A stretch of DNA of 64,000 bases from Limnochorda sp. L945t (GTDB lineage Bacteria; Bacillota; Limnochordia; Limnochordales; Geochordaceae): positions 3,193,722 through 3,257,721 of the forward strand of contig NZ_CP141615.1 of assembly GCF_035593305.1 (NCBI RefSeq), in the 5' to 3' direction. Under the pieces are notes generated by a model. It searched no databases. It saw only the letters and a list, made by a program, of their open reading frames with translations, and had not been told where the DNA came from. Position 1 is the stretch's first letter, and every line of letters starts with the position of its first letter. Below are positions 1 through 64,000 of the stretch, piece after piece. Both the position numbers and the translations under genes were made by a program.

Positions 1-1029
1 GGGGAGCGGGCGGCCGAGGTATCGGACGCGGCCGGCTCGGCGATGTTCGACATCGAAAAAGGAGAGTGGTCGAAGGAGCTCCTCGACGTGGTGGGGCTCC
101 GGCCCGAACAGCTGCCGCCCGTGCTGCGTTCGGTCGACGTCGCCGGCAAGCTCACGGCCCGGGCGGCCGAGGAGACGGGGCTGGTGCCGGGCATTCCGGT
201 CGTGGCCGGCGGCGCCGACAACGCCTGCGGCGCGGTGGGGGCCGGCGTGGTGCGGTCGGGGCGGGCTCACGTGAGCATCGGGTCCTCCGGCGTGGTGGTC
301 TCCTTTGCCCCGGTGCCGAGCCGCGACCCGGGCGGGCGGGTGCACACGTTCAACCACGCGGTGCCGGGCGCCTGGTACGTGATGGGCGTCATGCTGGCGG
401 CGGGCCTGAGCCTGCGGTGGGTGCGCGACGAGCTGGGCCAGGCGGAGCGTGCGGTGCAGGAGGCGACCGGCATCGACGCGTACGAGCTGCTCACCCGGGA
501 GGCCTCCCGGAGCCCTGCGGGGGCGAGGGGCTTGTGGTTCTTGCCCTATCTCAACGGCGAGCGCACGCCGCACGCCGATCCCTACGCCCGGGGTGTCTGG
601 TTCGGGCTCAGCAGCGCTCACCGGCGGGCCGACCTGATCCGGGCGGTGCTGGAGGGGGTCGCCTTCGGGTTGCGGGATAGCCTGGAGGTGCTCCAGGAGA
701 TGGGGGTCGAGGTGTCGCAGCTGCGGGCCATCGGAGGCGGCGGCAAGAGCGCGCTGTGGCGACAGATCCAGGCCGACGTGCTGGGTATTCCGCTGGCCCG
801 CCTCAACGTCGACGAGGGCCCGGCGTACGGGGCAGCGTTGATTGCGGGCGCGGGGGTGGGGGTCTGGTCCGACGTGGCCGAGGCTGCCGACGCCGTGGTG
901 AAGGTCAACGAAACCATCGAGCCTGACCCGCAGCGCTCGGCCACGTACGAGGCCTCCTACCGCATCTTCCGGGAGCTCTACCGGGTACTGCGGCCGGTCT
1001 TCGAGGAGGCCGCGTCCCTTTCGTCGTAG
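1..1029 (+). CDS. Xylulokinase-like FGGY sugar kinase, 5' end outside window
   Basis: The reading frame is open from base 1, so the gene began before the window; the first ATG at 43 is internal. The visible 342 residues cover the end of the first actin-like domain (SDAAGSAMFDIEKGEWS resembles the conserved SDASGTLLFDV stretch of XylB proteins) and all of the second. The ATP-binding region GGADNACGAVGAG and the C-terminal GGGGKSALWRQIQADVLG motif are clear. FGGY kinases phosphorylate ketoses or polyols in the cytoplasm. D-xylulose is the nearest match but the substrate is not proven. A second FGGY kinase follows 70 bases later, with isomerase and aldolase genes after it, so this is probably part of a sugar catabolic operon. 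Confidence 0.85.
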   Translation, partial: GERAAEVSDAAGSAMFDIEKGEWSKELLDVVGLRPEQLPPVLRSVDVAGKLTARAAEETGLVPGIPVVAGGADNACGAVGAGVVRSGRAHVSIGSSGVVVSFAPVPSRDPGGRVHTFNHAVPGAWYVMGVMLAAGLSLRWVRDELGQAERAVQEATGIDAYELLTREASRSPAGARGLWFLPYLNGERTPHADPYARGVWFGLSSAHRRADLIRAVLEGVAFGLRDSLEVLQEMGVEVSQLRAIGGGGKSALWRQIQADVLGIPLARLNVDEGPAYGAALIAGAGVGVWSDVAEAADAVVKVNETIEPDPQRSATYEASYRIFRELYRVLRPVFEEAASLSS

Positions 1030-1100
1030 CGGGAGCTCGTGCGGCGGGGGAGCTCGCGCGCTTCGACTGCGAGGTGGGATGGACTACGACGGGCGGAGCC

Positions 1101-2651
1101 GTGTTGATCGGCATCGACATCGGCACGACCAACTGGAAGATGGGGGCCTACGACGAGGACGGCCGGGAGCTGGCCCGGTACCGCCGGCCCACGCTCACGC
1201 ACGAGGAGCCCGGCGGCCGTGCCACGTACGACCCGGCTGAGATCTGGCAGGCCGTCGAGGAGGGGCTTGCCGAGCTGGTGCGCCAGCTCGGTCCCGGCGG
1301 GGCGCGCCGGGTGGCCGGGATCGCCGTGACCTCCATGGCCGAGGCGGGGGTGCTGCTGGACCGCGCGGGGGAGGCCGTTTACCCCGCCATTGCGTGGTAC
1401 GACCCCCGGACCGAAGAGCTGGGGCGGTTCTGGCGAGAGCAGGTCGACCCGTACCGGGTGTACGAGATCACGGGCTTCCCGCCGCAATACATCGCCTCGG
1501 TCAACAAGATCCGCTGGATACGGCAGCACCATCCGGAGCGCTTCGAGCGGGCCGTCCGGTGGCTGTGCATGGCCGACTACGTCGCGTGGCGGCTCTCGGG
1601 CCAGCAGGCGATGGACTTCTCCCTGGCCTCCCGCACCATGATGTTCGACATCCGAAAGCGCGCCTGGTCCCGGGAGCTGCTGGAGCTCGCCGCCCTGGAC
1701 GAGGCGCTGCTGCCTCCGGCCGTGCCGAGCGGCACGCCGCTGGGCCGGATCCGGCCCGAAGTGGCCGAGGCGACCGGGCTTCCTCAGGGGGTCATGGTAT
1801 CGGCGGGCGGCCACGATCACTGGTGCGGGGCGCTGGCGGCAGGGGTGGTGGCGCCCGGCGACGCGCTCGATTCCACGGGCACGGCCGAGGCCATCATCAT
1901 CGTGCTGGAGCGGCCGGTTTTCAGCAAGGAGCTCTTCCAATCGGGGTTCGCGGTAGGCTGCCACGTCGTGCCGGACCGGTACTACGCGGTCGGGGCGACC
2001 CAGGCCGCCGGGGCGACCATCGAGTGGGTGCGGGCCGTGCTGGGAGAGACGGAGGAGAGGGCGGCCCGGGAGGCCGGCGAAGGGGCCGCGGGGGTCTACC
2101 GGCGGCTGATGGCCCTGGCCGCGCATGCCCCGCCGGGGAGCCGGGGGCTTCTCTTCCTGCCCCACCTGCGGGGTGCGGTGTCGCCGCCGGACGCGCTCTC
2201 CCGGGGCGCGTGGGTGGGGGTGCGCTCGTACCACACGAGGGCCGACCTCATCCGGGCGGTCGTCGAGGGGCTGGCACACGAGTTCGCCTACATCGTGCAC
2301 AGGCTGAGCGAGCTCACGACGACGCCGGTGCGCCGGGTGGCCGCGGTGGGCGGTGGCGTTCGCAACGAGCTGTGGTGCCAGCTCAAGGCGGACATCAGCG
2401 GCCTGGCGCTGGAGATCCCGGAGGTCGAGGAAGCGACCACGCTGGGGGCGGCGATGCTGGCGGGCGTCGGAGCCGGCATCTACCAAGATGCCCTGGATGC
2501 GGCACGCCGGGTACGCCGGCTTTCCCGTACCCTGGCGCCGCACCCCGAGTCGACCCAGCGCTACCAGCCCTATCACGCCCTTTACCGGGAGCTCTACCCC
2601 GCGTTGGCCGGCCTGCACGCGCGGTTGGGGGAGCTCGGAGGCCGGGATTGA
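1101..2651 (+). CDS. FGGY-family carbohydrate kinase, substrate unknown
   Basis: A 516-residue kinase starting with GTG at 1101, directly before the N-terminal phosphate-binding motif LIGIDIGTTNWKMG. A GTG at 1074 would add nine residues. The second-domain nucleotide loops are present (SAGGHDHWCGALAAG, STGTAEA) and the C-terminal signature GGGVRNELWCQLKADISG is intact. It is related to but clearly different from the kinase just upstream, so the operon may handle two sugars or two intermediates. Tight spacing to the kinase before and the cupin gene 30 bases after suggests one transcript. The family phosphorylates sugars or polyols in the cytoplasm. I cannot assign the sugar. Confidence 0.85.
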   Translation: MLIGIDIGTTNWKMGAYDEDGRELARYRRPTLTHEEPGGRATYDPAEIWQAVEEGLAELVRQLGPGGARRVAGIAVTSMAEAGVLLDRAGEAVYPAIAWYDPRTEELGRFWREQVDPYRVYEITGFPPQYIASVNKIRWIRQHHPERFERAVRWLCMADYVAWRLSGQQAMDFSLASRTMMFDIRKRAWSRELLELAALDEALLPPAVPSGTPLGRIRPEVAEATGLPQGVMVSAGGHDHWCGALAAGVVAPGDALDSTGTAEAIIIVLERPVFSKELFQSGFAVGCHVVPDRYYAVGATQAAGATIEWVRAVLGETEERAAREAGEGAAGVYRRLMALAAHAPPGSRGLLFLPHLRGAVSPPDALSRGAWVGVRSYHTRADLIRAVVEGLAHEFAYIVHRLSELTTTPVRRVAAVGGGVRNELWCQLKADISGLALEIPEVEEATTLGAAMLAGVGAGIYQDALDAARRVRRLSRTLAPHPESTQRYQPYHALYRELYPALAGLHARLGELGGRD

Positions 2652-2681
2652 GCGCCTGAAGGGCCCGGCGCCGGCCGGGAG

Positions 2682-3932
2682 ATGCGGGTGGTGGCATCAT
2701 TGGCGGACAACGTACGGGAGCGCGTCGAGCAAGCCCTGCGGTCGCAGGAGGGCGCCATCTTTGCCCTGCCGGCGCTCGTGGGGCGCAGCAGCTACACCGG
2801 GAGGGACGTCCTCGCCCCCAACAGCCGGCTTGCGCCGCCTTACCAGGACGAGCGGGGGTACGTCCGGGTCGAGTGGTGGATCATGTCCCTCACCCGGGCC
2901 GCCAATGACCTTCCCCGGCAAGACGAGGGGGTCACGAGGCTCCTGCTGCCGGGCGGCGATCCGGTGCTGCTCACGCAGGCGGCCCGCTCGGCCGGAGATC
3001 TGCTCTTTGGGCGCTACCAGGCGCGCTGGCCGCTCACCAAGGTGCTCGACATCGGCGGGGAGCCGGTGCTGCCCGACTTCGGGCCTTTTGGGGGGAGGGG
3101 CTCGGAGGCCGAGGTGCCGCCCATCCCGTTCCACGTCCACTCCGGCGTGGTGGTCGACGGCAGGCTCCGGGGGCCGGGCAAGCTCGAGGCGTACTTCTTC
3201 CCGCCGGTGGACGTGCCCCCGTACAACCGGCAGCTGGGCCGGGTGATCACCAGGCTCGGCGTGCGGCCGGGTGTCACCTTCGACCAGGTGCTCGCCGCAA
3301 CCCGGGAGTTTGGGGTGAGCGACGCGATGTACGCCCTGGGCAACGTTTTCGAGGTGCGGCCCTACGACGGGTGGACCATCCGGCCCGGCACGCTCCATGC
3401 TCCGGGGCCTGCGCCTACGTTCGAGATCCAGCTGCCCCAGGACGACTACCACTACGTGGCGTGGCGTCTCGGCACGCGCCTTGCCCCTTCCGAGAGGGAG
3501 CATCACCGGCGGCAGTCCCTCCTGCGCGGCTTTCACGACGAGGCCCAACTCTTGCGACAGGCGGTCGACTGGGAGGTCTCGACCGCTCCCGACTTCGAGG
3601 CCCGCCATCGCCGCAAGCCCGTGCTCCTCGAAGAAGGGCGATGGGGCCGGAGGCTGCGCATCTTCTTCGACGAGTTTTACGGGGAAGCCCTGGAAATCCG
3701 GCCCGGTCAACGCTACCGCTGGCCCGCCACGGACCGGCCCCGGGCAGGGATCGTGTGGAGTGGCGAAGGGACCCTCAACGGCCCTGCACACCGTATCGCC
3801 GCAGCAGGGGACGGCGCACCGGCCGAGTTCTTGATCGCGCCGGGCCACGAGGGCATCTTCACCAACGAAGGAACGACCGACCTGCTGGTCTATACGGTGT
3901 TTCCCATGGAAGGGGAGGCGGTCCCACGTTGA
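2682..3932 (+). CDS. Cupin-type sugar(-phosphate) isomerase, class I mannose-6-phosphate isomerase-like
   Basis: A 416-residue protein with two cupin-like halves. The first half carries FHVHSG (H-x-H) near residue 146, then PGKLEAYFFPP. The second metal region shows the PGTLHAPGPAPTFEIQL segment (residues about 235-250), where His and Glu could complete the metal site as in type I phosphomannose isomerases. The C-terminal third reads like a second cupin barrel (GQRYRWPATDRPRAGIVWSGEGTLNG). Position between an FGGY kinase and a class I aldolase suits an aldose-ketose isomerase that opens an isomerase-kinase-aldolase pathway. Family placement rests on motifs only, and a binding-protein role is possible. 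Confidence 0.55.
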   Translation: MRVVASLADNVRERVEQALRSQEGAIFALPALVGRSSYTGRDVLAPNSRLAPPYQDERGYVRVEWWIMSLTRAANDLPRQDEGVTRLLLPGGDPVLLTQAARSAGDLLFGRYQARWPLTKVLDIGGEPVLPDFGPFGGRGSEAEVPPIPFHVHSGVVVDGRLRGPGKLEAYFFPPVDVPPYNRQLGRVITRLGVRPGVTFDQVLAATREFGVSDAMYALGNVFEVRPYDGWTIRPGTLHAPGPAPTFEIQLPQDDYHYVAWRLGTRLAPSEREHHRRQSLLRGFHDEAQLLRQAVDWEVSTAPDFEARHRRKPVLLEEGRWGRRLRIFFDEFYGEALEIRPGQRYRWPATDRPRAGIVWSGEGTLNGPAHRIAAAGDGAPAEFLIAPGHEGIFTNEGTTDLLVYTVFPMEGEAVPR

Positions 3933-4777
3933 ACCGGCCGATCGACGCGTGGCTGCATACCATCGACCATCCCGGCAAGCGGCTGCGGATGGGGCGCCTG
4001 TTGCGCCCGGAGACGGGGCGAGGCGTCATCGTGGCGATGGATCACGGGCTTTTCGTCGGGCGACCCGAAGGACTGGAGGAGGTCGGCCGCACCATCGACC
4101 GCCTCCTGCCGGCAGGCCCCGACGGGGTCCTGGTCACCCCCGGGATGCTGCGACACGTCGCCGGGCGACTGGCGGGGCGGGGCGGGCCCGGGGTCGTGCT
4201 GGCACTCGACACCTATCTCACGACCACCTTTCCGGGCAAGGGGGGCCTGGCGGGGGCGGGCAGCGGCCAGGCGCACCGGTCGATTGCGTCGCCGGAGCAG
4301 GCCGCGGCGCTGGGCGCCGACTGCGTGAAGCTGCTGCTCATCTTCGGCGACGCGGGCTTGCCGGCGTTCGCGGATAACCTCTCCTTCATCGCTCAGACGG
4401 TGGAAGCGTCCCGCCGCACCGGCGTACCTGTCATGGTCGAGCCCACGGTCTGGTCCTACCCCGGCGTCCCGGCACCGGCTTTGAGCGCCACGCAGCTCGC
4501 GGACATGGCCCGGATCGCGGTGGAGCTGGGAGCCGACATTTTGAAGCTCCCCTTCGCGGGGCCGCTGGACGAGTTCCGGTCCATCGTGCGAGAGAGCCCG
4601 GTACCGGTGATGGTGCTCGGCGGGGCCCGTACGCAGACGCCCGAGGCTACCCTCGAGATGGCGAGACAGGCCACCGAGGCCGGCGCCGCAGGGCTCGTCT
4701 TCGGGCGAAACGTCTGGCAGCACCCCGATCCCCCGGGGCTGCTGCGGCAGCTCCTGCAGGTCGTCCACGGGGCGTGA
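3929..4777 (+). CDS. Class I (DeoC/LacD/LsrF-type) aldolase
   Basis: A 282-residue (beta/alpha)8 aldolase. It starts with TTG at 3929, overlapping the TGA of the cupin gene (TTGA), with AGGGGAGG about nine bases upstream. Motifs typical of class I fructose-bisphosphate/tagatose-bisphosphate/LsrF aldolases are visible: VIVAMDHGLF near the start, PVMVEPTVW, ADILKLPFAG with the probable Schiff-base lysine at residue 206, and the C-terminal phosphate loop GAAGLVFGRNVWQ. It would cleave the phosphorylated ketose made by the upstream isomerase and kinases into three-carbon units, which feed glycolysis next to the glycerol genes. Exact substrate is unknown. Confidence 0.75.
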   Translation: MNRPIDAWLHTIDHPGKRLRMGRLLRPETGRGVIVAMDHGLFVGRPEGLEEVGRTIDRLLPAGPDGVLVTPGMLRHVAGRLAGRGGPGVVLALDTYLTTTFPGKGGLAGAGSGQAHRSIASPEQAAALGADCVKLLLIFGDAGLPAFADNLSFIAQTVEASRRTGVPVMVEPTVWSYPGVPAPALSATQLADMARIAVELGADILKLPFAGPLDEFRSIVRESPVPVMVLGGARTQTPEATLEMARQATEAGAAGLVFGRNVWQHPDPPGLLRQLLQVVHGA

Positions 4778-4802
4778 GCCGGCCCCCGGCTGAGGGACGC
4801 TT

Positions 4803-4830
4803 CGGGGCTACGGGCCGATAGGCCCCGTTT
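4803..4830 (+). terminator. Weak hairpin after aldolase gene
   Basis: CGGGGC (4803-4808) pairs with GCCCCG (4822-4827), followed by TTT. It lies in the 219-base gap between the aldolase stop and the glpK start. The stem is short and the T run is only three, so it may be an attenuator or simply chance in GC-rich DNA. Confidence 0.3.
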
Positions 4831-4996
4831 CGCCGATCATCGGGTCCGTCCCGAGCGACATGCGGTGCCCGCCTCTCGAGCAGGGGATGTCCCCCTGCTG
4901 GCGGAACCGCTTCTGCGGCACCGCATGAGTTCCCGGAGCACGGTGTCCGGGCAATCCGTCCGGTTCTTGGCGCAGGCAAGAGGGGGTCGAACGCAC

Positions 4997-6508
4997 GTGG
5001 CCCGCTACGTGGCAGCCGTGGATCAGGGCACGACGAGCACCCGCTGCGTCATCTTCGACGAGTCTTTCTCCGTCGTCGCCATGGATCAAAAGGAGCACAG
5101 GCAGATCTACCCGCGCCCCGGCTGGGTGGAGCACGACCCGCTGGAGATCTGGGAGCGCACCCGGGACGTCATCCGGGGGGCGCTCGACCGGGCAGGCGTG
5201 CCCCCTCGGGAGATCGCCGCGGTGGGCGTGACCAACCAGCGGGAGACGACCGTGATCTGGGACCGTCGCACCGGCCGGCCGTACGGGCCTGCCATCGTGT
5301 GGCAGGATACGCGGACTGCCGAGCTGTGTGAAGAGCTGGCCAGAGACGGCGGGCCCGACCGCTTCCGGGACCGGACGGGCCTTCCCGTGGCCACCTATTT
5401 CTCCGGCCCCAAGATCCGCTGGATGCTCGACCACGTCCCGGGGCTGCGGGAGGACGCCTGGCGGGGGAATGCCCTGTTCGGCACCGTCGACACCTGGCTC
5501 ATCTGGTGGCTGACGGGCGGCCCGGACGGGGGCGTCCACGTGACCGACGTGACCAACGCCTCCCGTACGCTGCTCATGAACCTCCACACGCTCGACTGGG
5601 ACGAGGAGCTCTTGCAGGCCATCGGCGTGCCCCGTGCCATGCTGCCCCGCATCCGGCCTTCTTCGGATCCGGCCTTTTACGGCAGCACCCGGCCCGATGG
5701 CCCATTCGGCGCCGCCATTCCCGTTTGCGGGGACCTGGGTGACCAGCAGGCGGCCCTGGTCGGGCAGACCTGTTTGGCTCCCGGGGAGAGCAAGAACACG
5801 TACGGGACCGGTTGCTTCCTGCTCCTCCACACGGGCAACCGGCCGGTGCCGTCCCGCAAGGGGCTGCTCACCACCGTCGCCTACCGGTTGGGTGAGTCGC
5901 CCGCGGCGTACGCGCTGGAGGGCTCGGTCGCGGTTGCGGGCGCCCTGGTCCAGTGGCTGCGGGACAACCTGGGGCTCATCGAGCGTTCGGCGGAGATCGA
6001 GACGCTGGCCCGGTCGGTGGAGGACAGCGGGGGCATCTATTTCGTTCCCGCCTTCTCGGGGCTGTTCGCCCCTCACTGGAACAGCAAGGCCCGGGGCCTC
6101 ATCATCGGGCTCACCCGCTACATTACGAAAGGGCACCTGGCCCGTGCGGTGCTGGAGGCCACGGCCTACCAGACCCGCGAGGTCGTCGAGGCGATGACGG
6201 AGGACGCCGGAGTTGGCCCCGCCGAACTCAAGGTGGACGGCGGCATGGTGCGAAACGAGCTGCTCATGCAGTTCCAGGCCGATATCCTGGGCATCCCGGT
6301 GGTACGCCCGGCATTCACGGAGACCACGTCGCTGGGAGCGGCGTACGCGGCAGGGCTGGCAGCGGGGGTGTGGCCGGAGCCGGAGGGGCTGCGCCGCCAC
6401 TGGCAGGAGGATCGCCGCTGGACGCCCCAATGGGATCATGCCCGGCGCGACGCGGCGTACCGGGGATGGCTCAAGGCGGTGGGCCGTGCCGTCGACTGGC
6501 TCGACTGA
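4997..6508 (+). CDS. glpK: Glycerol kinase
   Basis: A 503-residue protein, the usual glycerol kinase length. The GTG at 4997 is preferred because AGAGGGGG lies ten bases upstream and the protein then begins [16 protein letters not shown], matching the family N-terminus; an in-frame ATG at 4925 would add an unrelated tail. It has the full glycerol kinase pattern: [67 protein letters not shown], and the C-terminal [19 protein letters not shown]. It makes sn-glycerol 3-phosphate from glycerol and ATP in the cytoplasm, which GlpD (7069-8763) then oxidises. No glycerol facilitator gene is visible nearby. Confidence 0.97.
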
Positions 6509-6525
6509 CCTCGGCGGAAGGGCGG

Positions 6526-7059
6526 ATGGGAATGCGGCTTTCGGGCAAGCGGGTGCTGGTCTTCGTCGAGGACGGGTTCGAAGACCTGGAGTTTTGGGTG
6601 ACGGTGATGCGCCTGCGGGAAGAGGGGGCGGACGTCACCGTGGCCGGCAGCGAGCCGGGCAAGACGTTTCGGGGCAAAAACGGCCTGAGCGCGACGGCCG
6701 ACGTCGCCTACGCGGGGCTTAGCGCCAAGGACTTCCACGCGGTTGTCGTGCCGGGCGGGTGGGCGCCCGACAAGCTGCGCCGTTCCCCGGACGTCAAGCG
6801 CCTGGTGCGGGAGGCCTACGACGCCGGCAAGATCGTCGGGCTCATCTGCCATGCCGGGCTCGTGGGCATTTCGGCGGGTATCGTCCGCGGGCACCGGGCG
6901 ACCGGCTCGCTCGGCATACGGGACGACCTGGTCAACGCCGGGGCCGAGTGGGTCGACGCTCCGGCCTTCCGGGACGGCCACATCGTCTGGGGCCGGGTCG
7001 TCGCCGACATCCCCGACTTCTGCCGGGAGCTGGTCGACGCGATAGCGTCGAGCCGGTGA
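6526..7059 (+). CDS. DJ-1/PfpI family protein
   Basis: A 177-residue class I glutamine-amidotransferase-like protein of the DJ-1/PfpI family. The N-terminal KRVLVFVEDGFEDLEFW strand-loop contains the conserved acidic residue. The nucleophile elbow VGLICHAGL places the reactive cysteine near residue 108, next to His. Two ATGs, 6526 and 6532, share the GGAAGGG site; the second has the better spacing. The family includes intracellular peptidases, deglycases and chaperones acting on damaged proteins or reactive carbonyls. Location just after glpK hints at protection from methylglyoxal-type carbonyls formed from triose phosphates, which is inference. Confidence 0.8.
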   Translation: MGMRLSGKRVLVFVEDGFEDLEFWVTVMRLREEGADVTVAGSEPGKTFRGKNGLSATADVAYAGLSAKDFHAVVVPGGWAPDKLRRSPDVKRLVREAYDAGKIVGLICHAGLVGISAGIVRGHRATGSLGIRDDLVNAGAEWVDAPAFRDGHIVWGRVVADIPDFCRELVDAIASSR

Positions 7060-7068
7060 AGGGGAGCG

Positions 7069-8763
7069 TTAGCGCCAGGCGGCAGCGCGTTCGGCGCGCT
7101 CCTGATAATGCTCGAGCTCGGCCCGGCGGCGCTCCAGAGACCAGCCCAGGGCCTCGGCCATGAGCTCGGCGACCGGCCCGGCGGCCGGCACGCCCCCGCC
7201 GGGAGCCGCCAGGGAGACCCGCAACCGTCGTACCAGCATGTCCTCCAGCGTGACGGCCATGGTCGCCCGACAGGCGAAGACGACCTCGGCCCTGAGCCAG
7301 GGGAGACCGGGCACGATGGGCCGGGCAAGGTCGGCGTCTTCTTTCATCACCTGCAGCAGCCGTCCCATCTCGTGGCCGTACGTATGCAGCAGCCGCTGGG
7401 AGATGGCAGGCTCGAGCCCCATGTGGATGCCTTCGCGAACCAGGTCCGGCCACGCTTCGGGCGCATCGGCCCCGACCAGCGGCAACTGGCGGGTGCGGCA
7501 GGCAGGGACGGACATGCCGCCGGCCCCCTGCCGCGCCTCTTCGGCGGCGATGGCGTCCACGGTGTCCTGGGCCATCCGCCGGTAGGCGGTCAGCTTGCCG
7601 CCGATGATGCTCACCAGCCCGGGTTCGTGCCGCACCACGGCGTGACGGCGAGAAAGGTCGGCGGAACGGGCACCGGCGCTGATGAGCGGCCGCAGGCCCG
7701 CGTACGCGGCGATGACGTCCGAGGTGTCGACGTGCACATTCAGGAACCGCCGCACGTGGCGCAGCAGGTACTCCACGTCCTCGGTCGTCACCGGAGGGTC
7801 TTCCGGCGAACCGTCGTACGGCGTGTCGGTCGTCCCGACCACGGCCAGCCCCTCCCACGGCACGACGAACGCAAGCCTGCCGTCCTCCGTCTCCGGCAGC
7901 ACTAGAGCCGCCTCGCCGATGCCGAGGAGCTCCCGGGGCATCACCAGGTGGACCCCCTTGCTCAGGCTGAGGCGGATGGACCGGTCGCTGCCGGCCAGGG
8001 CCGCGACCTGCCCCGCCCATACCCCGCTGGCGTTGACGACCCACCGGGCGGCCACGGTGTACCGGCGCCCGGTGAGGCGGTCCTCCACCTCGGCCCCGGC
8101 GACCCGGCCTTCCCGCCGCACCAGGCTCACCGCCCTGGCGTAGTTGACAGGGAGTGCGCCGTAGCGGGCGGCGGTGCGGATGACTGCCATCGTGAGACGG
8201 GCGTCATCGGTTTGGGCGTCGTAGTAGAGGGAGGCCTGCTGCAGGCCCTCCCGGCGCAGGTACGGGCACAGTCGCAGCGACTCCGCCAGGCCGATAGCCC
8301 GGTGCCGGATCAGCACCATGCGGCCTGCGAGCCGGTCGTACATCCAGAGCCCCGTGCGCATGGCGTAAGGCATGAAAGCCCGCCCTGCCGCCGGAAGGCG
8401 CATGCCCATGGGGCGCTTCAACCCCTGGTAGAACGGCACCACGAAAGGCAGGGGCCGCACCAGATGGGGCGCGTTGGCGGCCAGCAGCGAGCGCTCGATG
8501 AGCCCCTCGCGCACGAGGCCGAAGTCCAGCATGGGCAGATACCGGATGCCCCCGTGGACGAGCTTGGTCGAACGGCTGCTCGTACCCGAGGCGAAGTCCC
8601 ACTGCTCCACCAGCCCCACGCGAAGGCCCCGCGTGGCGGCGTCCAGAGCGACCCCGGCTCCGGTGATTCCTCCTCCGATGACGAGGAGGTCGACGCCCGC
8701 GGCCTGCATGCCCTCCAGCGTCGACGTACGAGTCGTTGCGGTGAGATCCTCAGCGAGTCCCAT
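7069..8763 (-). CDS. glpD: FAD-dependent glycerol-3-phosphate dehydrogenase
   Basis: A 564-residue membrane-associated flavoprotein that oxidises glycerol 3-phosphate to dihydroxyacetone phosphate and passes electrons to quinone. The Rossmann dinucleotide fold DLLVIGGGITGAGVALDAATRG is followed by the family signature FASGTSSRSTKLVHGGIRYL. Later motifs ALVLPETEDGRLAFVVPWEG, VVGTTDTPYDG and IIGGKLTAYRRMAQDTVD match GlpD/GlpA. The ATG at 8763 has AAGGAG twelve bases upstream; the longer possible frame to 8847 would run into glpP on the other strand. It is divergent from glpP and convergent with the DJ-1 gene, with a nine-base gap at that end. Confidence 0.95.
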   Translation of the reverse strand: MGLAEDLTATTRTSTLEGMQAAGVDLLVIGGGITGAGVALDAATRGLRVGLVEQWDFASGTSSRSTKLVHGGIRYLPMLDFGLVREGLIERSLLAANAPHLVRPLPFVVPFYQGLKRPMGMRLPAAGRAFMPYAMRTGLWMYDRLAGRMVLIRHRAIGLAESLRLCPYLRREGLQQASLYYDAQTDDARLTMAVIRTAARYGALPVNYARAVSLVRREGRVAGAEVEDRLTGRRYTVAARWVVNASGVWAGQVAALAGSDRSIRLSLSKGVHLVMPRELLGIGEAALVLPETEDGRLAFVVPWEGLAVVGTTDTPYDGSPEDPPVTTEDVEYLLRHVRRFLNVHVDTSDVIAAYAGLRPLISAGARSADLSRRHAVVRHEPGLVSIIGGKLTAYRRMAQDTVDAIAAEEARQGAGGMSVPACRTRQLPLVGADAPEAWPDLVREGIHMGLEPAISQRLLHTYGHEMGRLLQVMKEDADLARPIVPGLPWLRAEVVFACRATMAVTLEDMLVRRLRVSLAAPGGGVPAAGPVAELMAEALGWSLERRRAELEHYQERAERAAAWR

Positions 8764-8825
8764 ACGGCGCGTCGCTCCTTCCACGGCTCTTCCGGCGAAG
8801 GCCCGGGCGGGGTAACTTAGTAGCG

Positions 8826-9437
8826 ATGAACGACTTGCCGACTCCAACGAGCTGGCTCGACGAGGTGCGCCAGCGCCGGGTGATCGCCGCCGTGCGCCGG
8901 CCGGATGACCTTCGAGCGGTGCAGCGGGCCCGTCTCCCGGTCGTCTTCGTGCTCAACTGCACCATCTTCGACCTGCGGGAAATGGCCCGCGTGTGCCGCG
9001 AGACGCGTATCCGGTGCTTCGCCCACCTGGACCTCGTGGAGGGGGTGGGCAAGGACGCGGCCGGGGTGGAGTTCTTGGGGCGGGAGGTCGGGGTCGACGG
9101 CATCGTGACGACCCGCAGCGCCTCGATCCGTGACGCCCGGCGGGTCGGGCTGGTCGCAGTCCAGCGCGTCTTTCTCCTCGACTCGGGCTCCCTTGGCACC
9201 GCGCTCTCCGTCGTGCGCAGCACCCGGCCCGACGCCGTGGAGATCATGCCGGCCCTCGTGGTGCCTGCCATCGTCCATCGCCTGCCTTTTGCCGACCTGC
9301 CGCCGGTCATCGCCGGCGGGCTGGTCCAGACCCTCGAAGAGCTCCATACCGTGCTCGCCACCCCGGTAGTGGCGGTCTCCACCAGCGCGCACGGCCTGTG
9401 GGCGTATCGACCCGGCCCCCCGGTCTCGCGCCCATGA
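8826..9437 (+). CDS. glpP: Glycerol-3-phosphate-responsive antiterminator
   Basis: A 203-residue protein matching the GlpP family of Bacillota. It has VIAAVRRPDDL at the N-terminus, VFVLNCTIFDL, FAHLDLVEGVGKDAAGVEFL, GIVTTRSASIRDAR, FLLDSGSLGTAL, PDAVEIMPALVVP and GGLVQTLEEL. In Bacillus GlpP binds glycerol 3-phosphate and then leader mRNA, preventing early termination in front of glp genes. Here it is divergent from glpD (62 bases between starts) and is followed by a 308-base leader with strong hairpins before the ugp-like importer, so that leader is the most obvious target. No clear ribosome binding site precedes the ATG. Confidence 0.92.
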   Translation: MNDLPTPTSWLDEVRQRRVIAAVRRPDDLRAVQRARLPVVFVLNCTIFDLREMARVCRETRIRCFAHLDLVEGVGKDAAGVEFLGREVGVDGIVTTRSASIRDARRVGLVAVQRVFLLDSGSLGTALSVVRSTRPDAVEIMPALVVPAIVHRLPFADLPPVIAGGLVQTLEELHTVLATPVVAVSTSAHGLWAYRPGPPVSRP

Positions 9438-9745
9438 CAAAACCCCTGACGCGCATGGCTGGCTTGCCACGCACGCAGGGGCTGTCTCCTCGTACTCCGG
9501 GCCCTGCGATGTCGGCCTGATGGGCACTTCGTCGCCCGAGGCCGTGCTCCTGCTCCTGCAGTAAAGAGCAGGAAGGTATGGTCCGGAGTCGAATGAACCC
9601 CGAGGGACGAGGGCTGGAGATGAGGGAGTGGCCCCGCCCCGGCGTGGGGGAGCATCGGAGTACCGGCGCGCCGGGGCGGGGCCTTTGTGCGCCGGCGCCT
9701 CGCCGGCCCGTTTCTCCCTCGGGGTATGGAGGTCACAGGCGCAGC
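9438..9745 (+). promoter_or_regulatory. Hairpin-rich leader between glpP and the ugp-like importer
   Basis: A 308-base stretch without a convincing gene; an open frame from 9578 is only an upstream extension of the permease. Three inverted repeats are visible. CCCCTG/CAGGGG at 9443-9448 and 9476-9481 sits right after the glpP stop. CCTGCTC/GAGCAGG lies at 9549-9555 and 9566-9572. A perfect 15-base stem lies at 9630-9644 and 9669-9683. The layout fits a controlled leader, with GlpP as the likely ligand-dependent RNA-binding factor, but no promoter elements stand out. Confidence 0.5.
9630..9686 (+). terminator. Perfect 15-bp stem upstream of the permease, candidate GlpP-controlled terminator
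   Basis: GGCCCCGCCCCGGCG (9630-9644) pairs perfectly with 9669-9683 across a 24-base loop and is followed by TTTG. It lies 60 bases before the first permease start. The stem is very strong but the T run is only three, so it could be a GlpP-relieved terminator or a pause structure. Confidence 0.5.
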
Positions 9746-10684
9746 ATGGGTCGTCCGGTAGCGGCCGGAGGCGTTGCGCGCGCCGTCCGGACCAGACCGT
9801 CGGGTCTGCGTGCCAGGCACGCAAGGGCGCTGGTCGAGGCCGGCGCCTACCTCGGGCCGTCCCTGCTCATCTTTGCCGTCTTCGTCTTCTGGCCGCTGGT
9901 GCGGACGCTGAGGCTGAGCTTCTACGTGACCGACCCCCTCGGCCGGCCGGCGGCCTTCGTCGGGCTGGCCCAGTACCTGCGGCTCGTCCGCCCGGCATTC
10001 CTCAACAGCCTACACGTAACGCTCCTGTTCGTCCTGTACGTGGTGCCGGCGACCATCCTGCTCGCCCTGGCGCTCGCGGTGCTGGCCAATTTGCGCCTGC
10101 GGCGCATTGCCATTTTCCGAGCGTTGTTTTCCTCGAGCATCGCGGTGTCGGGCGCCACCGCCTCCGTCATCTTCCTGTTCATGTACAACCCTGCCATCGG
10201 CCCGCTCAACTACCTCCTGCAAAGCGTGGGCCTGCCGGCGCTGCGCTGGCATACCGACGCCGTGAGCGCGCTGCCGTCGGTGGCGCTCACGACCGTCTGG
10301 CTGCAGCTGGGGCTCAATACCATCATCCTGCTGGCCGGCATGCAGGGGATCCCCGAGGAGTACTACGAAAGCGCCGCGCTGGACGGCGCGACCTTTTTCA
10401 CCATCTTTCGCCGGATCACCATGCCGCTGTTGTCACCCTCCATCTTCTTCCTGGCCGTGGTGGACACGCTGTCGGCCTTCCAGACCTTCGCCCCCTTCGA
10501 GATCATGACGAAGGGCGGCCCCATGGATGCCACCAATACGCTGGTCTACTCCATCTACCGCGAGTTCTACTTCAACGGGCAGTACGGCTTCGCGGCGGCG
10601 CAGTCGGTGGTGCTGTTCATCATCATGCTCCTGCTGACCGTCTTGCAGTTCCGGCTGATGGAGCGGCGGGTGTTTTACCAATGA
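9746..10684 (+). CDS. Sugar/glycerol-3-phosphate ABC transporter permease (UgpA-like)
   Basis: A 312-residue inner-membrane permease of the MalF/UgpA type with about six membrane segments, starting near GAYLGPSLLIFAVFVFWPLVRTL. The EAA loop that docks the ATPase is visible as EEYYESAALDGATFFTIFRRITMPLL. The ATG at 9746 has GGAGGT twelve bases upstream, and the upstream in-frame extension is rich in Arg and Pro and not membrane-like. It overlaps the next permease by four bases (ATGA). With the partner permease and binding protein it forms an importer; closeness to glpK, glpD and glpP makes glycerol 3-phosphate or a glycerophosphodiester the likely substrate. Confidence 0.85.
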   Translation: MGRPVAAGGVARAVRTRPSGLRARHARALVEAGAYLGPSLLIFAVFVFWPLVRTLRLSFYVTDPLGRPAAFVGLAQYLRLVRPAFLNSLHVTLLFVLYVVPATILLALALAVLANLRLRRIAIFRALFSSSIAVSGATASVIFLFMYNPAIGPLNYLLQSVGLPALRWHTDAVSALPSVALTTVWLQLGLNTIILLAGMQGIPEEYYESAALDGATFFTIFRRITMPLLSPSIFFLAVVDTLSAFQTFAPFEIMTKGGPMDATNTLVYSIYREFYFNGQYGFAAAQSVVLFIIMLLLTVLQFRLMERRVFYQ

Positions 10685-11562
10685 GCGACATGGCAGGCGA
10701 GGCGGCGTCCTCGCCCGGCCCGGTGCGAGCGCGTGCCCTGAGGCGAATCCAGCTCTTGCGGGCAGCGGGGCTCTACGCAGGGCTCTCGGTCGTTGCGATA
10801 CTGGTCGTCTTCCCCCTGCTCTACGCCCTTGCCACGAGCCTCTTGACGGCGGGGGAGGCTGCGGCTTACCCACCCCGGCTCTTGCCCTCGGGCCTGCGCG
10901 TCGAAAACTACCTGCAGGCGCTGAGACAGGCGCCGCTGCCGCGATACTTGCTCAACAGCGTGATCCAGAGTGCGTCGGTGACCCTCGGGCAGCTGGCGAC
11001 CGCGAGCCTGGCCGGGTTTGCCTTTGCCTTCCTCCAGATACCCGGCAAGCAGTTCCTCTTTTTCGTCTTCCTCGCCACCCTGATGATCCCGTGGGAGGCG
11101 ACCATCATTCCCAACTACCTGCTCATCCGGAGCATGGGCTGGGCCGACACGTACCAGGGCCTGACCGTGCCGTTCTTGGCCACGGCGTTCGGTACGTTCC
11201 TCCTGCGCCAGTTCTTCATGACCATCCCCAAAGACCTGTACGACGCGGCGACCATCGACGGGTGCGGGAGCTTTCGCTTCCTCACCACCATCGCGCTGCC
11301 GCTGGCCCGGCCGGCCCTGGGCACCCTGGCGGTCTACGCCTTCTTGCAGACCTACAACCAGTACCTGTGGCCCTTGCTCATCACGAGCAACGCTCACATG
11401 CGCACGGTGCAGATCGGGATCGCGCTGCTCCAGGACGAGGAGCGCTTCGCCCTCAACGTGGTGATGGCGGGCGTCGTCATCGTCCTGTTGCCCACGTTCG
11501 TGCTGTTCGCGCTCGGCAACCGCCAGCTCATCCGCGGCCTCACGGCCGGCGCCTTCAAGTGA
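10681..11562 (+). CDS. Sugar/glycerol-3-phosphate ABC transporter permease (UgpE-like)
   Basis: A 293-residue MalG/UgpE-type permease. Its ATG overlaps the stop of the first permease. Six membrane segments begin at GLYAGLSVVAILVVFPLLYAL, and the EAA loop reads PKDLYDAATIDGCGSFRFLTTIALPLA. The segment SLAGFAFAFLQIPGKQFLFF and the WPLLIT region are typical of this family. The heterodimer with the upstream permease forms the translocation path. No nucleotide-binding subunit is encoded in this operon, so a shared ATPase (MsmX-like) elsewhere in the genome probably powers it. Confidence 0.85.
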   Translation: MSDMAGEAASSPGPVRARALRRIQLLRAAGLYAGLSVVAILVVFPLLYALATSLLTAGEAAAYPPRLLPSGLRVENYLQALRQAPLPRYLLNSVIQSASVTLGQLATASLAGFAFAFLQIPGKQFLFFVFLATLMIPWEATIIPNYLLIRSMGWADTYQGLTVPFLATAFGTFLLRQFFMTIPKDLYDAATIDGCGSFRFLTTIALPLARPALGTLAVYAFLQTYNQYLWPLLITSNAHMRTVQIGIALLQDEERFALNVVMAGVVIVLLPTFVLFALGNRQLIRGLTAGAFK

Positions 11563-11667
11563 GGCCGGTGTGGGTGTGGGGTGCCCGGAAGGGGGTGATG
11601 GGGCGGGGACGGGCGGCAACCAGGGGGTTCACGCGGGGCCTCAGCGAACGGGAGGAGGCACGGTTCG

Positions 11668-13014
11668 ATGGGGAAAGGGACGGTGCGGATCGTCGGCCGC
11701 TTCCTGGCGGCTGCCCTCGTGGTGGTGCTGGCCGGCGCGGGGGCGCTGGCAGCGCCGGTCAAGATCACGTTCTGGCACAGCATGGGCGGCGACCTGGGCG
11801 GCCGGTCGATCCCGGAGATGGTGGACCGGTTCAACAAGTCGCAAACCATGTGCGTGGTCGAGGCCAGCTACCAGGGCACCTACGATGACGCGCTCAACAA
11901 GCTCAAGGCAGGGCTGCAGTCGAAGGACATCCCCGCGGTCATCCAGCTCTACGACATCGCCACGCGCCTCATGATCGACCTCGGGGTGGCGGTTCCCGTC
12001 CAGGAGTTCGTGGACAAGGAGGGCTACGACCTCTCCGACTTCGAGCGCAACGTGCTGGCGTACTACTCGGTCGGCGGCAAGCTCTACTCGATGCCCTTCA
12101 ATACGTCCAACCCGCTCCTCTACTATAACGTCGACGCCTTTCGCAAAGCAGGCCTCGACCCCGGGCGGCCCCCTCGCACCTTCGACGAGGTGCTGCAGGT
12201 CGGGCGCAAGCTGACGGTCAAGGACAGCGCCGGCCACGCCGCGCAGTACGGCATATCGCTCGCGATCTACGGGTGGTTCTTCGAGCAGTTCCTGGCGGTC
12301 TCCGGAGGGTACTACGTCAACAACGGCAACGGGCGGGACAGCCGGGCCACCGAGGCCACGTTCAACGGCCCGCAGGGCGTGCGGGTGCTCGACTGGTGGA
12401 AGCGGCTGTTCGACGAGGGCGTCAACCTCAACCTGGGCCGCCGGACGGTGGACGCCCGCAACGCGTTCACCGCCGGGCGGGCCGCCATGGTGATCGACTC
12501 CACGGCGACGCTGCGCAGCCTGCTGGACGCCTCGACCGGGAGGTTCGAGCTCGGGACGGGCTTCCTTCCGAGGCCGAGCGAGCAGGCTTTCAGCAACTGG
12601 GGCACCATCATCGGGGGCGCCTCGTTGTGGATCCTCAAGGATCGGCCCGAGGCCGAGCGCAAGTGCGCGTGGGAGTTCGTGAAGCACATGGCTTCGCCCA
12701 AGGAGCAAGCCTTTTGGTACACCGTCTCCGGGTACTACCCGATCCGCCTGTCGGGGTACAACGAACCCCTGGCCATCGAGTGGCGAGAGAAGTATCCGCA
12801 GTTCGAGACGGCGATCCAACAGCTGCACCTGGCGCCCAACAACCGGGTCACCCAGGGGGCACTGATCGGGGTCTTCCCGCAGGCTCGCCAGACGATCGAG
12901 GGAGCCATCGAAACGGTGCTCGCCGGGAGAGCCACGCCCAAGGTGGCTCTCGACCAGGCAGCCCAGTCGGTGACCGACGCCATCTGGCAGTACAACCTCA
13001 CGACGGGCCGCTAG
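11668..13014 (+). CDS. Extracellular solute-binding protein (UgpB-like)
   Basis: A 448-residue binding protein with an N-terminal signal segment (VRIVGRFLAAALVVVLAGAG followed by ALAAPVKITFWHS) and no lipobox cysteine, so it is secreted or held by its signal segment. It belongs to family 1 solute-binding proteins. FWHSMGG, VPVQEF, the NTSNPLLYYNVDAFRKAGLDP stretch and GGASLWIL closely resemble glycerol-3-phosphate binding proteins. A GGGAGGAGG site precedes the ATG. It delivers ligand to the two permeases upstream. Confidence 0.88.
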   Translation: MGKGTVRIVGRFLAAALVVVLAGAGALAAPVKITFWHSMGGDLGGRSIPEMVDRFNKSQTMCVVEASYQGTYDDALNKLKAGLQSKDIPAVIQLYDIATRLMIDLGVAVPVQEFVDKEGYDLSDFERNVLAYYSVGGKLYSMPFNTSNPLLYYNVDAFRKAGLDPGRPPRTFDEVLQVGRKLTVKDSAGHAAQYGISLAIYGWFFEQFLAVSGGYYVNNGNGRDSRATEATFNGPQGVRVLDWWKRLFDEGVNLNLGRRTVDARNAFTAGRAAMVIDSTATLRSLLDASTGRFELGTGFLPRPSEQAFSNWGTIIGGASLWILKDRPEAERKCAWEFVKHMASPKEQAFWYTVSGYYPIRLSGYNEPLAIEWREKYPQFETAIQQLHLAPNNRVTQGALIGVFPQARQTIEGAIETVLAGRATPKVALDQAAQSVTDAIWQYNLTTGR

Positions 13015-13041
13015 GGCACGGCCATCCGCCAGGGCGGGAGC

Positions 13042-13086
13042 GGCGGCCGGCAGTTGCTCCGGGAGAGAGCCGGGGCGCCGGCCGCC
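13042..13086 (+). terminator. Hairpin after the ugpB-like gene
   Basis: GGCGGCCGGC (13042-13051) pairs perfectly with GCCGGCCGCC (13077-13086), 28 bases after the stop codon. No T run follows, so it may end transcription in a Rho-dependent way or just protect the 3' end. Confidence 0.35.
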
Positions 13087-13165
13087 TCGCCGCCCGCCCA
13101 TCGCCTCTATCACTCGAGCCGCGTTTCGAGCTTGGAAGTACGGGTAGGCGTGGTACGGCGCGCGA

Positions 13166-13181
13166 TGGTACTATAGTACCA
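13166..13181. repeat. Perfect 16-bp palindrome, candidate operator
   Basis: TGGTACTATAGTACCA is its own reverse complement. It contains the decamer ACTATAGTAC, which recurs at 27384-27393 in front of the XRE-TPR regulator gene. It stands out as AT-rich in a GC-rich setting, as expected for a protein-binding site. Confidence 0.55.
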
Positions 13182-13399
13182 CACCAAAACGGCCTGTCCC
13201 TCAACAAAGTAGCAGAATGGCACAGGCGTTCGGTTGACATCCATGCACAGCTTTGGTACTTTTGGTACACCCACTGGGGTTAAGCGAGTAGCGCTGATGG
13301 GAGAGGCCTGACGTCGACGGCCTGAGAGTGGAGTGACCTGGCCGATTCGCCACGCGTAGAGCACAACCGAGACAAGGGAAGAGCCGAGGTGGATGACGG

Positions 13400-14734
13400 G
13401 TGTCGGAGTTGCCCGAGCATCCGAACCCGATGGACACGACGTTGGTCAACCTGGCGGCGGCCTCGGATAGCCCTGGGCCGCTGCGCCGGTATGCTACGGT
13501 GGCCGCCAAGGCCACCGATGCGCTTTCCGGGCAACCCGACTACTTGCAGGCCGTCTTCCTGGCGGCCCTGATGTCGCCCGTCTTCGCAGGCGCCAGCCCG
13601 GGTCCGGCCGAGCCGGGGTCGCTCCGCCCGCACCCGAATGGACGCCACGCGCCGGCCGGTCGAGCGAACGGCCGGCGCATCCCGCCGATACGCGGGGCGC
13701 TGCGGGAACGGGCCCGCCGTTGGTTACTCCCCGAGGAGCTGCTCCCTCCACCCGAAAGCCGGTTGAACGGGCTCGAGTTTTCCGGGACCTCCCCTGCCGG
13801 ATGGGCGCTCCTCGGGGCCGCTGCCGCCCGCCGCCGAGGCGCACCGGCCGACGATGTCGCCATCGTCGGCCTCGCCTCGGGGCGTTGGGGGGCCATCGTC
13901 CGCCAGGACGGGGCCCTGGTTTGGCTGGAGGGCCCCAGCGTCCGGCAGGCCGAGGGTCCGAGGTTACGGGGTGGGCAACGGGACAGTCTTCGCGTCGCGT
14001 TCAACGACGCCGGGTGCTGGACTTCCGCACGGCAGGGGCCGCGCTCCGGCGTTCGGCCGGCGGTCCGGCCTCGCACGCGGGCCGCTTCGCCGTCGTTCGA
14101 CATGGGCAAGCTCCTGCGCAGCCTGGCGCCGGTGGGCCGCCAGTACCGGGATCCCCTGGACTGCCGCGCGCTCACCACCGGCGAGGCGCTACGCCGTGAA
14201 GTCTTCGCCCGGGCGATGGACGCGCCGGGTTCGGTCTACACGCTGGCGCTCTATGCCCACCAGACGCTGCTCGTCCACCGTCCCGAGGCGTATGCCCTTG
14301 CCTCGGTCATGAGCCCCACCATCGAACGGCTGGCCCGGCGCCTGGGCGGCGTGGAAGGGGTCCTGGCGTTCGTGCGCCGGCACGTCTCACCCGGTTCGCT
14401 GTTCCCTGAGCCGGACCGCGTCATGCTGGCGCAGCAGGTCCTCGAACACGGCCTCGCCCGGCCGTCGGATGCCGCGCTCCTCATCTTCTCGTTGCTCCAC
14501 TGGCAAGGATACCCGGCCCGCGTCGTCCGCACCACGCGCGGCATGTACGTCGCCGCCCGGGACCATCGGGGCACCCGGGTGATCGACGCGTCGCGCCTGG
14601 CCCTTTGTGATCGCCCCGAGGGCGTCCCGGTCATCTCCTTCGATGCGGAGCGCCAGTACGGCTACCGTGACGCCTGGCAGCTGCCCGAGGCGCTGTCGAT
14701 GCCGCCCGAGCCGGCAGGCGTGACGGTGGCGTAG
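13400..14734 (+). CDS. Protein of unknown function with a degenerate transglutaminase-like C-terminal domain
   Basis: A 444-residue protein starting with GTG at 13400 behind GAGGTGGA. I do not recognise the whole. Residues 1-230 are Pro/Arg/Gly rich and probably partly disordered. From about residue 235 (MGKLLRSLAPVGRQYRDPLDCRAL) it is well folded. The segment LARPSDAALLIFSLLHWQGYPARVVRTTRGMYVAARDHRGTRVIDAS has the spacing of a transglutaminase-like core, but Ser stands at the usual catalytic Cys and the His is missing. It would therefore be a binding or structural domain. It is a single-gene unit under its own palindrome-rich promoter. Confidence 0.5.
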   Translation: MSELPEHPNPMDTTLVNLAAASDSPGPLRRYATVAAKATDALSGQPDYLQAVFLAALMSPVFAGASPGPAEPGSLRPHPNGRHAPAGRANGRRIPPIRGALRERARRWLLPEELLPPPESRLNGLEFSGTSPAGWALLGAAAARRRGAPADDVAIVGLASGRWGAIVRQDGALVWLEGPSVRQAEGPRLRGGQRDSLRVAFNDAGCWTSARQGPRSGVRPAVRPRTRAASPSFDMGKLLRSLAPVGRQYRDPLDCRALTTGEALRREVFARAMDAPGSVYTLALYAHQTLLVHRPEAYALASVMSPTIERLARRLGGVEGVLAFVRRHVSPGSLFPEPDRVMLAQQVLEHGLARPSDAALLIFSLLHWQGYPARVVRTTRGMYVAARDHRGTRVIDASRLALCDRPEGVPVISFDAERQYGYRDAWQLPEALSMPPEPAGVTVA

Positions 14735-14895
14735 TCCAGCCCCTCGTTCCGCTCCGGCGACGCACCTCTTGGCACGATGGCCGCGTGAAGGGGATCCCCG
14801 TATCCGGAAAGGAACCGCTTGCTAGCACGCCGAATTGCTCCTGTGAAGACAGGGGGCGTGGCCGGCCGCTCGGCGCGGGCGTGGGCCATTAATTT

Positions 14896-14924
14896 TTACA
14901 CACACTTGTGAATGCGATTACAAT
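14896..14924 (+). promoter_or_regulatory. Sigma-A promoter of the hydrogenase operon
   Basis: TTACAC (14896-14901) and TACAAT (14919-14924) are spaced by 17 bases, 59 bases before the ATG of the first hydrogenase gene. The Rex-like box overlaps the spacer and the -10 element. Confidence 0.6.
14906..14923. promoter_or_regulatory. Rex-like operator
   Basis: TTGTGAATGCGATTACAA matches the Rex consensus TTGTGAANNNNTTCACAA at 12 of 14 defined positions. It covers the -10 region, where a repressor would block transcription. Rex senses the NADH/NAD+ ratio, which fits an NADH-linked hydrogenase. An overlapping inverted repeat TGCGATT-AC-AATCGCA lies at 14913-14928. Confidence 0.6.
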
Positions 14925-14982
14925 CGCACATCGCGGCCTGTGCTCGTTGGGTTCGCACGATGGGAGTCAGGAGGTGGGAGCC

Positions 14983-15504
14983 ATGTCCAACCGCCTGGGG
15001 CAATCTGGCCGCGGGACGACTGGATTGCTGGCGGCGCTGCGAGACGAGCAGGTGCGCCGGGGATATCTCTCCCCCGAGGCCCTGATGCGCATCGCGGCCG
15101 AGCGGCGCCTGAGCCCTTCGGTCGTGTACGGGGTCGCCACGTTCTATCACGAGTTCTTGATCGGTAACGTCCGCGAGCTGGTCATCCGGGTATGTGACAG
15201 CCCCTCGTGCCACCTGGCCGGCTCGGAGCTGCTCATCGAACAGCTGGAGCGGCTGGTTGCGCGCCTGCCCGGCCCGGTCGGCGGGAGCGTGGACGAACTG
15301 GAGCATCGCGCACCGGCGGTACGTATCGAGCGGGTCGGGTGCCTGGGCCAATGCGATCGCAGCCCTGCCGTCATCATCGGATCCCGCCTCTACCTGAAGG
15401 TGCAGTCGAGGGAGCTGCCGCTGTTGCTCCAACGAGCCCTGGCGGGCGGCGACGCTGCGGCGCCCGCGCCGGCGCAAGGGGGTGACGGTCGTGGTCACAC
15501 GTGA
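14983..15504 (+). CDS. [2Fe-2S] NuoE-like subunit of NADH-linked [FeFe] hydrogenase (HydC/HndA)
   Basis: A 173-residue thioredoxin-like ferredoxin subunit. The four cluster cysteines are visible as CDSPSC and CLGQC, with VVYGVATFYHEF typical of NuoE proteins in the N-terminal helical part. The ATG at 14983 has a near-perfect GGAGGTG seven bases upstream. It passes electrons between the flavin subunit encoded next and the hydrogenase subunit. It overlaps the start of the NuoF-like gene by 14 bases, so translation is likely coupled. It is transcribed from the promoter at 14896 under probable Rex control. Confidence 0.9.
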   Translation: MSNRLGQSGRGTTGLLAALRDEQVRRGYLSPEALMRIAAERRLSPSVVYGVATFYHEFLIGNVRELVIRVCDSPSCHLAGSELLIEQLERLVARLPGPVGGSVDELEHRAPAVRIERVGCLGQCDRSPAVIIGSRLYLKVQSRELPLLLQRALAGGDAAAPAPAQGGDGRGHT

Positions 15505-16867
15505 ACTGCTGCTGGCCCGCCGGGGCCGGATCAACCCGGACTCTTTCGCGGACTACCGAGCAGCCGGCGGGTACCGGGCGCTCGAGGAGTGGCTCACCCG
15601 CCGGACCCCGGAGGCGTTCATCGAGGAACTCAAGCGAAGCGGCCTGAAGGGCCGGGGAGGCGCCTGGTTCCCGACGGGGCTCAAGCTGGAGATGGCCAGG
15701 GGTTCGGAGAGCCCCCGGTTCATGGTCTGCAACGCGGACGAGGGCGAGCCGGGGACCTGCAAAGACCGGGTGCTGCTCGAGGAGGACCCCCACTCGGTCC
15801 TGGAAGGCTTGATCCTGGCCGCCTGGGCGGTGGGCAGCCACCGCGGCATCCTGTACCTGCGCGGCGAGTACGCCCACCTGGCGCCGCGCCTCGAGCACGC
15901 CCTGAGGCAGGCGGAGCAGGCGCACCTGCTCGGAGACGACATCCTCGGCACGGGCTACTCCCTGCACGTCGAGCTTTACCTCGGCGCCGGCGCTTACGTG
16001 TGCGGGGAGGAGACGGCGCTGCTCAACTCGGTCGAAGGGCTGAGGGGTGAGCCACGCCTCCGCCCGCCCTATCCCACCCAGCGAGGGCTGTTTGGCTGGC
16101 CCACGGTGGTCAACAACGTGGAGACGCTGGCCAATTTACCCGTGATCGCCGCCTATGGCGGGGAGTGGTTCCGCCATATCGGGCATCCCGACTGCCCCGG
16201 CACCAAGCTGTTCTCGCTCGTGGGCGACGTCAAGCGCCCGGGCGTGGTGGAGGCGCCCATCGGCGTCTCCCTCGAGCAGCTCATCGAGGAAGCGGCCGGC
16301 GGCGTGAGCGGCCCCTGGCCCGTCAAGTGGGTGCAGATCGGCGGGGCCTGCGGCGGGGTACTGGGCAAAGGCCGCTTACCCATCGACTGGCATGGGGTCA
16401 CGCTCGACCCCCAGGCGCTCAAGGCCCTGGGCGCGGGGCTCGGCACGGGGTCGGTGCTGGTGTGCGACTCCACCCGCTGCCCGGTGGACGTCGCCCGCTC
16501 GCTTGCCCGTTTCTTTGCCCGGGAGTCGTGCGGGTACTGCACGCCGTGCAGGGAGGGCAGCCTGCAGATCCTGCGGGCTTTGGACCGCCTGGCGACGGGC
16601 ATCGGGCGCCGGCAGGACGTCGACAACCTCGACGTGCTGACCCGGGTCATGCAGGCCGCCTCCCGGTGCGCGCTGGGCCAGTCGGCGCCGGTGGGGTTGC
16701 GAGGCCTGCTGACGCACTTCCGCGACGAGATCGAGGCCCACCTGCTGGGGCGGTGCCCGTCGGGGTCCTGTCCCATGGCCGAAAAGCCGGCCGGCCGCGA
16801 CCGCACCGGCGCCGTAGCGGCCCGCCACGTGGCCGCCGCAGTGAGGGGAGGGCGAGCGGAGACATGA
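15491..16867 (+). CDS. NuoF-like FMN/NADH subunit of [FeFe] hydrogenase (HydB/HndC)
   Basis: A 458-residue NADH-binding flavoprotein. KGRGGAWFPTGLK is the NADH-binding glycine-rich loop; NADEGEPGTCKDR and GAYVCGEETALLNSVEG form the FMN site; ESCGYCTPCREG plus a later Cys hold the N3-type [4Fe-4S] cluster. GTG at 15491 is preferred (AAGGGGG eight bases before); GTG at 15482 is the alternative. It lacks both the N-terminal thioredoxin-like [2Fe-2S] domain and the C-terminal ferredoxin domain of the Thermotoga bifurcating HydB. It oxidises or reduces NAD(H). Confidence 0.92.
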   Translation: MVTRELLLARRGRINPDSFADYRAAGGYRALEEWLTRRTPEAFIEELKRSGLKGRGGAWFPTGLKLEMARGSESPRFMVCNADEGEPGTCKDRVLLEEDPHSVLEGLILAAWAVGSHRGILYLRGEYAHLAPRLEHALRQAEQAHLLGDDILGTGYSLHVELYLGAGAYVCGEETALLNSVEGLRGEPRLRPPYPTQRGLFGWPTVVNNVETLANLPVIAAYGGEWFRHIGHPDCPGTKLFSLVGDVKRPGVVEAPIGVSLEQLIEEAAGGVSGPWPVKWVQIGGACGGVLGKGRLPIDWHGVTLDPQALKALGAGLGTGSVLVCDSTRCPVDVARSLARFFARESCGYCTPCREGSLQILRALDRLATGIGRRQDVDNLDVLTRVMQAASRCALGQSAPVGLRGLLTHFRDEIEAHLLGRCPSGSCPMAEKPAGRDRTGAVAARHVAAAVRGGRAET

Positions 16868-18666
16868 CGTCGCGGGAGTCGGGCATCACCAGGGATCCGT
16901 CGCCCCAGGTGCGGATCGCCGTGACCGTCGACGGGCGGCCGGTGTCGGTGCCGCCGGGGTCCACGGTGCTGGACGCGGTGCGCCAGGCAGGGGTCGACGT
17001 GCCGACCCTGTGCAGCCATCCGGATCTCCTGATCCGGGGCAGCTGCCGGTTGTGCGTCGTGAGCGTGGACGGCAAGCCCGGGCTGGTCGCCTCGTGTGAG
17101 ACCCCGGTGCACGATGGGATGACGGTGCGGACCTTCGGCGCCGACATCCAGGAGGCGCGGCGGGTCAGTCTGGAGCTCCTGCTGGCGCGGCACCCCATGG
17201 AGTGCCCCATTTGCGAGCGCTCGGGGCACTGCGAGCTCCAGGCCGTCGCACAACGGCTGGGCGTGCGGGCTGCCCGGTTTACCCCGATGCTCCTGCCGGC
17301 CGTGGCCGATCGAACCAGCCCCTCCATCGTGCGCGAGCCGGCACGGTGCATCCTGTGCCGGCGCTGCGTCGAGGTTTGCATGGACGTGCAATCGGTGGCG
17401 GCTCTGTTTCCCGCCGGGCGAGGCTACCAGACGCACATCGGCACGTTCATGGAGTCGGGCCTGGCCCAGGTGGCGTGCGCGCTGTGCGGCCAGTGCCTGC
17501 TCGCCTGCCCGACCGGGGCGATCCACGAGGTGGACCACACAGAGCGGGTCTGGCAGGCGATTGCCGACCCGGAGCGACACGTGGTCGTGCAAACGGCCCC
17601 GGCCATCCGGGTCTCGCTGGCGGAGGCGTTTGGCGCGGCGCCCGGCGAGATCACCACCGGCAAGATGGTGGCCGCGCTGCGGCGCTTGGGCTTCGACGAG
17701 GTGTTCGACACCAACTTCGCGGCGGACCTGACGATTCTCGAGGAGGGCCATGAGTTCATCGGCCGCCTGCTGTCCCCGGGGCAAAGCCCGCTGCCCATGA
17801 TCACCTCGTGCAGCCCCGGATGGATCAAGTTCATCGAACACTTCTACCCTCAGTTGCTCGGTCATCTGTCGAGTTGCAAGTCTCCGCACGAGATGCTCGG
17901 CGCGCTGGTCAAGACCTACTACGCTGAGAAGCGGGAGATGGATCCGGCCCGCCTGAGCGTGGTCTCCGTCATGCCGTGTACGGCCAAGAAGTTCGAGGCG
18001 GAGCGACCGGAGATGGGCAGGGACGGGATGCGAGACGTGGATGCCGTCCTGACCACCCGGGAGCTGGCCCGGATGATCCGGGAGGCCGGTATCGACTTCG
18101 CCAGCCTGCCGGAGGAGGATTTCGACGAGCCCCTGGGCCTGTCGACGGGAGCGGCCGCGCTCTTCGGCGCCACCGGCGGCGTCATGGAGGCCGCCCTGCG
18201 CACGGTATACGCCGTGGTGACCGGTAAGGAGGCGCCGCCCCTCGAGTTCGCGGCCGTGCGGGGCATCGACGGCCTGCGGGAGGCGGAGATCCGCATCAAC
18301 GGGCAGGCGGTGAGGGTGGCAGTCGCCCACGGCCTGGGTAACGCCCGCGTCTTGCTCGACCAGATCGCCGAGGGGAAGAGCCCTTACCAGTTCATCGAGG
18401 TGATGGCATGTCCCGGCGGCTGCATCGGGGGCGGCGGCCAGCCGATACCGTCCACCAAGGAGATCCGAGGGCGGCGGATCCGGGCGATCCATGCCGTGGA
18501 CGAATCCAAGGCGCTGCGGCGCTCGCACGAAAACCCGGCTCTGCAGCAGCTTTACCGGGAGTACCTCGGGGAGCCGGGCAGCGAGCGCGCCCATCACTTG
18601 CTCCACACGCACTACACGCCGCGTGCGCTGTGGCAGCCGGTGGAGGCGCGGGCGGTGGTCTCGTAG
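16864..18666 (+). CDS. [FeFe] hydrogenase catalytic subunit (HydA/HndD type)
   Basis: A 600-residue enzyme starting with ATGA overlapping the upstream stop. Order: N-terminal [2Fe-2S] ferredoxin domain (CSHPDLLIRGSCRLC, later C), His/Cys [4Fe-4S] domain (HPMECPICERSGHCELQ), two-cluster ferredoxin domain (CILCRRCVEVC, CALCGQCLLACP), then the H-cluster domain. H-cluster motifs are TSCSPGW (C316), MPCTAKKFE (C372) and EVMACPGGCIGG (C516, C520). The first motif has Ser317 where most enzymes have a second Cys. With HydC and HydB it interconverts NADH, protons and H2 in the cytoplasm. Maturases HydEFG are not in the window. Confidence 0.92.
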   Translation: MTSRESGITRDPSPQVRIAVTVDGRPVSVPPGSTVLDAVRQAGVDVPTLCSHPDLLIRGSCRLCVVSVDGKPGLVASCETPVHDGMTVRTFGADIQEARRVSLELLLARHPMECPICERSGHCELQAVAQRLGVRAARFTPMLLPAVADRTSPSIVREPARCILCRRCVEVCMDVQSVAALFPAGRGYQTHIGTFMESGLAQVACALCGQCLLACPTGAIHEVDHTERVWQAIADPERHVVVQTAPAIRVSLAEAFGAAPGEITTGKMVAALRRLGFDEVFDTNFAADLTILEEGHEFIGRLLSPGQSPLPMITSCSPGWIKFIEHFYPQLLGHLSSCKSPHEMLGALVKTYYAEKREMDPARLSVVSVMPCTAKKFEAERPEMGRDGMRDVDAVLTTRELARMIREAGIDFASLPEEDFDEPLGLSTGAAALFGATGGVMEAALRTVYAVVTGKEAPPLEFAAVRGIDGLREAEIRINGQAVRVAVAHGLGNARVLLDQIAEGKSPYQFIEVMACPGGCIGGGGQPIPSTKEIRGRRIRAIHAVDESKALRRSHENPALQQLYREYLGEPGSERAHHLLHTHYTPRALWQPVEARAVVS

Positions 18667-18731
18667 CGGCCTTCGCCTTGGCTCCAGTTTGACCTGATAT
18701 CCTGCCGCCCGGGCTTCCCATCGTCGCTCGC

Positions 18732-20234
18732 TCACGCCGGCGTGCCGCTCGGCAAGCTCGCCGGCGCGCGCCTGCGGCGCATCATCGGCACCAGGAGCAA
18801 CAGCGCGGACAGCACGAGCACGACCAGGGATAGCGGCCGGGTGAAGAAGATGGACGGGTTTCCGCGGGACATCATCATGGCCTGGCGCATGGTCTGCTCC
18901 ATGAGCGGCCCGAGGACGATGGCGAGCACCATGGGCGCCGCCGGGAATCGGTAGACCCGCATGACGAACCCGAGCACCCCGAAGGCGATGAGCATCAGGA
19001 GGTCCAGCAGGCTGTTGTTGATGGCGTACACCCCGATGAAGGATAAGGCCACCACCGCTGCCAGCAGCAGGGGCTTGGGGATGTCGAGGATCCGGGCGAA
19101 GAGGGGCACGAGGGGCAGGTTGAGGATGAGCAACATCACGTTGCCGATGTACATGCTCGCCACGAGGCCCCAGAAGATCTCGGGGTGCTGGGGGATGAGC
19201 AGCGGCCCTGGCTGGATGCCGTGGATCATGAGCGCTCCCAGCATGACCGCCGTGGTGGCCGACCCCGGGAGGCCCAGGGTGAGCAGCGGCACCATCGCGC
19301 CCGAGGCAGCCCCGTTGTTGGCAGACTCTGGTGCCGCCACGCCTTCGATGGCGCCTCGCCCGAAGCGCTCCGGGTGTTTGGAAACCTGCTTTTCGATGCT
19401 GTAGACGATGAACGACGAGGTGCTGGCCCCCACACCGGGCAGTACCCCCAGCAGGAACCCGATGAGCCCGCCCCGGAGCATCGGCCTCCATGACTGGCGC
19501 AGGTCCTCCCGGGTCGGGTAGGGCGTCTTGACCGGGATGCGCTGGGCCAGCGTCTCCGGCTGCACGACCTCCCAGAGCACCTCGGCTATCGCGAACAGCC
19601 CCAGCGCCACGACCAGGAACTCGACCCCGTCCAGGAGCTCGGGGTTGCCGAAGGTAAACCGGGTCGTGCCGGTCTGCAGGTCGATGCCGATGGTACCCAG
19701 GGCCAGCCCTACCAGCATGGAGATGAGTGCCTTGGCCACCGAACCCTCGGCAAAGGAGGCCGTGGCCGTCAACCCCAGCAGCATCAACGCGAAGTACTCC
19801 GGGGGTTGGAACGCCAGCGCCAGCCGTCCCAGCGGCGGGCCGCCCACCATCATGAGTACCACGCCGAGCGTTCCGGCGATGAACGATCCGATGGCGGCGA
19901 CGCCCAGGGCGCTGCCGGCGCGACCCTGGCGGGCCAGCTCGTAGCCGTCGAACGTCGTCACCACCGAAGAGGCCTCGCCGGGCGTCTTGAGCAGGATGGA
20001 CGTCGTGGAACCGCCGTACATCGCCCCGTAGTATACGCCGGCCATGGCAATGATGGCGGAAACGGCAGGCAGCTTGAAGGTCATGGGGATGAGGAGCGCC
20101 ACGGCGCTGATGGGTCCGATGCCGGGCAGCACTCCCACCACCGTCCCGGCGATGACGCCGAGAGACACGAGCAACAAGTTGATGGGCTGCAGGGCGACGG
20201 AGAAACCGTGGCCCAGCATCGACAGGACGTCCAT
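18732..20234 (-). CDS. tctA: Tripartite tricarboxylate transporter, large membrane subunit TctA
   Basis: A 500-residue membrane protein with about twelve hydrophobic segments. The family hallmarks are present: VLPGIGPISAVALLIPMTF near residue 40, YYGAMYGGSTTSILLKTPGEASSVVTTFDGYELARQGRAG, and PGVGASTSSFIVYSIEKQ with PESANNGAASGAMVPLLTLGLPGSATTAVMLG. It forms the channel of a secondary transporter for citrate-like acids driven by an ion gradient. It is last in a tctC-tctB-tctA operon and ends 66 bases from the convergent hydrogenase gene. Confidence 0.95.
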   Translation of the reverse strand: MDVLSMLGHGFSVALQPINLLLVSLGVIAGTVVGVLPGIGPISAVALLIPMTFKLPAVSAIIAMAGVYYGAMYGGSTTSILLKTPGEASSVVTTFDGYELARQGRAGSALGVAAIGSFIAGTLGVVLMMVGGPPLGRLALAFQPPEYFALMLLGLTATASFAEGSVAKALISMLVGLALGTIGIDLQTGTTRFTFGNPELLDGVEFLVVALGLFAIAEVLWEVVQPETLAQRIPVKTPYPTREDLRQSWRPMLRGGLIGFLLGVLPGVGASTSSFIVYSIEKQVSKHPERFGRGAIEGVAAPESANNGAASGAMVPLLTLGLPGSATTAVMLGALMIHGIQPGPLLIPQHPEIFWGLVASMYIGNVMLLILNLPLVPLFARILDIPKPLLLAAVVALSFIGVYAINNSLLDLLMLIAFGVLGFVMRVYRFPAAPMVLAIVLGPLMEQTMRQAMMMSRGNPSIFFTRPLSLVVLVLSALLLLVPMMRRRRAPASLPSGTPA

Positions 20235-20267
20235 GGGCGGCCTCGCCTGCTTCCCGTATCGGTATCG

Positions 20268-20747
20268 CTACAGGGGCCAGACGCCGCGAGGCAGAGGCAC
20301 CTGCAGCAGGTTGTTGAAGAAGTACCAGATGGCCAGGGAGAAGGTGGCGGCCACCGCGACCGTGCTCGCCCACCGGCGCCAGCCCAGCACCGGCGGGACG
20401 GCCACCAGGAAAGCGAAGGTAGCCGCCACGAAGCCCAGAGGCTCCAGGACGTGCACGTACCCCAGGCTCAGCAGCGCGACCGCAGCCGCACGCCACAGCT
20501 GCGGCATCCTCCAGTGGAAGCCCTCGGGCGCGGCGTAAGGGCCGGGACGGGCGGCCAGGAGGAGGGAGACCGCCAGCAAGGCGACGCCCACCGCCATGGG
20601 AAAGACGTGCGCGTCCACGACGACGGTCATCTGAAAGCGCGGCAGCTTCCATGCCTCCCAGAGGTACCAGAGCGCGACCAGCGCCATCGACAGCCCGATC
20701 GTCGTATCGACGCTCACCCGGTGAGCCGGGTCGTGGTGCCGGCGCAT
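20268..20747 (-). CDS. tctB: Tripartite tricarboxylate transporter, small membrane subunit TctB
   Basis: A 159-residue protein with four membrane segments, the normal size for TctB: the first at TIGLSMALVALWYLWEAW, then VFPMAVGVALLAVSLLL, a middle hydrophobic pair, and SLAIWYFFNNLLQVPLPRG at the C-terminus, a typical TctB ending. It lies 19 bases downstream of tctC and 33 bases upstream of tctA on the minus strand. Confidence 0.85.
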   Translation of the reverse strand: MRRHHDPAHRVSVDTTIGLSMALVALWYLWEAWKLPRFQMTVVVDAHVFPMAVGVALLAVSLLLAARPGPYAAPEGFHWRMPQLWRAAAVALLSLGYVHVLEPLGFVAATFAFLVAVPPVLGWRRWASTVAVAATFSLAIWYFFNNLLQVPLPRGVWPL

Positions 20748-20766
20748 GGCGGCCCCCCTTTCTCCG

Positions 20767-21801
20767 TTACTTGAGCAGCCCCATCTCTTTCAACAGGTTG
20801 CCCATGAGCTTCTCTTGCCCGTCGAGGTAAGCCTTGAACTGGTCTCCCGGCAGGTAGCCCGGATGCCAGTTGAACCGGCGCAGCATCTCCTTCCACTCCG
20901 GCGTCTGGACCATCTTGGCCAGGGCGTTGGACATGTACGTGCGGGCCTCCTCCGGCATGCCGGGCGGCCCGAAGATGCCCCGCCACACCTCGAACGTGGC
21001 GTTGATGCCGAGCTCCTTGAGCGTCGGGACGTTGGAGAGGCGGGGGTCGGTCAGGCGCTCCGGCGAGGTGACGGCCAGGGCCCGGACCGAGCCGGCCTCG
21101 ATGTACCCGAGGATGTCGCCGACGCTGGTTGAGACGATGTCGATGGAGCCTCCCAGGAGGGCGGCGTTGAGCTCCGATCCACCCGGGAAGCTGATGTACA
21201 GCACGTTGCGCACGTCGACGCCCGATTGCTGGGCGGCCATCATGAAGGAGAGGTGGTCCATGCTACCTGGAGCCGACGCGCCGCCGACCACCAGGCCCTT
21301 CGGGTTTTGCCGAAGGACCGCCATCAGCTCGTCGAGAGACTTGTAGCGGGAGTCGGAGCGCACCCCGATGATCTGGTAGTCGTTGAAGAGCCGTGCAAGC
21401 GGCGTCAAATCGCGGTAGCTGAAAGGCGTTTGCTTGTTGAGGTGGATGAGGATGAGCGGTGGCGAGAAGACGATGAGCGTGTTGGGGTCTCCCTTGCGGT
21501 TTTGTACGACGTGGCTGAGAGCGACGGCTCCGCCCCCGCCGGCCCGGTTTTCGACGGGCATCGCCACGGGGACGAGGCGGGTCTCGGTCAGCACCTGCGA
21601 GACGGTGCGGGCCGTGAGGTCCCATCCGCTCCCGGGACCTGCTGGAGCGACGACGGTGATGGGCCGCGAGGGGTAACCTTCGGCCAGAGCTGGAGTCGTG
21701 ACGAAAACAGCCATGAAGGCCATCAAGACGGTTAACGGCACGACGACCGGCAGAACGTGGACATTCCATCGCAACCGCATGCCCAGCGACGATCCACGCA
21801 C
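20767..21801 (-). CDS. tctC: Tripartite tricarboxylate transporter, binding protein TctC
   Basis: A 344-residue exported solute receptor. GTG at 21801 has GAGGGGGG nine bases upstream; ATG at 21780 is the other option. The signal segment (VLPVVVPLTVLMAFMAVFVTTPALA) ends before EGYPSRPITVVAPAGPGSGWDLTAR, the usual mature start of Bug/TctC receptors. VENRAGGGGAVALSHV and GGSIDIVSTSVGDILGYIEAG are family motifs. The ligand is a carboxylate and its identity cannot be read from sequence. Confidence 0.93.
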   Translation of the reverse strand: MRGSSLGMRLRWNVHVLPVVVPLTVLMAFMAVFVTTPALAEGYPSRPITVVAPAGPGSGWDLTARTVSQVLTETRLVPVAMPVENRAGGGGAVALSHVVQNRKGDPNTLIVFSPPLILIHLNKQTPFSYRDLTPLARLFNDYQIIGVRSDSRYKSLDELMAVLRQNPKGLVVGGASAPGSMDHLSFMMAAQQSGVDVRNVLYISFPGGSELNAALLGGSIDIVSTSVGDILGYIEAGSVRALAVTSPERLTDPRLSNVPTLKELGINATFEVWRGIFGPPGMPEEARTYMSNALAKMVQTPEWKEMLRRFNWHPGYLPGDQFKAYLDGQEKLMGNLLKEMGLLK

Positions 21802-21900
21802 GAGATCTCGCCCCCCTCGGCTTCACCCCGTGACGCGGTGCGTCGCGGGGTAGTGGCAACCCTTTTCGTGCCGCGTGGCAGGGGTTCCTCTCGCGAGCCG

Positions 21901-22716
21901 TTACGAGTGCTGTTCGTGCTCTTGCGTGCCGAAGCGGCGGAGCATGACCCGTTCCAGGAGGGCCACGGTCGCGTAGAGCAGCACGGAGAGCCCGATCAGC
22001 AGGGCGAGCGAGGCCATGACGAGGTTCATGTCGAACACCTGCCCGCCGTACACGATCAGGTACCCGAGCCCCCGCCCGCCGGCCAGGAACTCGCCGGTGA
22101 CCGCGCCCACCAGCGCCAGGCCCACGTTGACCTTGAGCGCGCCGATGATGGCCGGCACCGCCGATGGCACGATCAGCATGCGAAAGATCTGCCCGCGCCG
22201 CGCTCCCAGCGACCTCAACAGCTGGACCCTGGCCGGATCCGTCTCCACGAAGGCCCCCAACACGACCACCACGGCCACGACGACCGTGATGGCGATGGCC
22301 ATGGCGATCACCGACTGCACGTTGGTGCCGAGCCAGACGATGAAGAGGGGGCCCAGGGCCACCTTCGGGATCGCGTTGAAGACGACCAGGTAAGGTTCGA
22401 GCACCCGGGCGAGGTACGGCCACCACCACAGGGCGGCCGCGATGGCGACCCCGAGAGCGGTGCCTGCCACGAAGCCGGCTGCAGAGGCCAGCGCCGTGCT
22501 CGCCAGGTGTACCCAGAGGTGCCCCTGGGAGGCAAGCTGCAGGATGGCGCCGGCGGCGGCGGAAGGCCGGCTCACCAGGAATGCAGAAACCCATCCCTGG
22601 TCGGCGGCCAGCTCCCAGCCCCCGAGCAACAGCGCCAGCAGGGCGGCCTGCCCTGCCGCTGCGGCCAGGCGGGCCCGTCGCTGCGCCTTGACGTATCGGC
22701 GATGAGCGGCGGTCAT
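21901..22716 (-). CDS. ABC transporter permease, NitT/TauT type
   Basis: A 271-residue permease with an N-terminal membrane segment, GLLLGGWELAADQGWV-like, and the family pattern FNAIPKVALGPLFIVWLG, ending the core with GEFLAGGRGLGYLIVYG. The EAA-type loop is LLRSLGARRGQIFRMLIVPSAVPAIIGALK. The ATG at 22716 overlaps the stop of the ATPase gene (ATGA) and follows GGAGGT. Family members import nitrate, sulfonates, pyrimidines or riboflavin precursors. It works with the ATPase and binding protein just upstream on the minus strand. Confidence 0.88.
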   Translation of the reverse strand: MTAAHRRYVKAQRRARLAAAAGQAALLALLLGGWELAADQGWVSAFLVSRPSAAAGAILQLASQGHLWVHLASTALASAAGFVAGTALGVAIAAALWWWPYLARVLEPYLVVFNAIPKVALGPLFIVWLGTNVQSVIAMAIAITVVVAVVVVLGAFVETDPARVQLLRSLGARRGQIFRMLIVPSAVPAIIGALKVNVGLALVGAVTGEFLAGGRGLGYLIVYGGQVFDMNLVMASLALLIGLSVLLYATVALLERVMLRRFGTQEHEQHS

Positions 22717-23540
22717 GCGTGGACCTCCAGGTCGTTCCAGATGGCCGAGAAGTAGTCGGAATAGGCAGCCGACCGGCGGGCCTCCAGGGGCGACAGGCGG
22801 TCGGCCCCGGCGCCCAGGTCGATGACGTAGTTGGCCTTGACCCGGGCCGGGCGGTGCGTCAGGACCACCACCCGATCGCACAGGGCGATGGCCTCGCCGA
22901 TGTCGTGGGTGACGAGCAGCACGGTGGCGCCCCGAGGCCGCAACGCCCTCACCAGTTCCTCCTCGAGCAACAGCCGGGTCTGCCCGTCCACGGCAGAGAG
23001 GGGCTCGTCGAGCAGCACCACCCGCGGATCCAGGGCCAGGGTTCGCACGAGAGCCGCCCGCTGGCGCATCCCTCCCGAGAGCTCCCTGGGCAACCGCCGC
23101 TCGAAGCCGGCCAGGCCCGATACCCTCAACATCTGCTTGACCCGCTCCACGGCCTGGGGCGTACGGGCCCCCCGGACGTCGAGCCCCAGGAGCGCGTTGT
23201 CCAGCACCGTGCGCCACTCGAGCAGGCAGTCCTGCTGGAGCATGTAGCCGACGTCAGGCCGGGGGCCTCGGACAGACTCCCCGTCGATCCGCACTTCGCC
23301 GTGGTCGGGAGCCAGGAGCCCTGCTACGATGGAGAAGAGGGTGCTCTTTCCGCATCCGCTCGGGCCCACGATCCCGACCCACTCGCCGGGAGCGGCCTCG
23401 AGCGAGACGCCGGCGATGGCCCGCGTCTCGCCCCGGTGGTTGTGGTAGGTATAGGAGACGTCTTCGACCGACACCCGGCCTGCCGACTGCCCCACCTGCT
23501 GCTCCGCCGGGCGGATGGTCGTCCTGTGCATCGGTACCAC
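22713..23540 (-). CDS. ABC transporter ATP-binding protein, NitT/TauT type
   Basis: A 275-residue nucleotide-binding subunit. Walker A is GPSGCGKSTL, the Q-loop sits in GYMLQQDCLLEWRTV, the signature is LSGGMRQRAAL, Walker B is VVLLDEPLSAVD and the switch His is in LLVTHDIGEA. GTG at 23540 or ATG at 23531 could be the start; CAGGTGG suits the latter. It powers the importer formed with the permease downstream and the binding protein upstream. Confidence 0.93.
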   Translation of the reverse strand: MVPMHRTTIRPAEQQVGQSAGRVSVEDVSYTYHNHRGETRAIAGVSLEAAPGEWVGIVGPSGCGKSTLFSIVAGLLAPDHGEVRIDGESVRGPRPDVGYMLQQDCLLEWRTVLDNALLGLDVRGARTPQAVERVKQMLRVSGLAGFERRLPRELSGGMRQRAALVRTLALDPRVVLLDEPLSAVDGQTRLLLEEELVRALRPRGATVLLVTHDIGEAIALCDRVVVLTHRPARVKANYVIDLGAGADRLSPLEARRSAAYSDYFSAIWNDLEVHA

Positions 23541-23544
23541 CTGC

Positions 23545-24612
23545 TCACGACGACGGCGTGAGTTGGGCCACGGCGCGTTCGGCGAAGCGGTTGGTCATGA
23601 GCGTGTCGAAGGGTACCCGGCTCTTCAGTTCGCCGGCTGCCTGGATGACCTCCAGGAGGTGGTCGAATCCCTTGCGGGAGATGACCGGGGTCGTCTTCCA
23701 GGTACGCTGGTCCTTGTAGCGCTGCAAGGAGCGTTCGAGCACCGAACGATCCATGCCCGGGAAGAAGGGTGCGACCACCTGAGCGATCTCGGGGATGGAG
23801 TGGCTCGCGACCCACAGTTGGCCCCGGTAGATGGCGTTGGTGAAACGCTGGATGATGTCCGGATGCTGCTGGATGAAGCTCTTGCGGGCGTGGTAGACGG
23901 TGTAGGTGATCTCGCCTCCCTCGACCCCCAGCGAGGCGACGATCTGGCCGATCCCGCGCTGCTCCATGGCGGTCATGGTCGGTTCGAACTGGGCGATATA
24001 GTCGCCCATGCCGCCCTCGAAGGCGCCGGGGGCCGCCTCGTAGGCCAGGTGCGTGATGATCTGGACGTCTTTGTGGGGGTCGATGCCGTGCTGGCGCAAG
24101 ACCCACTCCAGCACCATCTCGGGCACGCCTCCCTTGCGCCCCCCGATGATGGTCTTGCCCCGCACGTCCGTCCAACGAAACTGCCCCGTCGGGTGCCGGG
24201 CCACCAGGAAGGAGCCGTCCGTCTGCGTGAGCTGCGCGAAGCCCACCGCGTAGTCCTGGGCGCCCCGCTGGTACACGTACACGGCCGCCTCCGGGCCGAA
24301 GAAGCCGATGTCCGCCGACCCCGACAGCAGGGCCGCCATGCCCTTGTCGGCGCCCTGTGCGGTGGCCAGCTTCACCTCGAGCCCCTCTTGCTCGAAAAAC
24401 CCCTTTGCCAGCGCCACGTACTGGGGCGCATAGAAGACGGAACGTGCGACCTCCGACAGCCGCACCACCGTCAACGGGCGTGACGGCGACCCTGCAGCGG
24501 CGTGGACGGCCCTCGAACCCATCACGAGACCAAGGATGGCCAGGGCGGCCACGATCCGGGCGAGCATGCCGACCTGCCGCGGGCGGCGCCCCGGCGACAG
24601 CCTGCCTCTCAC
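23545..24612 (-). CDS. ABC transporter substrate-binding protein, NMT1/THI5/SsuA type
   Basis: A 355-residue exported protein. GTG at 24612 is placed six bases after GGGGGAA; a longer frame to 24657 has no site. The signal segment ARIVAALAILGLVMGSRAVHA precedes the mature start. The motif FYAPQYVALAKGFFEQEGLEVKLATAQGADKGMAALLSGSADIGFFGPEA is the hallmark of NMT1/THI5-like receptors (thiamine pyrimidine, sulfonate, nitrate). Substrate is uncertain: a pyrimidine precursor or an organic acid would both fit. It stops four bases before the ATPase start. Confidence 0.85.
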   Translation of the reverse strand: MRGRLSPGRRPRQVGMLARIVAALAILGLVMGSRAVHAAAGSPSRPLTVVRLSEVARSVFYAPQYVALAKGFFEQEGLEVKLATAQGADKGMAALLSGSADIGFFGPEAAVYVYQRGAQDYAVGFAQLTQTDGSFLVARHPTGQFRWTDVRGKTIIGGRKGGVPEMVLEWVLRQHGIDPHKDVQIITHLAYEAAPGAFEGGMGDYIAQFEPTMTAMEQRGIGQIVASLGVEGGEITYTVYHARKSFIQQHPDIIQRFTNAIYRGQLWVASHSIPEIAQVVAPFFPGMDRSVLERSLQRYKDQRTWKTTPVISRKGFDHLLEVIQAAGELKSRVPFDTLMTNRFAERAVAQLTPSS

Positions 24613-24751
24613 GACGCATTCCCCCAACCGGCCGGCGAGCGGCCTGTGCGCATGCACCGGGGTGGGTGGCTCCCAGGAGCGGCGTCCTGGGCCCGGCGCA
24701 CCCCCATGCTACGCCTGGGGACGGGAGAGAGGTGAATGGTGGACGGCGGGG

Positions 24752-25669
24752 CTAGGAGCCGGCGCGGTGGCGGCCCTCCTCGGCAAGCCCCCGGTCGAAC
24801 CGCTCGTACTCCTCGTAGCCTATGAGGTCGTACAGCTCCCGGCGGGTCTGCATGCGATCCAGCAAATCCGCCTGGGTGCCGCGCTCCCGGATCGCCACCA
24901 GGACCTCCTCTACCGCACGTGCGGCCACCCGCAGCGTGCTCACCGGGAAGACGACCATCTTGTAGCCCATCGCCCGGAACTGCTCCACGCTCAGGTAGGG
25001 GGTCTTGCCCCACTCGGTCATGTTGGCGAGCAACGGCGCCGGGACCTGCCGGGCGAAGGTCCGGAACTCCTCCTCGCTCTCGAGGGCCTCGGGGAAGATC
25101 ACGTCCGCCCCCGCCTCCAGGTAGAGGCGGGCCCGTCGCACCGCTTCGCTCAACCCGTGGGTGGCCCTGGCGTCGGTCCGGGCCACGATCAGGGCCTCTC
25201 GGCGGACCCTGGCGGCCGCCGCCACCTTGGCGACCATCTCTTCGGCCGCCACCACGGACTTGCCGCTCAGGTGGCCGCACTTCTTGGGCATCTCCTGATC
25301 CTCGATCTGGATCGCAGCCGCCCCCGCCTCCTCGAGCTCCCGCACCGCCGCGGCCACGTTGAGCGCCTCTCCGAAGCCGGTGTCCGCGTCCACGACGATG
25401 GGAAGCCCGGTGGCGCGAAAGAGCTGCCGCACCGCCTGGCTCAGCTCCGTCAGCGTGAACAACCCGAGGTCGGGCAGCCCCATGCTGGCCGAGAAGGCGG
25501 CACCCGAGAAATAGAGGGCCCGGAACCCCACCTTGCGCGCGATCAGCCCCACCAGCGGGTTGAACGCCCCCGGCGCCACCACGATGGGCTCCCCTTCGAG
25601 GAGCCTTCGTAACACGGTGCCCGGGTGCTCGGTGCCGGGCCGCTCCAGCACCCACGCAGGACCTGCCAC
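24752..25669 (-). CDS. 2-methylisocitrate lyase / PEP mutase family lyase (PrpB-like)
   Basis: A 305-residue enzyme of the isocitrate lyase/PEP mutase superfamily. VAPGAFNPLVGLIARKVGFRALYFSGAAFSASMGLPDLG, the metal-binding VDADTGFGEALNV, and the catalytic KKCGHLSGK loop (Cys base) match 2-methylisocitrate lyase. GTG at 25669 has AAGGAGG eight bases before it. The reaction gives pyruvate and succinate from 2-methylisocitrate. Other methylcitrate cycle genes are not visible, so oxaloacetate or 2,3-dimethylmalate lyase activity remains possible. The neighbouring tricarboxylate importer suggests use of imported citrate-like acids. Confidence 0.8.
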   Translation of the reverse strand: MAGPAWVLERPGTEHPGTVLRRLLEGEPIVVAPGAFNPLVGLIARKVGFRALYFSGAAFSASMGLPDLGLFTLTELSQAVRQLFRATGLPIVVDADTGFGEALNVAAAVRELEEAGAAAIQIEDQEMPKKCGHLSGKSVVAAEEMVAKVAAAARVRREALIVARTDARATHGLSEAVRRARLYLEAGADVIFPEALESEEEFRTFARQVPAPLLANMTEWGKTPYLSVEQFRAMGYKMVVFPVSTLRVAARAVEEVLVAIRERGTQADLLDRMQTRRELYDLIGYEEYERFDRGLAEEGRHRAGS

Positions 25670-25692
25670 GCCTGAACCCTCCTTGCCCGCTC

Positions 25693-25710
25693 GCACGGTC
25701 TTCTCCGTGC
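25693..25710. repeat. Short inverted repeat upstream of the lyase gene
   Basis: GCACGG (25693-25698) and CCGTGC (25705-25710) with a six-base loop, just ahead of the lyase ribosome site on the minus strand. It could be an operator or mRNA hairpin. A second stem GCCGTCG/CGACGGC lies at 25818-25824 and 25829-25835 in the same gap. Nothing else is seen in 25670-25922. Confidence 0.3.
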
Positions 25711-25922
25711 ACGTCAGATGCGCAAGAGCTCACCCGGCCGGCGCAGGTCATCCTGCTGCTCCGGCTGTATCACCCACCGTATCGCCGCGCGAAAGGCCAC
25801 TCCACTGGGGTCAGCACGCCGTCGGGGCCGACGGCCGCGGCGTACTCGGCCGGCAGCCCGGCGGAGCAGTCGCTCAGGCTTTAGCACCTGGGCAAGGGGT
25901 TACCTCCCCGGTGCGGCGACGC

Positions 25923-27353
25923 TCATTTCCGCGCGGCGCCGTGGGGCTCCTCGTGGCTTGCGGTTTCTGTTACGCCTTGCGCGGGCACGACCGGCCCGGT
26001 GAGGAGGTACTTCGCCAGCGAGGGTGGACGCAAGAGGTTCATGGCGGCCTTACGGTAGAGTTCCGCCGCCCGGACATGCTCGCCCCGCTTCGCCAGCAGG
26101 TCCGCGTACTCGAGCTGCAACTTAGCGAGCTCCGCGTCCAGCTCCAGCTGCTCCATGAGTTGCAAGGCCGTGTCGTAGTGCGAGGCGGCTTCGTTCAGTT
26201 CCGACATGACCGCCAGCACCCGGCCCAGGTGCCAGTGGGCCCGGGCCTTGTCGCCGGGGCGCTCGTGTTCCTCGGCCAGGGCAATGGCCATGTATGCATG
26301 CCGGAGCGCGTCCTCCCGCTGCCCCATCTTGGCGTAGCACCAGCCGAGCTCCATGTGGTTGTAGGCGAGCAGACGCACGTCGCCAAGAGCCTCTGTGGAT
26401 CCGAGGCTCTTGGTAAACGACTCGATCGCCTCTCGCCAACGTCCTAGTTCCTCGTATGCGAGTCCTATGTTGTGTTGTGCCCTGTTCACTTCGATAGGGT
26501 ACCGCATGCGCATAGCGATGTTGAGGGCCTCCTGGAAGTGCTCGAGAGCGACCGTTGCTTGACCACCGTCGAGAAGAGCCAGGCCGAGGTTGACGAGTGC
26601 TGAAACCACATATCGCTCTTCGAGTTGCTGGGCGATGACCCGAGCTTGCTCGAGATACGTGACCGCCTCCTGGAGATGCCCCACGTGCCGGGCAAGGGTT
26701 CCGACGTGCAACAGTACCTCGTATCGGGTAAAACTGTCCCCCTTCGCCGCCTCCGCGGCTGCCAAGGACTGGTGGGCATACACGTATGCGCTGTTCAGGT
26801 GGTCCTCAAGGTACTCGAGATACGACCGCGCCAACATGGCCTGAACCCATTCCGCCCCGGGAGTTGAACCAGCGAGCGCATGGAACGCCGAGGAGAGGGC
26901 CGCACGTGCTTCATCGAACCTGTCGGCCCGGGCGAGGATGCGAGCCAGAGTCAGCCACCCTTTCGCTATCAGCGGGGCACGACCTAGATGTGAAGCCTTC
27001 TCGATGGCGACTCTCGCGGCCTCCTCTGCCCTCCCGATGTTTCCCGCCGCCCACTGCTGCGAGGCATCCTGCAACGCAACCTGGACCTCTTCCTCCCCGG
27101 GGAGTTGCACGGCCGTATCCGCTGACTCGGTGTCACCGGCGATGAAGTACGTCACCGGAACGCCAAAGAAGGAGGCGAGCCTCTCAAGCACCGATTTGGT
27201 CGGGTTAGTGGCTTTTCCCGATCTCAGGCGCCACACGTAGGATACAGACAATTCCGTAGCCTGGGCTACTTGATCGAGCGTCCACCGACCACCGTCGGGG
27301 CGCCTCGCCGTCTCGAAGAGCCTCTGCAGTTTTTTCGCCACGCTGCGATCCAT
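25923..27353 (-). CDS. XRE-type HTH regulator with TPR repeats, RRNPP-like receptor candidate
   Basis: A 476-residue cytoplasmic regulator. The ATG at 27353 has GGAGGT seven bases upstream. Residues about 20-70 (RWTLDQVAQATELSVSYVWRL, SGKATNPTKSVLERLASFFGVP) form an XRE helix-turn-helix. Residues about 85-440 are tandem helical pairs with TPR spacing, for example AHQSLAAAEAAKGDSFTRY, AVTYLEQARVIAQQLEERY, ALEHFQEALNIAMRMRY, AIESFTKSLGSTEALGDVR and ALRHAYMAIALAEEHERPG. HTH plus TPR is the architecture of PlcR/NprR-type peptide receptors. A small exported-peptide gene is divergent 180 bases away, and a palindrome lies between them. The peptide-sensing role is inference; a non-peptide TPR regulator is the alternative. 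Confidence 0.75.
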   Translation of the reverse strand: MDRSVAKKLQRLFETARRPDGGRWTLDQVAQATELSVSYVWRLRSGKATNPTKSVLERLASFFGVPVTYFIAGDTESADTAVQLPGEEEVQVALQDASQQWAAGNIGRAEEAARVAIEKASHLGRAPLIAKGWLTLARILARADRFDEARAALSSAFHALAGSTPGAEWVQAMLARSYLEYLEDHLNSAYVYAHQSLAAAEAAKGDSFTRYEVLLHVGTLARHVGHLQEAVTYLEQARVIAQQLEERYVVSALVNLGLALLDGGQATVALEHFQEALNIAMRMRYPIEVNRAQHNIGLAYEELGRWREAIESFTKSLGSTEALGDVRLLAYNHMELGWCYAKMGQREDALRHAYMAIALAEEHERPGDKARAHWHLGRVLAVMSELNEAASHYDTALQLMEQLELDAELAKLQLEYADLLAKRGEHVRAAELYRKAAMNLLRPPSLAKYLLTGPVVPAQGVTETASHEEPHGAARK

Positions 27354-27385
27354 GAAATAGACCTCCTCTGAGAGTAGGCTGAGAC

Positions 27386-27397
27386 TATAGTACTATA
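27386..27397. promoter_or_regulatory. Palindromic candidate operator in the divergent regulator/peptide intergenic region
   Basis: TATAGTACTATA is a perfect 12-bp palindrome 33 bases upstream of the regulator ATG and 137 bases from the peptide gene. The overlapping decamer ACTATAGTAC (27384-27393) also occurs inside the palindrome at 13166-13181. It probably marks an autoregulatory site of the HTH protein and may also overlap a -10 element (TATAGT on the minus strand). Confidence 0.5.
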
Positions 27398-27447
27398 CAA
27401 CCCCCGGGCTGGTGCGCATCGGGCCTCCACAACGAACAGAGGTTCCC

Positions 27448-27476
27448 TTGACTGGTGTGCGCTTATAGTGATATGC
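27448..27476 (+). promoter_or_regulatory. Weak promoter candidate for the small peptide gene
   Basis: TTGACT (27448-27453) is a good -35 hexamer. Seventeen bases later ATATGC (27471-27476) is a poor -10. TATAGT at 27464-27469 is a better hexamer but too close. A promoter needing an activator would look like this. Confidence 0.35.
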
Positions 27477-27533
27477 CAATTTCAGACACAGCGTGACGCT
27501 ATGGCATAAACTCATAGAAAGAGGGGCTCAGGG

Positions 27534-27695
27534 ATGAGACGAATAGCGGCAGCTCTGTTGCTGGCGGTGTTGCTTGTCTTGGCATGGGTGCCGTCGTTCA
27601 CGCTGGGCGTTGCAGGCGACGGGTATGCGTCTGCTGCTTCATCCAGGATAGCGCCGATGGCGCAGGATCCAGGCTCCGACTCATGGCCATTGTGA
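27534..27695 (+). CDS. Small exported peptide precursor, candidate signalling pheromone
   Basis: A 53-residue gene starting at ATG 27534 with AAAGAGGGG eight bases upstream and ending at TGA 27693-27695. The N-terminus has two Arg (MRRIAAALLL) followed by an uninterrupted hydrophobic core (AVLLVLAWVPSF), a classic Sec signal peptide. After a possible cleavage region (GYASA-ASS) a short hydrophilic tail, RIAPMAQDPGSDSWPL, forms the C-terminus. Size and plan match Phr/PapR/NprX-type pheromone precursors whose C-terminal residues become the signal. It is divergent from the TPR regulator and convergent with a radical SAM gene. A RiPP precursor or a small structural peptide cannot be excluded. Confidence 0.65.
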   Translation: MRRIAAALLLAVLLVLAWVPSFTLGVAGDGYASAASSRIAPMAQDPGSDSWPL

Positions 27696-27832
27696 AGAGG
27701 TAGGGCGCGGTTCAGGGGTATCTCCGAGTCGGAGCGGCAGGGCGAAGCTACCCTATAGCTCGTGGCCGGAAACCGCAGAGAGCGGTGGTGCAGTTCGTCG
27801 TTTTCCCGGGCGCGAGTGGCGAGGGCGTCCGG

Positions 27833-29044
27833 CTAGGCTGGGCTCGCGGCAAGGTACGGATGGAGTTCGTCCTGAAACGGAAACGAGCCGGGCTCGTAGG
27901 TGCACCACGGCTCCTCGGCCAGCGCGTTGCCCGTGGCGCCGAAGGCTCGGGAGCGCGACCCGCCGCATACCGCCCGGAATTCGCACCGCCCGCAGCGGCC
28001 CTCCAGGCGATCGGGGTCGCGCAGCGAGCGAAAGAGCGGCGATTGGCGGTAGATCTCGGTCAGCGGCCGCTCGCGCACGCTGCCTGCCGCCAGAGGAAGG
28101 AAGCCGCTCGGGTAGACGACGCCCAGGTGCGAGATGAAGACGAACCCGCGCCCGGCGTTGACGTCCAGGGGCGTGCGTCGCATGGGCGAGCGCCCGTCGA
28201 AGTCGACGTCCGGGGCGACGGCCTCCAGGCGCCTGCGCAGCTCCCGGTAGGTCTCCCCGAGCACCAGCGCATCGCTTGGGGGGATGCCGCGCCGCTCCAG
28301 GATTTGCCGTTGGATGACCACCCGCCGGAAATGATGACCCTCCGTCGTCTTGAGCGAGACCACCTTGTCGGCATCATACAGGAAGTGCAACACGTCCTCG
28401 AACTGCTCGGGCGTGATGGCGTCGAGGGCGCGCCCCCGCCCCGTGCGCACCAGGAAGAAGAGGCTCCAGGTCATGGCGCCAAGCTCGCGCACGAGGCGCA
28501 GGATCTCGGGCAGATCGTATAGGTTGTGCGGCGTCACGGTGGTGTTGATCTGCACCTTGAAGCCCAGCTGCCGGGCCGCCCGCCACCCGGCCAGTGTCCA
28601 GCCGTAGACGCCCTCCACCCGCCGAAATCCGTCGTGAATCTCTGCCGTGGACCCGTCGAGGCTCAGCGAAAGCGCCACAGCCCCGGCTTCCCGCAGGCGG
28701 GCCAGGTTGTCGTACGTGAGCGACGGCGTACCGGACGGCGAGACGGAGACCGGTAGCCCGATCCTGGCGCCGTACTCTACCAGCTCGAAGAGGTCGGGCC
28801 GCTTGAACGGGTCGCCGCCGGTCATCACGAAAAGCGGTGGTGGCGGCCCGAACGAGGCGACCTGGTCCATGAGCGCCCGCGCCTCTGCGCCGTCCAGCTC
28901 CCGCGGGTGGCGCAGTGGTTGGGCCTCGGCCCGGCAGTGCTTGCAGGCCAGGTCGCACGCCTGCGTGACCTCCCAGATGACGATGAACGGCCGGTCGTTG
29001 AGGTCGTATCGGGCATGACGCACCGCAGTCGCCGGCTTGGGCAA
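27833..29044 (-). CDS. Radical SAM/SPASM protein
   Basis: A 403-residue enzyme. TTG at 29044 is chosen because AAGGAG lies nine bases upstream and the protein then enters directly RYDLNDRPFIVIWEVTQACDLACKHC, with the CxxxCxxC cluster motif. FVMTGGDPF and LSLSLDGS are further radical SAM strands. The C-terminus holds a SPASM-type auxiliary cluster region: CGRCEFRAVCGGSRSRAF, then a Cys in EEPWC. It resembles the uncharacterised TIGR04053 group and heme d1/AhbD-like proteins. The substrate is unknown. It is divergent from an SDR gene and convergent with the small peptide gene, so peptide modification is possible but not shown. Confidence 0.8.
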   Translation of the reverse strand: MPKPATAVRHARYDLNDRPFIVIWEVTQACDLACKHCRAEAQPLRHPRELDGAEARALMDQVASFGPPPPLFVMTGGDPFKRPDLFELVEYGARIGLPVSVSPSGTPSLTYDNLARLREAGAVALSLSLDGSTAEIHDGFRRVEGVYGWTLAGWRAARQLGFKVQINTTVTPHNLYDLPEILRLVRELGAMTWSLFFLVRTGRGRALDAITPEQFEDVLHFLYDADKVVSLKTTEGHHFRRVVIQRQILERRGIPPSDALVLGETYRELRRRLEAVAPDVDFDGRSPMRRTPLDVNAGRGFVFISHLGVVYPSGFLPLAAGSVRERPLTEIYRQSPLFRSLRDPDRLEGRCGRCEFRAVCGGSRSRAFGATGNALAEEPWCTYEPGSFPFQDELHPYLAASPA

Positions 29045-29214
29045 CCCCCATCGCTCCTTACCACCGACGGCCGCGTACCCTGCGCTTCCCGGGCACGTTT
29101 CCCGTCGACGGTGATGTGCACCGTTTGCATTATCCCTCACGCCGGGCAGGAGGTCACGGGACGAACATCCCGAATCCGGCTGCTACGAACGGCCCTGGAA
29201 AGCGGAGGGATACC

Positions 29215-30207
29215 TTGCGGGCGCTGGTCACGGGAGCCACGGGTTTCCTGGGCCGCCACCTGGTACGGGCCCTGGTACGGCGGGGTGATCGCGTGCTGGC
29301 CGTGCGCCGTGAAAGCTCCGATACGTCGCGCTTGCGTGGCCTGCCGATCGAGTGGGCGGTCGTCGACCTGGCGAGGCCCGGCGAACTCGAGATCCTCATG
29401 CGGGGGATCGACGTGGTCTTCCACGTGGCAGGCCATCTGTCGTGGTGGCGAGGGGATCGCTCCCGCCAGTGGGCCGTCAACGTCGAAGGGTCCCGGAGGG
29501 TCGCAGAGGCGGCCTTGCGGGCACGGGTGGGGCGGCTCGTCTATACGAGCTCTGTCGCGGCCGTCGGCTTTCCCCTGGACGGCCGGCCTGCGGACGAGAC
29601 GTTTTCCTTCAACGGCTATCGCCTGGGTAACCCGTACAGCATCTCCAAGTGGGAGGGGGAGCAGCGGATCCTGGCCCTGGTGCGCCGGGGTCTCGACGCC
29701 GTGGTGGTCAACCCGGCCACGATCCTGGGGGACGATGCCCCGCGCCCTGGGACGCTGGTGCAACGGGCGGTCGCGGGGGCCGTGCCGGGGTGGATCGACG
29801 GCGGCACCACCTTTTGTGACGTGGAGGACGTCGTGGCCGGTCACCTGGCCGCCGTGGAGCGAGGCCGTACGGGCGAGCGCTACATCCTGGGCGGCCATGA
29901 CGTCGCCTTTCGCACCATTCTCACGGATTTGGCCCGGGCCGCCGGCGCCCGGCCTCCCCGGCGGAGGGTGCCGGCGGCGCTGGTGCGAGCCGCTGCCTCG
30001 GCGCTGGAGGCGGCCGCGTGGCTGTCGCGCCGGGCGCCTCCCTTGACCGCCGCACACGCCCGCCTGGCCGGATACCACCTTTACTATGCATCGGACAAGG
30101 CGCGCCGCGAGCTCGGGTATGCCCCGGGCCCGTACGACGCGATGATACGGCGCGCCGTGCTGCCTTACCGCACGGCCACCGGCGGCCCGGCAGAGCAAGA
30201 GGGATAA
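29215..30207 (+). CDS. NAD-dependent epimerase/dehydratase family (extended SDR) protein
   Basis: A 330-residue extended short-chain dehydrogenase starting with TTG at 29215, six bases after GGAGG. The NAD(P) loop is VTGATGFLGRHLVRAL, the active site Tyr-x-x-x-Lys is NPYSISKWEGE, and TSSVAAVG precedes it. Overall it is like dihydroflavonol reductase/HpnA proteins (NVEGSRRVAEAALRARVGRLVYTSS). It may act on an isoprenoid or sugar-linked intermediate; substrate unknown. It lies 170 bases from the divergent radical SAM gene and 69 bases upstream of the CoA ligase gene. Confidence 0.82.
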   Translation: MRALVTGATGFLGRHLVRALVRRGDRVLAVRRESSDTSRLRGLPIEWAVVDLARPGELEILMRGIDVVFHVAGHLSWWRGDRSRQWAVNVEGSRRVAEAALRARVGRLVYTSSVAAVGFPLDGRPADETFSFNGYRLGNPYSISKWEGEQRILALVRRGLDAVVVNPATILGDDAPRPGTLVQRAVAGAVPGWIDGGTTFCDVEDVVAGHLAAVERGRTGERYILGGHDVAFRTILTDLARAAGARPPRRRVPAALVRAAASALEAAAWLSRRAPPLTAAHARLAGYHLYYASDKARRELGYAPGPYDAMIRRAVLPYRTATGGPAEQEG

Positions 30208-30276
30208 CGGGCACGGCTATCGAAAGCGCTTGCAACTGCCCGGACGCATCGGCGGGCAGGCAGGGGGGCTTGTCCG

Positions 30277-32319
30277 GTGGCGCATGACGCTGGAGCGGCC
30301 CGGTCCCGGGCCGTGGACGAAGGGGAGCTGCTCTGGCAGCCGTCTTCCGGCCAGATCGAGCGGGCCAACCTCACCCGCTACCTGCGCTGGCTCGAGCGGC
30401 ACAAAGGCCGCTCGTTCGACTCGTACGACGCCCTGTGGCGCTGGTCGGTGTCCGAGGTCGAGGCGTTTTGGGCGTCGATCTGGGACTTTTTCGAGATCCA
30501 AGCGTACCGGCCCTATGCCCGGGTGCTCGGAGGGCGGCAGATGCCGGGCGCCCGGTGGTTCGAAGGGGCCGAGCTCAACTATGCCGAGCATGCCCTGCGC
30601 CGCCGGGACGAGGCGCCGGCCGTGATGTTCGCCGCGGAGGGGCGACCGCTCGAGGTCATGAGCTACCGGGACCTCGCCGCCGAAGTGGCCCGGCTGGCCG
30701 CTACCCTCAAGGCCCTCGGGGTGCGCCGGGGGGATCGGGTGGTAGGTTACCTGCCCAATGGCCCGCACGCGCTGGTGGCGTTCCTGGCCGCCGCCAGCCT
30801 GGGAGCCATCTGGTCGAGTTGTGCCCCGGAGTTTGGCATCCGCAGCGTCGTAGAGCGATTCGCCCAGATCGAGCCCGCCGTGCTGCTGGCGGTAGACGGC
30901 TATCGCTACGGGGGTAAAGCGTTCGACCGCCTGGCCCACCTCGCCGAAATTCGCCGGCAGCTGCCCACTTTGCGGAACACCGTCGTCGTTGCGTACCTGC
31001 GCGACGATCCGGATCTCTCCGGCATTCCCGGGGCGGTGACCTGGAAGGACCTGCTGGAGGCACACGGGGGCCCAGGGGGTGAGCCGGGGCTTTCCTTCGA
31101 GCCGGTGCCCTTCGACCACCCGCTCTGGATCCTCTACTCGTCGGGGACCACGGGCCTTCCCAAGGCCATCGTGCACAGCCACGGAGGCATCCTGCTCGAG
31201 CATCTCAAGGCGCTCTCGCTGCACCTCGACCTGGGCCCGGGCGACCGCTTCTTCTGGTACACCACGACCGGCTGGATGATGTGGAACTTCCTCGTGAGCG
31301 GCCTTGCGGTGGGCGCCACCGTCCTGCTGTACGACGGGAGTCCGGGATACCCGGATCTCGGGGCCCTCTGGGCTTTCGCAGAACGAACGGGCATGACCTA
31401 CTTCGGCACGAGCGCGCCCTACATCCTCTCCCTGATGAAGGCGTCCTTCCAACCCGCCGCCCGCTATGACCTCGGCCGCCTGCGGGCGCTGGGGTCGACC
31501 GGGGCTCCCCTGCCTCCCGAGGGCTTCCACTGGGTCTACGAGCACGTGAAGCGGGATCTGCTCCTCGGCTCCATCAGCGGCGGCACCGACGTCTGTACCG
31601 CCTTCGTGCTCTCGTGCCCGACGCTGCCGGTCCGCGCTGGCGAGATCCAGTGCCGGGGGCTTGGGGTGCATGCCCAGGCGTGGGATGCCGCCGGGCGGCC
31701 CCTGGTCGGCCAGGTCGGCGAACTGGTCGTGACCGAGCCGATGCCCTCCATGCCCGTCTTCTTCTGGAACGACCCCGGCATGGAGCGCTACCGGCAGAGC
31801 TACTTCGAGATGTACCCGGGCGTCTGGCGTCACGGAGACTGGATCAAGATCACGCCCCAGGGCAGCTGCGTGATCTACGGGAGGTCCGACTCCACGCTCA
31901 ACCGGGGCGGCGTGCGGATGGGGACCAGCGAGTTCTACCGGGTGGTGGAGGAGCTGCCGGAGGTGGTCGACAGCCTGGTGGTGGACACGGGGCAGCTCGG
32001 CCGCGAGGGGAAGCTGCTCCTGTTCGTCGTGTTGCAGAAGGGGGCCGTCCTGGACGCCGCGCTTCAGTCGGCCATTCGAGAGAAGCTCCGGCGCGAACTC
32101 TCACCCCGCCACGTGCCCGACGCTATCTACGAGATTCCCGAGGTGCCCCGCACGCTCAATGGGAAGAAAATGGAAGTCCCCGTCAAACGCATCCTTCTGG
32201 GCGTGCCCGTCCATGAAGCGGTCAGCGCGGATGCGATGGCCAATCCGGGTGCCGTCGATGTCTTCGTGAAGATGGCCGAGGCCATGGCCGGGAGCGGGGC
32301 CGAGGCGCGGGCGGGCTAG
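30277..32319 (+). CDS. Acetoacetyl-CoA synthetase
   Basis: A 680-residue adenylating enzyme, close to the usual 650-680 of acetoacetate-CoA ligases. GTG at 30277 follows AGGGGGG by about eight bases. The N-terminal NLTRYLRWLERHKGRSFDSYDALWRWSV, then GARWFEGAELNYAEHAL, are characteristic. The AMP-binding motif is LYSSGTTGLPKAIVHSHGG, and WYTTTGWMMWN and GGTDVCTAFV follow. The C-terminal domain ends with the catalytic Lys region VPRTLNGKKMEVPVK. It activates acetoacetate for ketone body or PHB use. Its TAG overlaps the stop of the convergent ABC gene. Confidence 0.92.
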   Translation: MAHDAGAARSRAVDEGELLWQPSSGQIERANLTRYLRWLERHKGRSFDSYDALWRWSVSEVEAFWASIWDFFEIQAYRPYARVLGGRQMPGARWFEGAELNYAEHALRRRDEAPAVMFAAEGRPLEVMSYRDLAAEVARLAATLKALGVRRGDRVVGYLPNGPHALVAFLAAASLGAIWSSCAPEFGIRSVVERFAQIEPAVLLAVDGYRYGGKAFDRLAHLAEIRRQLPTLRNTVVVAYLRDDPDLSGIPGAVTWKDLLEAHGGPGGEPGLSFEPVPFDHPLWILYSSGTTGLPKAIVHSHGGILLEHLKALSLHLDLGPGDRFFWYTTTGWMMWNFLVSGLAVGATVLLYDGSPGYPDLGALWAFAERTGMTYFGTSAPYILSLMKASFQPAARYDLGRLRALGSTGAPLPPEGFHWVYEHVKRDLLLGSISGGTDVCTAFVLSCPTLPVRAGEIQCRGLGVHAQAWDAAGRPLVGQVGELVVTEPMPSMPVFFWNDPGMERYRQSYFEMYPGVWRHGDWIKITPQGSCVIYGRSDSTLNRGGVRMGTSEFYRVVEELPEVVDSLVVDTGQLGREGKLLLFVVLQKGAVLDAALQSAIREKLRRELSPRHVPDAIYEIPEVPRTLNGKKMEVPVKRILLGVPVHEAVSADAMANPGAVDVFVKMAEAMAGSGAEARAG

Positions 32320-33059
32320 AGCGTGGCCGGCCGGGTGCAGGCGTCGTGCACCGCGTGGCGGACGCGGGCGACCTCCTGCCAGTACTCGGGATGGGTGCGA
32401 GAGCGCGGGCGCGGGAGCGTGATGTCGATCCGAGCGTGGACGGTGGCCGGCGAGGGTGTGAGGATCCAGACGCGATCGGCGAAGAAGACCGCCTCCTCCA
32501 CGCGGTGGGTGACCATGAGCACCGTGGGCCGCTCGCTGAGCCATAGTTGCAGGGTCCGGTCGGCGACCTGCTCCGCCGTCACCTCGTCCAGTGCGCTGAA
32601 CGGCTCGTCCAGCAGCAGCAGATCCGGCCGGATCACGAATGCCCGCGCCAGCGCGGCTCGCTGCTGCATGCCTACCGATAGCTGGTGCGGGTAGGCACGG
32701 CCCCACCTCTCGAGCCCGACTCGACGCAGCCAGCTCTCCACCTGCGGAGCGATGGATGCCGGTCGCTCCCGGCTGCAAACGAGCCGGAGGTTTTGCTCGA
32801 CGGTCAGCCACGGGAGAAGGCGCGGCTCCTGGAAGACGAAGGCGATGCGGCCGGGCTGGCGGGTGAGGCTTCCCCGGTAGTGGCGATCGAGGCCTGCGAT
32901 CAGGTGCAGCAGGGTCGTCTTCCCGCACCCGGAGGGCCCCAGCAGCACGGCAAACTCTCCGCGCCTCACGGATAGCGAAAGGTCCCACAAGACGGGGCGC
33001 CAGCCCGCCTCACCGTTCGGGAATTCCTTGAACAGATGAGCAATTTCAATGAAGTCCAC
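32316..33059 (-). CDS. ABC transporter ATP-binding protein, NitT/TauT type
   Basis: A 247-residue ATPase. Walker A is GPSGCGKTTLL, the Q-loop is VFQEPRLLPWLTV, the signature LSVGMQQRAAL is slightly altered (V for G), Walker B is LLLLDEPFSALD and the switch is VTHRVEEA. GTG at 33059 is the likely start; GTG at 33071 is possible. The frame stays open far upstream on this strand, but that part is only the antisense of the alcohol dehydrogenase. No permease is next to it; the matching permease and binding protein sit at 40779-42806, on the far side of the PQQ cluster. Confidence 0.9.
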   Translation of the reverse strand: MDFIEIAHLFKEFPNGEAGWRPVLWDLSLSVRRGEFAVLLGPSGCGKTTLLHLIAGLDRHYRGSLTRQPGRIAFVFQEPRLLPWLTVEQNLRLVCSRERPASIAPQVESWLRRVGLERWGRAYPHQLSVGMQQRAALARAFVIRPDLLLLDEPFSALDEVTAEQVADRTLQLWLSERPTVLMVTHRVEEAVFFADRVWILTPSPATVHARIDITLPRPRSRTHPEYWQEVARVRHAVHDACTRPATL

Positions 33060-33362
33060 GAGAAGCCTCACTCTTTCTGACAGCGCTTGCAAACGGCCCT
33101 CGGGCCGCTGCGGATCCCGTGAGTCGTATGCCCGGCGCCCCGGCCTCTTGCCGCCACCCATGATAATACTACCAACATCGTGAATACGGTATTGACAGAC
33201 TGATGAGTCCCGTCCAGAATGGGAACCGATCTGAAACCGCTCCCTGGAGGTGATGCGGGAGGGGCCGTCGTGTTCGTGCAACCGGGGGGATGGCCTGGAG
33301 AAGAGCCCGGCGGGGGGAGGCCGGGTAGGGAAGGCAATCGATCGGGGAGGTGCAAACGAGCC
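33060..33362 (+). promoter_or_regulatory. 303-base upstream region of the alcohol dehydrogenase operon
   Basis: No separate gene is seen. TTGACA (33192-33197) and CAGAAT (33215-33220) with a 17-base spacer form a good promoter candidate. An inverted repeat AATAC-G-GTATT at 33183-33193 overlaps the -35 and is a possible operator. A transcript from here would have a leader of about 135 bases containing several G-rich stretches. Confidence 0.55.
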
Positions 33363-35198
33363 GTGCAGAACCGGTCGTGGTGGCACCCATCGTGTGGTTT
33401 GCGTGGTCGGGCGGCCCTCGTCGTTGCCCTCTTGGTGGTGTGGGCCCTCCTCGCCTCGGCGGTCGCGCTCGCAGCCTCCGGCGCCGGAGGCGACCTGGTG
33501 AAGCTCCAGTCCGACGATTCCCAATGGGTCATGCCCGGCAAGAACTACTCGGTGACCCGCTACAGCGGGCTGGATCAGATCAACGCCTCCAACGTCAAGA
33601 ACCTCAAAGTGGCCTGGACCTTCTCCACCGGCGTCCTGCGGGGTCACGAAGGATCGCCGCTTGTCGTCAACGACACCATGTACTTCGTGACCCCCTTTCC
33701 CAACATCGTCTATGCTCTCGACCTGACCAAGCCCGGCCCTGCCATCAAGTGGAAGTTCGTCCCACCCACGGACCCCAGGTCCATCGGGGTCGCGTGCTGT
33801 GACGTCGTCAACCGTGGGGTCGCCTACGGCGATGGAAAGATCTTCTTCAACACCCTCGACGCCCATACCTATGCGCTGGACGCCGGGACCGGCGAGGTCG
33901 TTTGGTCGGTCAAGCAGGGGGACGTCTCCAAGGGCGAAACGATTACGGCCGCGCCGCTGGTCGTGAAGGACAAGGTGATCAGCGGAATCAGCGGCGGGGA
34001 GTTCGGCATCCGCGGGTTCATCACGGCCAACGACATCAAGACGGGCAAGCAGGTGTGGAGGGCGTACACGACCGGGCCCGACGAAGACGTGTTGATCGGC
34101 CCGGACTTCAAGCCGTTCTACGCCAGCCTCAAGGGGAAGGACCTCGGCGTCGAGACCTGGCCCAAGGACCAGTGGAAGATCGGTGGCTCGGCAGTATGGG
34201 GTTGGTTCTCGTACGATCCCGAGCTCGACCTCCTGTACTACAGCTCGGGCAACCCGGGGACATGGAACCCGGACCTGCGCCCCGGAGACAACAAGTGGTC
34301 CATGACTATCTTCGCCCGGGACCCCGACACCGGTCATCTCAAGTGGGCGTACCAGACCACGCCGCATGACCAGTGGGACTACGACGGGGTCAACGAGCAC
34401 ATCCTGGTCGACCTGAAGATCAACGGCAGGACCCGTAAGGTGCTGGTCCACTTCGACCGCAACGGCTTTGCCTACACCATCGACCGGGCGACCGGCGAGG
34501 TGCTGGTGGCCAAGCCGTTCGTCCACGTCAACTGGGCCAAGGGGATCGACCTCAAGACCGGGCTTCCCATCCGCAACCCCGAGAAGAGTACCAAGCAGGG
34601 CGTCAACGTGACCAACATCTGCCCGTCGGCGCAAGGTGGCAAGGACCAGCAGCCCGCCGCCTACTCGCCGAGGACCGGGCTCTTCTACTCGCCGACCAAC
34701 AACCTCTGCATGGACTATGAAGGCACCGAGGCGGCCTACGTGGCGGGCGTCCCGTACGTGGGCGCTACGGTGAAGATCTACCCGGGGCCCGGCGGCCATC
34801 GCGGGGAGTTCATCGCCTGGGACGCCACGACGGGCAAGAAAGTATGGAGTATCAAGGAGCCCGTCGGGCTGTGGGGTGGAGCGCTCGTGACCGCCGGCGA
34901 CGTGGTCTTCTACGGTGACATGGCCGGCTGGTTCAAGGCCGTCGACGCCAGGACCGGCAAAGTGCTGTGGAAGTTCAAGACCGGTTCCGGCATCATTGGC
35001 AGCCCCATGACTTACAAGGGGCCCGATGGGAAGCAATACGTCGCCGTCCTGTCCGGTGTGGGCGGCTGGGCCGGGCTGACCGTCGCCGGCGACCTGTCGC
35101 TGGACGACCCGACCGGGGCGCTGGGCGCCGTCAACGCCTGGGGCGACCTGGTCCGGTACACCAACAAGGGCGGCATGCTCTACGTGTTCAGCCTCTGA
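33363..35198 (+). CDS. xoxF: PQQ-dependent alcohol dehydrogenase, XoxF type
   Basis: A 611-residue quinoprotein. GTG at 33363 has GGGGAGGTG ten bases before it. A signal/anchor segment (AALVVALLVVWALLASAVALA) puts it outside the membrane. The eight-bladed propeller has the adjacent disulfide cysteines of PQQ enzymes at residues 145-146 (GVACCDVV), several W-type blade motifs (TGKKVWSIKEP, TGKVLWKFKTGSG), and the catalytic motif WDYDGVNE with Asp339 followed two residues later by Asp341. That second Asp marks lanthanide-dependent XoxF enzymes; calcium MxaF enzymes have Ala. It would oxidise methanol or another alcohol and reduce the cytochrome encoded next. PQQ synthesis genes are not in the window. 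Confidence 0.9.
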   Translation: MQNRSWWHPSCGLRGRAALVVALLVVWALLASAVALAASGAGGDLVKLQSDDSQWVMPGKNYSVTRYSGLDQINASNVKNLKVAWTFSTGVLRGHEGSPLVVNDTMYFVTPFPNIVYALDLTKPGPAIKWKFVPPTDPRSIGVACCDVVNRGVAYGDGKIFFNTLDAHTYALDAGTGEVVWSVKQGDVSKGETITAAPLVVKDKVISGISGGEFGIRGFITANDIKTGKQVWRAYTTGPDEDVLIGPDFKPFYASLKGKDLGVETWPKDQWKIGGSAVWGWFSYDPELDLLYYSSGNPGTWNPDLRPGDNKWSMTIFARDPDTGHLKWAYQTTPHDQWDYDGVNEHILVDLKINGRTRKVLVHFDRNGFAYTIDRATGEVLVAKPFVHVNWAKGIDLKTGLPIRNPEKSTKQGVNVTNICPSAQGGKDQQPAAYSPRTGLFYSPTNNLCMDYEGTEAAYVAGVPYVGATVKIYPGPGGHRGEFIAWDATTGKKVWSIKEPVGLWGGALVTAGDVVFYGDMAGWFKAVDARTGKVLWKFKTGSGIIGSPMTYKGPDGKQYVAVLSGVGGWAGLTVAGDLSLDDPTGALGAVNAWGDLVRYTNKGGMLYVFSL

Positions 35199-35226
35199 TC
35201 CTCTCGAGGGCGGGGCGGGCGCACCC

Positions 35227-35282
35227 GGGCCGGCGTCTTTCCGGCCCCACCAGGGCTCGGGGGCGGTGCGCCGCCCCGGTTT
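35227..35282 (+). terminator. Tandem hairpins between xoxF and the xoxJ fusion
   Basis: Two strong stems: GGGCCGG/CCGGCCC (35227-35233, 35241-35247) and GGGGCGG/CCGCCCC with a four-base loop (35260-35266, 35271-35277), the second followed by GGTTT. They probably act as partial terminators or 3' stabilisers, giving more xoxF than downstream mRNA. Confidence 0.45.
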
Positions 35283-35329
35283 CCTCGACGCCCAGCAACT
35301 GCAACCCTGAGGTAAGCGGGTGACCAACC

Positions 35330-36628
35330 ATGACTCTGGCACGTCGCACCCTGCTCATGGCGGCGGCCGGATTGACGATAGTGTCGGCCATCGTCGGCGG
35401 GCTCGGTGCGCGTTCACCCTCCTCCGCCCCTGCCAGGCGGCGCTGGGAGCTCAAAGTCTGCGCCGACCCCAACAATCTACCCTACTCCAACCAGAAGCTC
35501 CAGGGTTTCGAAAACCGCATCGCGGCTCTGGTGGCCGACGAGCTCCACGCCACGCTCGCCTACGAATGGTGGCCGCAGCGGCGAGGAGCCGTGCGCGACA
35601 CGCTGCGGGAAGGCTCGTGTGACGTCATCATGGGCGTCCCTGACGGGTATCCGCTGGCCTTGACCACGGAGCCGTACTATCGGAGCTCCTACGTGTTCGT
35701 CTACCGGGCAGACCGGGGAGTCCACGTCCGCTCTTTCGACGACCCTGTCCTGAAGGAGCTGCGGATCGGGATCCAGATGATCGGCGACGACTACGCCAAC
35801 AGCCCGCCTGCCCACGCCCTGGCCAACCGGGGCATCGTCGACCAGGTGCGCGGCTACAGCGTGTACGGCGATTACGACTCCCCGGCGCCTCTTTCTCCCA
35901 TCGTCGACGCCGTCGTCAAGGGCGAGGTCGACGTGGCGGTGGTGTGGGGGCCCATCGCCGGCTATTTCGCCCGCCACGCGCCTGTCAAATTGGAGCTGGT
36001 GCCCGTCTCCCCCGAGATCGAACCGCCGTTTCTCCCGATGGTCTACTCGATCTCGATGGGTGTGCGGCAGGGAGACGAGGACCTCAAAACGCTGCTCGAC
36101 GGCGTGATCGAGCGGCGATATCGGGATATCCAGCGCATTCTGCACGAATACGGCGTACCCACCCTTCCCGTCCCGGGCATGGATCAGGAGAGCGAGGCCA
36201 GTCCATCCGCCACCGATCCGCAACGGGCAGAGCTCGGGCAGCCGAGCGCCGATACCCTGGCGTTGTGGGAGCTGCTCGCGCCTGCGGTGAAGGCGGCGGC
36301 CCCGCAGCACCAGACGGCCGAGGGTTCCAAGAAGCTCAACCCCTATACCGGGAATCCTGAGGCCATCGCCGAGGGCAAGAAGCTCTTCATGAAGTGGGGT
36401 TGTTACGGGTGCCACGGCACCGGCGGAGGCGGCGGCATGGGGCCCAGCCTCATCGATACGCAGTGGATCTACGGCGGGGATGATGCCACCGTCTTCAAGA
36501 CCATCAAGGAGGGGCGCCCCAACGGGATGCCGGCGTGGGGCAGCCACCTGAAAGATGACGAGATATGGGAGATCATGGCCTACATTCGCTCGCTCTACCG
36601 GGGAGACCCGAAAGCGGTGAACTGGTGA
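35330..36628 (+). CDS. XoxJ-type periplasmic protein fused to cytochrome c
   Basis: A 432-residue exported protein with signal segment LLMAAAGLTIVSAIVGGLGA. Residues about 40-290 are a type 3 solute-binding fold like MxaJ/XoxJ (LKVCADPNNLPYSNQKLQGFENRIAALVADEL, then GSCDVIMGVPDGY). After a linker, residues about 340-432 form a cytochrome c: heme motif CYGCH at 358-362 and probable axial Met400 in NGMPAWG. XoxJ and cytochrome XoxG are usually separate genes, so this single chain likely combines enzyme activation and electron acceptance for the XoxF upstream. Its stop shares bases with the next start (TGATG). Confidence 0.88.
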   Translation: MTLARRTLLMAAAGLTIVSAIVGGLGARSPSSAPARRRWELKVCADPNNLPYSNQKLQGFENRIAALVADELHATLAYEWWPQRRGAVRDTLREGSCDVIMGVPDGYPLALTTEPYYRSSYVFVYRADRGVHVRSFDDPVLKELRIGIQMIGDDYANSPPAHALANRGIVDQVRGYSVYGDYDSPAPLSPIVDAVVKGEVDVAVVWGPIAGYFARHAPVKLELVPVSPEIEPPFLPMVYSISMGVRQGDEDLKTLLDGVIERRYRDIQRILHEYGVPTLPVPGMDQESEASPSATDPQRAELGQPSADTLALWELLAPAVKAAAPQHQTAEGSKKLNPYTGNPEAIAEGKKLFMKWGCYGCHGTGGGGGMGPSLIDTQWIYGGDDATVFKTIKEGRPNGMPAWGSHLKDDEIWEIMAYIRSLYRGDPKAVNW

Positions 36629-37989
36629 TGAGCGACTCATCATTGACCCGAAGACGGCTCTTGTGCCGGGTCGGTGCCGCCGCCGGTGCCCTGGTGGCCG
36701 GGAGCCGGTTGAAGCGTCTCTCCATGAGCGCTTCCCAACCGTTGACCGCGAGGGCCGCCACCTCGCAACCGCTCCGGATCGGCGTCGTCGTGCCCTCCCG
36801 AACGGGGTTGACCCCCGTGCGGGCCGCTTCCCAGCAGGTGGCCGGCCAGGCGGCCCTGCAAGGGGCGATCATGGCGGGGGAGGAGCTGGGCCAGGTCGCC
36901 GGTATGCTGGACAAACAGCTGGAGGTGCTGGTGTCGAGCGCCCCGACGGCAGAAGCGGCGAAGCGGGCGGCCGAGCGCCTGGTGGACCTGGAGGGAGTCT
37001 TCGCCCTGGTGGGAGGGTTCGACGTGGCGACCTGCCAGGCTCTTTCGGGGGTGGCCGATGAGGCGGAGGTGCCGTTCCTCAACATCGGCTGCGCGAGCGA
37101 CGCGCTCCGGGGGGCATCGTGCCGTCGGTTCACCTTCCACTTCGAGGCGAGCGCCGCCATGTACCTGGACGCGCTGGCCGACTGGTTCGTGCGGGAAGGC
37201 ATCCGCCAGTGGTTCTTCGTGACGGCGGCCACGGACGAGGGACGTGCCCTTCTGGCCCGCGGCCGGTATGCCCTGGAGCGGCGCCACTGGGGTGGCAAGG
37301 AGGCAGGCAGCGCCGAGGTGCGGGAGGACGAACCGGAGTTTGGCCGGGCTCTCGACGCCATTGCGCGGGCTCGTCCCGACTTGGTGGTGCTGTTGCTCGG
37401 CGCGGTGGCGCAGCTGGACTTCTTGGGCCAGTACGAGGCCGCCGGCCTGTCGTATCCGGTGACGGGCTTTCCGGAGGCGGTCGCGCAGACCCGCACCTTC
37501 TTCGCCGCGGCCCGTAACACCGCGCCCCGCGCAGGAGCGGGCCACCGGGCGGTCCTGTGGGAGGCGAGCCTGGACGACTACGGGGGCCGGGAGCTCAACG
37601 CCCGCTATCGCGAGCGTTGGGGGATGCCCATGGATCCGAGCGCGTGGGCCGCGTGGGAGGCCGTGAAGATCCTCTGGGAAGCGGCGTCGTTCGCGGGTAC
37701 GACCGACGGGCGGGCCCTGGTCCAGTACCTCGAGGCGCCCGATACCACCTTCGACGTCCACAAGGGGATCGGGGTCTCCTTCCGGCCGTGGGATCACCAG
37801 CTCCGCCAGACGCTCTACCTGGTCAAAGTCAACGACCGGGCCGAGAGCGCCTGGGACCTGGCCACGCTGGCAGGCGAACTTCCGGAGACCCACCGGCCGG
37901 GCTTCAGCCCCAACGAGATGCTCGACCAGATCGGCGACCTGGCGAACCGGAGCCAGTGCCATTTCGGCTCCGGCAGCTCCGGGAGGTGA
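36628..37989 (+). CDS. Exported ABC substrate-binding protein of the PQQ alcohol dehydrogenase system
   Basis: A 453-residue LivK-like (type 1) binding protein with a Tat-like start, SLTRRRLLCRVGAAAGALVAG. The core LRIGVVVPSRTGLTPVRAASQQVAGQAALQGAIMAGEEL, LVGGFDVATCQAL, and FHFEASAAMYLDALADWF resemble the binding protein family found with PQQ alcohol dehydrogenases (TIGR03863-like), to which LutA of the lanthanide uptake cluster also appears related. ATG at 36628 overlaps the upstream TGA. Ligand could be a lanthanide complex, an alcohol or PQQ; not determinable here. Confidence 0.75.
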   Translation: MSDSSLTRRRLLCRVGAAAGALVAGSRLKRLSMSASQPLTARAATSQPLRIGVVVPSRTGLTPVRAASQQVAGQAALQGAIMAGEELGQVAGMLDKQLEVLVSSAPTAEAAKRAAERLVDLEGVFALVGGFDVATCQALSGVADEAEVPFLNIGCASDALRGASCRRFTFHFEASAAMYLDALADWFVREGIRQWFFVTAATDEGRALLARGRYALERRHWGGKEAGSAEVREDEPEFGRALDAIARARPDLVVLLLGAVAQLDFLGQYEAAGLSYPVTGFPEAVAQTRTFFAAARNTAPRAGAGHRAVLWEASLDDYGGRELNARYRERWGMPMDPSAWAAWEAVKILWEAASFAGTTDGRALVQYLEAPDTTFDVHKGIGVSFRPWDHQLRQTLYLVKVNDRAESAWDLATLAGELPETHRPGFSPNEMLDQIGDLANRSQCHFGSGSSGR

Positions 37990-37996
37990 CCGGCCG

Positions 37997-39025
37997 GTGA
38001 ACCGGAAGGCCGTGACGGCCGTCGTCCTGACCGCCCTCGTGGTGGTGCTGGCCGCTGCGGCGGGCGGCGCGGGACAAGCGGGGCCGCGTTATCGCGTGTT
38101 CGCTTCCAACGAGTACGGGGGGACCGTGAGCGTCATCGACCCGGAGAAGGACGAGGTGATCGCCACCATCCGGGTCTCCAACCGCCCTGGCGACGTCCGG
38201 CCCCGGGGCCTGGGCGTGAGCCCCGACGGCAAGACCGTCTACGTGGCCCTCAGCGATTTCGCCCCCCAGGTGGAAAGCGACGAGGACGGGATCGTCGCGA
38301 TCGATGTGGCGACGGCCAGAGTCGTAGGAAAGTTCCGCGTGGGGAGCGATCCGGAGCGGCTGGCGGTCAGCCCCGACGGGAGGCAGCTGTGGGCGGCCAA
38401 CGAGGACGCCGCCCAGGCGACGGGGTTCGACATCCGGACGGGTGAGGTGCTGGGGAGCTTTCCCTCGGGCATCGAGCCGGAGGGAGTGGCCGTCAGCCCG
38501 GACGGGCGGTGGGTCTACGTGACGGGCGAGGTGAGCCACACGGTCACGGTCATCGATGCCAGGGAGCTCCGGGTCGTCAAGCACGTGATGGTGGGTGCCC
38601 GCCCCCGCATCGTGATCTTTTCACGCGACGGCAAGCGCGCGTACGTGTCCGCCGAGATCGGGGGCACGGTCTCGGTCATCGACCCATCCCGCCACCAGGT
38701 GATCCACACCGTCCGGCTCGGCACCAACACTCGCCTGGTGGGCCTGGCGCTCACGCCGGACGGGAAGCGGTTGTTCGCGGCGGCGGGCGGGACCAACTCG
38801 GTCTTCGTCATCGACACGCAGAGTCTCGACGTGATCAAGGAGATCCGGGAGCGGATGGGGCGCCGCCCGTGGGGCATTGCGGTAACGCCCGACGGGAAGA
38901 AGGTTTACACCGCCAACGGGCTGTCTGACAGCGTCTCCGTGATCGACACCTCCACCCTCACCGTCGTGAAGAACATCAGCACGGGCAGGGGCACTCACGA
39001 CGTGGTCGTGGGGATCGTGCCATGA
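37997..39025 (+). CDS. YVTN-type beta-propeller protein of the PQQ system
   Basis: A 342-residue exported propeller. GTG at 37997 follows GGGAGGTGA by seven bases. A signal segment (AVVLTALVVVLAAAAGGAG) is followed by repeated blades with the pattern VSVIDPEKDEVIATI...PDGKTVYV, seen about six to seven times (for example VSVIDPSRHQVIHTVRLG, VFVIDTQSLDVIKEI, VSVIDTSTLTVVKNIS). It matches the PQQ-associated beta-propeller family (TIGR03866-like). Such proteins accompany the ABC transporter in methylotroph lut and alcohol dehydrogenase clusters. Role may be metal or cofactor binding outside the cell. Its stop overlaps the ATPase start (ATGA). Confidence 0.85.
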   Translation: MNRKAVTAVVLTALVVVLAAAAGGAGQAGPRYRVFASNEYGGTVSVIDPEKDEVIATIRVSNRPGDVRPRGLGVSPDGKTVYVALSDFAPQVESDEDGIVAIDVATARVVGKFRVGSDPERLAVSPDGRQLWAANEDAAQATGFDIRTGEVLGSFPSGIEPEGVAVSPDGRWVYVTGEVSHTVTVIDARELRVVKHVMVGARPRIVIFSRDGKRAYVSAEIGGTVSVIDPSRHQVIHTVRLGTNTRLVGLALTPDGKRLFAAAGGTNSVFVIDTQSLDVIKEIRERMGRRPWGIAVTPDGKKVYTANGLSDSVSVIDTSTLTVVKNISTGRGTHDVVVGIVP

Positions 39026-39876
39026 GCGCCGGCGGCGCTGGGCGACGCCCTCCGGTTGCCGGCTGCGTCATGAAGCCGGCGGACGCGATCACCTGCGAGG
39101 CCTTGACCCGCCGTTTCGGCGACACGGTGGCCGTTGACGGGCTCGACCTATCGGTGCGGCCGGGCGAGATGCTGGCCTTGCTCGGTCCCAACGGGGCCGG
39201 CAAGAGCACCACCGTGCACATGCTCACCACCATGCTGCCGCCCACCTCCGGCCGGGGCCGGGTGATGGGGCTCGACGTGACGCGCCACGCCCGGGAGGTA
39301 CGCTCTCTCATCGGTGTGGTCTTCCAGGAGCCCGCTCTGGACGACCGCCTGACGGCATGGGAAAACCTGGAGTTTCACGCGGTGCTCTACGGGATTGCAG
39401 GGCGGCACCGTAGAGAGGCCATCCAGAGGGCGCTCGAGTGGGCGGAGCTGCAGGGGCGCGCCCACCACCTGGTACGTACCTTTTCCGGGGGGATGAAGCG
39501 AAGGCTCGAGCTGGCTCGGGCGCTCATGCACGGCCCGGCGGTACTCTTCCTGGACGAGCCGACGCTGGGCCTCGACCCGCAGGGCCGGCGCAAGCTTTGG
39601 GAACAGATTGCGGCATTGCGCTCCCGCGGCGTCACCACGCTGCTCACTACCCACAACATGCTGGAGGCGGAACAGTGCGACCGGGTAGCCATCATCGACC
39701 GCGGCCAGCTCCTGGTGGTGGATACGCCGTCGGCCCTCAAGGAGCGCTCTTTGGGCGGCCCGACGCTCGAGGACGTCTTCCTGCAGCTGACCGGCCGGCA
39801 GCTGCGCGACCCGGACGCAAGCCCTCGGGAGTGGCTGTTGAGCTTCGGGCGGCGGGGAGGGGAGCATACGCGATGA
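39022..39876 (+). CDS. ABC-2 type transporter ATP-binding protein of the PQQ system
   Basis: A 284-residue ATPase of the CcmA/NodI/drug-export class. Walker A is GPNGAGKSTT, Q-loop VFQEPALDDRLTAWEN, signature FSGGMKRRLELA, Walker B VLFLDEPTLGLD, switch TTHNMLEAEQ. ATG at 39022 overlaps the propeller stop; a second ATG at 39070 is nearer the family start. It resembles the PQQ-associated ATPase (TIGR03864-like) and LutE. It is coupled to the permease that follows with a four-base overlap. Confidence 0.9.
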   Translation: MSAGGAGRRPPVAGCVMKPADAITCEALTRRFGDTVAVDGLDLSVRPGEMLALLGPNGAGKSTTVHMLTTMLPPTSGRGRVMGLDVTRHAREVRSLIGVVFQEPALDDRLTAWENLEFHAVLYGIAGRHRREAIQRALEWAELQGRAHHLVRTFSGGMKRRLELARALMHGPAVLFLDEPTLGLDPQGRRKLWEQIAALRSRGVTTLLTTHNMLEAEQCDRVAIIDRGQLLVVDTPSALKERSLGGPTLEDVFLQLTGRQLRDPDASPREWLLSFGRRGGEHTR

Positions 39877-40772
39877 GCGGTGCCGCCGGTGTGGCCCGGC
39901 TGGCCCGTTCTCCGGCTTTCTACCTCGCTGCTGCCTGGATCGTGTGGCGCCGGGAGCTCCTGCGCTACCGGCGGGAGCGCTCCCAATGGTTCGGCGGGGT
40001 GTCGAGGGCCGTCTTGTGGCTGGTGGTGCTGGGGTTCGGGTTGGGGGCCTCCTTTCGGGACATCGAGGGGTACACCTACGCGCAGTACATGCTCCCGGGC
40101 GTCGCGACCCTCAACGTGCTGTTCGCGAGCACGCAATCGGCCATCGCCCTGGTCTGGGACCGGGAAGTCGGGCTCATGCGGGAGGTCCTGGTGTCGCCCG
40201 CCCCGGTAACGTCGGTGGCGGCGGGCAAGGTGCTGGGGGGTGCGACGGTGGCCCTCATCCAGGCGACCATCGCCCTGGCTTTCGCTCCGGTGGTCGGCGT
40301 CTCCCTGGCGCCGGACCGGTTGCTGTTGGCCTGGGCCGTCGTCTTCTGCATGGGCATCACCATGACGTCCATCGGTGTACTCATTGCCAGCCGCATGCGG
40401 AGCTTCGAGGGATTCGGCAGCATCTCCAACGGGGTCGTGCTGCCGCTTTACTTCCTCTCCGGCTCGGTCTTCCCGCTCAAGGGGATCATCGGAGGGGTCG
40501 GTTTCCTGGAGATTCCGGATACACTGCGAGCGGAGCTCGCCCGGCTGGGCATCCACGCGCTGGGCGGGGGATGGGTCGTCCGGCTACCCGCGTGGCTGCA
40601 GGTGCTGGTCTACGTCAATCCGGTGAGCTACCAGCTCGACCTGCTGCGCTACGTCTTGCTGGACTACCAGCAGCTGCCGATGGTGGCCGACGTCGCGCTC
40701 GTGGCGGCGGCCCCGGTGCTGGCGATGGGCGTGGCCGTCCGGGCCATGGCGCGGATGGCAGGGCAGCGCTGA
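39873..40772 (+). CDS. ABC-2 type transporter permease of the PQQ system
   Basis: A 299-residue membrane protein. ATG at 39873 overlaps the ATPase stop. After a cytoplasmic N-terminus it has six hydrophobic segments, including AVLWLVVLGFGLGASF, ATIALAFAPVVGVSLAP, LLLAWAVVFCMGITMTSIGV and a C-terminal VALVAAAPVLAMGVAV. The segment SNGVVLPLYFLSGSVFPLKG is typical of ABC-2 permeases, and the protein resembles PedC/LutF-type members. With the ATPase and the LivK-like protein it probably moves a ligand needed for the XoxF system. Last gene of this operon; convergent with the next permease, seven bases apart. Confidence 0.88.
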   Translation: MSGAAGVARLARSPAFYLAAAWIVWRRELLRYRRERSQWFGGVSRAVLWLVVLGFGLGASFRDIEGYTYAQYMLPGVATLNVLFASTQSAIALVWDREVGLMREVLVSPAPVTSVAAGKVLGGATVALIQATIALAFAPVVGVSLAPDRLLLAWAVVFCMGITMTSIGVLIASRMRSFEGFGSISNGVVLPLYFLSGSVFPLKGIIGGVGFLEIPDTLRAELARLGIHALGGGWVVRLPAWLQVLVYVNPVSYQLDLLRYVLLDYQQLPMVADVALVAAAPVLAMGVAVRAMARMAGQR

Positions 40773-40778
40773 CCCGTC

Positions 40779-41636
40779 TCAAGGCGCCGGCGGCCTCCAA
40801 CGGAAGACGCGGCGCTCGGCCGCCCGCATGAGCGATTCGGCGGCCTGGGCAACGGCGACGGTCGCCACCCCGTAAGCGAGGATCGCCTGCATGTTGAACA
40901 TCTGGAAGTAAAAGTGAATCTGGTAGCCGACTCCCGACGGCCGGCCCAGCAGCTCGGCGAACAGGACCATCTTGAACGCAAGCCCCACGGCGACGCGGGC
41001 GCTACCGGCGAGGTAGGGCATGACCTGCGGTAGCAGGACGTAGCGCCAGCGAGCCATCCGGGGGACCGGGAAGACCGTGGCCATGTCGAGGAGCTTCCGG
41101 TCGAGGGCCCGGGCCGCCTCTCTCATCGCCGCGGCTACTCCCGGGGCGACGGAGGCGGCCGTGGCCAGCACGGCCGCCGTTTCGTCGAGGCCGACCGTCA
41201 GGTAGGCCACTACGATGATGAGCAGACGGGGGATGGCGAGCGCCGTGACCAGCCAGGGCCCGAAGAAGGCGTCCGCGCGGCGGGAAAGACCCATCCACAA
41301 GCCGGCCGCGCCGCCGGCTACGAGCCCCAGGATGGTGGCCGAAAGGACCCGTAGCGTCGTGGCCTCGAGGTGGTAGAGCAGAGGGCCTGCCGTCGTTTCC
41401 CGCCACAGGCGCACCGCCACCGTGCGGGGAGACGGGATCAAAGCGGGCCCGGCCTGGCGAGCGGCCCACTCCCAGAGGGTGAGAAGGGCGACGAGACCCA
41501 GGGTAGCGAGCAGTGCGTCGCGGCGTCTTGCGTCGGCAAGCATGCCGTGGGCCAGCGCGGGTAGGGTACCGGGATGGCCGCCGGGCACGGGTACGCCACG
41601 GGACACGGAACCGGTACTCGAAGGCGTGATCGCCAT
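40779..41636 (-). CDS. ABC transporter permease, NitT/TauT type
   Basis: A 285-residue permease. ATG at 41636 follows GAGGTGG closely; GTG at 41645 is an alternative. Segments include LLATLGLVALLTLWEWAARQAG, LRVLSATILGLVAGGAAGLWMG, and the core ALAIPRLLIIVVAYLTVGLDETAAV, with EAA-like loop DMATVFPVPRMARWRYVLLPQVMPYLAG. It is divergent from a binding protein gene (41775), and its ATPase is most likely the one at 32316-33059. A perfect TATAAT on the minus strand at 41689-41694 is a probable -10. Confidence 0.85.
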   Translation of the reverse strand: MAITPSSTGSVSRGVPVPGGHPGTLPALAHGMLADARRRDALLATLGLVALLTLWEWAARQAGPALIPSPRTVAVRLWRETTAGPLLYHLEATTLRVLSATILGLVAGGAAGLWMGLSRRADAFFGPWLVTALAIPRLLIIVVAYLTVGLDETAAVLATAASVAPGVAAAMREAARALDRKLLDMATVFPVPRMARWRYVLLPQVMPYLAGSARVAVGLAFKMVLFAELLGRPSGVGYQIHFYFQMFNMQAILAYGVATVAVAQAAESLMRAAERRVFRWRPPAP

Positions 41637-41688
41637 CGTTGCCACCTCACCGGAGAAAGGAAGAGGTAGGCACCGTAAGAACGGTTAC

Positions 41689-41694
41689 ATTATA
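41689..41694 (-). promoter_or_regulatory. Probable -10 element of the permease gene
   Basis: TATAAT read on the minus strand, 52 bases before the permease ATG. No good -35 hexamer lies 16-18 bases upstream, so activation by a regulator may be needed. Confidence 0.4.
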
Positions 41695-41774
41695 TCAAGT
41701 CCCACCGCCGTGGCGGTTGCCGGCCGCGGGCGGTAATCGGCCCGCCGGTGGGCCAGGAAGGGAGCGAGGCAGGG

Positions 41775-42806
41775 ATGCGCGGCGCCAGCGTGGTCAGCGC
41801 CCGGCGCGCCGGGCGAATGGTGGTGGGCGTGCTGCTGGGATGGATGGCGCTCGCAGCCGTCCCCCATGTCGAAGCGGTTGCGCAGGAGAGCCCGGTGCTG
41901 CGGGTAGGCTTGCAGGCGGGCGGTACCTTCGGTTGGGAAATGGCCGTCATGGAGCAGCTGGGGTTGGACCGGGCCAGGGGCCTCCGGCTGCAAAAGGTGC
42001 AGTTCGCCACCAAGACGGCCGCCGAGACGGGCCTTCGGGCGGGTACGGTCGACGTGCTGGTGGACGACTGGGTGGGCGTTTCCCGTATGCGAGAGCAAGG
42101 CATCCCGGTGCAGGCGGTCGACGCGTTCAGCCGGGCCGTCGGCGGGATCCTGGTGAGCGCCGGAGCCCCCATCCGTACACCGGCCGATTTGCGGGGCCGG
42201 CGCATCGGCGTGGTGAGCTTGCAGGACAAGAGCTACCTCGTGCTCCGGGCCGTGAGCGTCGCGCGCTACGGCTTCGACCCGCAAAGGGACGCCGAGGTAG
42301 TACCGGCGGCTCCTCCCTTGCTCAACCGGCTGCTGGAGCGGGGAGACCTGGACGCCATCGTGCAGTACTGGCAGTTCGTGCCGGGGATGACCGCAAGCGG
42401 GCGCTTCCGGGAGCTGGCCAGCACCGTGCAATTGATCCGCCAGATCCGGCCGGACGCGGACCTGCCGTTCTTGGTGGTGGCCGCAACGGATGATGCCATC
42501 ACGTACAAGCGGGCGCAGCTGGCGGCCTTCCTCGACGCCCTACGGGAGAGCAAGCAGCGCCTCGCCTCCGACGAGACGCTCTGGGACGGGCTGTTGCAGC
42601 AGGGCGTGCTCGGGATCGACGACCCGGCGCTGATTCCGGGGCTGCGGCAGCGCTACCGGGAAGGGCTGCCGGGGCCGTGGGACGGCCGTACCGTCGACGG
42701 CCTCAGCGCGCTGACGGCGGCGCTCATCGACGTGGCAGGGGAGGACGTCGTCGGAGTGGCGGGCCTGCAACCGTCCGCCTACAACGTCACCGTGGCCAGA
42801 AGATGA
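41775..42806 (+). CDS. ABC transporter substrate-binding protein, NitT/TauT type
   Basis: A 343-residue exported protein. ATG at 41775 is preferred over GTG at 41748 since it starts the signal peptide (RMVVGVLLGWMALAAVPHVEAVA). Mature part begins LRVGLQAGGTFGWEMAVMEQLGLDRARGLRLQKVQFATKTAAETGLRAGTVDVLVDDW, the normal NitT/TauT receptor opening, then TPADLRGRRIGVVSLQDKSYL. It lies next to the PQQ alcohol dehydrogenase island and divergent from its permease. The ligand is unknown. Confidence 0.85.
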   Translation: MRGASVVSARRAGRMVVGVLLGWMALAAVPHVEAVAQESPVLRVGLQAGGTFGWEMAVMEQLGLDRARGLRLQKVQFATKTAAETGLRAGTVDVLVDDWVGVSRMREQGIPVQAVDAFSRAVGGILVSAGAPIRTPADLRGRRIGVVSLQDKSYLVLRAVSVARYGFDPQRDAEVVPAAPPLLNRLLERGDLDAIVQYWQFVPGMTASGRFRELASTVQLIRQIRPDADLPFLVVAATDDAITYKRAQLAAFLDALRESKQRLASDETLWDGLLQQGVLGIDDPALIPGLRQRYREGLPGPWDGRTVDGLSALTAALIDVAGEDVVGVAGLQPSAYNVTVARR

Positions 42807-43098
42807 CCAGCCGGCTCCTCATCCGGTGAGGGACGTGGGCGAGGGCGGCGGCGGCCACGACGACCGCGGCCGCCACGCCCACCCACCGCAGGCCGGAGCT
42901 CACGTACCGGCGGACGACGTACGGCAGGTCGATGATGTCGTAGATCCAGACACTGGTGGCCGCCGCGGCGGCTGCCAGGTGGACGGCGTGGGCGACCCCG
43001 GCGGCCAGCGCCCCGAGCCCGGCCAAAGAGGCGATGGCCCGCGCTCTCCGCATGCGCCTGCTGGGGCCCCGACCCAGCCTTGCGACGACCAGCCGCAT
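42787..43098 (-). CDS. Small membrane protein, unknown function
   Basis: A 103-residue protein with two hydrophobic stretches (AIASLAGLGALAAGVAHAVHLAAAAAA near residues 22-48 and VGVAAAVVVAAAALAHV near 73-90) and a basic N-terminus. ATG at 43098 has GGAGGA nine bases upstream. The 3' end overlaps the convergent binding protein gene by 20 bases. Its start is 36 bases after the stop of the next small membrane gene, so the two are probably co-transcribed. I do not recognise a family. Confidence 0.55.
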   Translation of the reverse strand: MRLVVARLGRGPSRRMRRARAIASLAGLGALAAGVAHAVHLAAAAAATSVWIYDIIDLPYVVRRYVSSGLRWVGVAAAVVVAAAALAHVPHRMRSRLVIFWPR

Positions 43099-43134
43099 GA
43101 TCGCATCGTCCTCCTGCGACTTCGCCGGCCCTGC

Positions 43135-43428
43135 TCACGAACGGCCCATGGCCGCCTTCCCGAGGCTATATATGCCGCTGGCCATGGCGCCATACTGGAT
43201 GCCCTGGAGCACCGCCTCCCGGACCGCCCCGTCGGGAGGCTGGCCCACCACCGGGCCTGCGAAGAGGAAAGCGTTGAGGGCGTTGAGTGCGATGCTCAGC
43301 GCCAGCACCGAGAGGGGAATGACCACCTGCTTGGTCAACCGGGCGTCAAGGGCGAGGCGCAGGGCGAGCTCCTTCACGAGTTCGATGAGCACGATGACGA
43401 GGCCGATGACGATGAGGGGGTCGACCAC
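43135..43428 (-). CDS. Small holin-like membrane protein
   Basis: A 97-residue protein with two to three hydrophobic segments (LIVIGLVIVLIELVKELAL, VVIPLSVLALSIALNALNAFLF, and a weaker C-terminal IQYGAMASGIYSLG). GTG at 43428 has AAGGAG twelve bases upstream. Size and arrangement recall phage-type holins, but there are no lysis or phage genes around, so the name describes shape only. First gene of a two-gene unit with the membrane protein at 42787. Confidence 0.5.
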   Translation of the reverse strand: MVDPLIVIGLVIVLIELVKELALRLALDARLTKQVVIPLSVLALSIALNALNAFLFAGPVVGQPPDGAVREAVLQGIQYGAMASGIYSLGKAAMGRS

Positions 43429-43485
43429 GGCGTTCGCAGGCTCCTTTCATGGAGATAATGGTTGTGGCTCCCGGCGTCCGGGGCA

Positions 43486-43527
43486 CGGGAGACTGGGAGA
43501 GCATTTCCACCCGTCCCCCGTCTCCCG
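43486..43527. repeat. Inverted repeat in the gap between divergent genes
   Basis: CGGGAGAC (43486-43493) pairs with GTCTCCCG (43520-43527) between the small membrane gene and the HAD phosphatase gene. It could be a leader hairpin for the phosphatase gene. No promoter is obvious in 43429-43654. Confidence 0.3.
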
Positions 43528-43654
43528 CCTGCCGGGGGCAAGGGCGGTGCGCAGGAGGCGCGGGCGGGTGCACCAGAGAAAGCTTGGCCTGGCACCGCCG
43601 CCGGTGCCCCGAGCCATACCCATCCACGTTCTCGAGCAGGAGTGAGGGGATACG

Positions 43655-44398
43655 ATGCCGTCAGCGACCGCTCCGGTGCAGGCCGTGTTGTTCGACCTGG
43701 ATGGCACGCTCAACGGGATCGACATGGAGCGCTTCCTTCCGCTTTACTTCCGAGCGCTCGGAGAGTACGTCGGCCACTTGATAGAGCCGCAGCGCCTCGC
43801 CCGGGAGGTCTGGAAGGCAACCGAGGCCCTCCTCCAGGACGGGAGCATGGAGCTCAGCAACGCCGAAAAGTTTCGCCGCCTGTTTCTGCCAGACCAGGGA
43901 GAGCTGCGGGATCGGCTTTACCCGTGGTTTGACCGGTTTTACGCGGAGCGGTTCGGGCTTCTTCGCCAGCATGCTCCGGTGACCCCTCTCGCCCGTCAGG
44001 TCGTGACCGCCGTGCGGCAAATGGGTATGCGCGTGGCGGTGGCCACCAATCCTGTCTTTCCGATGAGCGCCATCCGCCAACGCCTGCAATGGGCCGGCCT
44101 CGGGGACGTGCCGTTCGATTGGGTGACGGCGATGGAAAACTCCCACGCCTGCAAACCCAACCTCGCGTATTTCCGGGAAATCTCCGAGCGTCTCGAGGTG
44201 CCACCGGAGCGCTGCCTGATGGTGGGCAACGATCGGGACGAGGACATGGTCGCCGCGAAGCTCGGGATGCACACCTATTGGGTGACGGACTTGCCGATCG
44301 ATCGAGGGCGAGCAAGGATCGAGCCCGAAGGGCAAGGGCCGCTCGCTTCTTTCCTGGATTGGTTCCGGACCCGGCTGGCACGAGAGGCTTCCGCTTGA
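43655..44398 (+). CDS. HAD-superfamily hydrolase
   Basis: A 247-residue phosphatase-like protein. Motif I is LFDLDGTLNG with the nucleophile Asp; an alpha-helical cap follows (residues about 25-110); motif II is VAVATNP; motif III Lys is in SHACKPNLAYF; motif IV is MVGNDRDEDMVAAKLGMHTYWV. ATG at 43655 is preceded by GAGTGAGGGG. It probably dephosphorylates a small metabolite in the cytoplasm; substrate unknown. The next gene begins two bases after its stop. Confidence 0.88.
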   Translation: MPSATAPVQAVLFDLDGTLNGIDMERFLPLYFRALGEYVGHLIEPQRLAREVWKATEALLQDGSMELSNAEKFRRLFLPDQGELRDRLYPWFDRFYAERFGLLRQHAPVTPLARQVVTAVRQMGMRVAVATNPVFPMSAIRQRLQWAGLGDVPFDWVTAMENSHACKPNLAYFREISERLEVPPERCLMVGNDRDEDMVAAKLGMHTYWVTDLPIDRGRARIEPEGQGPLASFLDWFRTRLAREASA

Positions 44399-44399
44399 T

Positions 44400-45338
44400 A
44401 TGGTGGGAGTAGGGGGAGGGCGTAGGAGGTTCGTGGCCAGACAGCTAACGGCATCGGAGCTTCAAGCGCTCGTGCGCTTGCTGGGAGATGACGACGAGCG
44501 GACGGTCAAGGTCGCCCGGCAGCGCCTGATGGAGGCCGGGGAGGCGGCCGTCCGGTGGCTGGTAGCCGCGGCCAACGAGGCGGATCCCATGGTCCGGGGA
44601 CGCGCCCGCCTCCTGCTCGACGACCTCCGGTTCCAGGGTCTCAAGGATCGGCTGACGCTGCTGGTGCGCCGGGGCAGCGACGAGTTCGACCTGGAAGAAG
44701 GGCTTTTCGTCGTCGCTCGCTCCCGCTACCCGGATCTCGACGAGGCGCCTTACCGCGAACGCCTGCGCGCCATGTCCGACGAGCTGGTGCGCCGCAAGGT
44801 GCCCCGCATGTCGGCGCCCGAGGCGGCAGCCGCCATCAATCGTTACCTCTTCCACGAGCTGGGCCTGCGCAGCAATGAGGCGCACTACTATGACCCCGAC
44901 AACGTCTGCATCCACCAGGTGCTCGACCGGAAGGCCGGCGTGGGGCTCTCGCTGGCGGCCCTGTATTTGGTGGTCGGGCGGCGGGCCGGCTTCCAGGCGC
45001 ACGCCGTCTCGCTGCCGGGGCGGATCGTGGTGAGCGTCCCGACGAGCCCGCCCTTCTGGGTCGATCCCGCCGAGAGCGGGCGGGTCCTCTCCCGCCACGA
45101 TCTCGTCGCCATCGCTCGCGAGGCGGGGCACCAGTTCGAGGAGTCGATGCTGGACCCGCTCCCCGACCGTGAGCTGGTGGAGCGGATGCTGGCCCACCTG
45201 ATGCGGGTGTACGCGCTCACCTCCCAAAGGGTGGCGGCGGAGCGGGCCGAGGAGCTGCTCAAGGTACTGAGCCGTGGCGCCGGCGACAAGCCCGGGGCGG
45301 CCGCCTCATCGGTATCCCGGGGGGACAGCGGCGCTTGA
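44400..45338 (+). CDS. SirB1-family transglutaminase-like protein
   Basis: A 312-residue protein (301 if the GTG at 44433 is the start). The segment INRYLFHELGLRSNEAHYYDPDNVCIHQVLDRKAGVGLSLAALYLVVGRRAG is the characteristic SirB1 core, with a transglutaminase-like fold, then FQAHAVSLPGRIVVSV and FWVDPAESGRVLS. The N-terminal 80 residues form helical repeats (VRWLVAAANEADPMVRGRARLLLDDL). The biochemical role of SirB1 proteins is not settled. It overlaps the downstream gene by four bases (TTGA). Confidence 0.8.
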   Translation: MVGVGGGRRRFVARQLTASELQALVRLLGDDDERTVKVARQRLMEAGEAAVRWLVAAANEADPMVRGRARLLLDDLRFQGLKDRLTLLVRRGSDEFDLEEGLFVVARSRYPDLDEAPYRERLRAMSDELVRRKVPRMSAPEAAAAINRYLFHELGLRSNEAHYYDPDNVCIHQVLDRKAGVGLSLAALYLVVGRRAGFQAHAVSLPGRIVVSVPTSPPFWVDPAESGRVLSRHDLVAIAREAGHQFEESMLDPLPDRELVERMLAHLMRVYALTSQRVAAERAEELLKVLSRGAGDKPGAAASSVSRGDSGA

Positions 45339-45913
45339 CGGGGCCCTCGGCCTGGGGCCCGCGGACCGTGGCCGTGGGCTCCACCAACCCTGCCAAGGTG
45401 GAGGCCGTGCGCCAGGTCCTGCGGGAGCTCTTCGGCGAGCGGGTCGCCCTGGTCGGCGTGGACGTGCCGAGTGGCGTCTCGCCCCAGCCCCTGTCGTGGG
45501 ACGAAACCCTGCGCGGGGCGCGTGGCCGCGCCGAGGGGGCGCTCCGGGAGGTGCCGGAAGCGACCTGGGGCGTGGGCGTGGAAGGCGGGGTCCACCTCGA
45601 GCCGGATGGGCGCGGGTGGCTCGTGACCATAGCTGCCGTGGCCGATCGCAGGGGCCGGATCTCTCACGGGGAAGGCCTGCGCCTGCTGTTGCCCGACCGG
45701 ATGGTCGAGGCGCTGCGCTCCGGGCAGGAGCTCGCCCGGGTGGTCGACGCTCATTTCCCCGGCGGCGACGCGAGGGTCGAGCCCGGCGCCGTCGGTTACC
45801 TCACCAGGGGCCTCATCACCCGCACTCAACTGGTGCGCGTTGCCGTGGTCGCCGCCCTGGCGCCCCGGCTGTTCCCGGAGCTCTATCCTTCCCTGGCACC
45901 GTCCGGATCGTGA
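45335..45913 (+). CDS. DUF84/YjjX-type inosine/xanthosine triphosphatase
   Basis: A 192-residue protein starting with TTG at 45335, overlapping the upstream stop. VAVGSTNPAKVEAVRQVL at the N-terminus, PSGVSPQPLSWDETLRGARGRAEGAL, GVGVEGGV and GAVGYLTRGLITRTQL are the DUF84 pattern. These enzymes hydrolyse non-canonical purine nucleoside triphosphates (ITP, XTP) and keep them out of nucleic acids. Last gene of a three-gene unit with the HAD and SirB1-like genes. Confidence 0.85.
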   Translation: MTGPSAWGPRTVAVGSTNPAKVEAVRQVLRELFGERVALVGVDVPSGVSPQPLSWDETLRGARGRAEGALREVPEATWGVGVEGGVHLEPDGRGWLVTIAAVADRRGRISHGEGLRLLLPDRMVEALRSGQELARVVDAHFPGGDARVEPGAVGYLTRGLITRTQLVRVAVVAALAPRLFPELYPSLAPSGS

Positions 45914-45938
45914 GGCACCTCCGGCGAGGTCGCGCAGG

Positions 45939-45966
45939 TTGACACTACGTCCACAGGGAATACAAT
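45939..45966 (+). promoter_or_regulatory. Sigma-A promoter of the cox-like operon
   Basis: Perfect TTGACA (45939-45944) and TACAAT (45961-45966) with a 16-base spacer. It lies 203 bases upstream of the coxG-like gene, leaving a long leader (about 195 bases) in which I see no gene. Confidence 0.7.
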
Positions 45967-46168
45967 AAGTAATCGATCGCACCACCGCTGCTGGTTACTT
46001 TCGTCTCCCTCCATCTTTGCCGCTCTGCGACGCTGCAGCGGTTCTGCTCCTCGCACACAGCCCGGTGCGTGTGCTCGTGTTCTGCACGTGAGGCCCGCTC
46101 TGCCATGCGCGGGTCTCGCCATACTGCTCGAGCCCGGCGGATTCTTCCCGGCATGGAGGTCGTCGGCG

Positions 46169-46636
46169 GTGCAGATCGAGTACCAGCAGGAGTACCCGGC
46201 CCCGGCTGAGGTCGTCTGGAACGTGCTGCTCGACCCGGAGATCCTGGCCCGCCACTTACCCGGTTGCAAACGGCTCGACCCGGAAGGGGACGGAGCCTAC
46301 CTGGCGACCCTGGAGATCGGCCTGGGCCCGGTGAGGGGTACGTATACCGGCAAAGTGGCCGTCAAGGACCTGCGTCCTCACTCGAGCTATCGCCTTCTCG
46401 TGGAGGGGGGCGGTGGGCCCGGCCAGGTCAAGGGCGAGGGCGTCATCCAACTCGTGCCGACCGGCCACGGGAGCACGCTGTTGCGTTGCGTCGGGGACGC
46501 CACGGTCACCGGCACCCTCGCCGCGGTCGGCCAGCGGCTGCTGGGCGCGGTAGCTCGCATGATCATGGGGAACTTCTTCAGCGGGATGGGGACCGAAATC
46601 GCTGCCAGGGCGGGCGCCGCCTCTTCGGCATCGTGA
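46169..46636 (+). CDS. CoxG-family SRPBCC protein
   Basis: A 155-residue protein. GTG at 46169 with GGAGGT eight bases before is preferred over the ATG at 46088. [42 protein letters not shown] is the typical CoxG opening, with later [16 protein letters not shown] and [29 protein letters not shown]. CoxG proteins help attach the molybdenum CO dehydrogenase to the membrane or bind lipid or quinone. Here it is the first gene of the operon rather than the last. Confidence 0.88.
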
Positions 46637-46778
46637 AGGGCTTTTCTCCGAGCCCGGGGCCGCGGGGGAAGGGGGCGGCGAGAGTGGGCCTCGGGAACGA
46701 CAGGGATACGCGCCCTTCGGGATGTCCGGTGCCATGAGAGGCGGCAGCGACGCCGGCAGGGAAGGGAGCGGCGATCAC

Positions 46779-47276
<498 letters not shown>

Positions 47277-47300
47277 GGGTAGGAGGAGGGTCGACAGCCG

Positions 47301-49640
47301 ATGGCCACCATCTTTGGTACCGCTATCAGACGCCGGGAGGATCCCCGGCTCATCACCGGCAGGGCGACGTACACCGACGACATCCGCCTGCCGGGGATGG
47401 TGTACGCGGCCTTCTTGAGAAGCCCCCACGCCCACGCTCGCATCAAGCGGATCGATACCTCGAGGGCCCGGGCCCTTCCGGGTGTGCTCGCCGTGTTTAC
47501 CGGGATGGACGTGGCGGGCAAGTTGGGCAACATCCCGACGGCCTGGCTCGTACCCAACAGCGACCTCAAGACGCCTGCCCATCCGCCCCTGGCAACGGAG
47601 AAGGTGCGGTACGTCGGCGACGGGGTGGCCATGGTGGTGGCGGAGGACCGGTACACCGCCCGTGACGCGGTGGAGCTCATCGAGGTGGAGTACGAGGTGC
47701 TCCCGGCCGTCGTCGACCAGGAGAAGGCCGTTCAGGACGGCGCTCCACAGGTCCACGACGACGTGCCCCGCAACATCGCGTTCGTGTGGCGGGCCGGAGG
47801 AGGCGATCCGGACCGGGCCATCCAGGAGGCCGAAGTGGTGGTTCGCCAGCGGATCCGCAACCACCGGCTGATCCCCAGCGCCATGGAGACCCGCGGGGCC
47901 GTGGCGCAGTTCAACCCGGCCAGCGGGGAGATGACCGTCTGGCTCACCTCGCAAAACCCGCACATCCACCGCGTGCTGATGTCGGGAGTGCTGGGCATCC
48001 CCGAGCACAAGCTGCGCATCGTGGCGCCCGAGGTGGGAGGCGGGTTCGGGAGCAAGATCCCGTTCTATCCGGACGAGGCGCTGGTCGCCTTCGCGGCCCG
48101 GCAACTCGGGCGCCCCGTGAAGTGGTCCGAGGAGCGGCGGGAAAACTACGTCGCCACCACGCACGGCCGAGACCATATCCAGGACGTGGTGCTGGCGGGC
48201 CGGCGGGACGGGACCCTCACCGCCATCAAGGTGAAGGCCCTGGCCAACCTCGGCGCGTACCTCTCGACCGCCGCTCCCGGCGTGCCGACCATCCTGTTCG
48301 GCTTGATGCTGCAGGGCGCGTACCGGATCCCCAACGTGGGCGTCGAGGTGGTCGGCGTCCTGACCAATACCACGCCGATCGACGCGTACCGGGGCGCGGG
48401 GCGGCCCGAGGCTACTTACATCATCGAGCGGATGGTGGACCTGTTCGCCCGGGAAGTGGGGATGGATCCGGCCGAGGTGCGCCGGCGCAACTTCATCCCG
48501 AGCGACGCCTTCCCCTACAACGTGCCCACCGGGCTGACGTACGACAGCGGCAACTACGCCGGCGCCTTCGACAAGGCCCTCGAGGCGGTGGACTACGAGG
48601 GCTTGCGCCGCCAACAGCAGGAGCTGCGCAAGCAAGGACGCTATCTGGGCATCGGGCTTGCGAGCTACGTAGAGATCTGCGGGCTCGGCCCCTCCCAGGT
48701 GGCGGGCGCGGTGGGCTTCCAGGGCGGATTGTGGGACAGCGCGCTGGTGCGGGTGCACCCGACGGGCAAGGTCACGGTCTACACCGGCACGTCCCCTCAC
48801 GGCCAGGGCGAGGAGACCACGTTTGCCCAGATCGTCGCGCAGGAGCTCGGCATCCCGGTCGACGACATCGAAGTGGTGCACGGCGACACCGGCTCCATCT
48901 CCATGGGCTGGGGCACCTACGGCAGCCGTACCACGCCCGTCGGGGGCAGCGCGGTGGCCCTGGCGGCCCGGCGCGTCGTGGAGAAGGCCCGGAAGGTGGC
49001 AGCCCACCTGCTCGAGGCGGCCGAGCAGGACATCGTCTTCGAAGACGGTCGCTTCTACGTCAAGGGCTCGGCGGATCGGTCCCGCAGCTTCCAGGAGGTG
49101 GCGCTCCAGGCTTATCTGGCGTGGAACCTGCCGCCCGACATCGAGCCGTCCCTGGAAGCCAGTGCCTTTTACGACCCCGCCAACTTCGTCTACCCGTTCG
49201 GCACCCACGTGGCGGTCGTGGAGGTGGACGCGGCGACGGGACGGGTAAAGCTCCTGCGCTATATGGCCGTCGACGACTGCGGCAGGGTCATCAACCCCAT
49301 GATCGTGGACGGCCAGGTGCATGGCGGCGTGGTGCAGGGCATCGGCCAGGCCCTGTGGGAAGAGGCCGTCTACGACGAGAACGGTCAGCTCTTGACCGGA
49401 TCGATGCTCGACTACGCCTTGCCCCGGGCGCACATGGTGCTGCCCATCGAAACGGACCGGACCGAGACGCCTGCCCCGCAAAACCCGCTCGGCGTCAAGG
49501 GAGTGGGGGAGACGGGCACCATCGCGGCCACGCCGGCCGTGGTCAACGCGGTGCTCGACGCGCTGCAGCCGCTGGGCGTCCGTTATCTCGACATGCCGTT
49601 GATCCCGCAGAAGATCTGGGCGGCCATTCACCGCCAGTAG
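47301..49640 (+). CDS. Molybdenum hydroxylase large subunit, form II CoxL-like
   Basis: A 779-residue Mo-cofactor subunit. ATG at 47301 follows AGGAGGAGGG by ten bases. Opening [23 protein letters not shown], Mo-pterin motifs [11 protein letters not shown] and [20 protein letters not shown], and C-terminal [21 protein letters not shown] with the catalytic Glu are intact. The active-site loop at residues 362-368 reads AYRGAGR, the form II signature; true aerobic CO dehydrogenases (form I) have AYxCSFR with the Cu-binding Cys. It therefore may oxidise CO poorly or act on another substrate such as an aldehyde or aromatic. Confidence 0.92.
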
Positions 49641-49653
49641 AGGAGGTGGCGTG

Positions 49654-50532
49654 GTGTACCCTGCCGCTGTGGATTACCGGAGAGCGTCGACGCTCGAAGA
49701 GGCGCTGGCCATTCTGGCTGCAGACGGCAGCCGGGCCAAGGTCCTGGCCGGGGGCCACAGCCTCCTGCCCATGATGAAGCTCCGGCTGTCCAACCCCGGG
49801 TTGCTGGTGGACATCGGTCGCTTGCCCGAGCTGCGCGGCATCCGCCGGGAAGGCGACCGTCTCGTGATCGGAGCGCTCACGACGCATCACGAGGTGGAGA
49901 CCTCGCCGCTGGTGCGGGAGGCGTGCCCCGTGCTGGCCGAGGCGGCCGCCGAAGTGGGCGACATGCAGGTGCGCAACCGGGGCACCGTGGGCGGTAACCT
50001 GGCCCACGCCGACCCGGCCTCGGACCTGCCTGCGGTGGCCGTGGCGCTCGATGCCGAGCTGGTCATCGCAGGAGCCGGCGGCCGCCGCCGAACGGCCGCC
50101 ATCGGCGACTTCATCCTGGGGCCGCTGGTGACGGCGCTGGGCGCCGACGAACTGCTGGTCGAGCTTCGCGTCCCGGTGCTGGCGGGGCGGACGGGCTCGG
50201 CCTACGTCAAGCACCCGCACCCGGCCTCGGGCTACGCCGTCGTGGGGGTGGCCGCGGTGCTCACGCTGGGCCCCGACGGCACCTGCCAGTCGGCCCGGGT
50301 CGGCATCACGGGCGTGAGCGACCGCGCCTACCGGGCGTCGGGCGTGGAACAGGTGATCGTGGGGCGCCCACTTGACGACGCGACCCTGCGGGACGCCGCG
50401 GCGAAGGCGGCTGACGGGGTCACCGTCAACAGCGACCTGTACGCTTCGGACGCGTACCGGGCGCACCTGTCGCGCGTTTACGCGGAGCGGGCCCTGAGGC
50501 TGGCGGCACAGCGGGCCCGGGCCGCTTCGTGA
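49654..50532 (+). CDS. coxM: Molybdenum hydroxylase FAD subunit (CoxM-like)
   Basis: A 292-residue FAD protein. GTG at 49654 lies six bases after AGGAGGT, while GTG at 49651 is too close. VLAGGHSLLPMMKLRLSNPGLLVDIGRL is the first FAD loop and RNRGTVGGNLAHADPASDLPA the second. It passes electrons from the iron-sulfur subunit to the acceptor, probably quinone. Its stop overlaps the start of the MoxR-type ATPase gene. Confidence 0.93.
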   Translation: MYPAAVDYRRASTLEEALAILAADGSRAKVLAGGHSLLPMMKLRLSNPGLLVDIGRLPELRGIRREGDRLVIGALTTHHEVETSPLVREACPVLAEAAAEVGDMQVRNRGTVGGNLAHADPASDLPAVAVALDAELVIAGAGGRRRTAAIGDFILGPLVTALGADELLVELRVPVLAGRTGSAYVKHPHPASGYAVVGVAAVLTLGPDGTCQSARVGITGVSDRAYRASGVEQVIVGRPLDDATLRDAAAKAADGVTVNSDLYASDAYRAHLSRVYAERALRLAAQRARAAS

Positions 50533-51473
50533 GCGGGGAGACCGAGCCGCAGGGAGTATCCCCCCTGCGGCTCGACTCCATCGAGGCGGTGCTGCAGGCG
50601 CTGCAAGGGGTGGGATACATCGCCGACCGGGCGCTGGCGACGGTCATCTTCCTCGCGCTCCGGATGGGGCGCCCGTTGTTCCTGGAAGGAGAGGCCGGGG
50701 TCGGCAAGACGGAGGTAGCCAAGGCCGTCGCGGCCTTGCTGCGCCGGGACCTGGTGCGACTGCAATGCTATGAGGGCCTCGACGTTCACAGCGCGGTCTA
50801 CGAGTGGAACTACCCCCGCCAGCTCCTGCGCATCCGCCTGTTGGAGGCCAGAGGGACCGAGGCGAGCGACGCCCGTGCCGCGGAACAGCAACTCTTCTCC
50901 CGGGAGTTCCTGGTGCAGCGGCCGCTGCTCCGGGCCATCGATCCGCCGGGCGGCCGCGCCCCGGTGCTGCTCGTCGACGAGGTGGACCGGGCGGACGAAG
51001 AGTTCGAAGCCTTCTTGCTGGAGATCCTGGCCGAGTACCAGGTGACCATCCCGGAGATCGGCACCATCCGGGCGAAGGAGCCGCCTTTCGTGATCCTGAC
51101 CTCCAACCGCACCCGGGAGGTCCACGATGCGCTCAAGCGCCGGTGCATCTACCATTGGATCGATTTCCCGACGGCGGAGCGGGAGTACCGGATCGTGACC
51201 GCCCGGGTGCCGGGCATCGACGAGCGCCTGGCGCGGGAGGTGTGCGCCGTGGTGCAGCGCCTGCGCGCCATGGACCTCTACAAGTTGCCCGGCATCGCCG
51301 AGACCATCGACTGGGCGGCGGCGATGGTGGCGCTCGGGCGCCGCGAGATCGACCCTGAAAGCCTCGACCAGACGCTGGGGTGCCTCGTCAAGTACCGGGA
51401 CGACCTGGAACAGGTCCGGCGCTCGGGCTTGCGCGAACTCGTGAGCGAGGTGAAAGCGCCTGCTGCCCGGTGA
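50529..51473 (+). CDS. coxD: MoxR-type AAA+ ATPase (CoxD-like)
   Basis: A 314-residue AAA+ chaperone. GTG at 50529 overlaps the upstream stop. Walker A GEAGVGKTE, Walker B LLVDEVDRADEEFEAFLLEIL, sensor region FVILTSNRTREVHDALKRRC and YHWIDFP are those of CoxD. In Oligotropha CoxD works with CoxE to load sulfur and copper on the Mo site. Since the large subunit here is form II, the copper part may not apply. Confidence 0.9.
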   Translation: MSGETEPQGVSPLRLDSIEAVLQALQGVGYIADRALATVIFLALRMGRPLFLEGEAGVGKTEVAKAVAALLRRDLVRLQCYEGLDVHSAVYEWNYPRQLLRIRLLEARGTEASDARAAEQQLFSREFLVQRPLLRAIDPPGGRAPVLLVDEVDRADEEFEAFLLEILAEYQVTIPEIGTIRAKEPPFVILTSNRTREVHDALKRRCIYHWIDFPTAEREYRIVTARVPGIDERLAREVCAVVQRLRAMDLYKLPGIAETIDWAAAMVALGRREIDPESLDQTLGCLVKYRDDLEQVRRSGLRELVSEVKAPAAR

Positions 51474-51492
51474 CGAGCTCCTCCCCGAGTCG

Positions 51493-52794
51493 GTGGCCCA
51501 CTTCGGGCCCAACGTGGTGCGGTGGATCCGGGCGCTGCGCCGCCTCGGCATCCAGGCCGGCACCGGCCAGGTGATCCGCGCCCTTCAGGCGGTGGAGGCA
51601 GCCGGTCTCTGCTCCCGGGGTGACGTCTACGTCGCCCTTCGAAGCCAGATCGTCACCCGCGTCGAACAGATTCCCCTCTTCGACGCGGCCTTCACCCTGC
51701 TGTGGCGAACGGCCCGGGGCCTTCCCCCGCCCGGCGACCCGGCGTACGAGACGCTCCACGCCCACGTCGAACGCCTGCGCAGGCGCCGGCAACTCGAGGA
51801 GGCGGCCCGGCGGGTGCCCTGGGCCGTGCGGCTCGAGCCCCAGGGCGAAGGGTGGGTCGCCCGCGACGGGGAGGCGGTGGACCTGGTGCGCACCACCGGG
51901 TACAGCCCCGAGGAGGTGTGGCGGCGGCGGCCGCTGGGAGAGCTGACACCCTTCGAGCGAGGGGAGTTACGGCAATTCGTCCAGAGGCTCGTGCGCCGCC
52001 CCAGCAGGCGGAGCCGCCGCTGGTGGAGCCGCCCCGAGGGGCCGCTCTGGGACATGCGAGCGACCGCCCGGCGGGCGCTGGCCGCGGGCGGCGAGTTGGT
52101 CACGCTCTCCTTCCTGCGGCGACGCCGCCGAGCGGTACCCCTGGTCGTGCTGTGCGACGTGAGCGGCTCCATGGAAAGCCTCGTCCGCCCCCTGGTGGCC
52201 GCCCTGCACGGGCTCACGCGCCGGTGGGGCGACGTGGAGAGCTTCGTGTTCGGGACACGGCTCACCCGCATCACCCCGGCGCTGCGCCGCCACCAGGTGG
52301 ACCGCGCCCTCGACGACGTGTCAGGGCGCGTGCTCGACTGGGCCGGCGGCACCCGGATCGGGGAGAGCCTGGCCGCCTTCAACCGGGCTTTCGCACGGCG
52401 GGCGCTGCGGCGGGGGGCGGTGGTGTTGATCGTTTCCGACGGATGGGACAAGGGGGATCCGAAACAGCTGGCCCAAGAGATGAGCCGCTTACAGCGCCAG
52501 GCGCGGCGCGTCGTCTGGATCAACCCGATGCTGCAGGCCTTGCCGGACCGGCCCGAGGGGCTCCCGGCCGGGATGCAGGCCGTCTTGGCGTACGTCGACG
52601 AGGTCGCGGTCGGGCGCGTGGTCGAGGCGCCCGGCGCCCTCGCCGCGTACCTCAACGGCCTCGAGTGGCGGCGGCCGGTGCGTCCTCACCGGCCGGAGCC
52701 GGAGAGATCCAACGGTTGGACCAATACCTCCACGACGCCGTTGCACCCGGTGCCGAGGCCCCAGAGCTCGTCGTCGTCCGACGTCATGTCGTAG
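51493..52794 (+). CDS. coxE: VWA-domain protein (CoxE-like)
   Basis: A 433-residue protein. GTG at 51493 is the first usual start; a CTG at 51460 behind GAGGTG would add LLPGDELLPES and fits the family better. Residues about 210-400 form a von Willebrand A domain with the metal site DVSGSM and a later SDGWDKGDP. The last 30 or so residues (from RPEPERSN) look non-conserved and lie antisense to the XdhC-like gene, a 109-base convergent overlap. Partner of the CoxD ATPase. Confidence 0.88.
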   Translation: MAHFGPNVVRWIRALRRLGIQAGTGQVIRALQAVEAAGLCSRGDVYVALRSQIVTRVEQIPLFDAAFTLLWRTARGLPPPGDPAYETLHAHVERLRRRRQLEEAARRVPWAVRLEPQGEGWVARDGEAVDLVRTTGYSPEEVWRRRPLGELTPFERGELRQFVQRLVRRPSRRSRRWWSRPEGPLWDMRATARRALAAGGELVTLSFLRRRRRAVPLVVLCDVSGSMESLVRPLVAALHGLTRRWGDVESFVFGTRLTRITPALRRHQVDRALDDVSGRVLDWAGGTRIGESLAAFNRAFARRALRRGAVVLIVSDGWDKGDPKQLAQEMSRLQRQARRVVWINPMLQALPDRPEGLPAGMQAVLAYVDEVAVGRVVEAPGALAAYLNGLEWRRPVRPHRPEPERSNGWTNTSTTPLHPVPRPQSSSSSDVMS

Positions 52795-53033
52795 CGCAGC
52801 AGCCGGGCCTGGCCCGAGCGGATGGCTTCGAGCGCCGCCTCCCGGACGTCAGCTTCGAGACAGCCGCCGCTGATGGCCCCGAGGAGCTTGCCGTCCTCGA
52901 AGACCAGCATCCGGGCGCCCTCGTGCCGGTACGCCGAACCCTCGACGCCGACCACGGTGGCGAGGGCAGCCCGGCGTCCCTCCGCCCCGGCGGCGGCATC
53001 CAGGAGGCGGAGCAGTTCCACGCTGTCGGCCAT
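52686..53033 (-). CDS. XdhC/CoxI N-terminal domain protein
   Basis: A 115-residue protein: VELLRLLDAAAGAEGRRAALATVVGVEGSAYRHEGARMLVFEDGKLLGAISGGCLEADVREAA is the standard XdhC_CoxI N-terminal domain, and LWGLGTGCNGVVEVLVQPL ends it. The C-terminal Rossmann domain is absent; it is encoded separately by the divergent gene at 53156. ATG at 53033 follows GGAAGG. XdhC proteins hold and sulfurate the Mo cofactor and insert it in the hydroxylase. It overlaps the end of the coxE-like gene. Confidence 0.85.
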   Translation of the reverse strand: MADSVELLRLLDAAAGAEGRRAALATVVGVEGSAYRHEGARMLVFEDGKLLGAISGGCLEADVREAALEAIRSGQARLLRYDMTSDDDELWGLGTGCNGVVEVLVQPLDLSGSGR

Positions 53034-53155
53034 GGACCTTCCACCACCCGTGTTGCAACGGTAGAAAGTACGGTTCGTCCGGGGCGGAGCAAGTTCCTGC
53101 GGACCGGCCGCAACGCAATCGTGCCGGTAAGGGCAAGAGGAGGGGAAAGGCAGCC

Positions 53156-54133
53156 ATGTCAGCGACCTGGGCCCGGATCGCCCACCACTTGCGCGAGCGC
53201 CGATGGGTTGCCGCAGCCACGGTCGTGGAAAGCCGGGAGCCGTCCGTGGCAGCAGGCGCCATGGCTTTCGTGGCAGCCCGGGTGGGAGGAGCGCCGGGCG
53301 CCGTGGAGACCGAGGAGACCGGCGGCGACCTGGGGCGGGAGGACCTCAACGCCTTCGCCGTGGAGCAGGGCCGGAGGATGCTGGAGCAGGCCGTCTCTCT
53401 GGCCGGGCGGGCCCTACCCGCGCGGCAGCGCACCCGGAGCGTCACGTGGCCGGCAAGCGGCCCAGGCGGCGGGGAGGCGTCCGGCGGCACGAGCACACCC
53501 GGCAAGGTACGGCTCTTGGTGGAACTCATGGAACCTCCCCCCATCCTCCTCATCCTGGGAGCGGGGCCCGACGCCGAACCCCTGGCGCGCATCGGTGGGG
53601 CGGCAGGGTTCCAGGTGGTGGTCGTGGACCCGAGGCCCGCTTACGCCCGGCCCGAACGGTTTCCCGAGGCGGCCGAGGTGCTGTGCACGGCCCCGGAAAC
53701 CCTGCCGGAACGGCTCCTGGGGCCGTCGAGCGCGGCCGTGATCATGCACCACAACTTCTTGCGGGACGAGGCGGCGCTGCGCACCCTGGCCCGCCACCCC
53801 CTGCTCTACGTCGGGCTACTCGGGCCGCGAGCCCGGACCCAACGGCTACTGCGCAGGCTGCGGCAGGATGGGGCTCTCCCGGAGGACGCGCTGTCACGCG
53901 TGTACAGCCCGGTCGGGGTGGACCTGGGCGGCGAGGGCCCGGGCGCCATTGCCCTCAGCATCGTGTCCGAGGTCATGGCGCTGCGGTGGGGCCGGCCGGT
54001 GCCACACCTGCGGGATCGCACCGGGCCGCTCCACCCTGACCAGGCCGAGCCGGGCGGCGGGCTCGGCGTCGCCGCGCGCCGGACCCAGGATCCGGGCGAC
54101 CCGTCGCACCCGGTGCGCTGCGAAGCAGGCTGA
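53156..54133 (+). CDS. XdhC-family protein with Rossmann C-terminal domain
   Basis: A 325-residue protein. ATG at 53156 follows GAGGAGGGG. The N-terminal about 110 residues are a divergent XdhC-like half (AAATVVESREPSVAAGAMAFVAARVG). From residue about 125 the XdhC C-terminal Rossmann domain is clear: PPPILLILGAGPDAEPLARIGGAAGFQVVVVDPRPAYARPERFPEAAEV, IMHHNFLRDEAALRTLARHPLLYVGLLGPRARTQRLL and YSPVGVDLGGEGPGAIALSIVSEVMAL. It is divergent from the N-terminal-domain gene and likely works with it in Mo-cofactor maturation. The last 35 residues are low complexity. Confidence 0.85.
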   Translation: MSATWARIAHHLRERRWVAAATVVESREPSVAAGAMAFVAARVGGAPGAVETEETGGDLGREDLNAFAVEQGRRMLEQAVSLAGRALPARQRTRSVTWPASGPGGGEASGGTSTPGKVRLLVELMEPPPILLILGAGPDAEPLARIGGAAGFQVVVVDPRPAYARPERFPEAAEVLCTAPETLPERLLGPSSAAVIMHHNFLRDEAALRTLARHPLLYVGLLGPRARTQRLLRRLRQDGALPEDALSRVYSPVGVDLGGEGPGAIALSIVSEVMALRWGRPVPHLRDRTGPLHPDQAEPGGGLGVAARRTQDPGDPSHPVRCEAG

Positions 54134-54207
54134 CGTCGAGCCCTGGCCCCTGCCTCTGGACAGCCGGGCGAGCAGGCTGGTACCCTGGGGCGAGGAGGCC
54201 GTGCGGG

Positions 54208-54834
54208 ATGCCGTGGATCGGGACGGTGGATTCCAGTCACTGGACGGCGGACTTCCGGCTGGCCAGGCTGCTCGAGTACGTGTACGCCAGGACCGGCCGT
54301 GGGCGTCCGGTCGTCGTGGTGGGAATGGGCCTGTCGCTGGACGGGCCCGGCACCATTGGGCCCACCGTGGCTTCGGAGCTCGCCAAGGTGCATCCTTACG
54401 TCTTCGGCCAGACAGGTCAACCCGTCGCCCGCCACAACATGGCCGGTGTCTTCTTCCACATCACGCAGGAGTTCCCCCACTCGTTCGTGCTGGTGGTGGA
54501 CGGGACCACGGGGGAGGCGGAAGAGGACGGGCATGTCATCGCATGGTCCGGCATGGTGGAGCCGGACGAGGAGTTCCTGGAGGCGCGCCAGGCGCTGGGG
54601 GCCGTGGTTTCGGGCCGCCCGGCCTTTCCTACGGCGCTCGACGAGCGCCAGGTGCCCAGGACCGTCACGATCGGAGCCGATCTCGCGTCGCTGCCCGTCC
54701 ACGTCGGCCTCATCGGCGTGGTGGGGCCGCTGGTGGGGTCAGCGTCGGCGCACGAGCGCAAGCTGGCGACGACATGTGATGCCATCATCGATGGCATCCT
54801 TCGCTTTTTCTACAGGACGGGACAGCTTATCTGA
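54208..54834 (+). CDS. YyaC-like (DUF1256) sporulation protein
   Basis: A 208-residue protein starting at ATG 54208, nine bases after AGGAGG. PVVVVGMGLSLDGPGTIGPTVASELAKVHPYVFGQTGQPVARHNMAGV recalls the YyaC pattern of a glycine-rich loop with conserved Asp followed by VYGTxxxPVHAxNL, related to hydrogenase-maturation protease and GPR folds. FVLVVDGTTGEAEEDGHV and the C-terminal GVVGPLVGSASAHERKLATTCDAIIDGI fit as well. YyaC proteins are found in spore formers and may be proteases. Assignment rests on pattern memory, not a search. Confidence 0.55.
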   Translation: MPWIGTVDSSHWTADFRLARLLEYVYARTGRGRPVVVVGMGLSLDGPGTIGPTVASELAKVHPYVFGQTGQPVARHNMAGVFFHITQEFPHSFVLVVDGTTGEAEEDGHVIAWSGMVEPDEEFLEARQALGAVVSGRPAFPTALDERQVPRTVTIGADLASLPVHVGLIGVVGPLVGSASAHERKLATTCDAIIDGILRFFYRTGQLI

Positions 54835-54917
54835 AGGGGTTCGACCAAAGGAGCCCCAGCGCCCGGCGCCGAAGAGTGGCACCGGGTCCCCATCTCGCGC
54901 GAAGGAGGCTTCATGCC

Positions 54918-55241
54918 GTGGCCTCACCGGCGGAGTATCTCGAGACCCTTGCCCGGAAGATCAACGACAACCCCCAGCGGGCGGGCATTTCGTCCGGGAA
55001 GTTCCAGTTCGTCCTCAGCGGAGAGGGCGGCGGCACCTGGACCCTTGACGTGGCGAACGGCAAGGCGTCCGTCCAGGAGGGGCCCTCCGGCGGGGCTAAC
55101 GTGACCATCGAGATGAGCGTGGCCGACTTCCAGGAGATGACGGCCGGGCGATTGGGCCCCGTCGCCGCATACATGAGCGGCCGCCTGCGGATCCAGGGCG
55201 ACCTGGGCCTGGCCATGCGCTTGCAGCCGCTTCTGGCGTGA
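54918..55241 (+). CDS. SCP2 sterol-binding domain protein
   Basis: A 107-residue single-domain protein. GTG at 54918 has AAGGAGG nine bases upstream. PAEYLETLARKINDNPQRAGISSGKFQFVLSGEGGGTWTLDVANGKASVQEGPSGGANVTIEMSVADFQEMTAGRLGPVAAYMSGRLRIQGDLGLAMRL is a full SCP2 fold, with the AYMSGRLRIQGDLGLAM end being diagnostic. SCP2 domains bind lipids or acyl-CoA in the cytoplasm. It overlaps the patatin-like gene by four bases, suggesting joint lipid handling. Confidence 0.88.
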   Translation: MASPAEYLETLARKINDNPQRAGISSGKFQFVLSGEGGGTWTLDVANGKASVQEGPSGGANVTIEMSVADFQEMTAGRLGPVAAYMSGRLRIQGDLGLAMRLQPLLA

Positions 55242-56188
55242 GCTCGCTGGGCGAAGTGAACGGGGTCCGGTCTGGGGCTTCGATGGGGGAGACGACGGGC
55301 GGCACGCCGGGCGCGCCCGTCCGGTTGGGCCTGGCGCTGGGCGGGGGCGGGGCCCGGGGCCTGGCTCACATCGGCGTGGTACGAGCCATCCTGCGCGCGG
55401 GCATCCCCATTCACGTGCTGACCGGGACGAGCATGGGCGCCATCGTGGCGGTGGCCTTCGCCCTGGGCGACCCCGAGCGCAGCGGCGTGTTGCAGAAGCT
55501 CGAGGAGGGGGCGTTGCGTACCCCGCTGGCCGTTGCGCCGGGGGAGCGGGAGACGCTCATGTCCCGCTTGCGCCGGCTGGTTGCGGCGGAGCGGATCCTG
55601 ACCAGCAACGTCCTGGGGTGGGGAAGCCCCCTGCTCGGCGACGTCATGCCGTTGCTCAACCAGCTGACCCGCGGCTTGCGCCTCGAGGACGCTCCCATCC
55701 GGGTGGGGGTGGTGGCGACCGATCTCGAGACGGGCGAGCGGGTGGTGCTGACGGAGGGCAATGCGGCGTTGGCAGCCATGGCGAGCGCCGCATTGCCGAT
55801 GGTCTTCCCGCCGGTGCGCATCGGCAAGCGCCTCTTGGTGGACGGCGGCTTCGTCGAGCTCGTGCCGGTGCAGGCGGCCCGGGAGCTCGGGGCCGACGTC
55901 GTGGTGGCGGTCGACGTGAGCGTGGAAAAAGCCGCTGCGTCGGTCAAAAGCGGCCTGGAGGCCCTCATCCGGGCGGCGGCCATCTGCTCCCGCCACCACA
56001 CGGACGCCATCCTGGAGCAGGCCGACCTGATCTTGCGCCCTCGTTTCTCGGTACCGATCGACACGCTCGACTTCGACAAGTCCCGCCAGGCCATCGAGGC
56101 AGGGTTGAGAGCGGGCAGGGAAGCGCTCCCCGCCGTCATCGACCTGGTAAGGCGGCGGGCGGCCCTCACCCGCCGATCGCGTACATAG
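55238..56188 (+). CDS. Patatin-like phospholipase (RssA/NTE family)
   Basis: A 316-residue protein. GTG at 55238 overlaps the SCP2 stop. The oxyanion-hole motif GGGGARGLAHIGV, nucleophile elbow GTSMGAIV (Ser) and catalytic Asp in VDGGFVELVPV form the patatin Ser-Asp dyad. It likely hydrolyses phospholipids or lysophospholipids at the inner face of the membrane. The last 23 bases overlap the end of moaA on the other strand. Confidence 0.9.
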   Translation: MSSLGEVNGVRSGASMGETTGGTPGAPVRLGLALGGGGARGLAHIGVVRAILRAGIPIHVLTGTSMGAIVAVAFALGDPERSGVLQKLEEGALRTPLAVAPGERETLMSRLRRLVAAERILTSNVLGWGSPLLGDVMPLLNQLTRGLRLEDAPIRVGVVATDLETGERVVLTEGNAALAAMASAALPMVFPPVRIGKRLLVDGGFVELVPVQAARELGADVVVAVDVSVEKAAASVKSGLEALIRAAAICSRHHTDAILEQADLILRPRFSVPIDTLDFDKSRQAIEAGLRAGREALPAVIDLVRRRAALTRRSRT

Positions 56189-57155
56189 CCTTCGCCGGCC
56201 GCCGGAACTCCGGCCGGTTAATCAAGTGGCCCTCCCACTTGATCCAGACCGCCTGCGCGATGGCTTCCGCCAGGGTAGCGTCGTCGGCGCCGCTGCGGAG
56301 CAGGGTACGCAGGTCGTGCTCCTCGACCGCGAACAGGCAGTTGCGGATGCGCCCCTCCGCCGTGAGCCGGATCCGATCGCAGTGGCGGCAAAACGGCTGG
56401 GAGACGGTGGGGATGATGCCGATGACGGCCGGGCGGGCGCCGGGCAGGCCGACCCGGTACAACCGAGCGGGCTCCGAAGGGTCGTTGTGCACCGGCTCGA
56501 CGCTGCCGACATCGGCCAGCCTGGCAAGGATCTCCTCCGCGGTCACGACCCGGCTCCGATCCCAGCGCTGGTCCCCGTCCAGCGGCATGAACTCGATGAA
56601 GCGCACCGCATGACCCGTCTCGGCCGCCCAGCGGGAGAAGTCGCCGATTTCGTCGTCGTTGAAGTCGCGCATGACCACCGCGTTGATCTTGACGGGTAGC
56701 CCTGCCGCGTCTGCCGCCTCGATGCCCTCCATGACCCGATCGAAGTAGTCCCTGCCCGTGATCTTCAGGAAGCGATCCCGGCGTAGCGTATCCAGGCTGA
56801 TGTTGACGCTCGTCAGGCCGGCCTGGCGCAGCTCCTGCGCCAGGGGCGGCAGGAAGTAGCCGTTGGTCGTCATGCTGATGGAGTGCAGACCTTCGATGCC
56901 GGACAGGAGCCGGACGAGGCGCGGGATGTCGCGACGCGCCAGCGGTTCGCCCCCGGTCAGCCGCACCTTCTCCACCCCCATGCCCACCATGATCCCGGTG
57001 AGACGCGTAATTTCCTCGTAAGTGAGGAGCTGGTGGCGGGGCAGCCATGCGATGGGCCCGGCAGGCATGCAGTAAACGCAGCGGAAATTACAGCGATCGG
57101 TAACCGATATCCGAAGCTTGCGGATGGTCCGACCGAAGCGGTCTACCAGCGGCAT
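56166..57155 (-). CDS. moaA: GTP 3',8-cyclase
   Basis: A 329-residue radical SAM enzyme for the first step of molybdenum cofactor synthesis. ATG at 57155 follows AGGAGG; the long extension to 57335 is not family-like. RISVTDRCNFRCVYCMPAG holds the first cluster, VRLTGGEPLARRD and ISMTTNGYFL follow, and C-terminal FCRHCDRIRLTAEGRIRNCL gives the second cluster. It ends with the conserved Gly-Gly (AMYAIGG). Nearness to the molybdenum hydroxylase operon and XdhC pair links it to their cofactor supply. Confidence 0.95.
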   Translation of the reverse strand: MPLVDRFGRTIRKLRISVTDRCNFRCVYCMPAGPIAWLPRHQLLTYEEITRLTGIMVGMGVEKVRLTGGEPLARRDIPRLVRLLSGIEGLHSISMTTNGYFLPPLAQELRQAGLTSVNISLDTLRRDRFLKITGRDYFDRVMEGIEAADAAGLPVKINAVVMRDFNDDEIGDFSRWAAETGHAVRFIEFMPLDGDQRWDRSRVVTAEEILARLADVGSVEPVHNDPSEPARLYRVGLPGARPAVIGIIPTVSQPFCRHCDRIRLTAEGRIRNCLFAVEEHDLRTLLRSGADDATLAEAIAQAVWIKWEGHLINRPEFRRPAKAMYAIGG

Positions 57156-57303
57156 GAACGCTCGCTTGCCTCCTGTACGTAGAAACTTAACACGTTTAAC
57201 CGTCACCGGCAAGGCGCATCCGCTTCGATTCTCGCGCCGGCGGGTCGGAGATCCAAAGGCCCTGCCGGGTCGGCTGGCGAATATCGGGCGTCGGGGATTT
57301 GCG

Positions 57304-58530
57304 GTGGGCGTGTGGGAATACCTGGAGGGCATCACGCGCTGGCCCCATCGGGGTTCGACCTCTCGTTTCGAGCAGGAAGCGGCGCGCTGGCTCGAAGCGA
57401 CTCTGGCGGGGATGGGCTACCGCGTTCGGATTCAGGAGTTCCGGGCGCCGGCGGCGACGCTGTATGCCGGGCCGCCGCTGGTGGGGCTGATCGTGGTCTT
57501 GATGGCGGCGCTGTCGCTTGCGGCCGGCGCTTCCTGGGTGCGGGCCGTCGCCGCCCTGGTAGCCCTCGCGGCGGTGGCCGTTCTCATCGAGGAGGCCCGC
57601 CTGGGCAGCCCTGCCCTCGACCTGCTCCTGCCCCGGCGGCCGAGCCAGAACGTCCTGGCCGACGAGCCGGACCGGCCTGACGGGGAGAGGCCGCCCGGTG
57701 GTCCGCAGATCGTGGTGGTGGCGCACTACGATACCCAGCGAGGGAGCTGGCTCTTCTCGCCGCCCATGCGGCCGTTCCTGGCGCTCTTCTTCCGCGTCGC
57801 TTACGGGGCCCTGGCGCTGGTGCTGGTCGGGCTGATGGCCGGAGCGGTGGCGGGGTGGGTGGCGCCGGGCTGGGGCGCGTGGCGGTGGATCGTCGGGATC
57901 GGGCTCGGCTTCTCCGTGGTATGCCTGGGGTTCCTGGCTCTGTCGGGGCTTTTCGGCCGGCCCGTCAACGGGGCCAACGACAACGGTTCGGGGGTCGCGG
58001 TCGCCCTCGCCCTGGCCAGGCGTTGGGCCGGGCGGGGGCTTCCCGGGGTGAGGCTTCGTTTCCTTTTCACGGGCTCCGAGGAGACGGGCACCCGAGGGAT
58101 GTGGGCGTACCTGCGGGCCGAGGGCGCCGCCAGAGGCGACAAGGCGGCGCAGAGCAAGGATGAGATTTTCTTCGTCAACGTGGACAACGTGGGAGGGGGG
58201 CGCCTGCGGGCCCTCCTCAACGAGGGCATGCTCGTGCCCCTGGGCTGCGGCGATCGCATGAGGGCCGTGGCCGAGCGGCTGGCCGGCCCGCAGACGTGGA
58301 GTCTGTGGCCGCGGATGCTGCTGCTCAGCACCGACGGCGGGCCGGCGGTGCAACACGGATACGAGGCGCTCACCTTCATCGGCCTGGAAGATGGGGGAGG
58401 GATCCCCCATTACCACTGGTTTTCTGATATCATCCAGCACGTGGACCGTGCTCACCTCGAACGCGTATCGTCGGCGGTCGCGTTGTACGTCGAGGCGCTT
58501 GCAGCCGATGTAGGTCGGGATAGGGGCTAA
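57304..58530 (+). CDS. M28-family-like membrane metallopeptidase
   Basis: A 408-residue protein if GTG at 57304 is the start; the site is weak. Zinc-peptidase residues are in order: VVVAHYDTQRG (His, Asp), NGANDNGSGVAVALALAR (Asp), FTGSEETGTRGMWAY (Glu-Glu), and VDNVGGG (Asp). Hydrophobic segments lie around LYAGPPLVGLIVVLMAALSLAAG, AVAALVALAAVAVLI, ALVLVGLMAGAVAGWVAPG and IGLGFSVVCLGFLALSG, so the catalytic domain is interrupted by membrane helices between the first His/Asp and the second Asp. Substrate unknown. It is seven bases from the ABC ATPase gene that follows. Confidence 0.75.
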   Translation: MGVWEYLEGITRWPHRGSTSRFEQEAARWLEATLAGMGYRVRIQEFRAPAATLYAGPPLVGLIVVLMAALSLAAGASWVRAVAALVALAAVAVLIEEARLGSPALDLLLPRRPSQNVLADEPDRPDGERPPGGPQIVVVAHYDTQRGSWLFSPPMRPFLALFFRVAYGALALVLVGLMAGAVAGWVAPGWGAWRWIVGIGLGFSVVCLGFLALSGLFGRPVNGANDNGSGVAVALALARRWAGRGLPGVRLRFLFTGSEETGTRGMWAYLRAEGAARGDKAAQSKDEIFFVNVDNVGGGRLRALLNEGMLVPLGCGDRMRAVAERLAGPQTWSLWPRMLLLSTDGGPAVQHGYEALTFIGLEDGGGIPHYHWFSDIIQHVDRAHLERVSSAVALYVEALAADVGRDRG

Positions 58531-58537
58531 GAACGCG

Positions 58538-59521
58538 TTGAGCGAGTGGGCCATCCGGACAGACGGTCTGACCAAGCACTACGGCAGGGTGCGAGCTCTC
58601 GAGGAGATCCACTTACGGGTACCGGCCGGCCGGATTTACGGATTCGTGGGGCCCAACGGATCCGGCAAGACGACGGCCATCGCCTCGGTGTTGGGGCTCA
58701 TCCGCCCGACTCGGGGCTCGATCGAGGTCCTGGGGGTGTGCCAGGGCAGCCGGGACTTTCCGGCGGCACTGGCCCAGGTGGGAGCACTGGTCCAGGCGCC
58801 TGCTTTCTATCCCTACCTCTCGGGCCGCGACAACCTGCGGGTGCTGGGATCGACGCGGTCGATGGTCTCCGACCGCGACATCGACGAGGCGCTGTCCATG
58901 GTGGGCCTCACCGAGCGGGCCAACGACCGCTACCAGTTCTACTCGCTGGGGATGCGCCAGCGGCTGGCGATCGCCCTCGCCCTCATCGGGCATCCTCGAC
59001 TGGTCATCCTGGACGAGCCCACCAACGGCCTCGATCCCTTCGGCATCCAGGAGGTCCGGCAGCTCATCCGGGGTCTGGGCGCGCAGGGGTTGACGGTGTT
59101 CTTGTCGAGCCACCTCCTGTACGAGGTGGAGCAGGTGTGCGACGAGGTCGGGGTGATCGTCCAGGGGCGCCTGGTGGCTCAGGGGCCCGTGGAGGAGCTG
59201 CTGCGGACCCGGGGCATCCGGATCCGGGTCAGCCCCGGGGAGCGCCACAACGGGCATCCGGAGGGTGTGGACGGCCACAACGGGGCACTGGCCAGGGCGG
59301 CGGCCCGCCTCATCGAGCAACTGCCCTGGCGGCCGCGAGTGCAGGTGCAGGGGGAGAGCGTCTGGGTGGACGCCCCACCCGACAAAGGCGCCGAACTGAC
59401 CCGGGTGCTGGCCTCTCAGGGCCTCTGGATCAGTGAGCTCGTGCCCGTCCGCAGCACGCTGGAACAGTATTTCATGGAACTTGCTACCGGCCGCCAGGCC
59501 GAGGGCGGGGTGCGCTCGTGA
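58538..59521 (+). CDS. ABC transporter ATP-binding protein (ABC-2/BcrA type)
   Basis: A 327-residue ATPase starting with TTG at 58538. Walker A GPNGSGKTTA, Q-loop LVQAPAFYPYLSGRDN, signature-like YSLGMRQRLAIA (the usual SGG is SLG), Walker B LVILDEPTNGLD and switch SSHLLYEVEQ are visible. The C-terminal 90 residues form a regulatory extension found in BcrA/NatA-type exporters. It overlaps the permease gene by four bases. Probable role is export or resistance; substrate unknown. Confidence 0.9.
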   Translation: MSEWAIRTDGLTKHYGRVRALEEIHLRVPAGRIYGFVGPNGSGKTTAIASVLGLIRPTRGSIEVLGVCQGSRDFPAALAQVGALVQAPAFYPYLSGRDNLRVLGSTRSMVSDRDIDEALSMVGLTERANDRYQFYSLGMRQRLAIALALIGHPRLVILDEPTNGLDPFGIQEVRQLIRGLGAQGLTVFLSSHLLYEVEQVCDEVGVIVQGRLVAQGPVEELLRTRGIRIRVSPGERHNGHPEGVDGHNGALARAAARLIEQLPWRPRVQVQGESVWVDAPPDKGAELTRVLASQGLWISELVPVRSTLEQYFMELATGRQAEGGVRS

Positions 59522-60450
59522 GCGAGCTCGTCACGGCGCTTCAGGTCGAACTCTTCAAGACCCGGCGGCTACGGCTCGTCTGGGCGCTTCTCGGGCTCAT
59601 GCTGGTGTTCCTGGTGCTCAACTCCGTGCTGTCGTACCAGGCGTACCAGGACGTGCGCCGGTTCGCCCGGTTGGAGACGGGTGCGGCGCAGCCCGAGGAT
59701 CGCCACGCCACGGCCATGCAACAGGAGATGCTGGCCGTGGCCCTGCGGAGCAACCTCGTCATGCCCTCGGCGTACGCCGGCGTGACGGGCGTGCTTTACT
59801 TCCCCGGATTCGTGCTCATCACGATTGCGGCCGGCTCGCTGGTGGCCAACGAGTTCGGATGGGGCACGGCCCAGCGGGTGCTGGCCCGGGGGCGCCGCCG
59901 CTGGGCGTGGCTTGGGGCCAAACTCGGCACCGTGGCGGTGCTGGCGGCGGGGGCGGTGGTCATCGGCCTCGCTGCCGGCAGCGTGGGAGGTTTTGCGACG
60001 AGCCAGGCCCTGCACGCCTGGCGTCCGCAGGCGTTTTCTGCGGAGACGTGGCAGTCCCTCGGCGTCATGACGCTGCGTCTGTGGGCCGTGCTCACGGTGT
60101 ACGGCGTGGTGGCGGCCGCCGCGGGGTTTTACTTCCGCAACACGGGGTTGGCCGTGGGCGGGGCCCTCGTCTACTACTTCGTCGAGGCCCTCGTGTCGGG
60201 GCTCATCGTCCAGACCCGGGGGTGGCTCTCCGAGATCCGCCCTTACTTGCTGGGCAACGTGGCCCACTCCCTCGTGGTGACCCACAACCCCTTCGTGTCG
60301 GCGATGATGGGAGGTCAGGGCGAGCGCGCGCTCGAGGCGGCGGCCAGGGGCCTCGACCCGGGCGCCGCATGGGTAGCGCTCGCCGGATGGGGACTTCTCT
60401 TCTCCGCCGTGTGCGTGGCCTCGTTCGCCCGGCGCGATTTACCCGTCTGA
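59518..60450 (+). CDS. ABC-2 type permease
   Basis: A 310-residue membrane protein starting with GTG at 59518, overlapping the ATPase stop. Hydrophobic segments: LRLVWALLGLMLVFLVLNSVL, VTGVLYFPGFVLITIAAGSLVA, LGTVAVLAAGAVVIGLAAGSVGG, LWAVLTVYGVVAAAAGFYF, LAVGGALVYYFVEALVSGLIV and AWVALAGWGLLFSAVCVASF. A large loop between the first two faces outward. GWGTAQRVLARGRRRWAWLGAKL is a motif seen in ABC-2 permeases of antibiotic exporters. Forms an exporter with the ATPase before it. Confidence 0.88.
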   Translation: MSELVTALQVELFKTRRLRLVWALLGLMLVFLVLNSVLSYQAYQDVRRFARLETGAAQPEDRHATAMQQEMLAVALRSNLVMPSAYAGVTGVLYFPGFVLITIAAGSLVANEFGWGTAQRVLARGRRRWAWLGAKLGTVAVLAAGAVVIGLAAGSVGGFATSQALHAWRPQAFSAETWQSLGVMTLRLWAVLTVYGVVAAAAGFYFRNTGLAVGGALVYYFVEALVSGLIVQTRGWLSEIRPYLLGNVAHSLVVTHNPFVSAMMGGQGERALEAAARGLDPGAAWVALAGWGLLFSAVCVASFARRDLPV

Positions 60451-60536
60451 GGTAGCGACGGTGGCCGGTGCCCGTTTACGGGCTCGAGGCCCGGCGCGCG
60501 CGGTCGCAGGGCGCCCCGGACGGCCCCGAACGCCCG

Positions 60537-60565
60537 TTGCTCCCCGACATGTCGGGCAGTATAAT
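60537..60565 (+). promoter_or_regulatory. Sigma-A promoter of the ribonucleotide reductase gene
   Basis: TTGCTC (60537-60542) and perfect TATAAT (60560-60565) with a 17-base spacer, 43 bases before the ATG. A 14-bp palindrome fills most of the spacer. Confidence 0.65.
60543..60556. promoter_or_regulatory. Palindromic candidate operator inside the nrdJ promoter
   Basis: CCCGACATGTCGGG is a perfect 14-bp palindrome between the -35 and -10 hexamers, the classic place for a repressor. It does not look like an NrdR box. The regulator is unknown. Confidence 0.55.
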
Positions 60566-60608
60566 GCCAGTGCTCTCAACATCTAGTGGCGGGCAGGTGT
60601 TCGGTATC

Positions 60609-63600
60609 ATGGAGGCCGAGTCCAGGAGCTATCGCTGGGGACCCGTGCAAGAGCTCATCTTCCTCGATCGCTACAGCCCGAAAGCTGCCCGAGACGAGAT
60701 CGCGGTGGGCGACATTGTCGTGGTCATGACCAGCGACGACCGGCGCCACCCTGCCAAGGAGGTAGGGGTCGTCGAGGCGGTGGAGGGCGGCGAGGTCGTC
60801 GTGCGCCTCAAGGTGAGCGGCGAGGTGATCCGCCGTCCCTTGAGCCGGTGCGACAAGCCCGTCGAGACCCGACCGGAGCAGATGTGGGACCGGCTGGCCC
60901 GGGCGGCCGCGAAAGTCGAGGCGCCCGAGCTGCGGGAGAAGCTACGGGACGAGTTCCGGTGGCTCCTGGACGGGTTCCGTTTCGTGCCCGGCGGGCGCAT
61001 CAACCTGCTGCTCGGCTCGGGGCAAAACCTGACCGCGTACAACTGCTACGTCATCCCCGTGCGGGGCCGCACGCCGGATGTGCCGGCCGACTCGCGCCAC
61101 GCCATCATCGACACGCTGGGCAACATGGTGGAGACCATGGCCCGCGGCGGCGGGGTCGGGATCAACCTCTCCGTGCTGCGGCCGCATCTTGCGTCCGTGA
61201 AGGGCGTCAACGGCAAATCGTCGGGATCGGTCTCGTGGGGAGCCCTCTTCAGCTTCGCCACGGGGCTGGTGGAGCAGGGAGGCAGTCGCAGGGGCGCGTT
61301 GATGCTCATCCTCAACGTCTGGCACCCCGACATCGTCGAGTTCATCAATGCCAAGCGCGACTTCTCTGCCATCACCAATGCCAACATCAGCGTCGGCATT
61401 ACGGAGGAGTTCGAGCAGGCACTGGAGCAGGACGCGCAGTGGGAGCTGGTGTTCCCCGAGACGACCGACCCCGACTACGACCGGGTGTGGGACGGCGATT
61501 TGAAGAAGTGGAAGGCCATGGGCAAGCCCGTGCGGGTGTACCAGCGGGTGCGGGCCCGGGACCTCTTCCGCCAGATCGTCGAGTCGGCGTGGGCCTCGGC
61601 AGAGCCGGGCTTCGTCCGGCTCGACTACGCCAACAAGATGTCCAACTCGTGGTATTATGCGCCGCTCATCTCCACGAACCCCTGCTTTGCGGGGTCCGTG
61701 CGCCTTGCCACGTCGAAGGGATACCTGACGTTCGAGGAGCTCTACCACAGCGAGGAGCCCCTACAGGTTCTGACGGATGCCAGGGTGCGGGCCGTGGCCA
61801 TGGCTCCAGTGGCAGGCAATTCCCGGGGCCGGATATCGGCCCAAGCGTTGAGGCAACTGCCCACAGGCGTCGAGGTTCGCCCAGCGGTTCACGTCTTCCT
61901 TACCCGTCGCAACGCGCCGGTGTTTCGGTTGAAGACCGTTCACGGGTACGAGGTGATCGCCACTGCCGATCATAGGTTCCTGACCCCGGCCGGTTGGGTC
62001 GAGCTGAAAGACCTGACTCCTGGCCAAACCCTCTTTCTGCAATCGGGACCGGGCGCGTGGTCCGACGAGCGCCGCTTGCCGCCCTGGATTATCGATGAGC
62101 CGGCTGTACTGGGCAAGCTAAATGCTCGAATTCGTCGAGGCGACGCCCATCCACCTGAGGAATGGAGCGCCGAGTTAGGTCAAGTACTTGGTTGGTTAAC
62201 TGGAGACGGTTATACGTACGACGACAATGGCAAGCCTGTTGTGACATTGGTCTTTGGCCCTGGAGAACGGGCTCGTCTACCCCGCTTTAGAGAGTTGCTC
62301 AAGTCGTGGTTTGGAGTCAGTGGAAACGTTACGACCCGTAATCACACGGCGGCTTTGCAGCTCGAGGGGATACCCGCACGTTTCTTCAGGAATCTAGGCA
62401 TGAGGCCTGTCAAGGCAAGTGAAAAGAGGGTACCAGACTCGATCTGGCGGGCACCCAAAGACGCGGTCGTCGGATTTTTGCAGGGGCTGTTCACGAGTGA
62501 TGGCACGGTCAACATCTCATGTCACGGGAAATCGTGCTCAATTCGGCTGACCAGCAGCTCAGAGCAGCTTCTCAAGGACGTGCAGTTGCTCCTCCTCAAT
62601 CTGGGGATCGTCTCACGGGTCTATAAGCGCCGTGATGCGGCGAAACGACCCCTCCCGGGCAGCGATAGGAGTCCTGCGTGCTATCCGGTTCAATCACAGT
62701 GGGAGCTTGTTCTGGACAAGGAAAACAGGGATCGCTTTGCCCGATCCATCGGCTTCCTGGAGGTGGAGAAGCAGAAGAAGGTCCGTCGCTATATTGAATC
62801 GAAGTTGCGGGAAACTCATTTGGAACGATTTGTGACGAAGGTAGCGTCAGTGGAGCCTGCTGGCTTCGAGGACGTCTATGATACAACGGAGCCGGTGACT
62901 CATTCAATCATCGCGAATGGCCTTGTTGCCCATCAGTGCGCGGAACAGCCGCTTCCGGCATGGGGCGTCTGCCTTCTGGGGCACCTCAATCTGGCGCGGT
63001 TTGTTGAAAACGGGGAAGTCAAATGGGCAGAACTGGGCAAGGCCGCCAGGCTGGGCGTACGGTTCCTCGACAACGTCATCGACATCACTCCGTATTTCTT
63101 CGAGGAGAATGAACGCCAGCAAAAGATGGAGCGCCGGGTCGGCATGGGCACGATGGGCCTGGCGGAGATGCTGATTCATCTGGGCATTCGCTACGGGAGC
63201 CCGGAGGCGATCGCGTTCGTCGACCGGCTGTACGGCTTCATCAGCCGGGAGGCGTACCTGGCCTCGGTGGAGCTGGCGAAGGAGAAGGGCCCCTTCCCGG
63301 CCTTCGACGCGGAGAAGTACCTGCAGTCGGGCTTCATGAAGACGATGCCTGAGGACGTACGGGAGGCGATCCGGGCGCACGGGATCCGAAACGTCACGCT
63401 CCTCACCCAGGCGCCTACCGGGACGACCGGCACCATGGCAGCCACTTCTACGGGCATCGAGCCGTATTACGCCTGGTCCTACTGGCGTCAGGGGCGGCTC
63501 GGGCGGAAGGAGATCTTCGAGCCGGTCGTGCAGGAGTACCTCGACGCTCACCCCGAGCTCGGGGGTGACGTGAAGAGGCTGCCGCCCTACTTCGTCACGG

Positions 63601-64000
63601 CTCTCGAACTGACGCCCGAGGAGCACGTCCGGATGCAGGCGGCGATCCAACGGTGGGTGGACAGTGCCCTGAGCAAGACGGCCAATTTACCGTCCCACTA
63701 TACCGTGGACCAGACGCTCGAGCTGTACGAGCTCGCCATCAAGCTGGGCTGCAAGGGCGTGACCATCTACCGGGACAAGTCGCGCGACGAGCAGGTACTG
63801 GTCGCCAAAGACGAGGGCACCCCCGGCTCGGAGCAGACGGGCGTGACGTCGGAGCAGGTGGCGAGCGTGCGGCGGGAAGCCGCGACTTCGGGCTCTCCGC
63901 TGGACGTGGAGCCCAGGGCCGTCATCGGCGAGGTGCCGGAAGAGGTGGAGGGTTTCACGTACCGGCAAAAGACGCTGGTCGGTACGGCCCGGGTGGTGGT
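60609..64000 (+). CDS. nrdJ: Adenosylcobalamin-dependent (class II) ribonucleotide reductase with intein, 3' end outside window
   Basis: One frame is open from ATG 60609 to the window end (1130 codons), with CAGGTG nine bases upstream. After removal of the intein (61683-62936) the host protein reads as class II reductase: NLTAYNCYVIP with the first redox Cys, MARGGGVGINLSVLRP, GSRRGALMLILNVWHPDI, ISTNP joined to CAEQPLPAWGVCLLGHLNL, and LLTQAPTGTTGTMAATSTGIEP. A C-terminal region TLELYELAIKLGCKGVTIYRDKS follows. It makes deoxyribonucleotides using B12 and needs no oxygen. N-extein is 358 residues; the end of the gene is beyond the window. Confidence 0.93.
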   Translation, partial: MEAESRSYRWGPVQELIFLDRYSPKAARDEIAVGDIVVVMTSDDRRHPAKEVGVVEAVEGGEVVVRLKVSGEVIRRPLSRCDKPVETRPEQMWDRLARAAAKVEAPELREKLRDEFRWLLDGFRFVPGGRINLLLGSGQNLTAYNCYVIPVRGRTPDVPADSRHAIIDTLGNMVETMARGGGVGINLSVLRPHLASVKGVNGKSSGSVSWGALFSFATGLVEQGGSRRGALMLILNVWHPDIVEFINAKRDFSAITNANISVGITEEFEQALEQDAQWELVFPETTDPDYDRVWDGDLKKWKAMGKPVRVYQRVRARDLFRQIVESAWASAEPGFVRLDYANKMSNSWYYAPLISTNPCFAGSVRLATSKGYLTFEELYHSEEPLQVLTDARVRAVAMAPVAGNSRGRISAQALRQLPTGVEVRPAVHVFLTRRNAPVFRLKTVHGYEVIATADHRFLTPAGWVELKDLTPGQTLFLQSGPGAWSDERRLPPWIIDEPAVLGKLNARIRRGDAHPPEEWSAELGQVLGWLTGDGYTYDDNGKPVVTLVFGPGERARLPRFRELLKSWFGVSGNVTTRNHTAALQLEGIPARFFRNLGMRPVKASEKRVPDSIWRAPKDAVVGFLQGLFTSDGTVNISCHGKSCSIRLTSSSEQLLKDVQLLLLNLGIVSRVYKRRDAAKRPLPGSDRSPACYPVQSQWELVLDKENRDRFARSIGFLEVEKQKKVRRYIESKLRETHLERFVTKVASVEPAGFEDVYDTTEPVTHSIIANGLVAHQCAEQPLPAWGVCLLGHLNLARFVENGEVKWAELGKAARLGVRFLDNVIDITPYFFEENERQQKMERRVGMGTMGLAEMLIHLGIRYGSPEAIAFVDRLYGFISREAYLASVELAKEKGPFPAFDAEKYLQSGFMKTMPEDVREAIRAHGIRNVTLLTQAPTGTTGTMAATSTGIEPYYAWSYWRQGRLGRKEIFEPVVQEYLDAHPELGGDVKRLPPYFVTALELTPEEHVRMQAAIQRWVDSALSKTANLPSHYTVDQTLELYELAIKLGCKGVTIYRDKSRDEQVLVAKDEGTPGSEQTGVTSEQVASVRREAATSGSPLDVEPRAVIGEVPEEVEGFTYRQKTLVGTARVV
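61683..62936 (+). other. Intein with LAGLIDADG homing endonuclease in nrdJ
   Basis: A 418-residue in-frame insertion. It begins with Cys (CFAGSVRLATSKGYLTFEEL, block A). Block B is EVIATADHRFLTPAGWVELKD with the catalytic T-x-x-H (His codon 61971). Two LAGLIDADG blocks follow: LGWLTGDGYTYDD (Asp codon 62205) and LQGLFTSDGTVN (Asp codon 62499). It ends with EDVYDTTEPVTHSIIANGLVAHQ before Cys+1 of the host. The last residue is Gln, a known variant of Asn. The insertion splits NP-C at a conserved reductase site. Codons such as TTA, AGA and ATA and a lower GC level set it apart from the host, so it was likely acquired as a mobile element. Confidence 0.92.

Follow-up and report, generated by a model that had tools for sequence, protein, structure and literature searches.

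A regulator-peptide gene pair conserved in Limnochordia resembles an RRNPP-type signalling module and has a candidate output gene

In the stretch of Limnochorda sp. L945t DNA analyzed here (the window, 64,000 nucleotides), a gene encoding a regulator with an N-terminal XRE helix-turn-helix (HTH) and a long TPR array lies 180 bp from, and divergent to, a short gene whose product is proposed to be an exported propeptide (Table 1). The first-pass annotation had read the two genes as an RRNPP-type pair in a high-GC Bacillota lineage where such a system seemed undescribed, and the coordinates that it gave for the regulator, for the short open reading frame (ORF) and for the gap between them were exact. 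The genome of the window is a single contig of 3,313,549 bases with a G+C content of 69%. Convergent with the peptide gene is a radical SAM/SPASM gene of the TIGR04053 family (27833-29140), which is heme-synthesis-like.

Table 1. Features of the regulator-peptide locus and of the candidate target gene, in window coordinates
Feature	Position	Strand	Basis or content
Regulator, 476 aa, proposed peptide receptor/transcription factor	25923..27353	(-)	XRE helix-turn-helix and nine predicted TPRs
HTH domain, residues 1-72, EspR-like	27138..27353	(-)	Profile matches, three-homologue alignment
TPR array, residues 87-440	26034..27095	(-)	18 helices, predicted as nine TPRs
Operator-like box GACTATAGTACTATA in regulator promoter	27383..27397	(.)	Contains palindromes ACTATAGT and TATAGTACTATA
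Putative peptide promoter	27448..27477	(+)	-35 TTGACT; TATAGTG in spacer, 27464-27470; weak -10 near 27471-27477
Small exported-peptide gene, proposed propeptide, 53 aa, starts MRR	27534..27695	(+)	ORF and homology
Hydrophobic core of propeptide, residues 4-19, after MRR	27543..27590	(+)	Hydropathy
C-terminal tail RIAPMAQDPGSDSWPL, proposed to hold mature signal	27645..27692	(+)	DPG and penultimate Pro invariant in three propeptides
Proposed remote operator: second box copy within the perfect 16-bp palindrome TGGTACTATAGTACCA	13166..13181	(.)	Box search
Proposed target gene, 444 aa	13400..14734	(+)	Second box upstream; homologue adjoins peptide gene in G065

The HTH and the TPR-like array named in the first-pass annotation were both recovered with Pfam profiles, HTH_31 (E 1.4e-7) and HTH_3 (E 1e-5) in the N-terminal part and TPR_12 (E 1e-23) as a further match in the regulator. 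The HTH aligned over residues 4 to 72 with EspR-like regulators (E about 7e-6), was 39 to 46% identical to HTH proteins of Streptomyces and Saccharopolyspora, and was invariant at 38 of 72 residues across the three regulator homologues considered below. AlphaFold2, run on the single sequence without an alignment, gave a pLDDT of 71 and a pTM of 0.45 for the whole regulator and, at moderate confidence, a pLDDT of 84 and a pTM of 0.58 for the TPR domain alone, in which 18 helices form the nine predicted TPRs. The fold and sequence matches of the TPR region were generic (LGN, designed TPRs, Rap, NprR and PlcR), with eukaryotic LGN outranking Rap, NprR and PlcR in both sequence and fold; structure therefore does not decide family membership, and the predicted structure was dropped as proof of the RRNPP family. 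The curated RNPP_C and AimR models did not match the regulator, and AimR was absent from the structural match lists, an absence that is not evidence of difference. Within the array, TPR6 to TPR8 were the most conserved (41 to 69% invariant residues per helix versus 12 to 29% in TPR1 to TPR3), a pattern that would fit a ligand surface and that could also mark a dimer surface.

After the initial methionine, the proposed propeptide has two arginines, then a strongly hydrophobic core and finally a tail of 32 residues. Among the 257 ORFs of 30 to 80 residues in the window, this gene was the only one to pass a signal-like rule (at least two K/R, no D/E and a hydropathy that averages 2.2 or more over 14 residues), which bears out the Arg-Arg start and strong core described at first reading. 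The ribosome site had been called good; a putative site, GAGGGG, is present and ends about 9 bases 5' of the ATG, and its quality is fair, not excellent. The GC3 of the ORF was 0.63, which is weak as coding evidence. A chance short ORF was ruled out by the homologues found in the same position at two further loci, together with the short-ORF baseline.

Those homologues came from a search of 73 genomes of the class, in which regulator homologues (E <= 1e-20) were confined to G065, a single-contig genome from another genus of the same family that holds two copies (54% and 50% identity) at loci of 70.2% G+C. Both copies face a divergent ORF of 52 residues that is homologous to the peptide gene, begins with basic and then hydrophobic residues and is conserved in its C-terminal half, the arrangement anticipated for relatives in the first-pass annotation (a divergent ORF of 40 to 70 residues with a conserved C-terminus). 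When the peptide was used as the query in a tblastn-type search of the 73 genomes, the only strong matches outside the window were these two ORFs (E 1.5e-6 and 3.9e-4). The three propeptides, MRRIAAALLLAVLLVLAWVPSFTLGVAGDGYASAASSRIAPMAQDPGSDSWPL, MRRTLAIVALLLGLVLASVPAVASGGLTGGYALAGGGRVVTTADPGLPIWPR and (V)KRLVATVLLAVVLVLGLVGTGTLWIDDGTASAAAGRIVPLRDPGGEGPFPF, all have a basic start and a 14-residue mean hydropathy of 2.9 to 3.2, and their tails share an R, D-P-G and the penultimate P, with an aromatic residue and Pro at the C-terminus. The tails alone, outside the hydrophobic core, beat shuffled sequences in the three pairwise comparisons (p < 1e-4, < 1e-4 and 0.0013), and frame-0 alignments scored 87, 96 and 57 versus 52, 52 and 41 in the best other frame, which indicated conservation beyond shared hydrophobicity. 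Moreover, third codon positions were the most divergent between the peptide ORFs, and DPG occurred in the last 15 residues of 29 of the 3,442 short ORFs in the DNA examined versus all three propeptides. Every one of the three loci (three pairs in two genomes) combines a regulator with a divergent short ORF of this homologous set, and frame 0 was kept throughout; a regulator lacking its short ORF and a drifting frame were the two outcomes that the first-pass annotation had listed against its proposal. With the pair at all three loci, the tail conserved and the frame kept, the sequences support its reading of an RRNPP-type pair.

The neighbors of the pair differ between loci. Copy a of G065 lies beside an Sbt_1 transporter gene and a GltX-like gene; the neighbors of copy b are a ClC-like gene, an ABC transporter and the radical SAM gene that is also in the window; the gene pair is thus kept together in differing gene settings. 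As judged from sequence, the regulator and the peptide gene constitute a unit of two genes that is conserved in bacteria of the hot deep subsurface. The same-species genome G063 (a MAG of 8 contigs) is without the whole 22713-29140 block, that is, the regulator pair, the radical SAM gene, the ABC transporter and a methylisocitrate-lyase-like gene, and gave weak ABC ATPase matches only, which makes the pair an accessory module. In G064, which belongs to the same genus as G065, the ABC genes are present and the regulator is absent. The G+C content of the block is 62 to 63%, versus 66 to 71% in its surroundings.

In wider searches, 398 genomes sampled evenly across the phylum gave no further homologue at E 1e-30, and the genome of the window held no paralogue. 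No relatives were found in IMG/VR and phage records gave no match, plasmid records gave only TPR-only or HTH-only matches, and in a scan of further genome contigs all matches were generic TPR proteins belonging to other phyla. At 12 loci that encode other TPR proteins in these two genera, and where the picking of host ORFs was rough, no further pair of an HTH-TPR protein and a short ORF was seen.

The perfect palindrome that had been noted in the gap is TATAGTACTATA, 12 bp at 27386-27397. A palindrome of this length is mildly unusual in such a gap, with about 0.05 to 0.1 expected (an estimate from base composition); part of it, ACTATAGTA, is conserved across genera and is therefore better evidence than the palindrome itself, and the three regulator promoters share GACTATAGTA without a single difference. 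Since the candidate box overlaps the likely -10 element of the regulator, its conservation could be promoter conservation, and repression of the regulator's own promoter would be the simplest guess. On the other side of the gap, a TTGAC -35 block precedes the peptide gene at all three loci, and TATAGTG stands in the spacer in the window and at copy b; the copy-a peptide promoter has a degenerate box only.

A genome-wide search for the box was carried out with the query GACTATAGTAYYAYA and up to two mismatches. In the genome of the window, sites with at most one mismatch were limited to the regulator promoter and 13169-13183, where 0.033 would be expected by chance in 3.3 Mb. The two-mismatch sites that were inspected (G000 1599883 and G065 480642) are coding sequence and stand at the expected background of 1.2. 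The second copy falls within a perfect 16-bp palindrome; with five in the window, such palindromes are hardly rare, so the shared core, not the palindrome, is the evidence. TGGTAC/GTACCA occurs five times in 118 bp (13151-13268) around this second box and the promoter of the ORF that follows it, and TGGTAC is over-represented across the window (34 versus 11 expected), partly perhaps because of Trp-Tyr codons.

The ORF downstream of the second box, 13400-14734, has a single homologue in the 73 genomes, L021:6962-8062 at copy b of G065, which lies on the same strand as the copy-b peptide gene and starts about 77 bases past the stop codon of that gene (56% identity over 167 aa, E 7e-55). Two independent lines, the search for the box and the position of the homologue beside the peptide gene in another genus, lead to the same candidate target, and this ORF is likely, by such evidence, to be an output of the regulator. 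Only two genomes of the class have the gene, and both also hold the regulator-peptide pair; target and pair are about 13 kb apart in the window, so their shared presence and absence is partly linkage. No Pfam family matched the product, and its G065 homologue gave a weak Transglut_core match (P0006, E 0.0042) below the curated cut-off.

The ranges used by RRNPP_detector are a receptor of 250 to 500 aa with TPRs, a propeptide of 10 to 100 aa and a gap of -60 to 400 bp (PMC10075063). Apart from SignalP, the genomic features in that scheme are all found here, in a TPR protein of 476 aa with an N-terminal HTH and a 53-aa product encoded at 180 bp. An HTH with nine TPRs is the architecture of the NprR, AloR and AimR groups, which the regulator also matches in size (PMC12700828). 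The pair resembles NprR-NprX, AloR-AloP (subfamily 08) and AimR-AimP in this predicted architecture, and nine-TPR RRNPPA systems in having an adjoining short propeptide gene with a basic-hydrophobic start. Its tails carry the DPG motif that one paper reports to be widespread in the peptides of AimR and of Paenibacillaceae subfamily 08 (PMC12700828). The pair here is divergent, in contrast to the Alo systems, which are operons with the receptor gene ahead of the peptide gene (PMC7425212); unlike nine-TPR RRNPPA systems in general, it has an EspR-like HTH of the actinobacterial type, matches no curated RRNPP model, has a longer stretch of tail after DPG, with (W/F)P at its end, and is hosted by diderm Limnochordia.

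The regulator also resembles PlcR of PlcR-PapR as an HTH-TPR transcription factor, but has nine predicted TPRs rather than five and did not match RNPP_C (PF18768). VIA-align to 3u3w (PlcR) covered 189 residues spanning model residues 2 to 305 with a Z of 15.0 and an rmsd of 18.4, and this high rmsd makes the match a loose, domain-wise one. Rap-Phr systems likewise combine a peptide-binding TPR superhelix, predicted in the present case, with an adjoining exported propeptide, and Rap chains were among the structural matches; Rap, however, is without an HTH, acts on response regulators and has a different gene order. The likeness to EspR-like XRE regulators of actinobacteria is limited to the HTH, as those have neither a TPR array nor a known peptide partner, and the EspR-like HTH may reflect an independent HTH-TPR assembly. 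Because no curated RRNPP profile matched and the fold matches were generic, the sequences give better support to the proposal that the pair works like an RRNPP system than to descent from one.

Other loci hold comparable arrangements. At L110:964-2473 and L111:1007-2790, HTH-TPR proteins of 436 and 455 aa, the first of which matches RNPP_C, each adjoin a signal-like short ORF, one co-directional (64 aa) and one divergent (47 aa, ending DDAEWP). In other families of the phylum, L112 (1276-1422 (-) and 1450-3486 (-)) and L121 (laid out alike, minus strand) encode distant HTH-TPR proteins of 678 and 705 aa, each followed by a signal-like ORF of 46 to 48 aa, and the two ORFs share a QWPT tail (MLKRLICVLMVFMLLLGGMALGQGTSNRYQMAGDQWPTGGGSTGGSIG and MKRLVYLLLAFALFFSVTVISRETTGTAIDQYVVSEEQWPTNGHSG). 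Receptors of this length lie above the 500-aa maximum of RRNPP_detector, so pairs of this kind may have been overlooked.

The gene pair, its shared ancestry, its co-occurrence in three loci, the tail, the box and the link to the target can be read directly from the sequences, and their best reading is that of an RRNPP-like receptor-propeptide module that would form a new subfamily in diderm Limnochordia. We consider it probable that the locus is a two-gene RRNPP-like peptide signalling module with a candidate output gene. Export, processing, re-import, binding, the direction of regulation and density dependence are proposed by analogy with known systems. The propeptide would be exported through Sec by means of its MRR/hydrophobic N-terminus and then trimmed, after which a short fragment from the C-terminal half, within RIAPMAQDPGSDSWPL, would be re-imported by an oligopeptide ABC transporter; the 17 matches to SBP_bac_5 (PF00496, an oligopeptide-type binding protein) in the genome of the window are generic and have no tie to the peptide. 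The re-imported peptide would bind in the concave groove formed by the regulator's TPRs, probably at TPR5 to TPR8, and alter the action of the HTH on ACTATAGTA-type boxes at the regulator's own promoter, at the peptide promoter and upstream of the proposed target, such that the level of peptide would set expression of all three genes.

A point against this mechanism is that an exported peptide would also have to face the outer membrane. Limnochordia are a deep-branching two-membrane lineage with an outer membrane (PMC11456536), which favors a private sensor in which the peptide does not leave the periplasm, is trimmed there before re-import, and reports on its own cell's secretion or protease status and not on density. 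A dedicated exporter was seen at none of the three loci, which also counts in its favor; porins may, however, let small peptides through, and we regard this explanation as unlikely. The version of it that retains the RRNPP form in two-membrane cells, with a periplasmic peptide that is trimmed and re-imported, a read-out of export or envelope state rather than density, and a hitherto undescribed target protein (13400-14734) driven through the ACTATAGTA box, is in our estimate unlikely.

Divergent regulator-effector pairs are common, and the small gene could encode a bacteriocin-like, membrane-active or envelope peptide that is merely controlled by the regulator, with the TPRs sensing something else or binding a protein partner and the peptide not being the ligand. 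The tail is indeed short and contains W/F and Pro, and peptide-receptor binding is here argued by analogy. An ORF of 53 residues whose conserved tail is hydrophilic, and which always stands beside a long TPR array, is nevertheless better explained by a ligand; no immunity or transporter gene is common to the three loci, and TPR6 to TPR8 are the most conserved part of the array, as would be expected of a binding surface. We judge an effector to be distinctly improbable. Still less can be said for a RiPP precursor matured by the radical SAM enzyme or by the transglutaminase-like product of the proposed target gene, an explanation that we consider very doubtful. Transglutaminase-fold proteases do occur in some RiPP pathways, a radical SAM/SPASM gene lies next to the peptide gene and another about 6 kb off at copy b, and there is the weak Transglut_core match. 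Yet the radical SAM protein passes the TIGR04053 cut-off with heme-synthesis enzymes, not peptide maturases, as next-best models, copy a has no radical SAM gene, the start of the peptide is of the export type and not a hydrophilic leader, and the transglutaminase match falls below its curated cut-off with no catalytic Cys evident by eye.

RRNPPA receptors have been described almost wholly in Bacilli, and a few come from Clostridia (PMC9765709, PMC12700828). In agreement with the suggestion that the system is undescribed in this lineage, a literature search found no paper tying Limnochordia or Limnochorda to an RRNPP-type system. Such peptide signalling in two-membrane cells is poorly known. 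Anoxybacter fermentans carries subfamily 17 (PMC12700828) and, as the Halanaerobiales are diderm, this bears on any claim to a first two-membrane host. The pair raises the question of how an exported peptide signals across or within a two-membrane envelope, and, given the box and the target gene, the module can be tested without genetic work in the host. That DPG is common to the peptides read by phage AimR, to those of Paenibacillaceae and to the peptides described here would be notable if ancestral. A receptor-propeptide unit in Limnochordia would bear on the age of signalling by HTH-nine-TPR proteins and on whether it predates the loss of the outer membrane.
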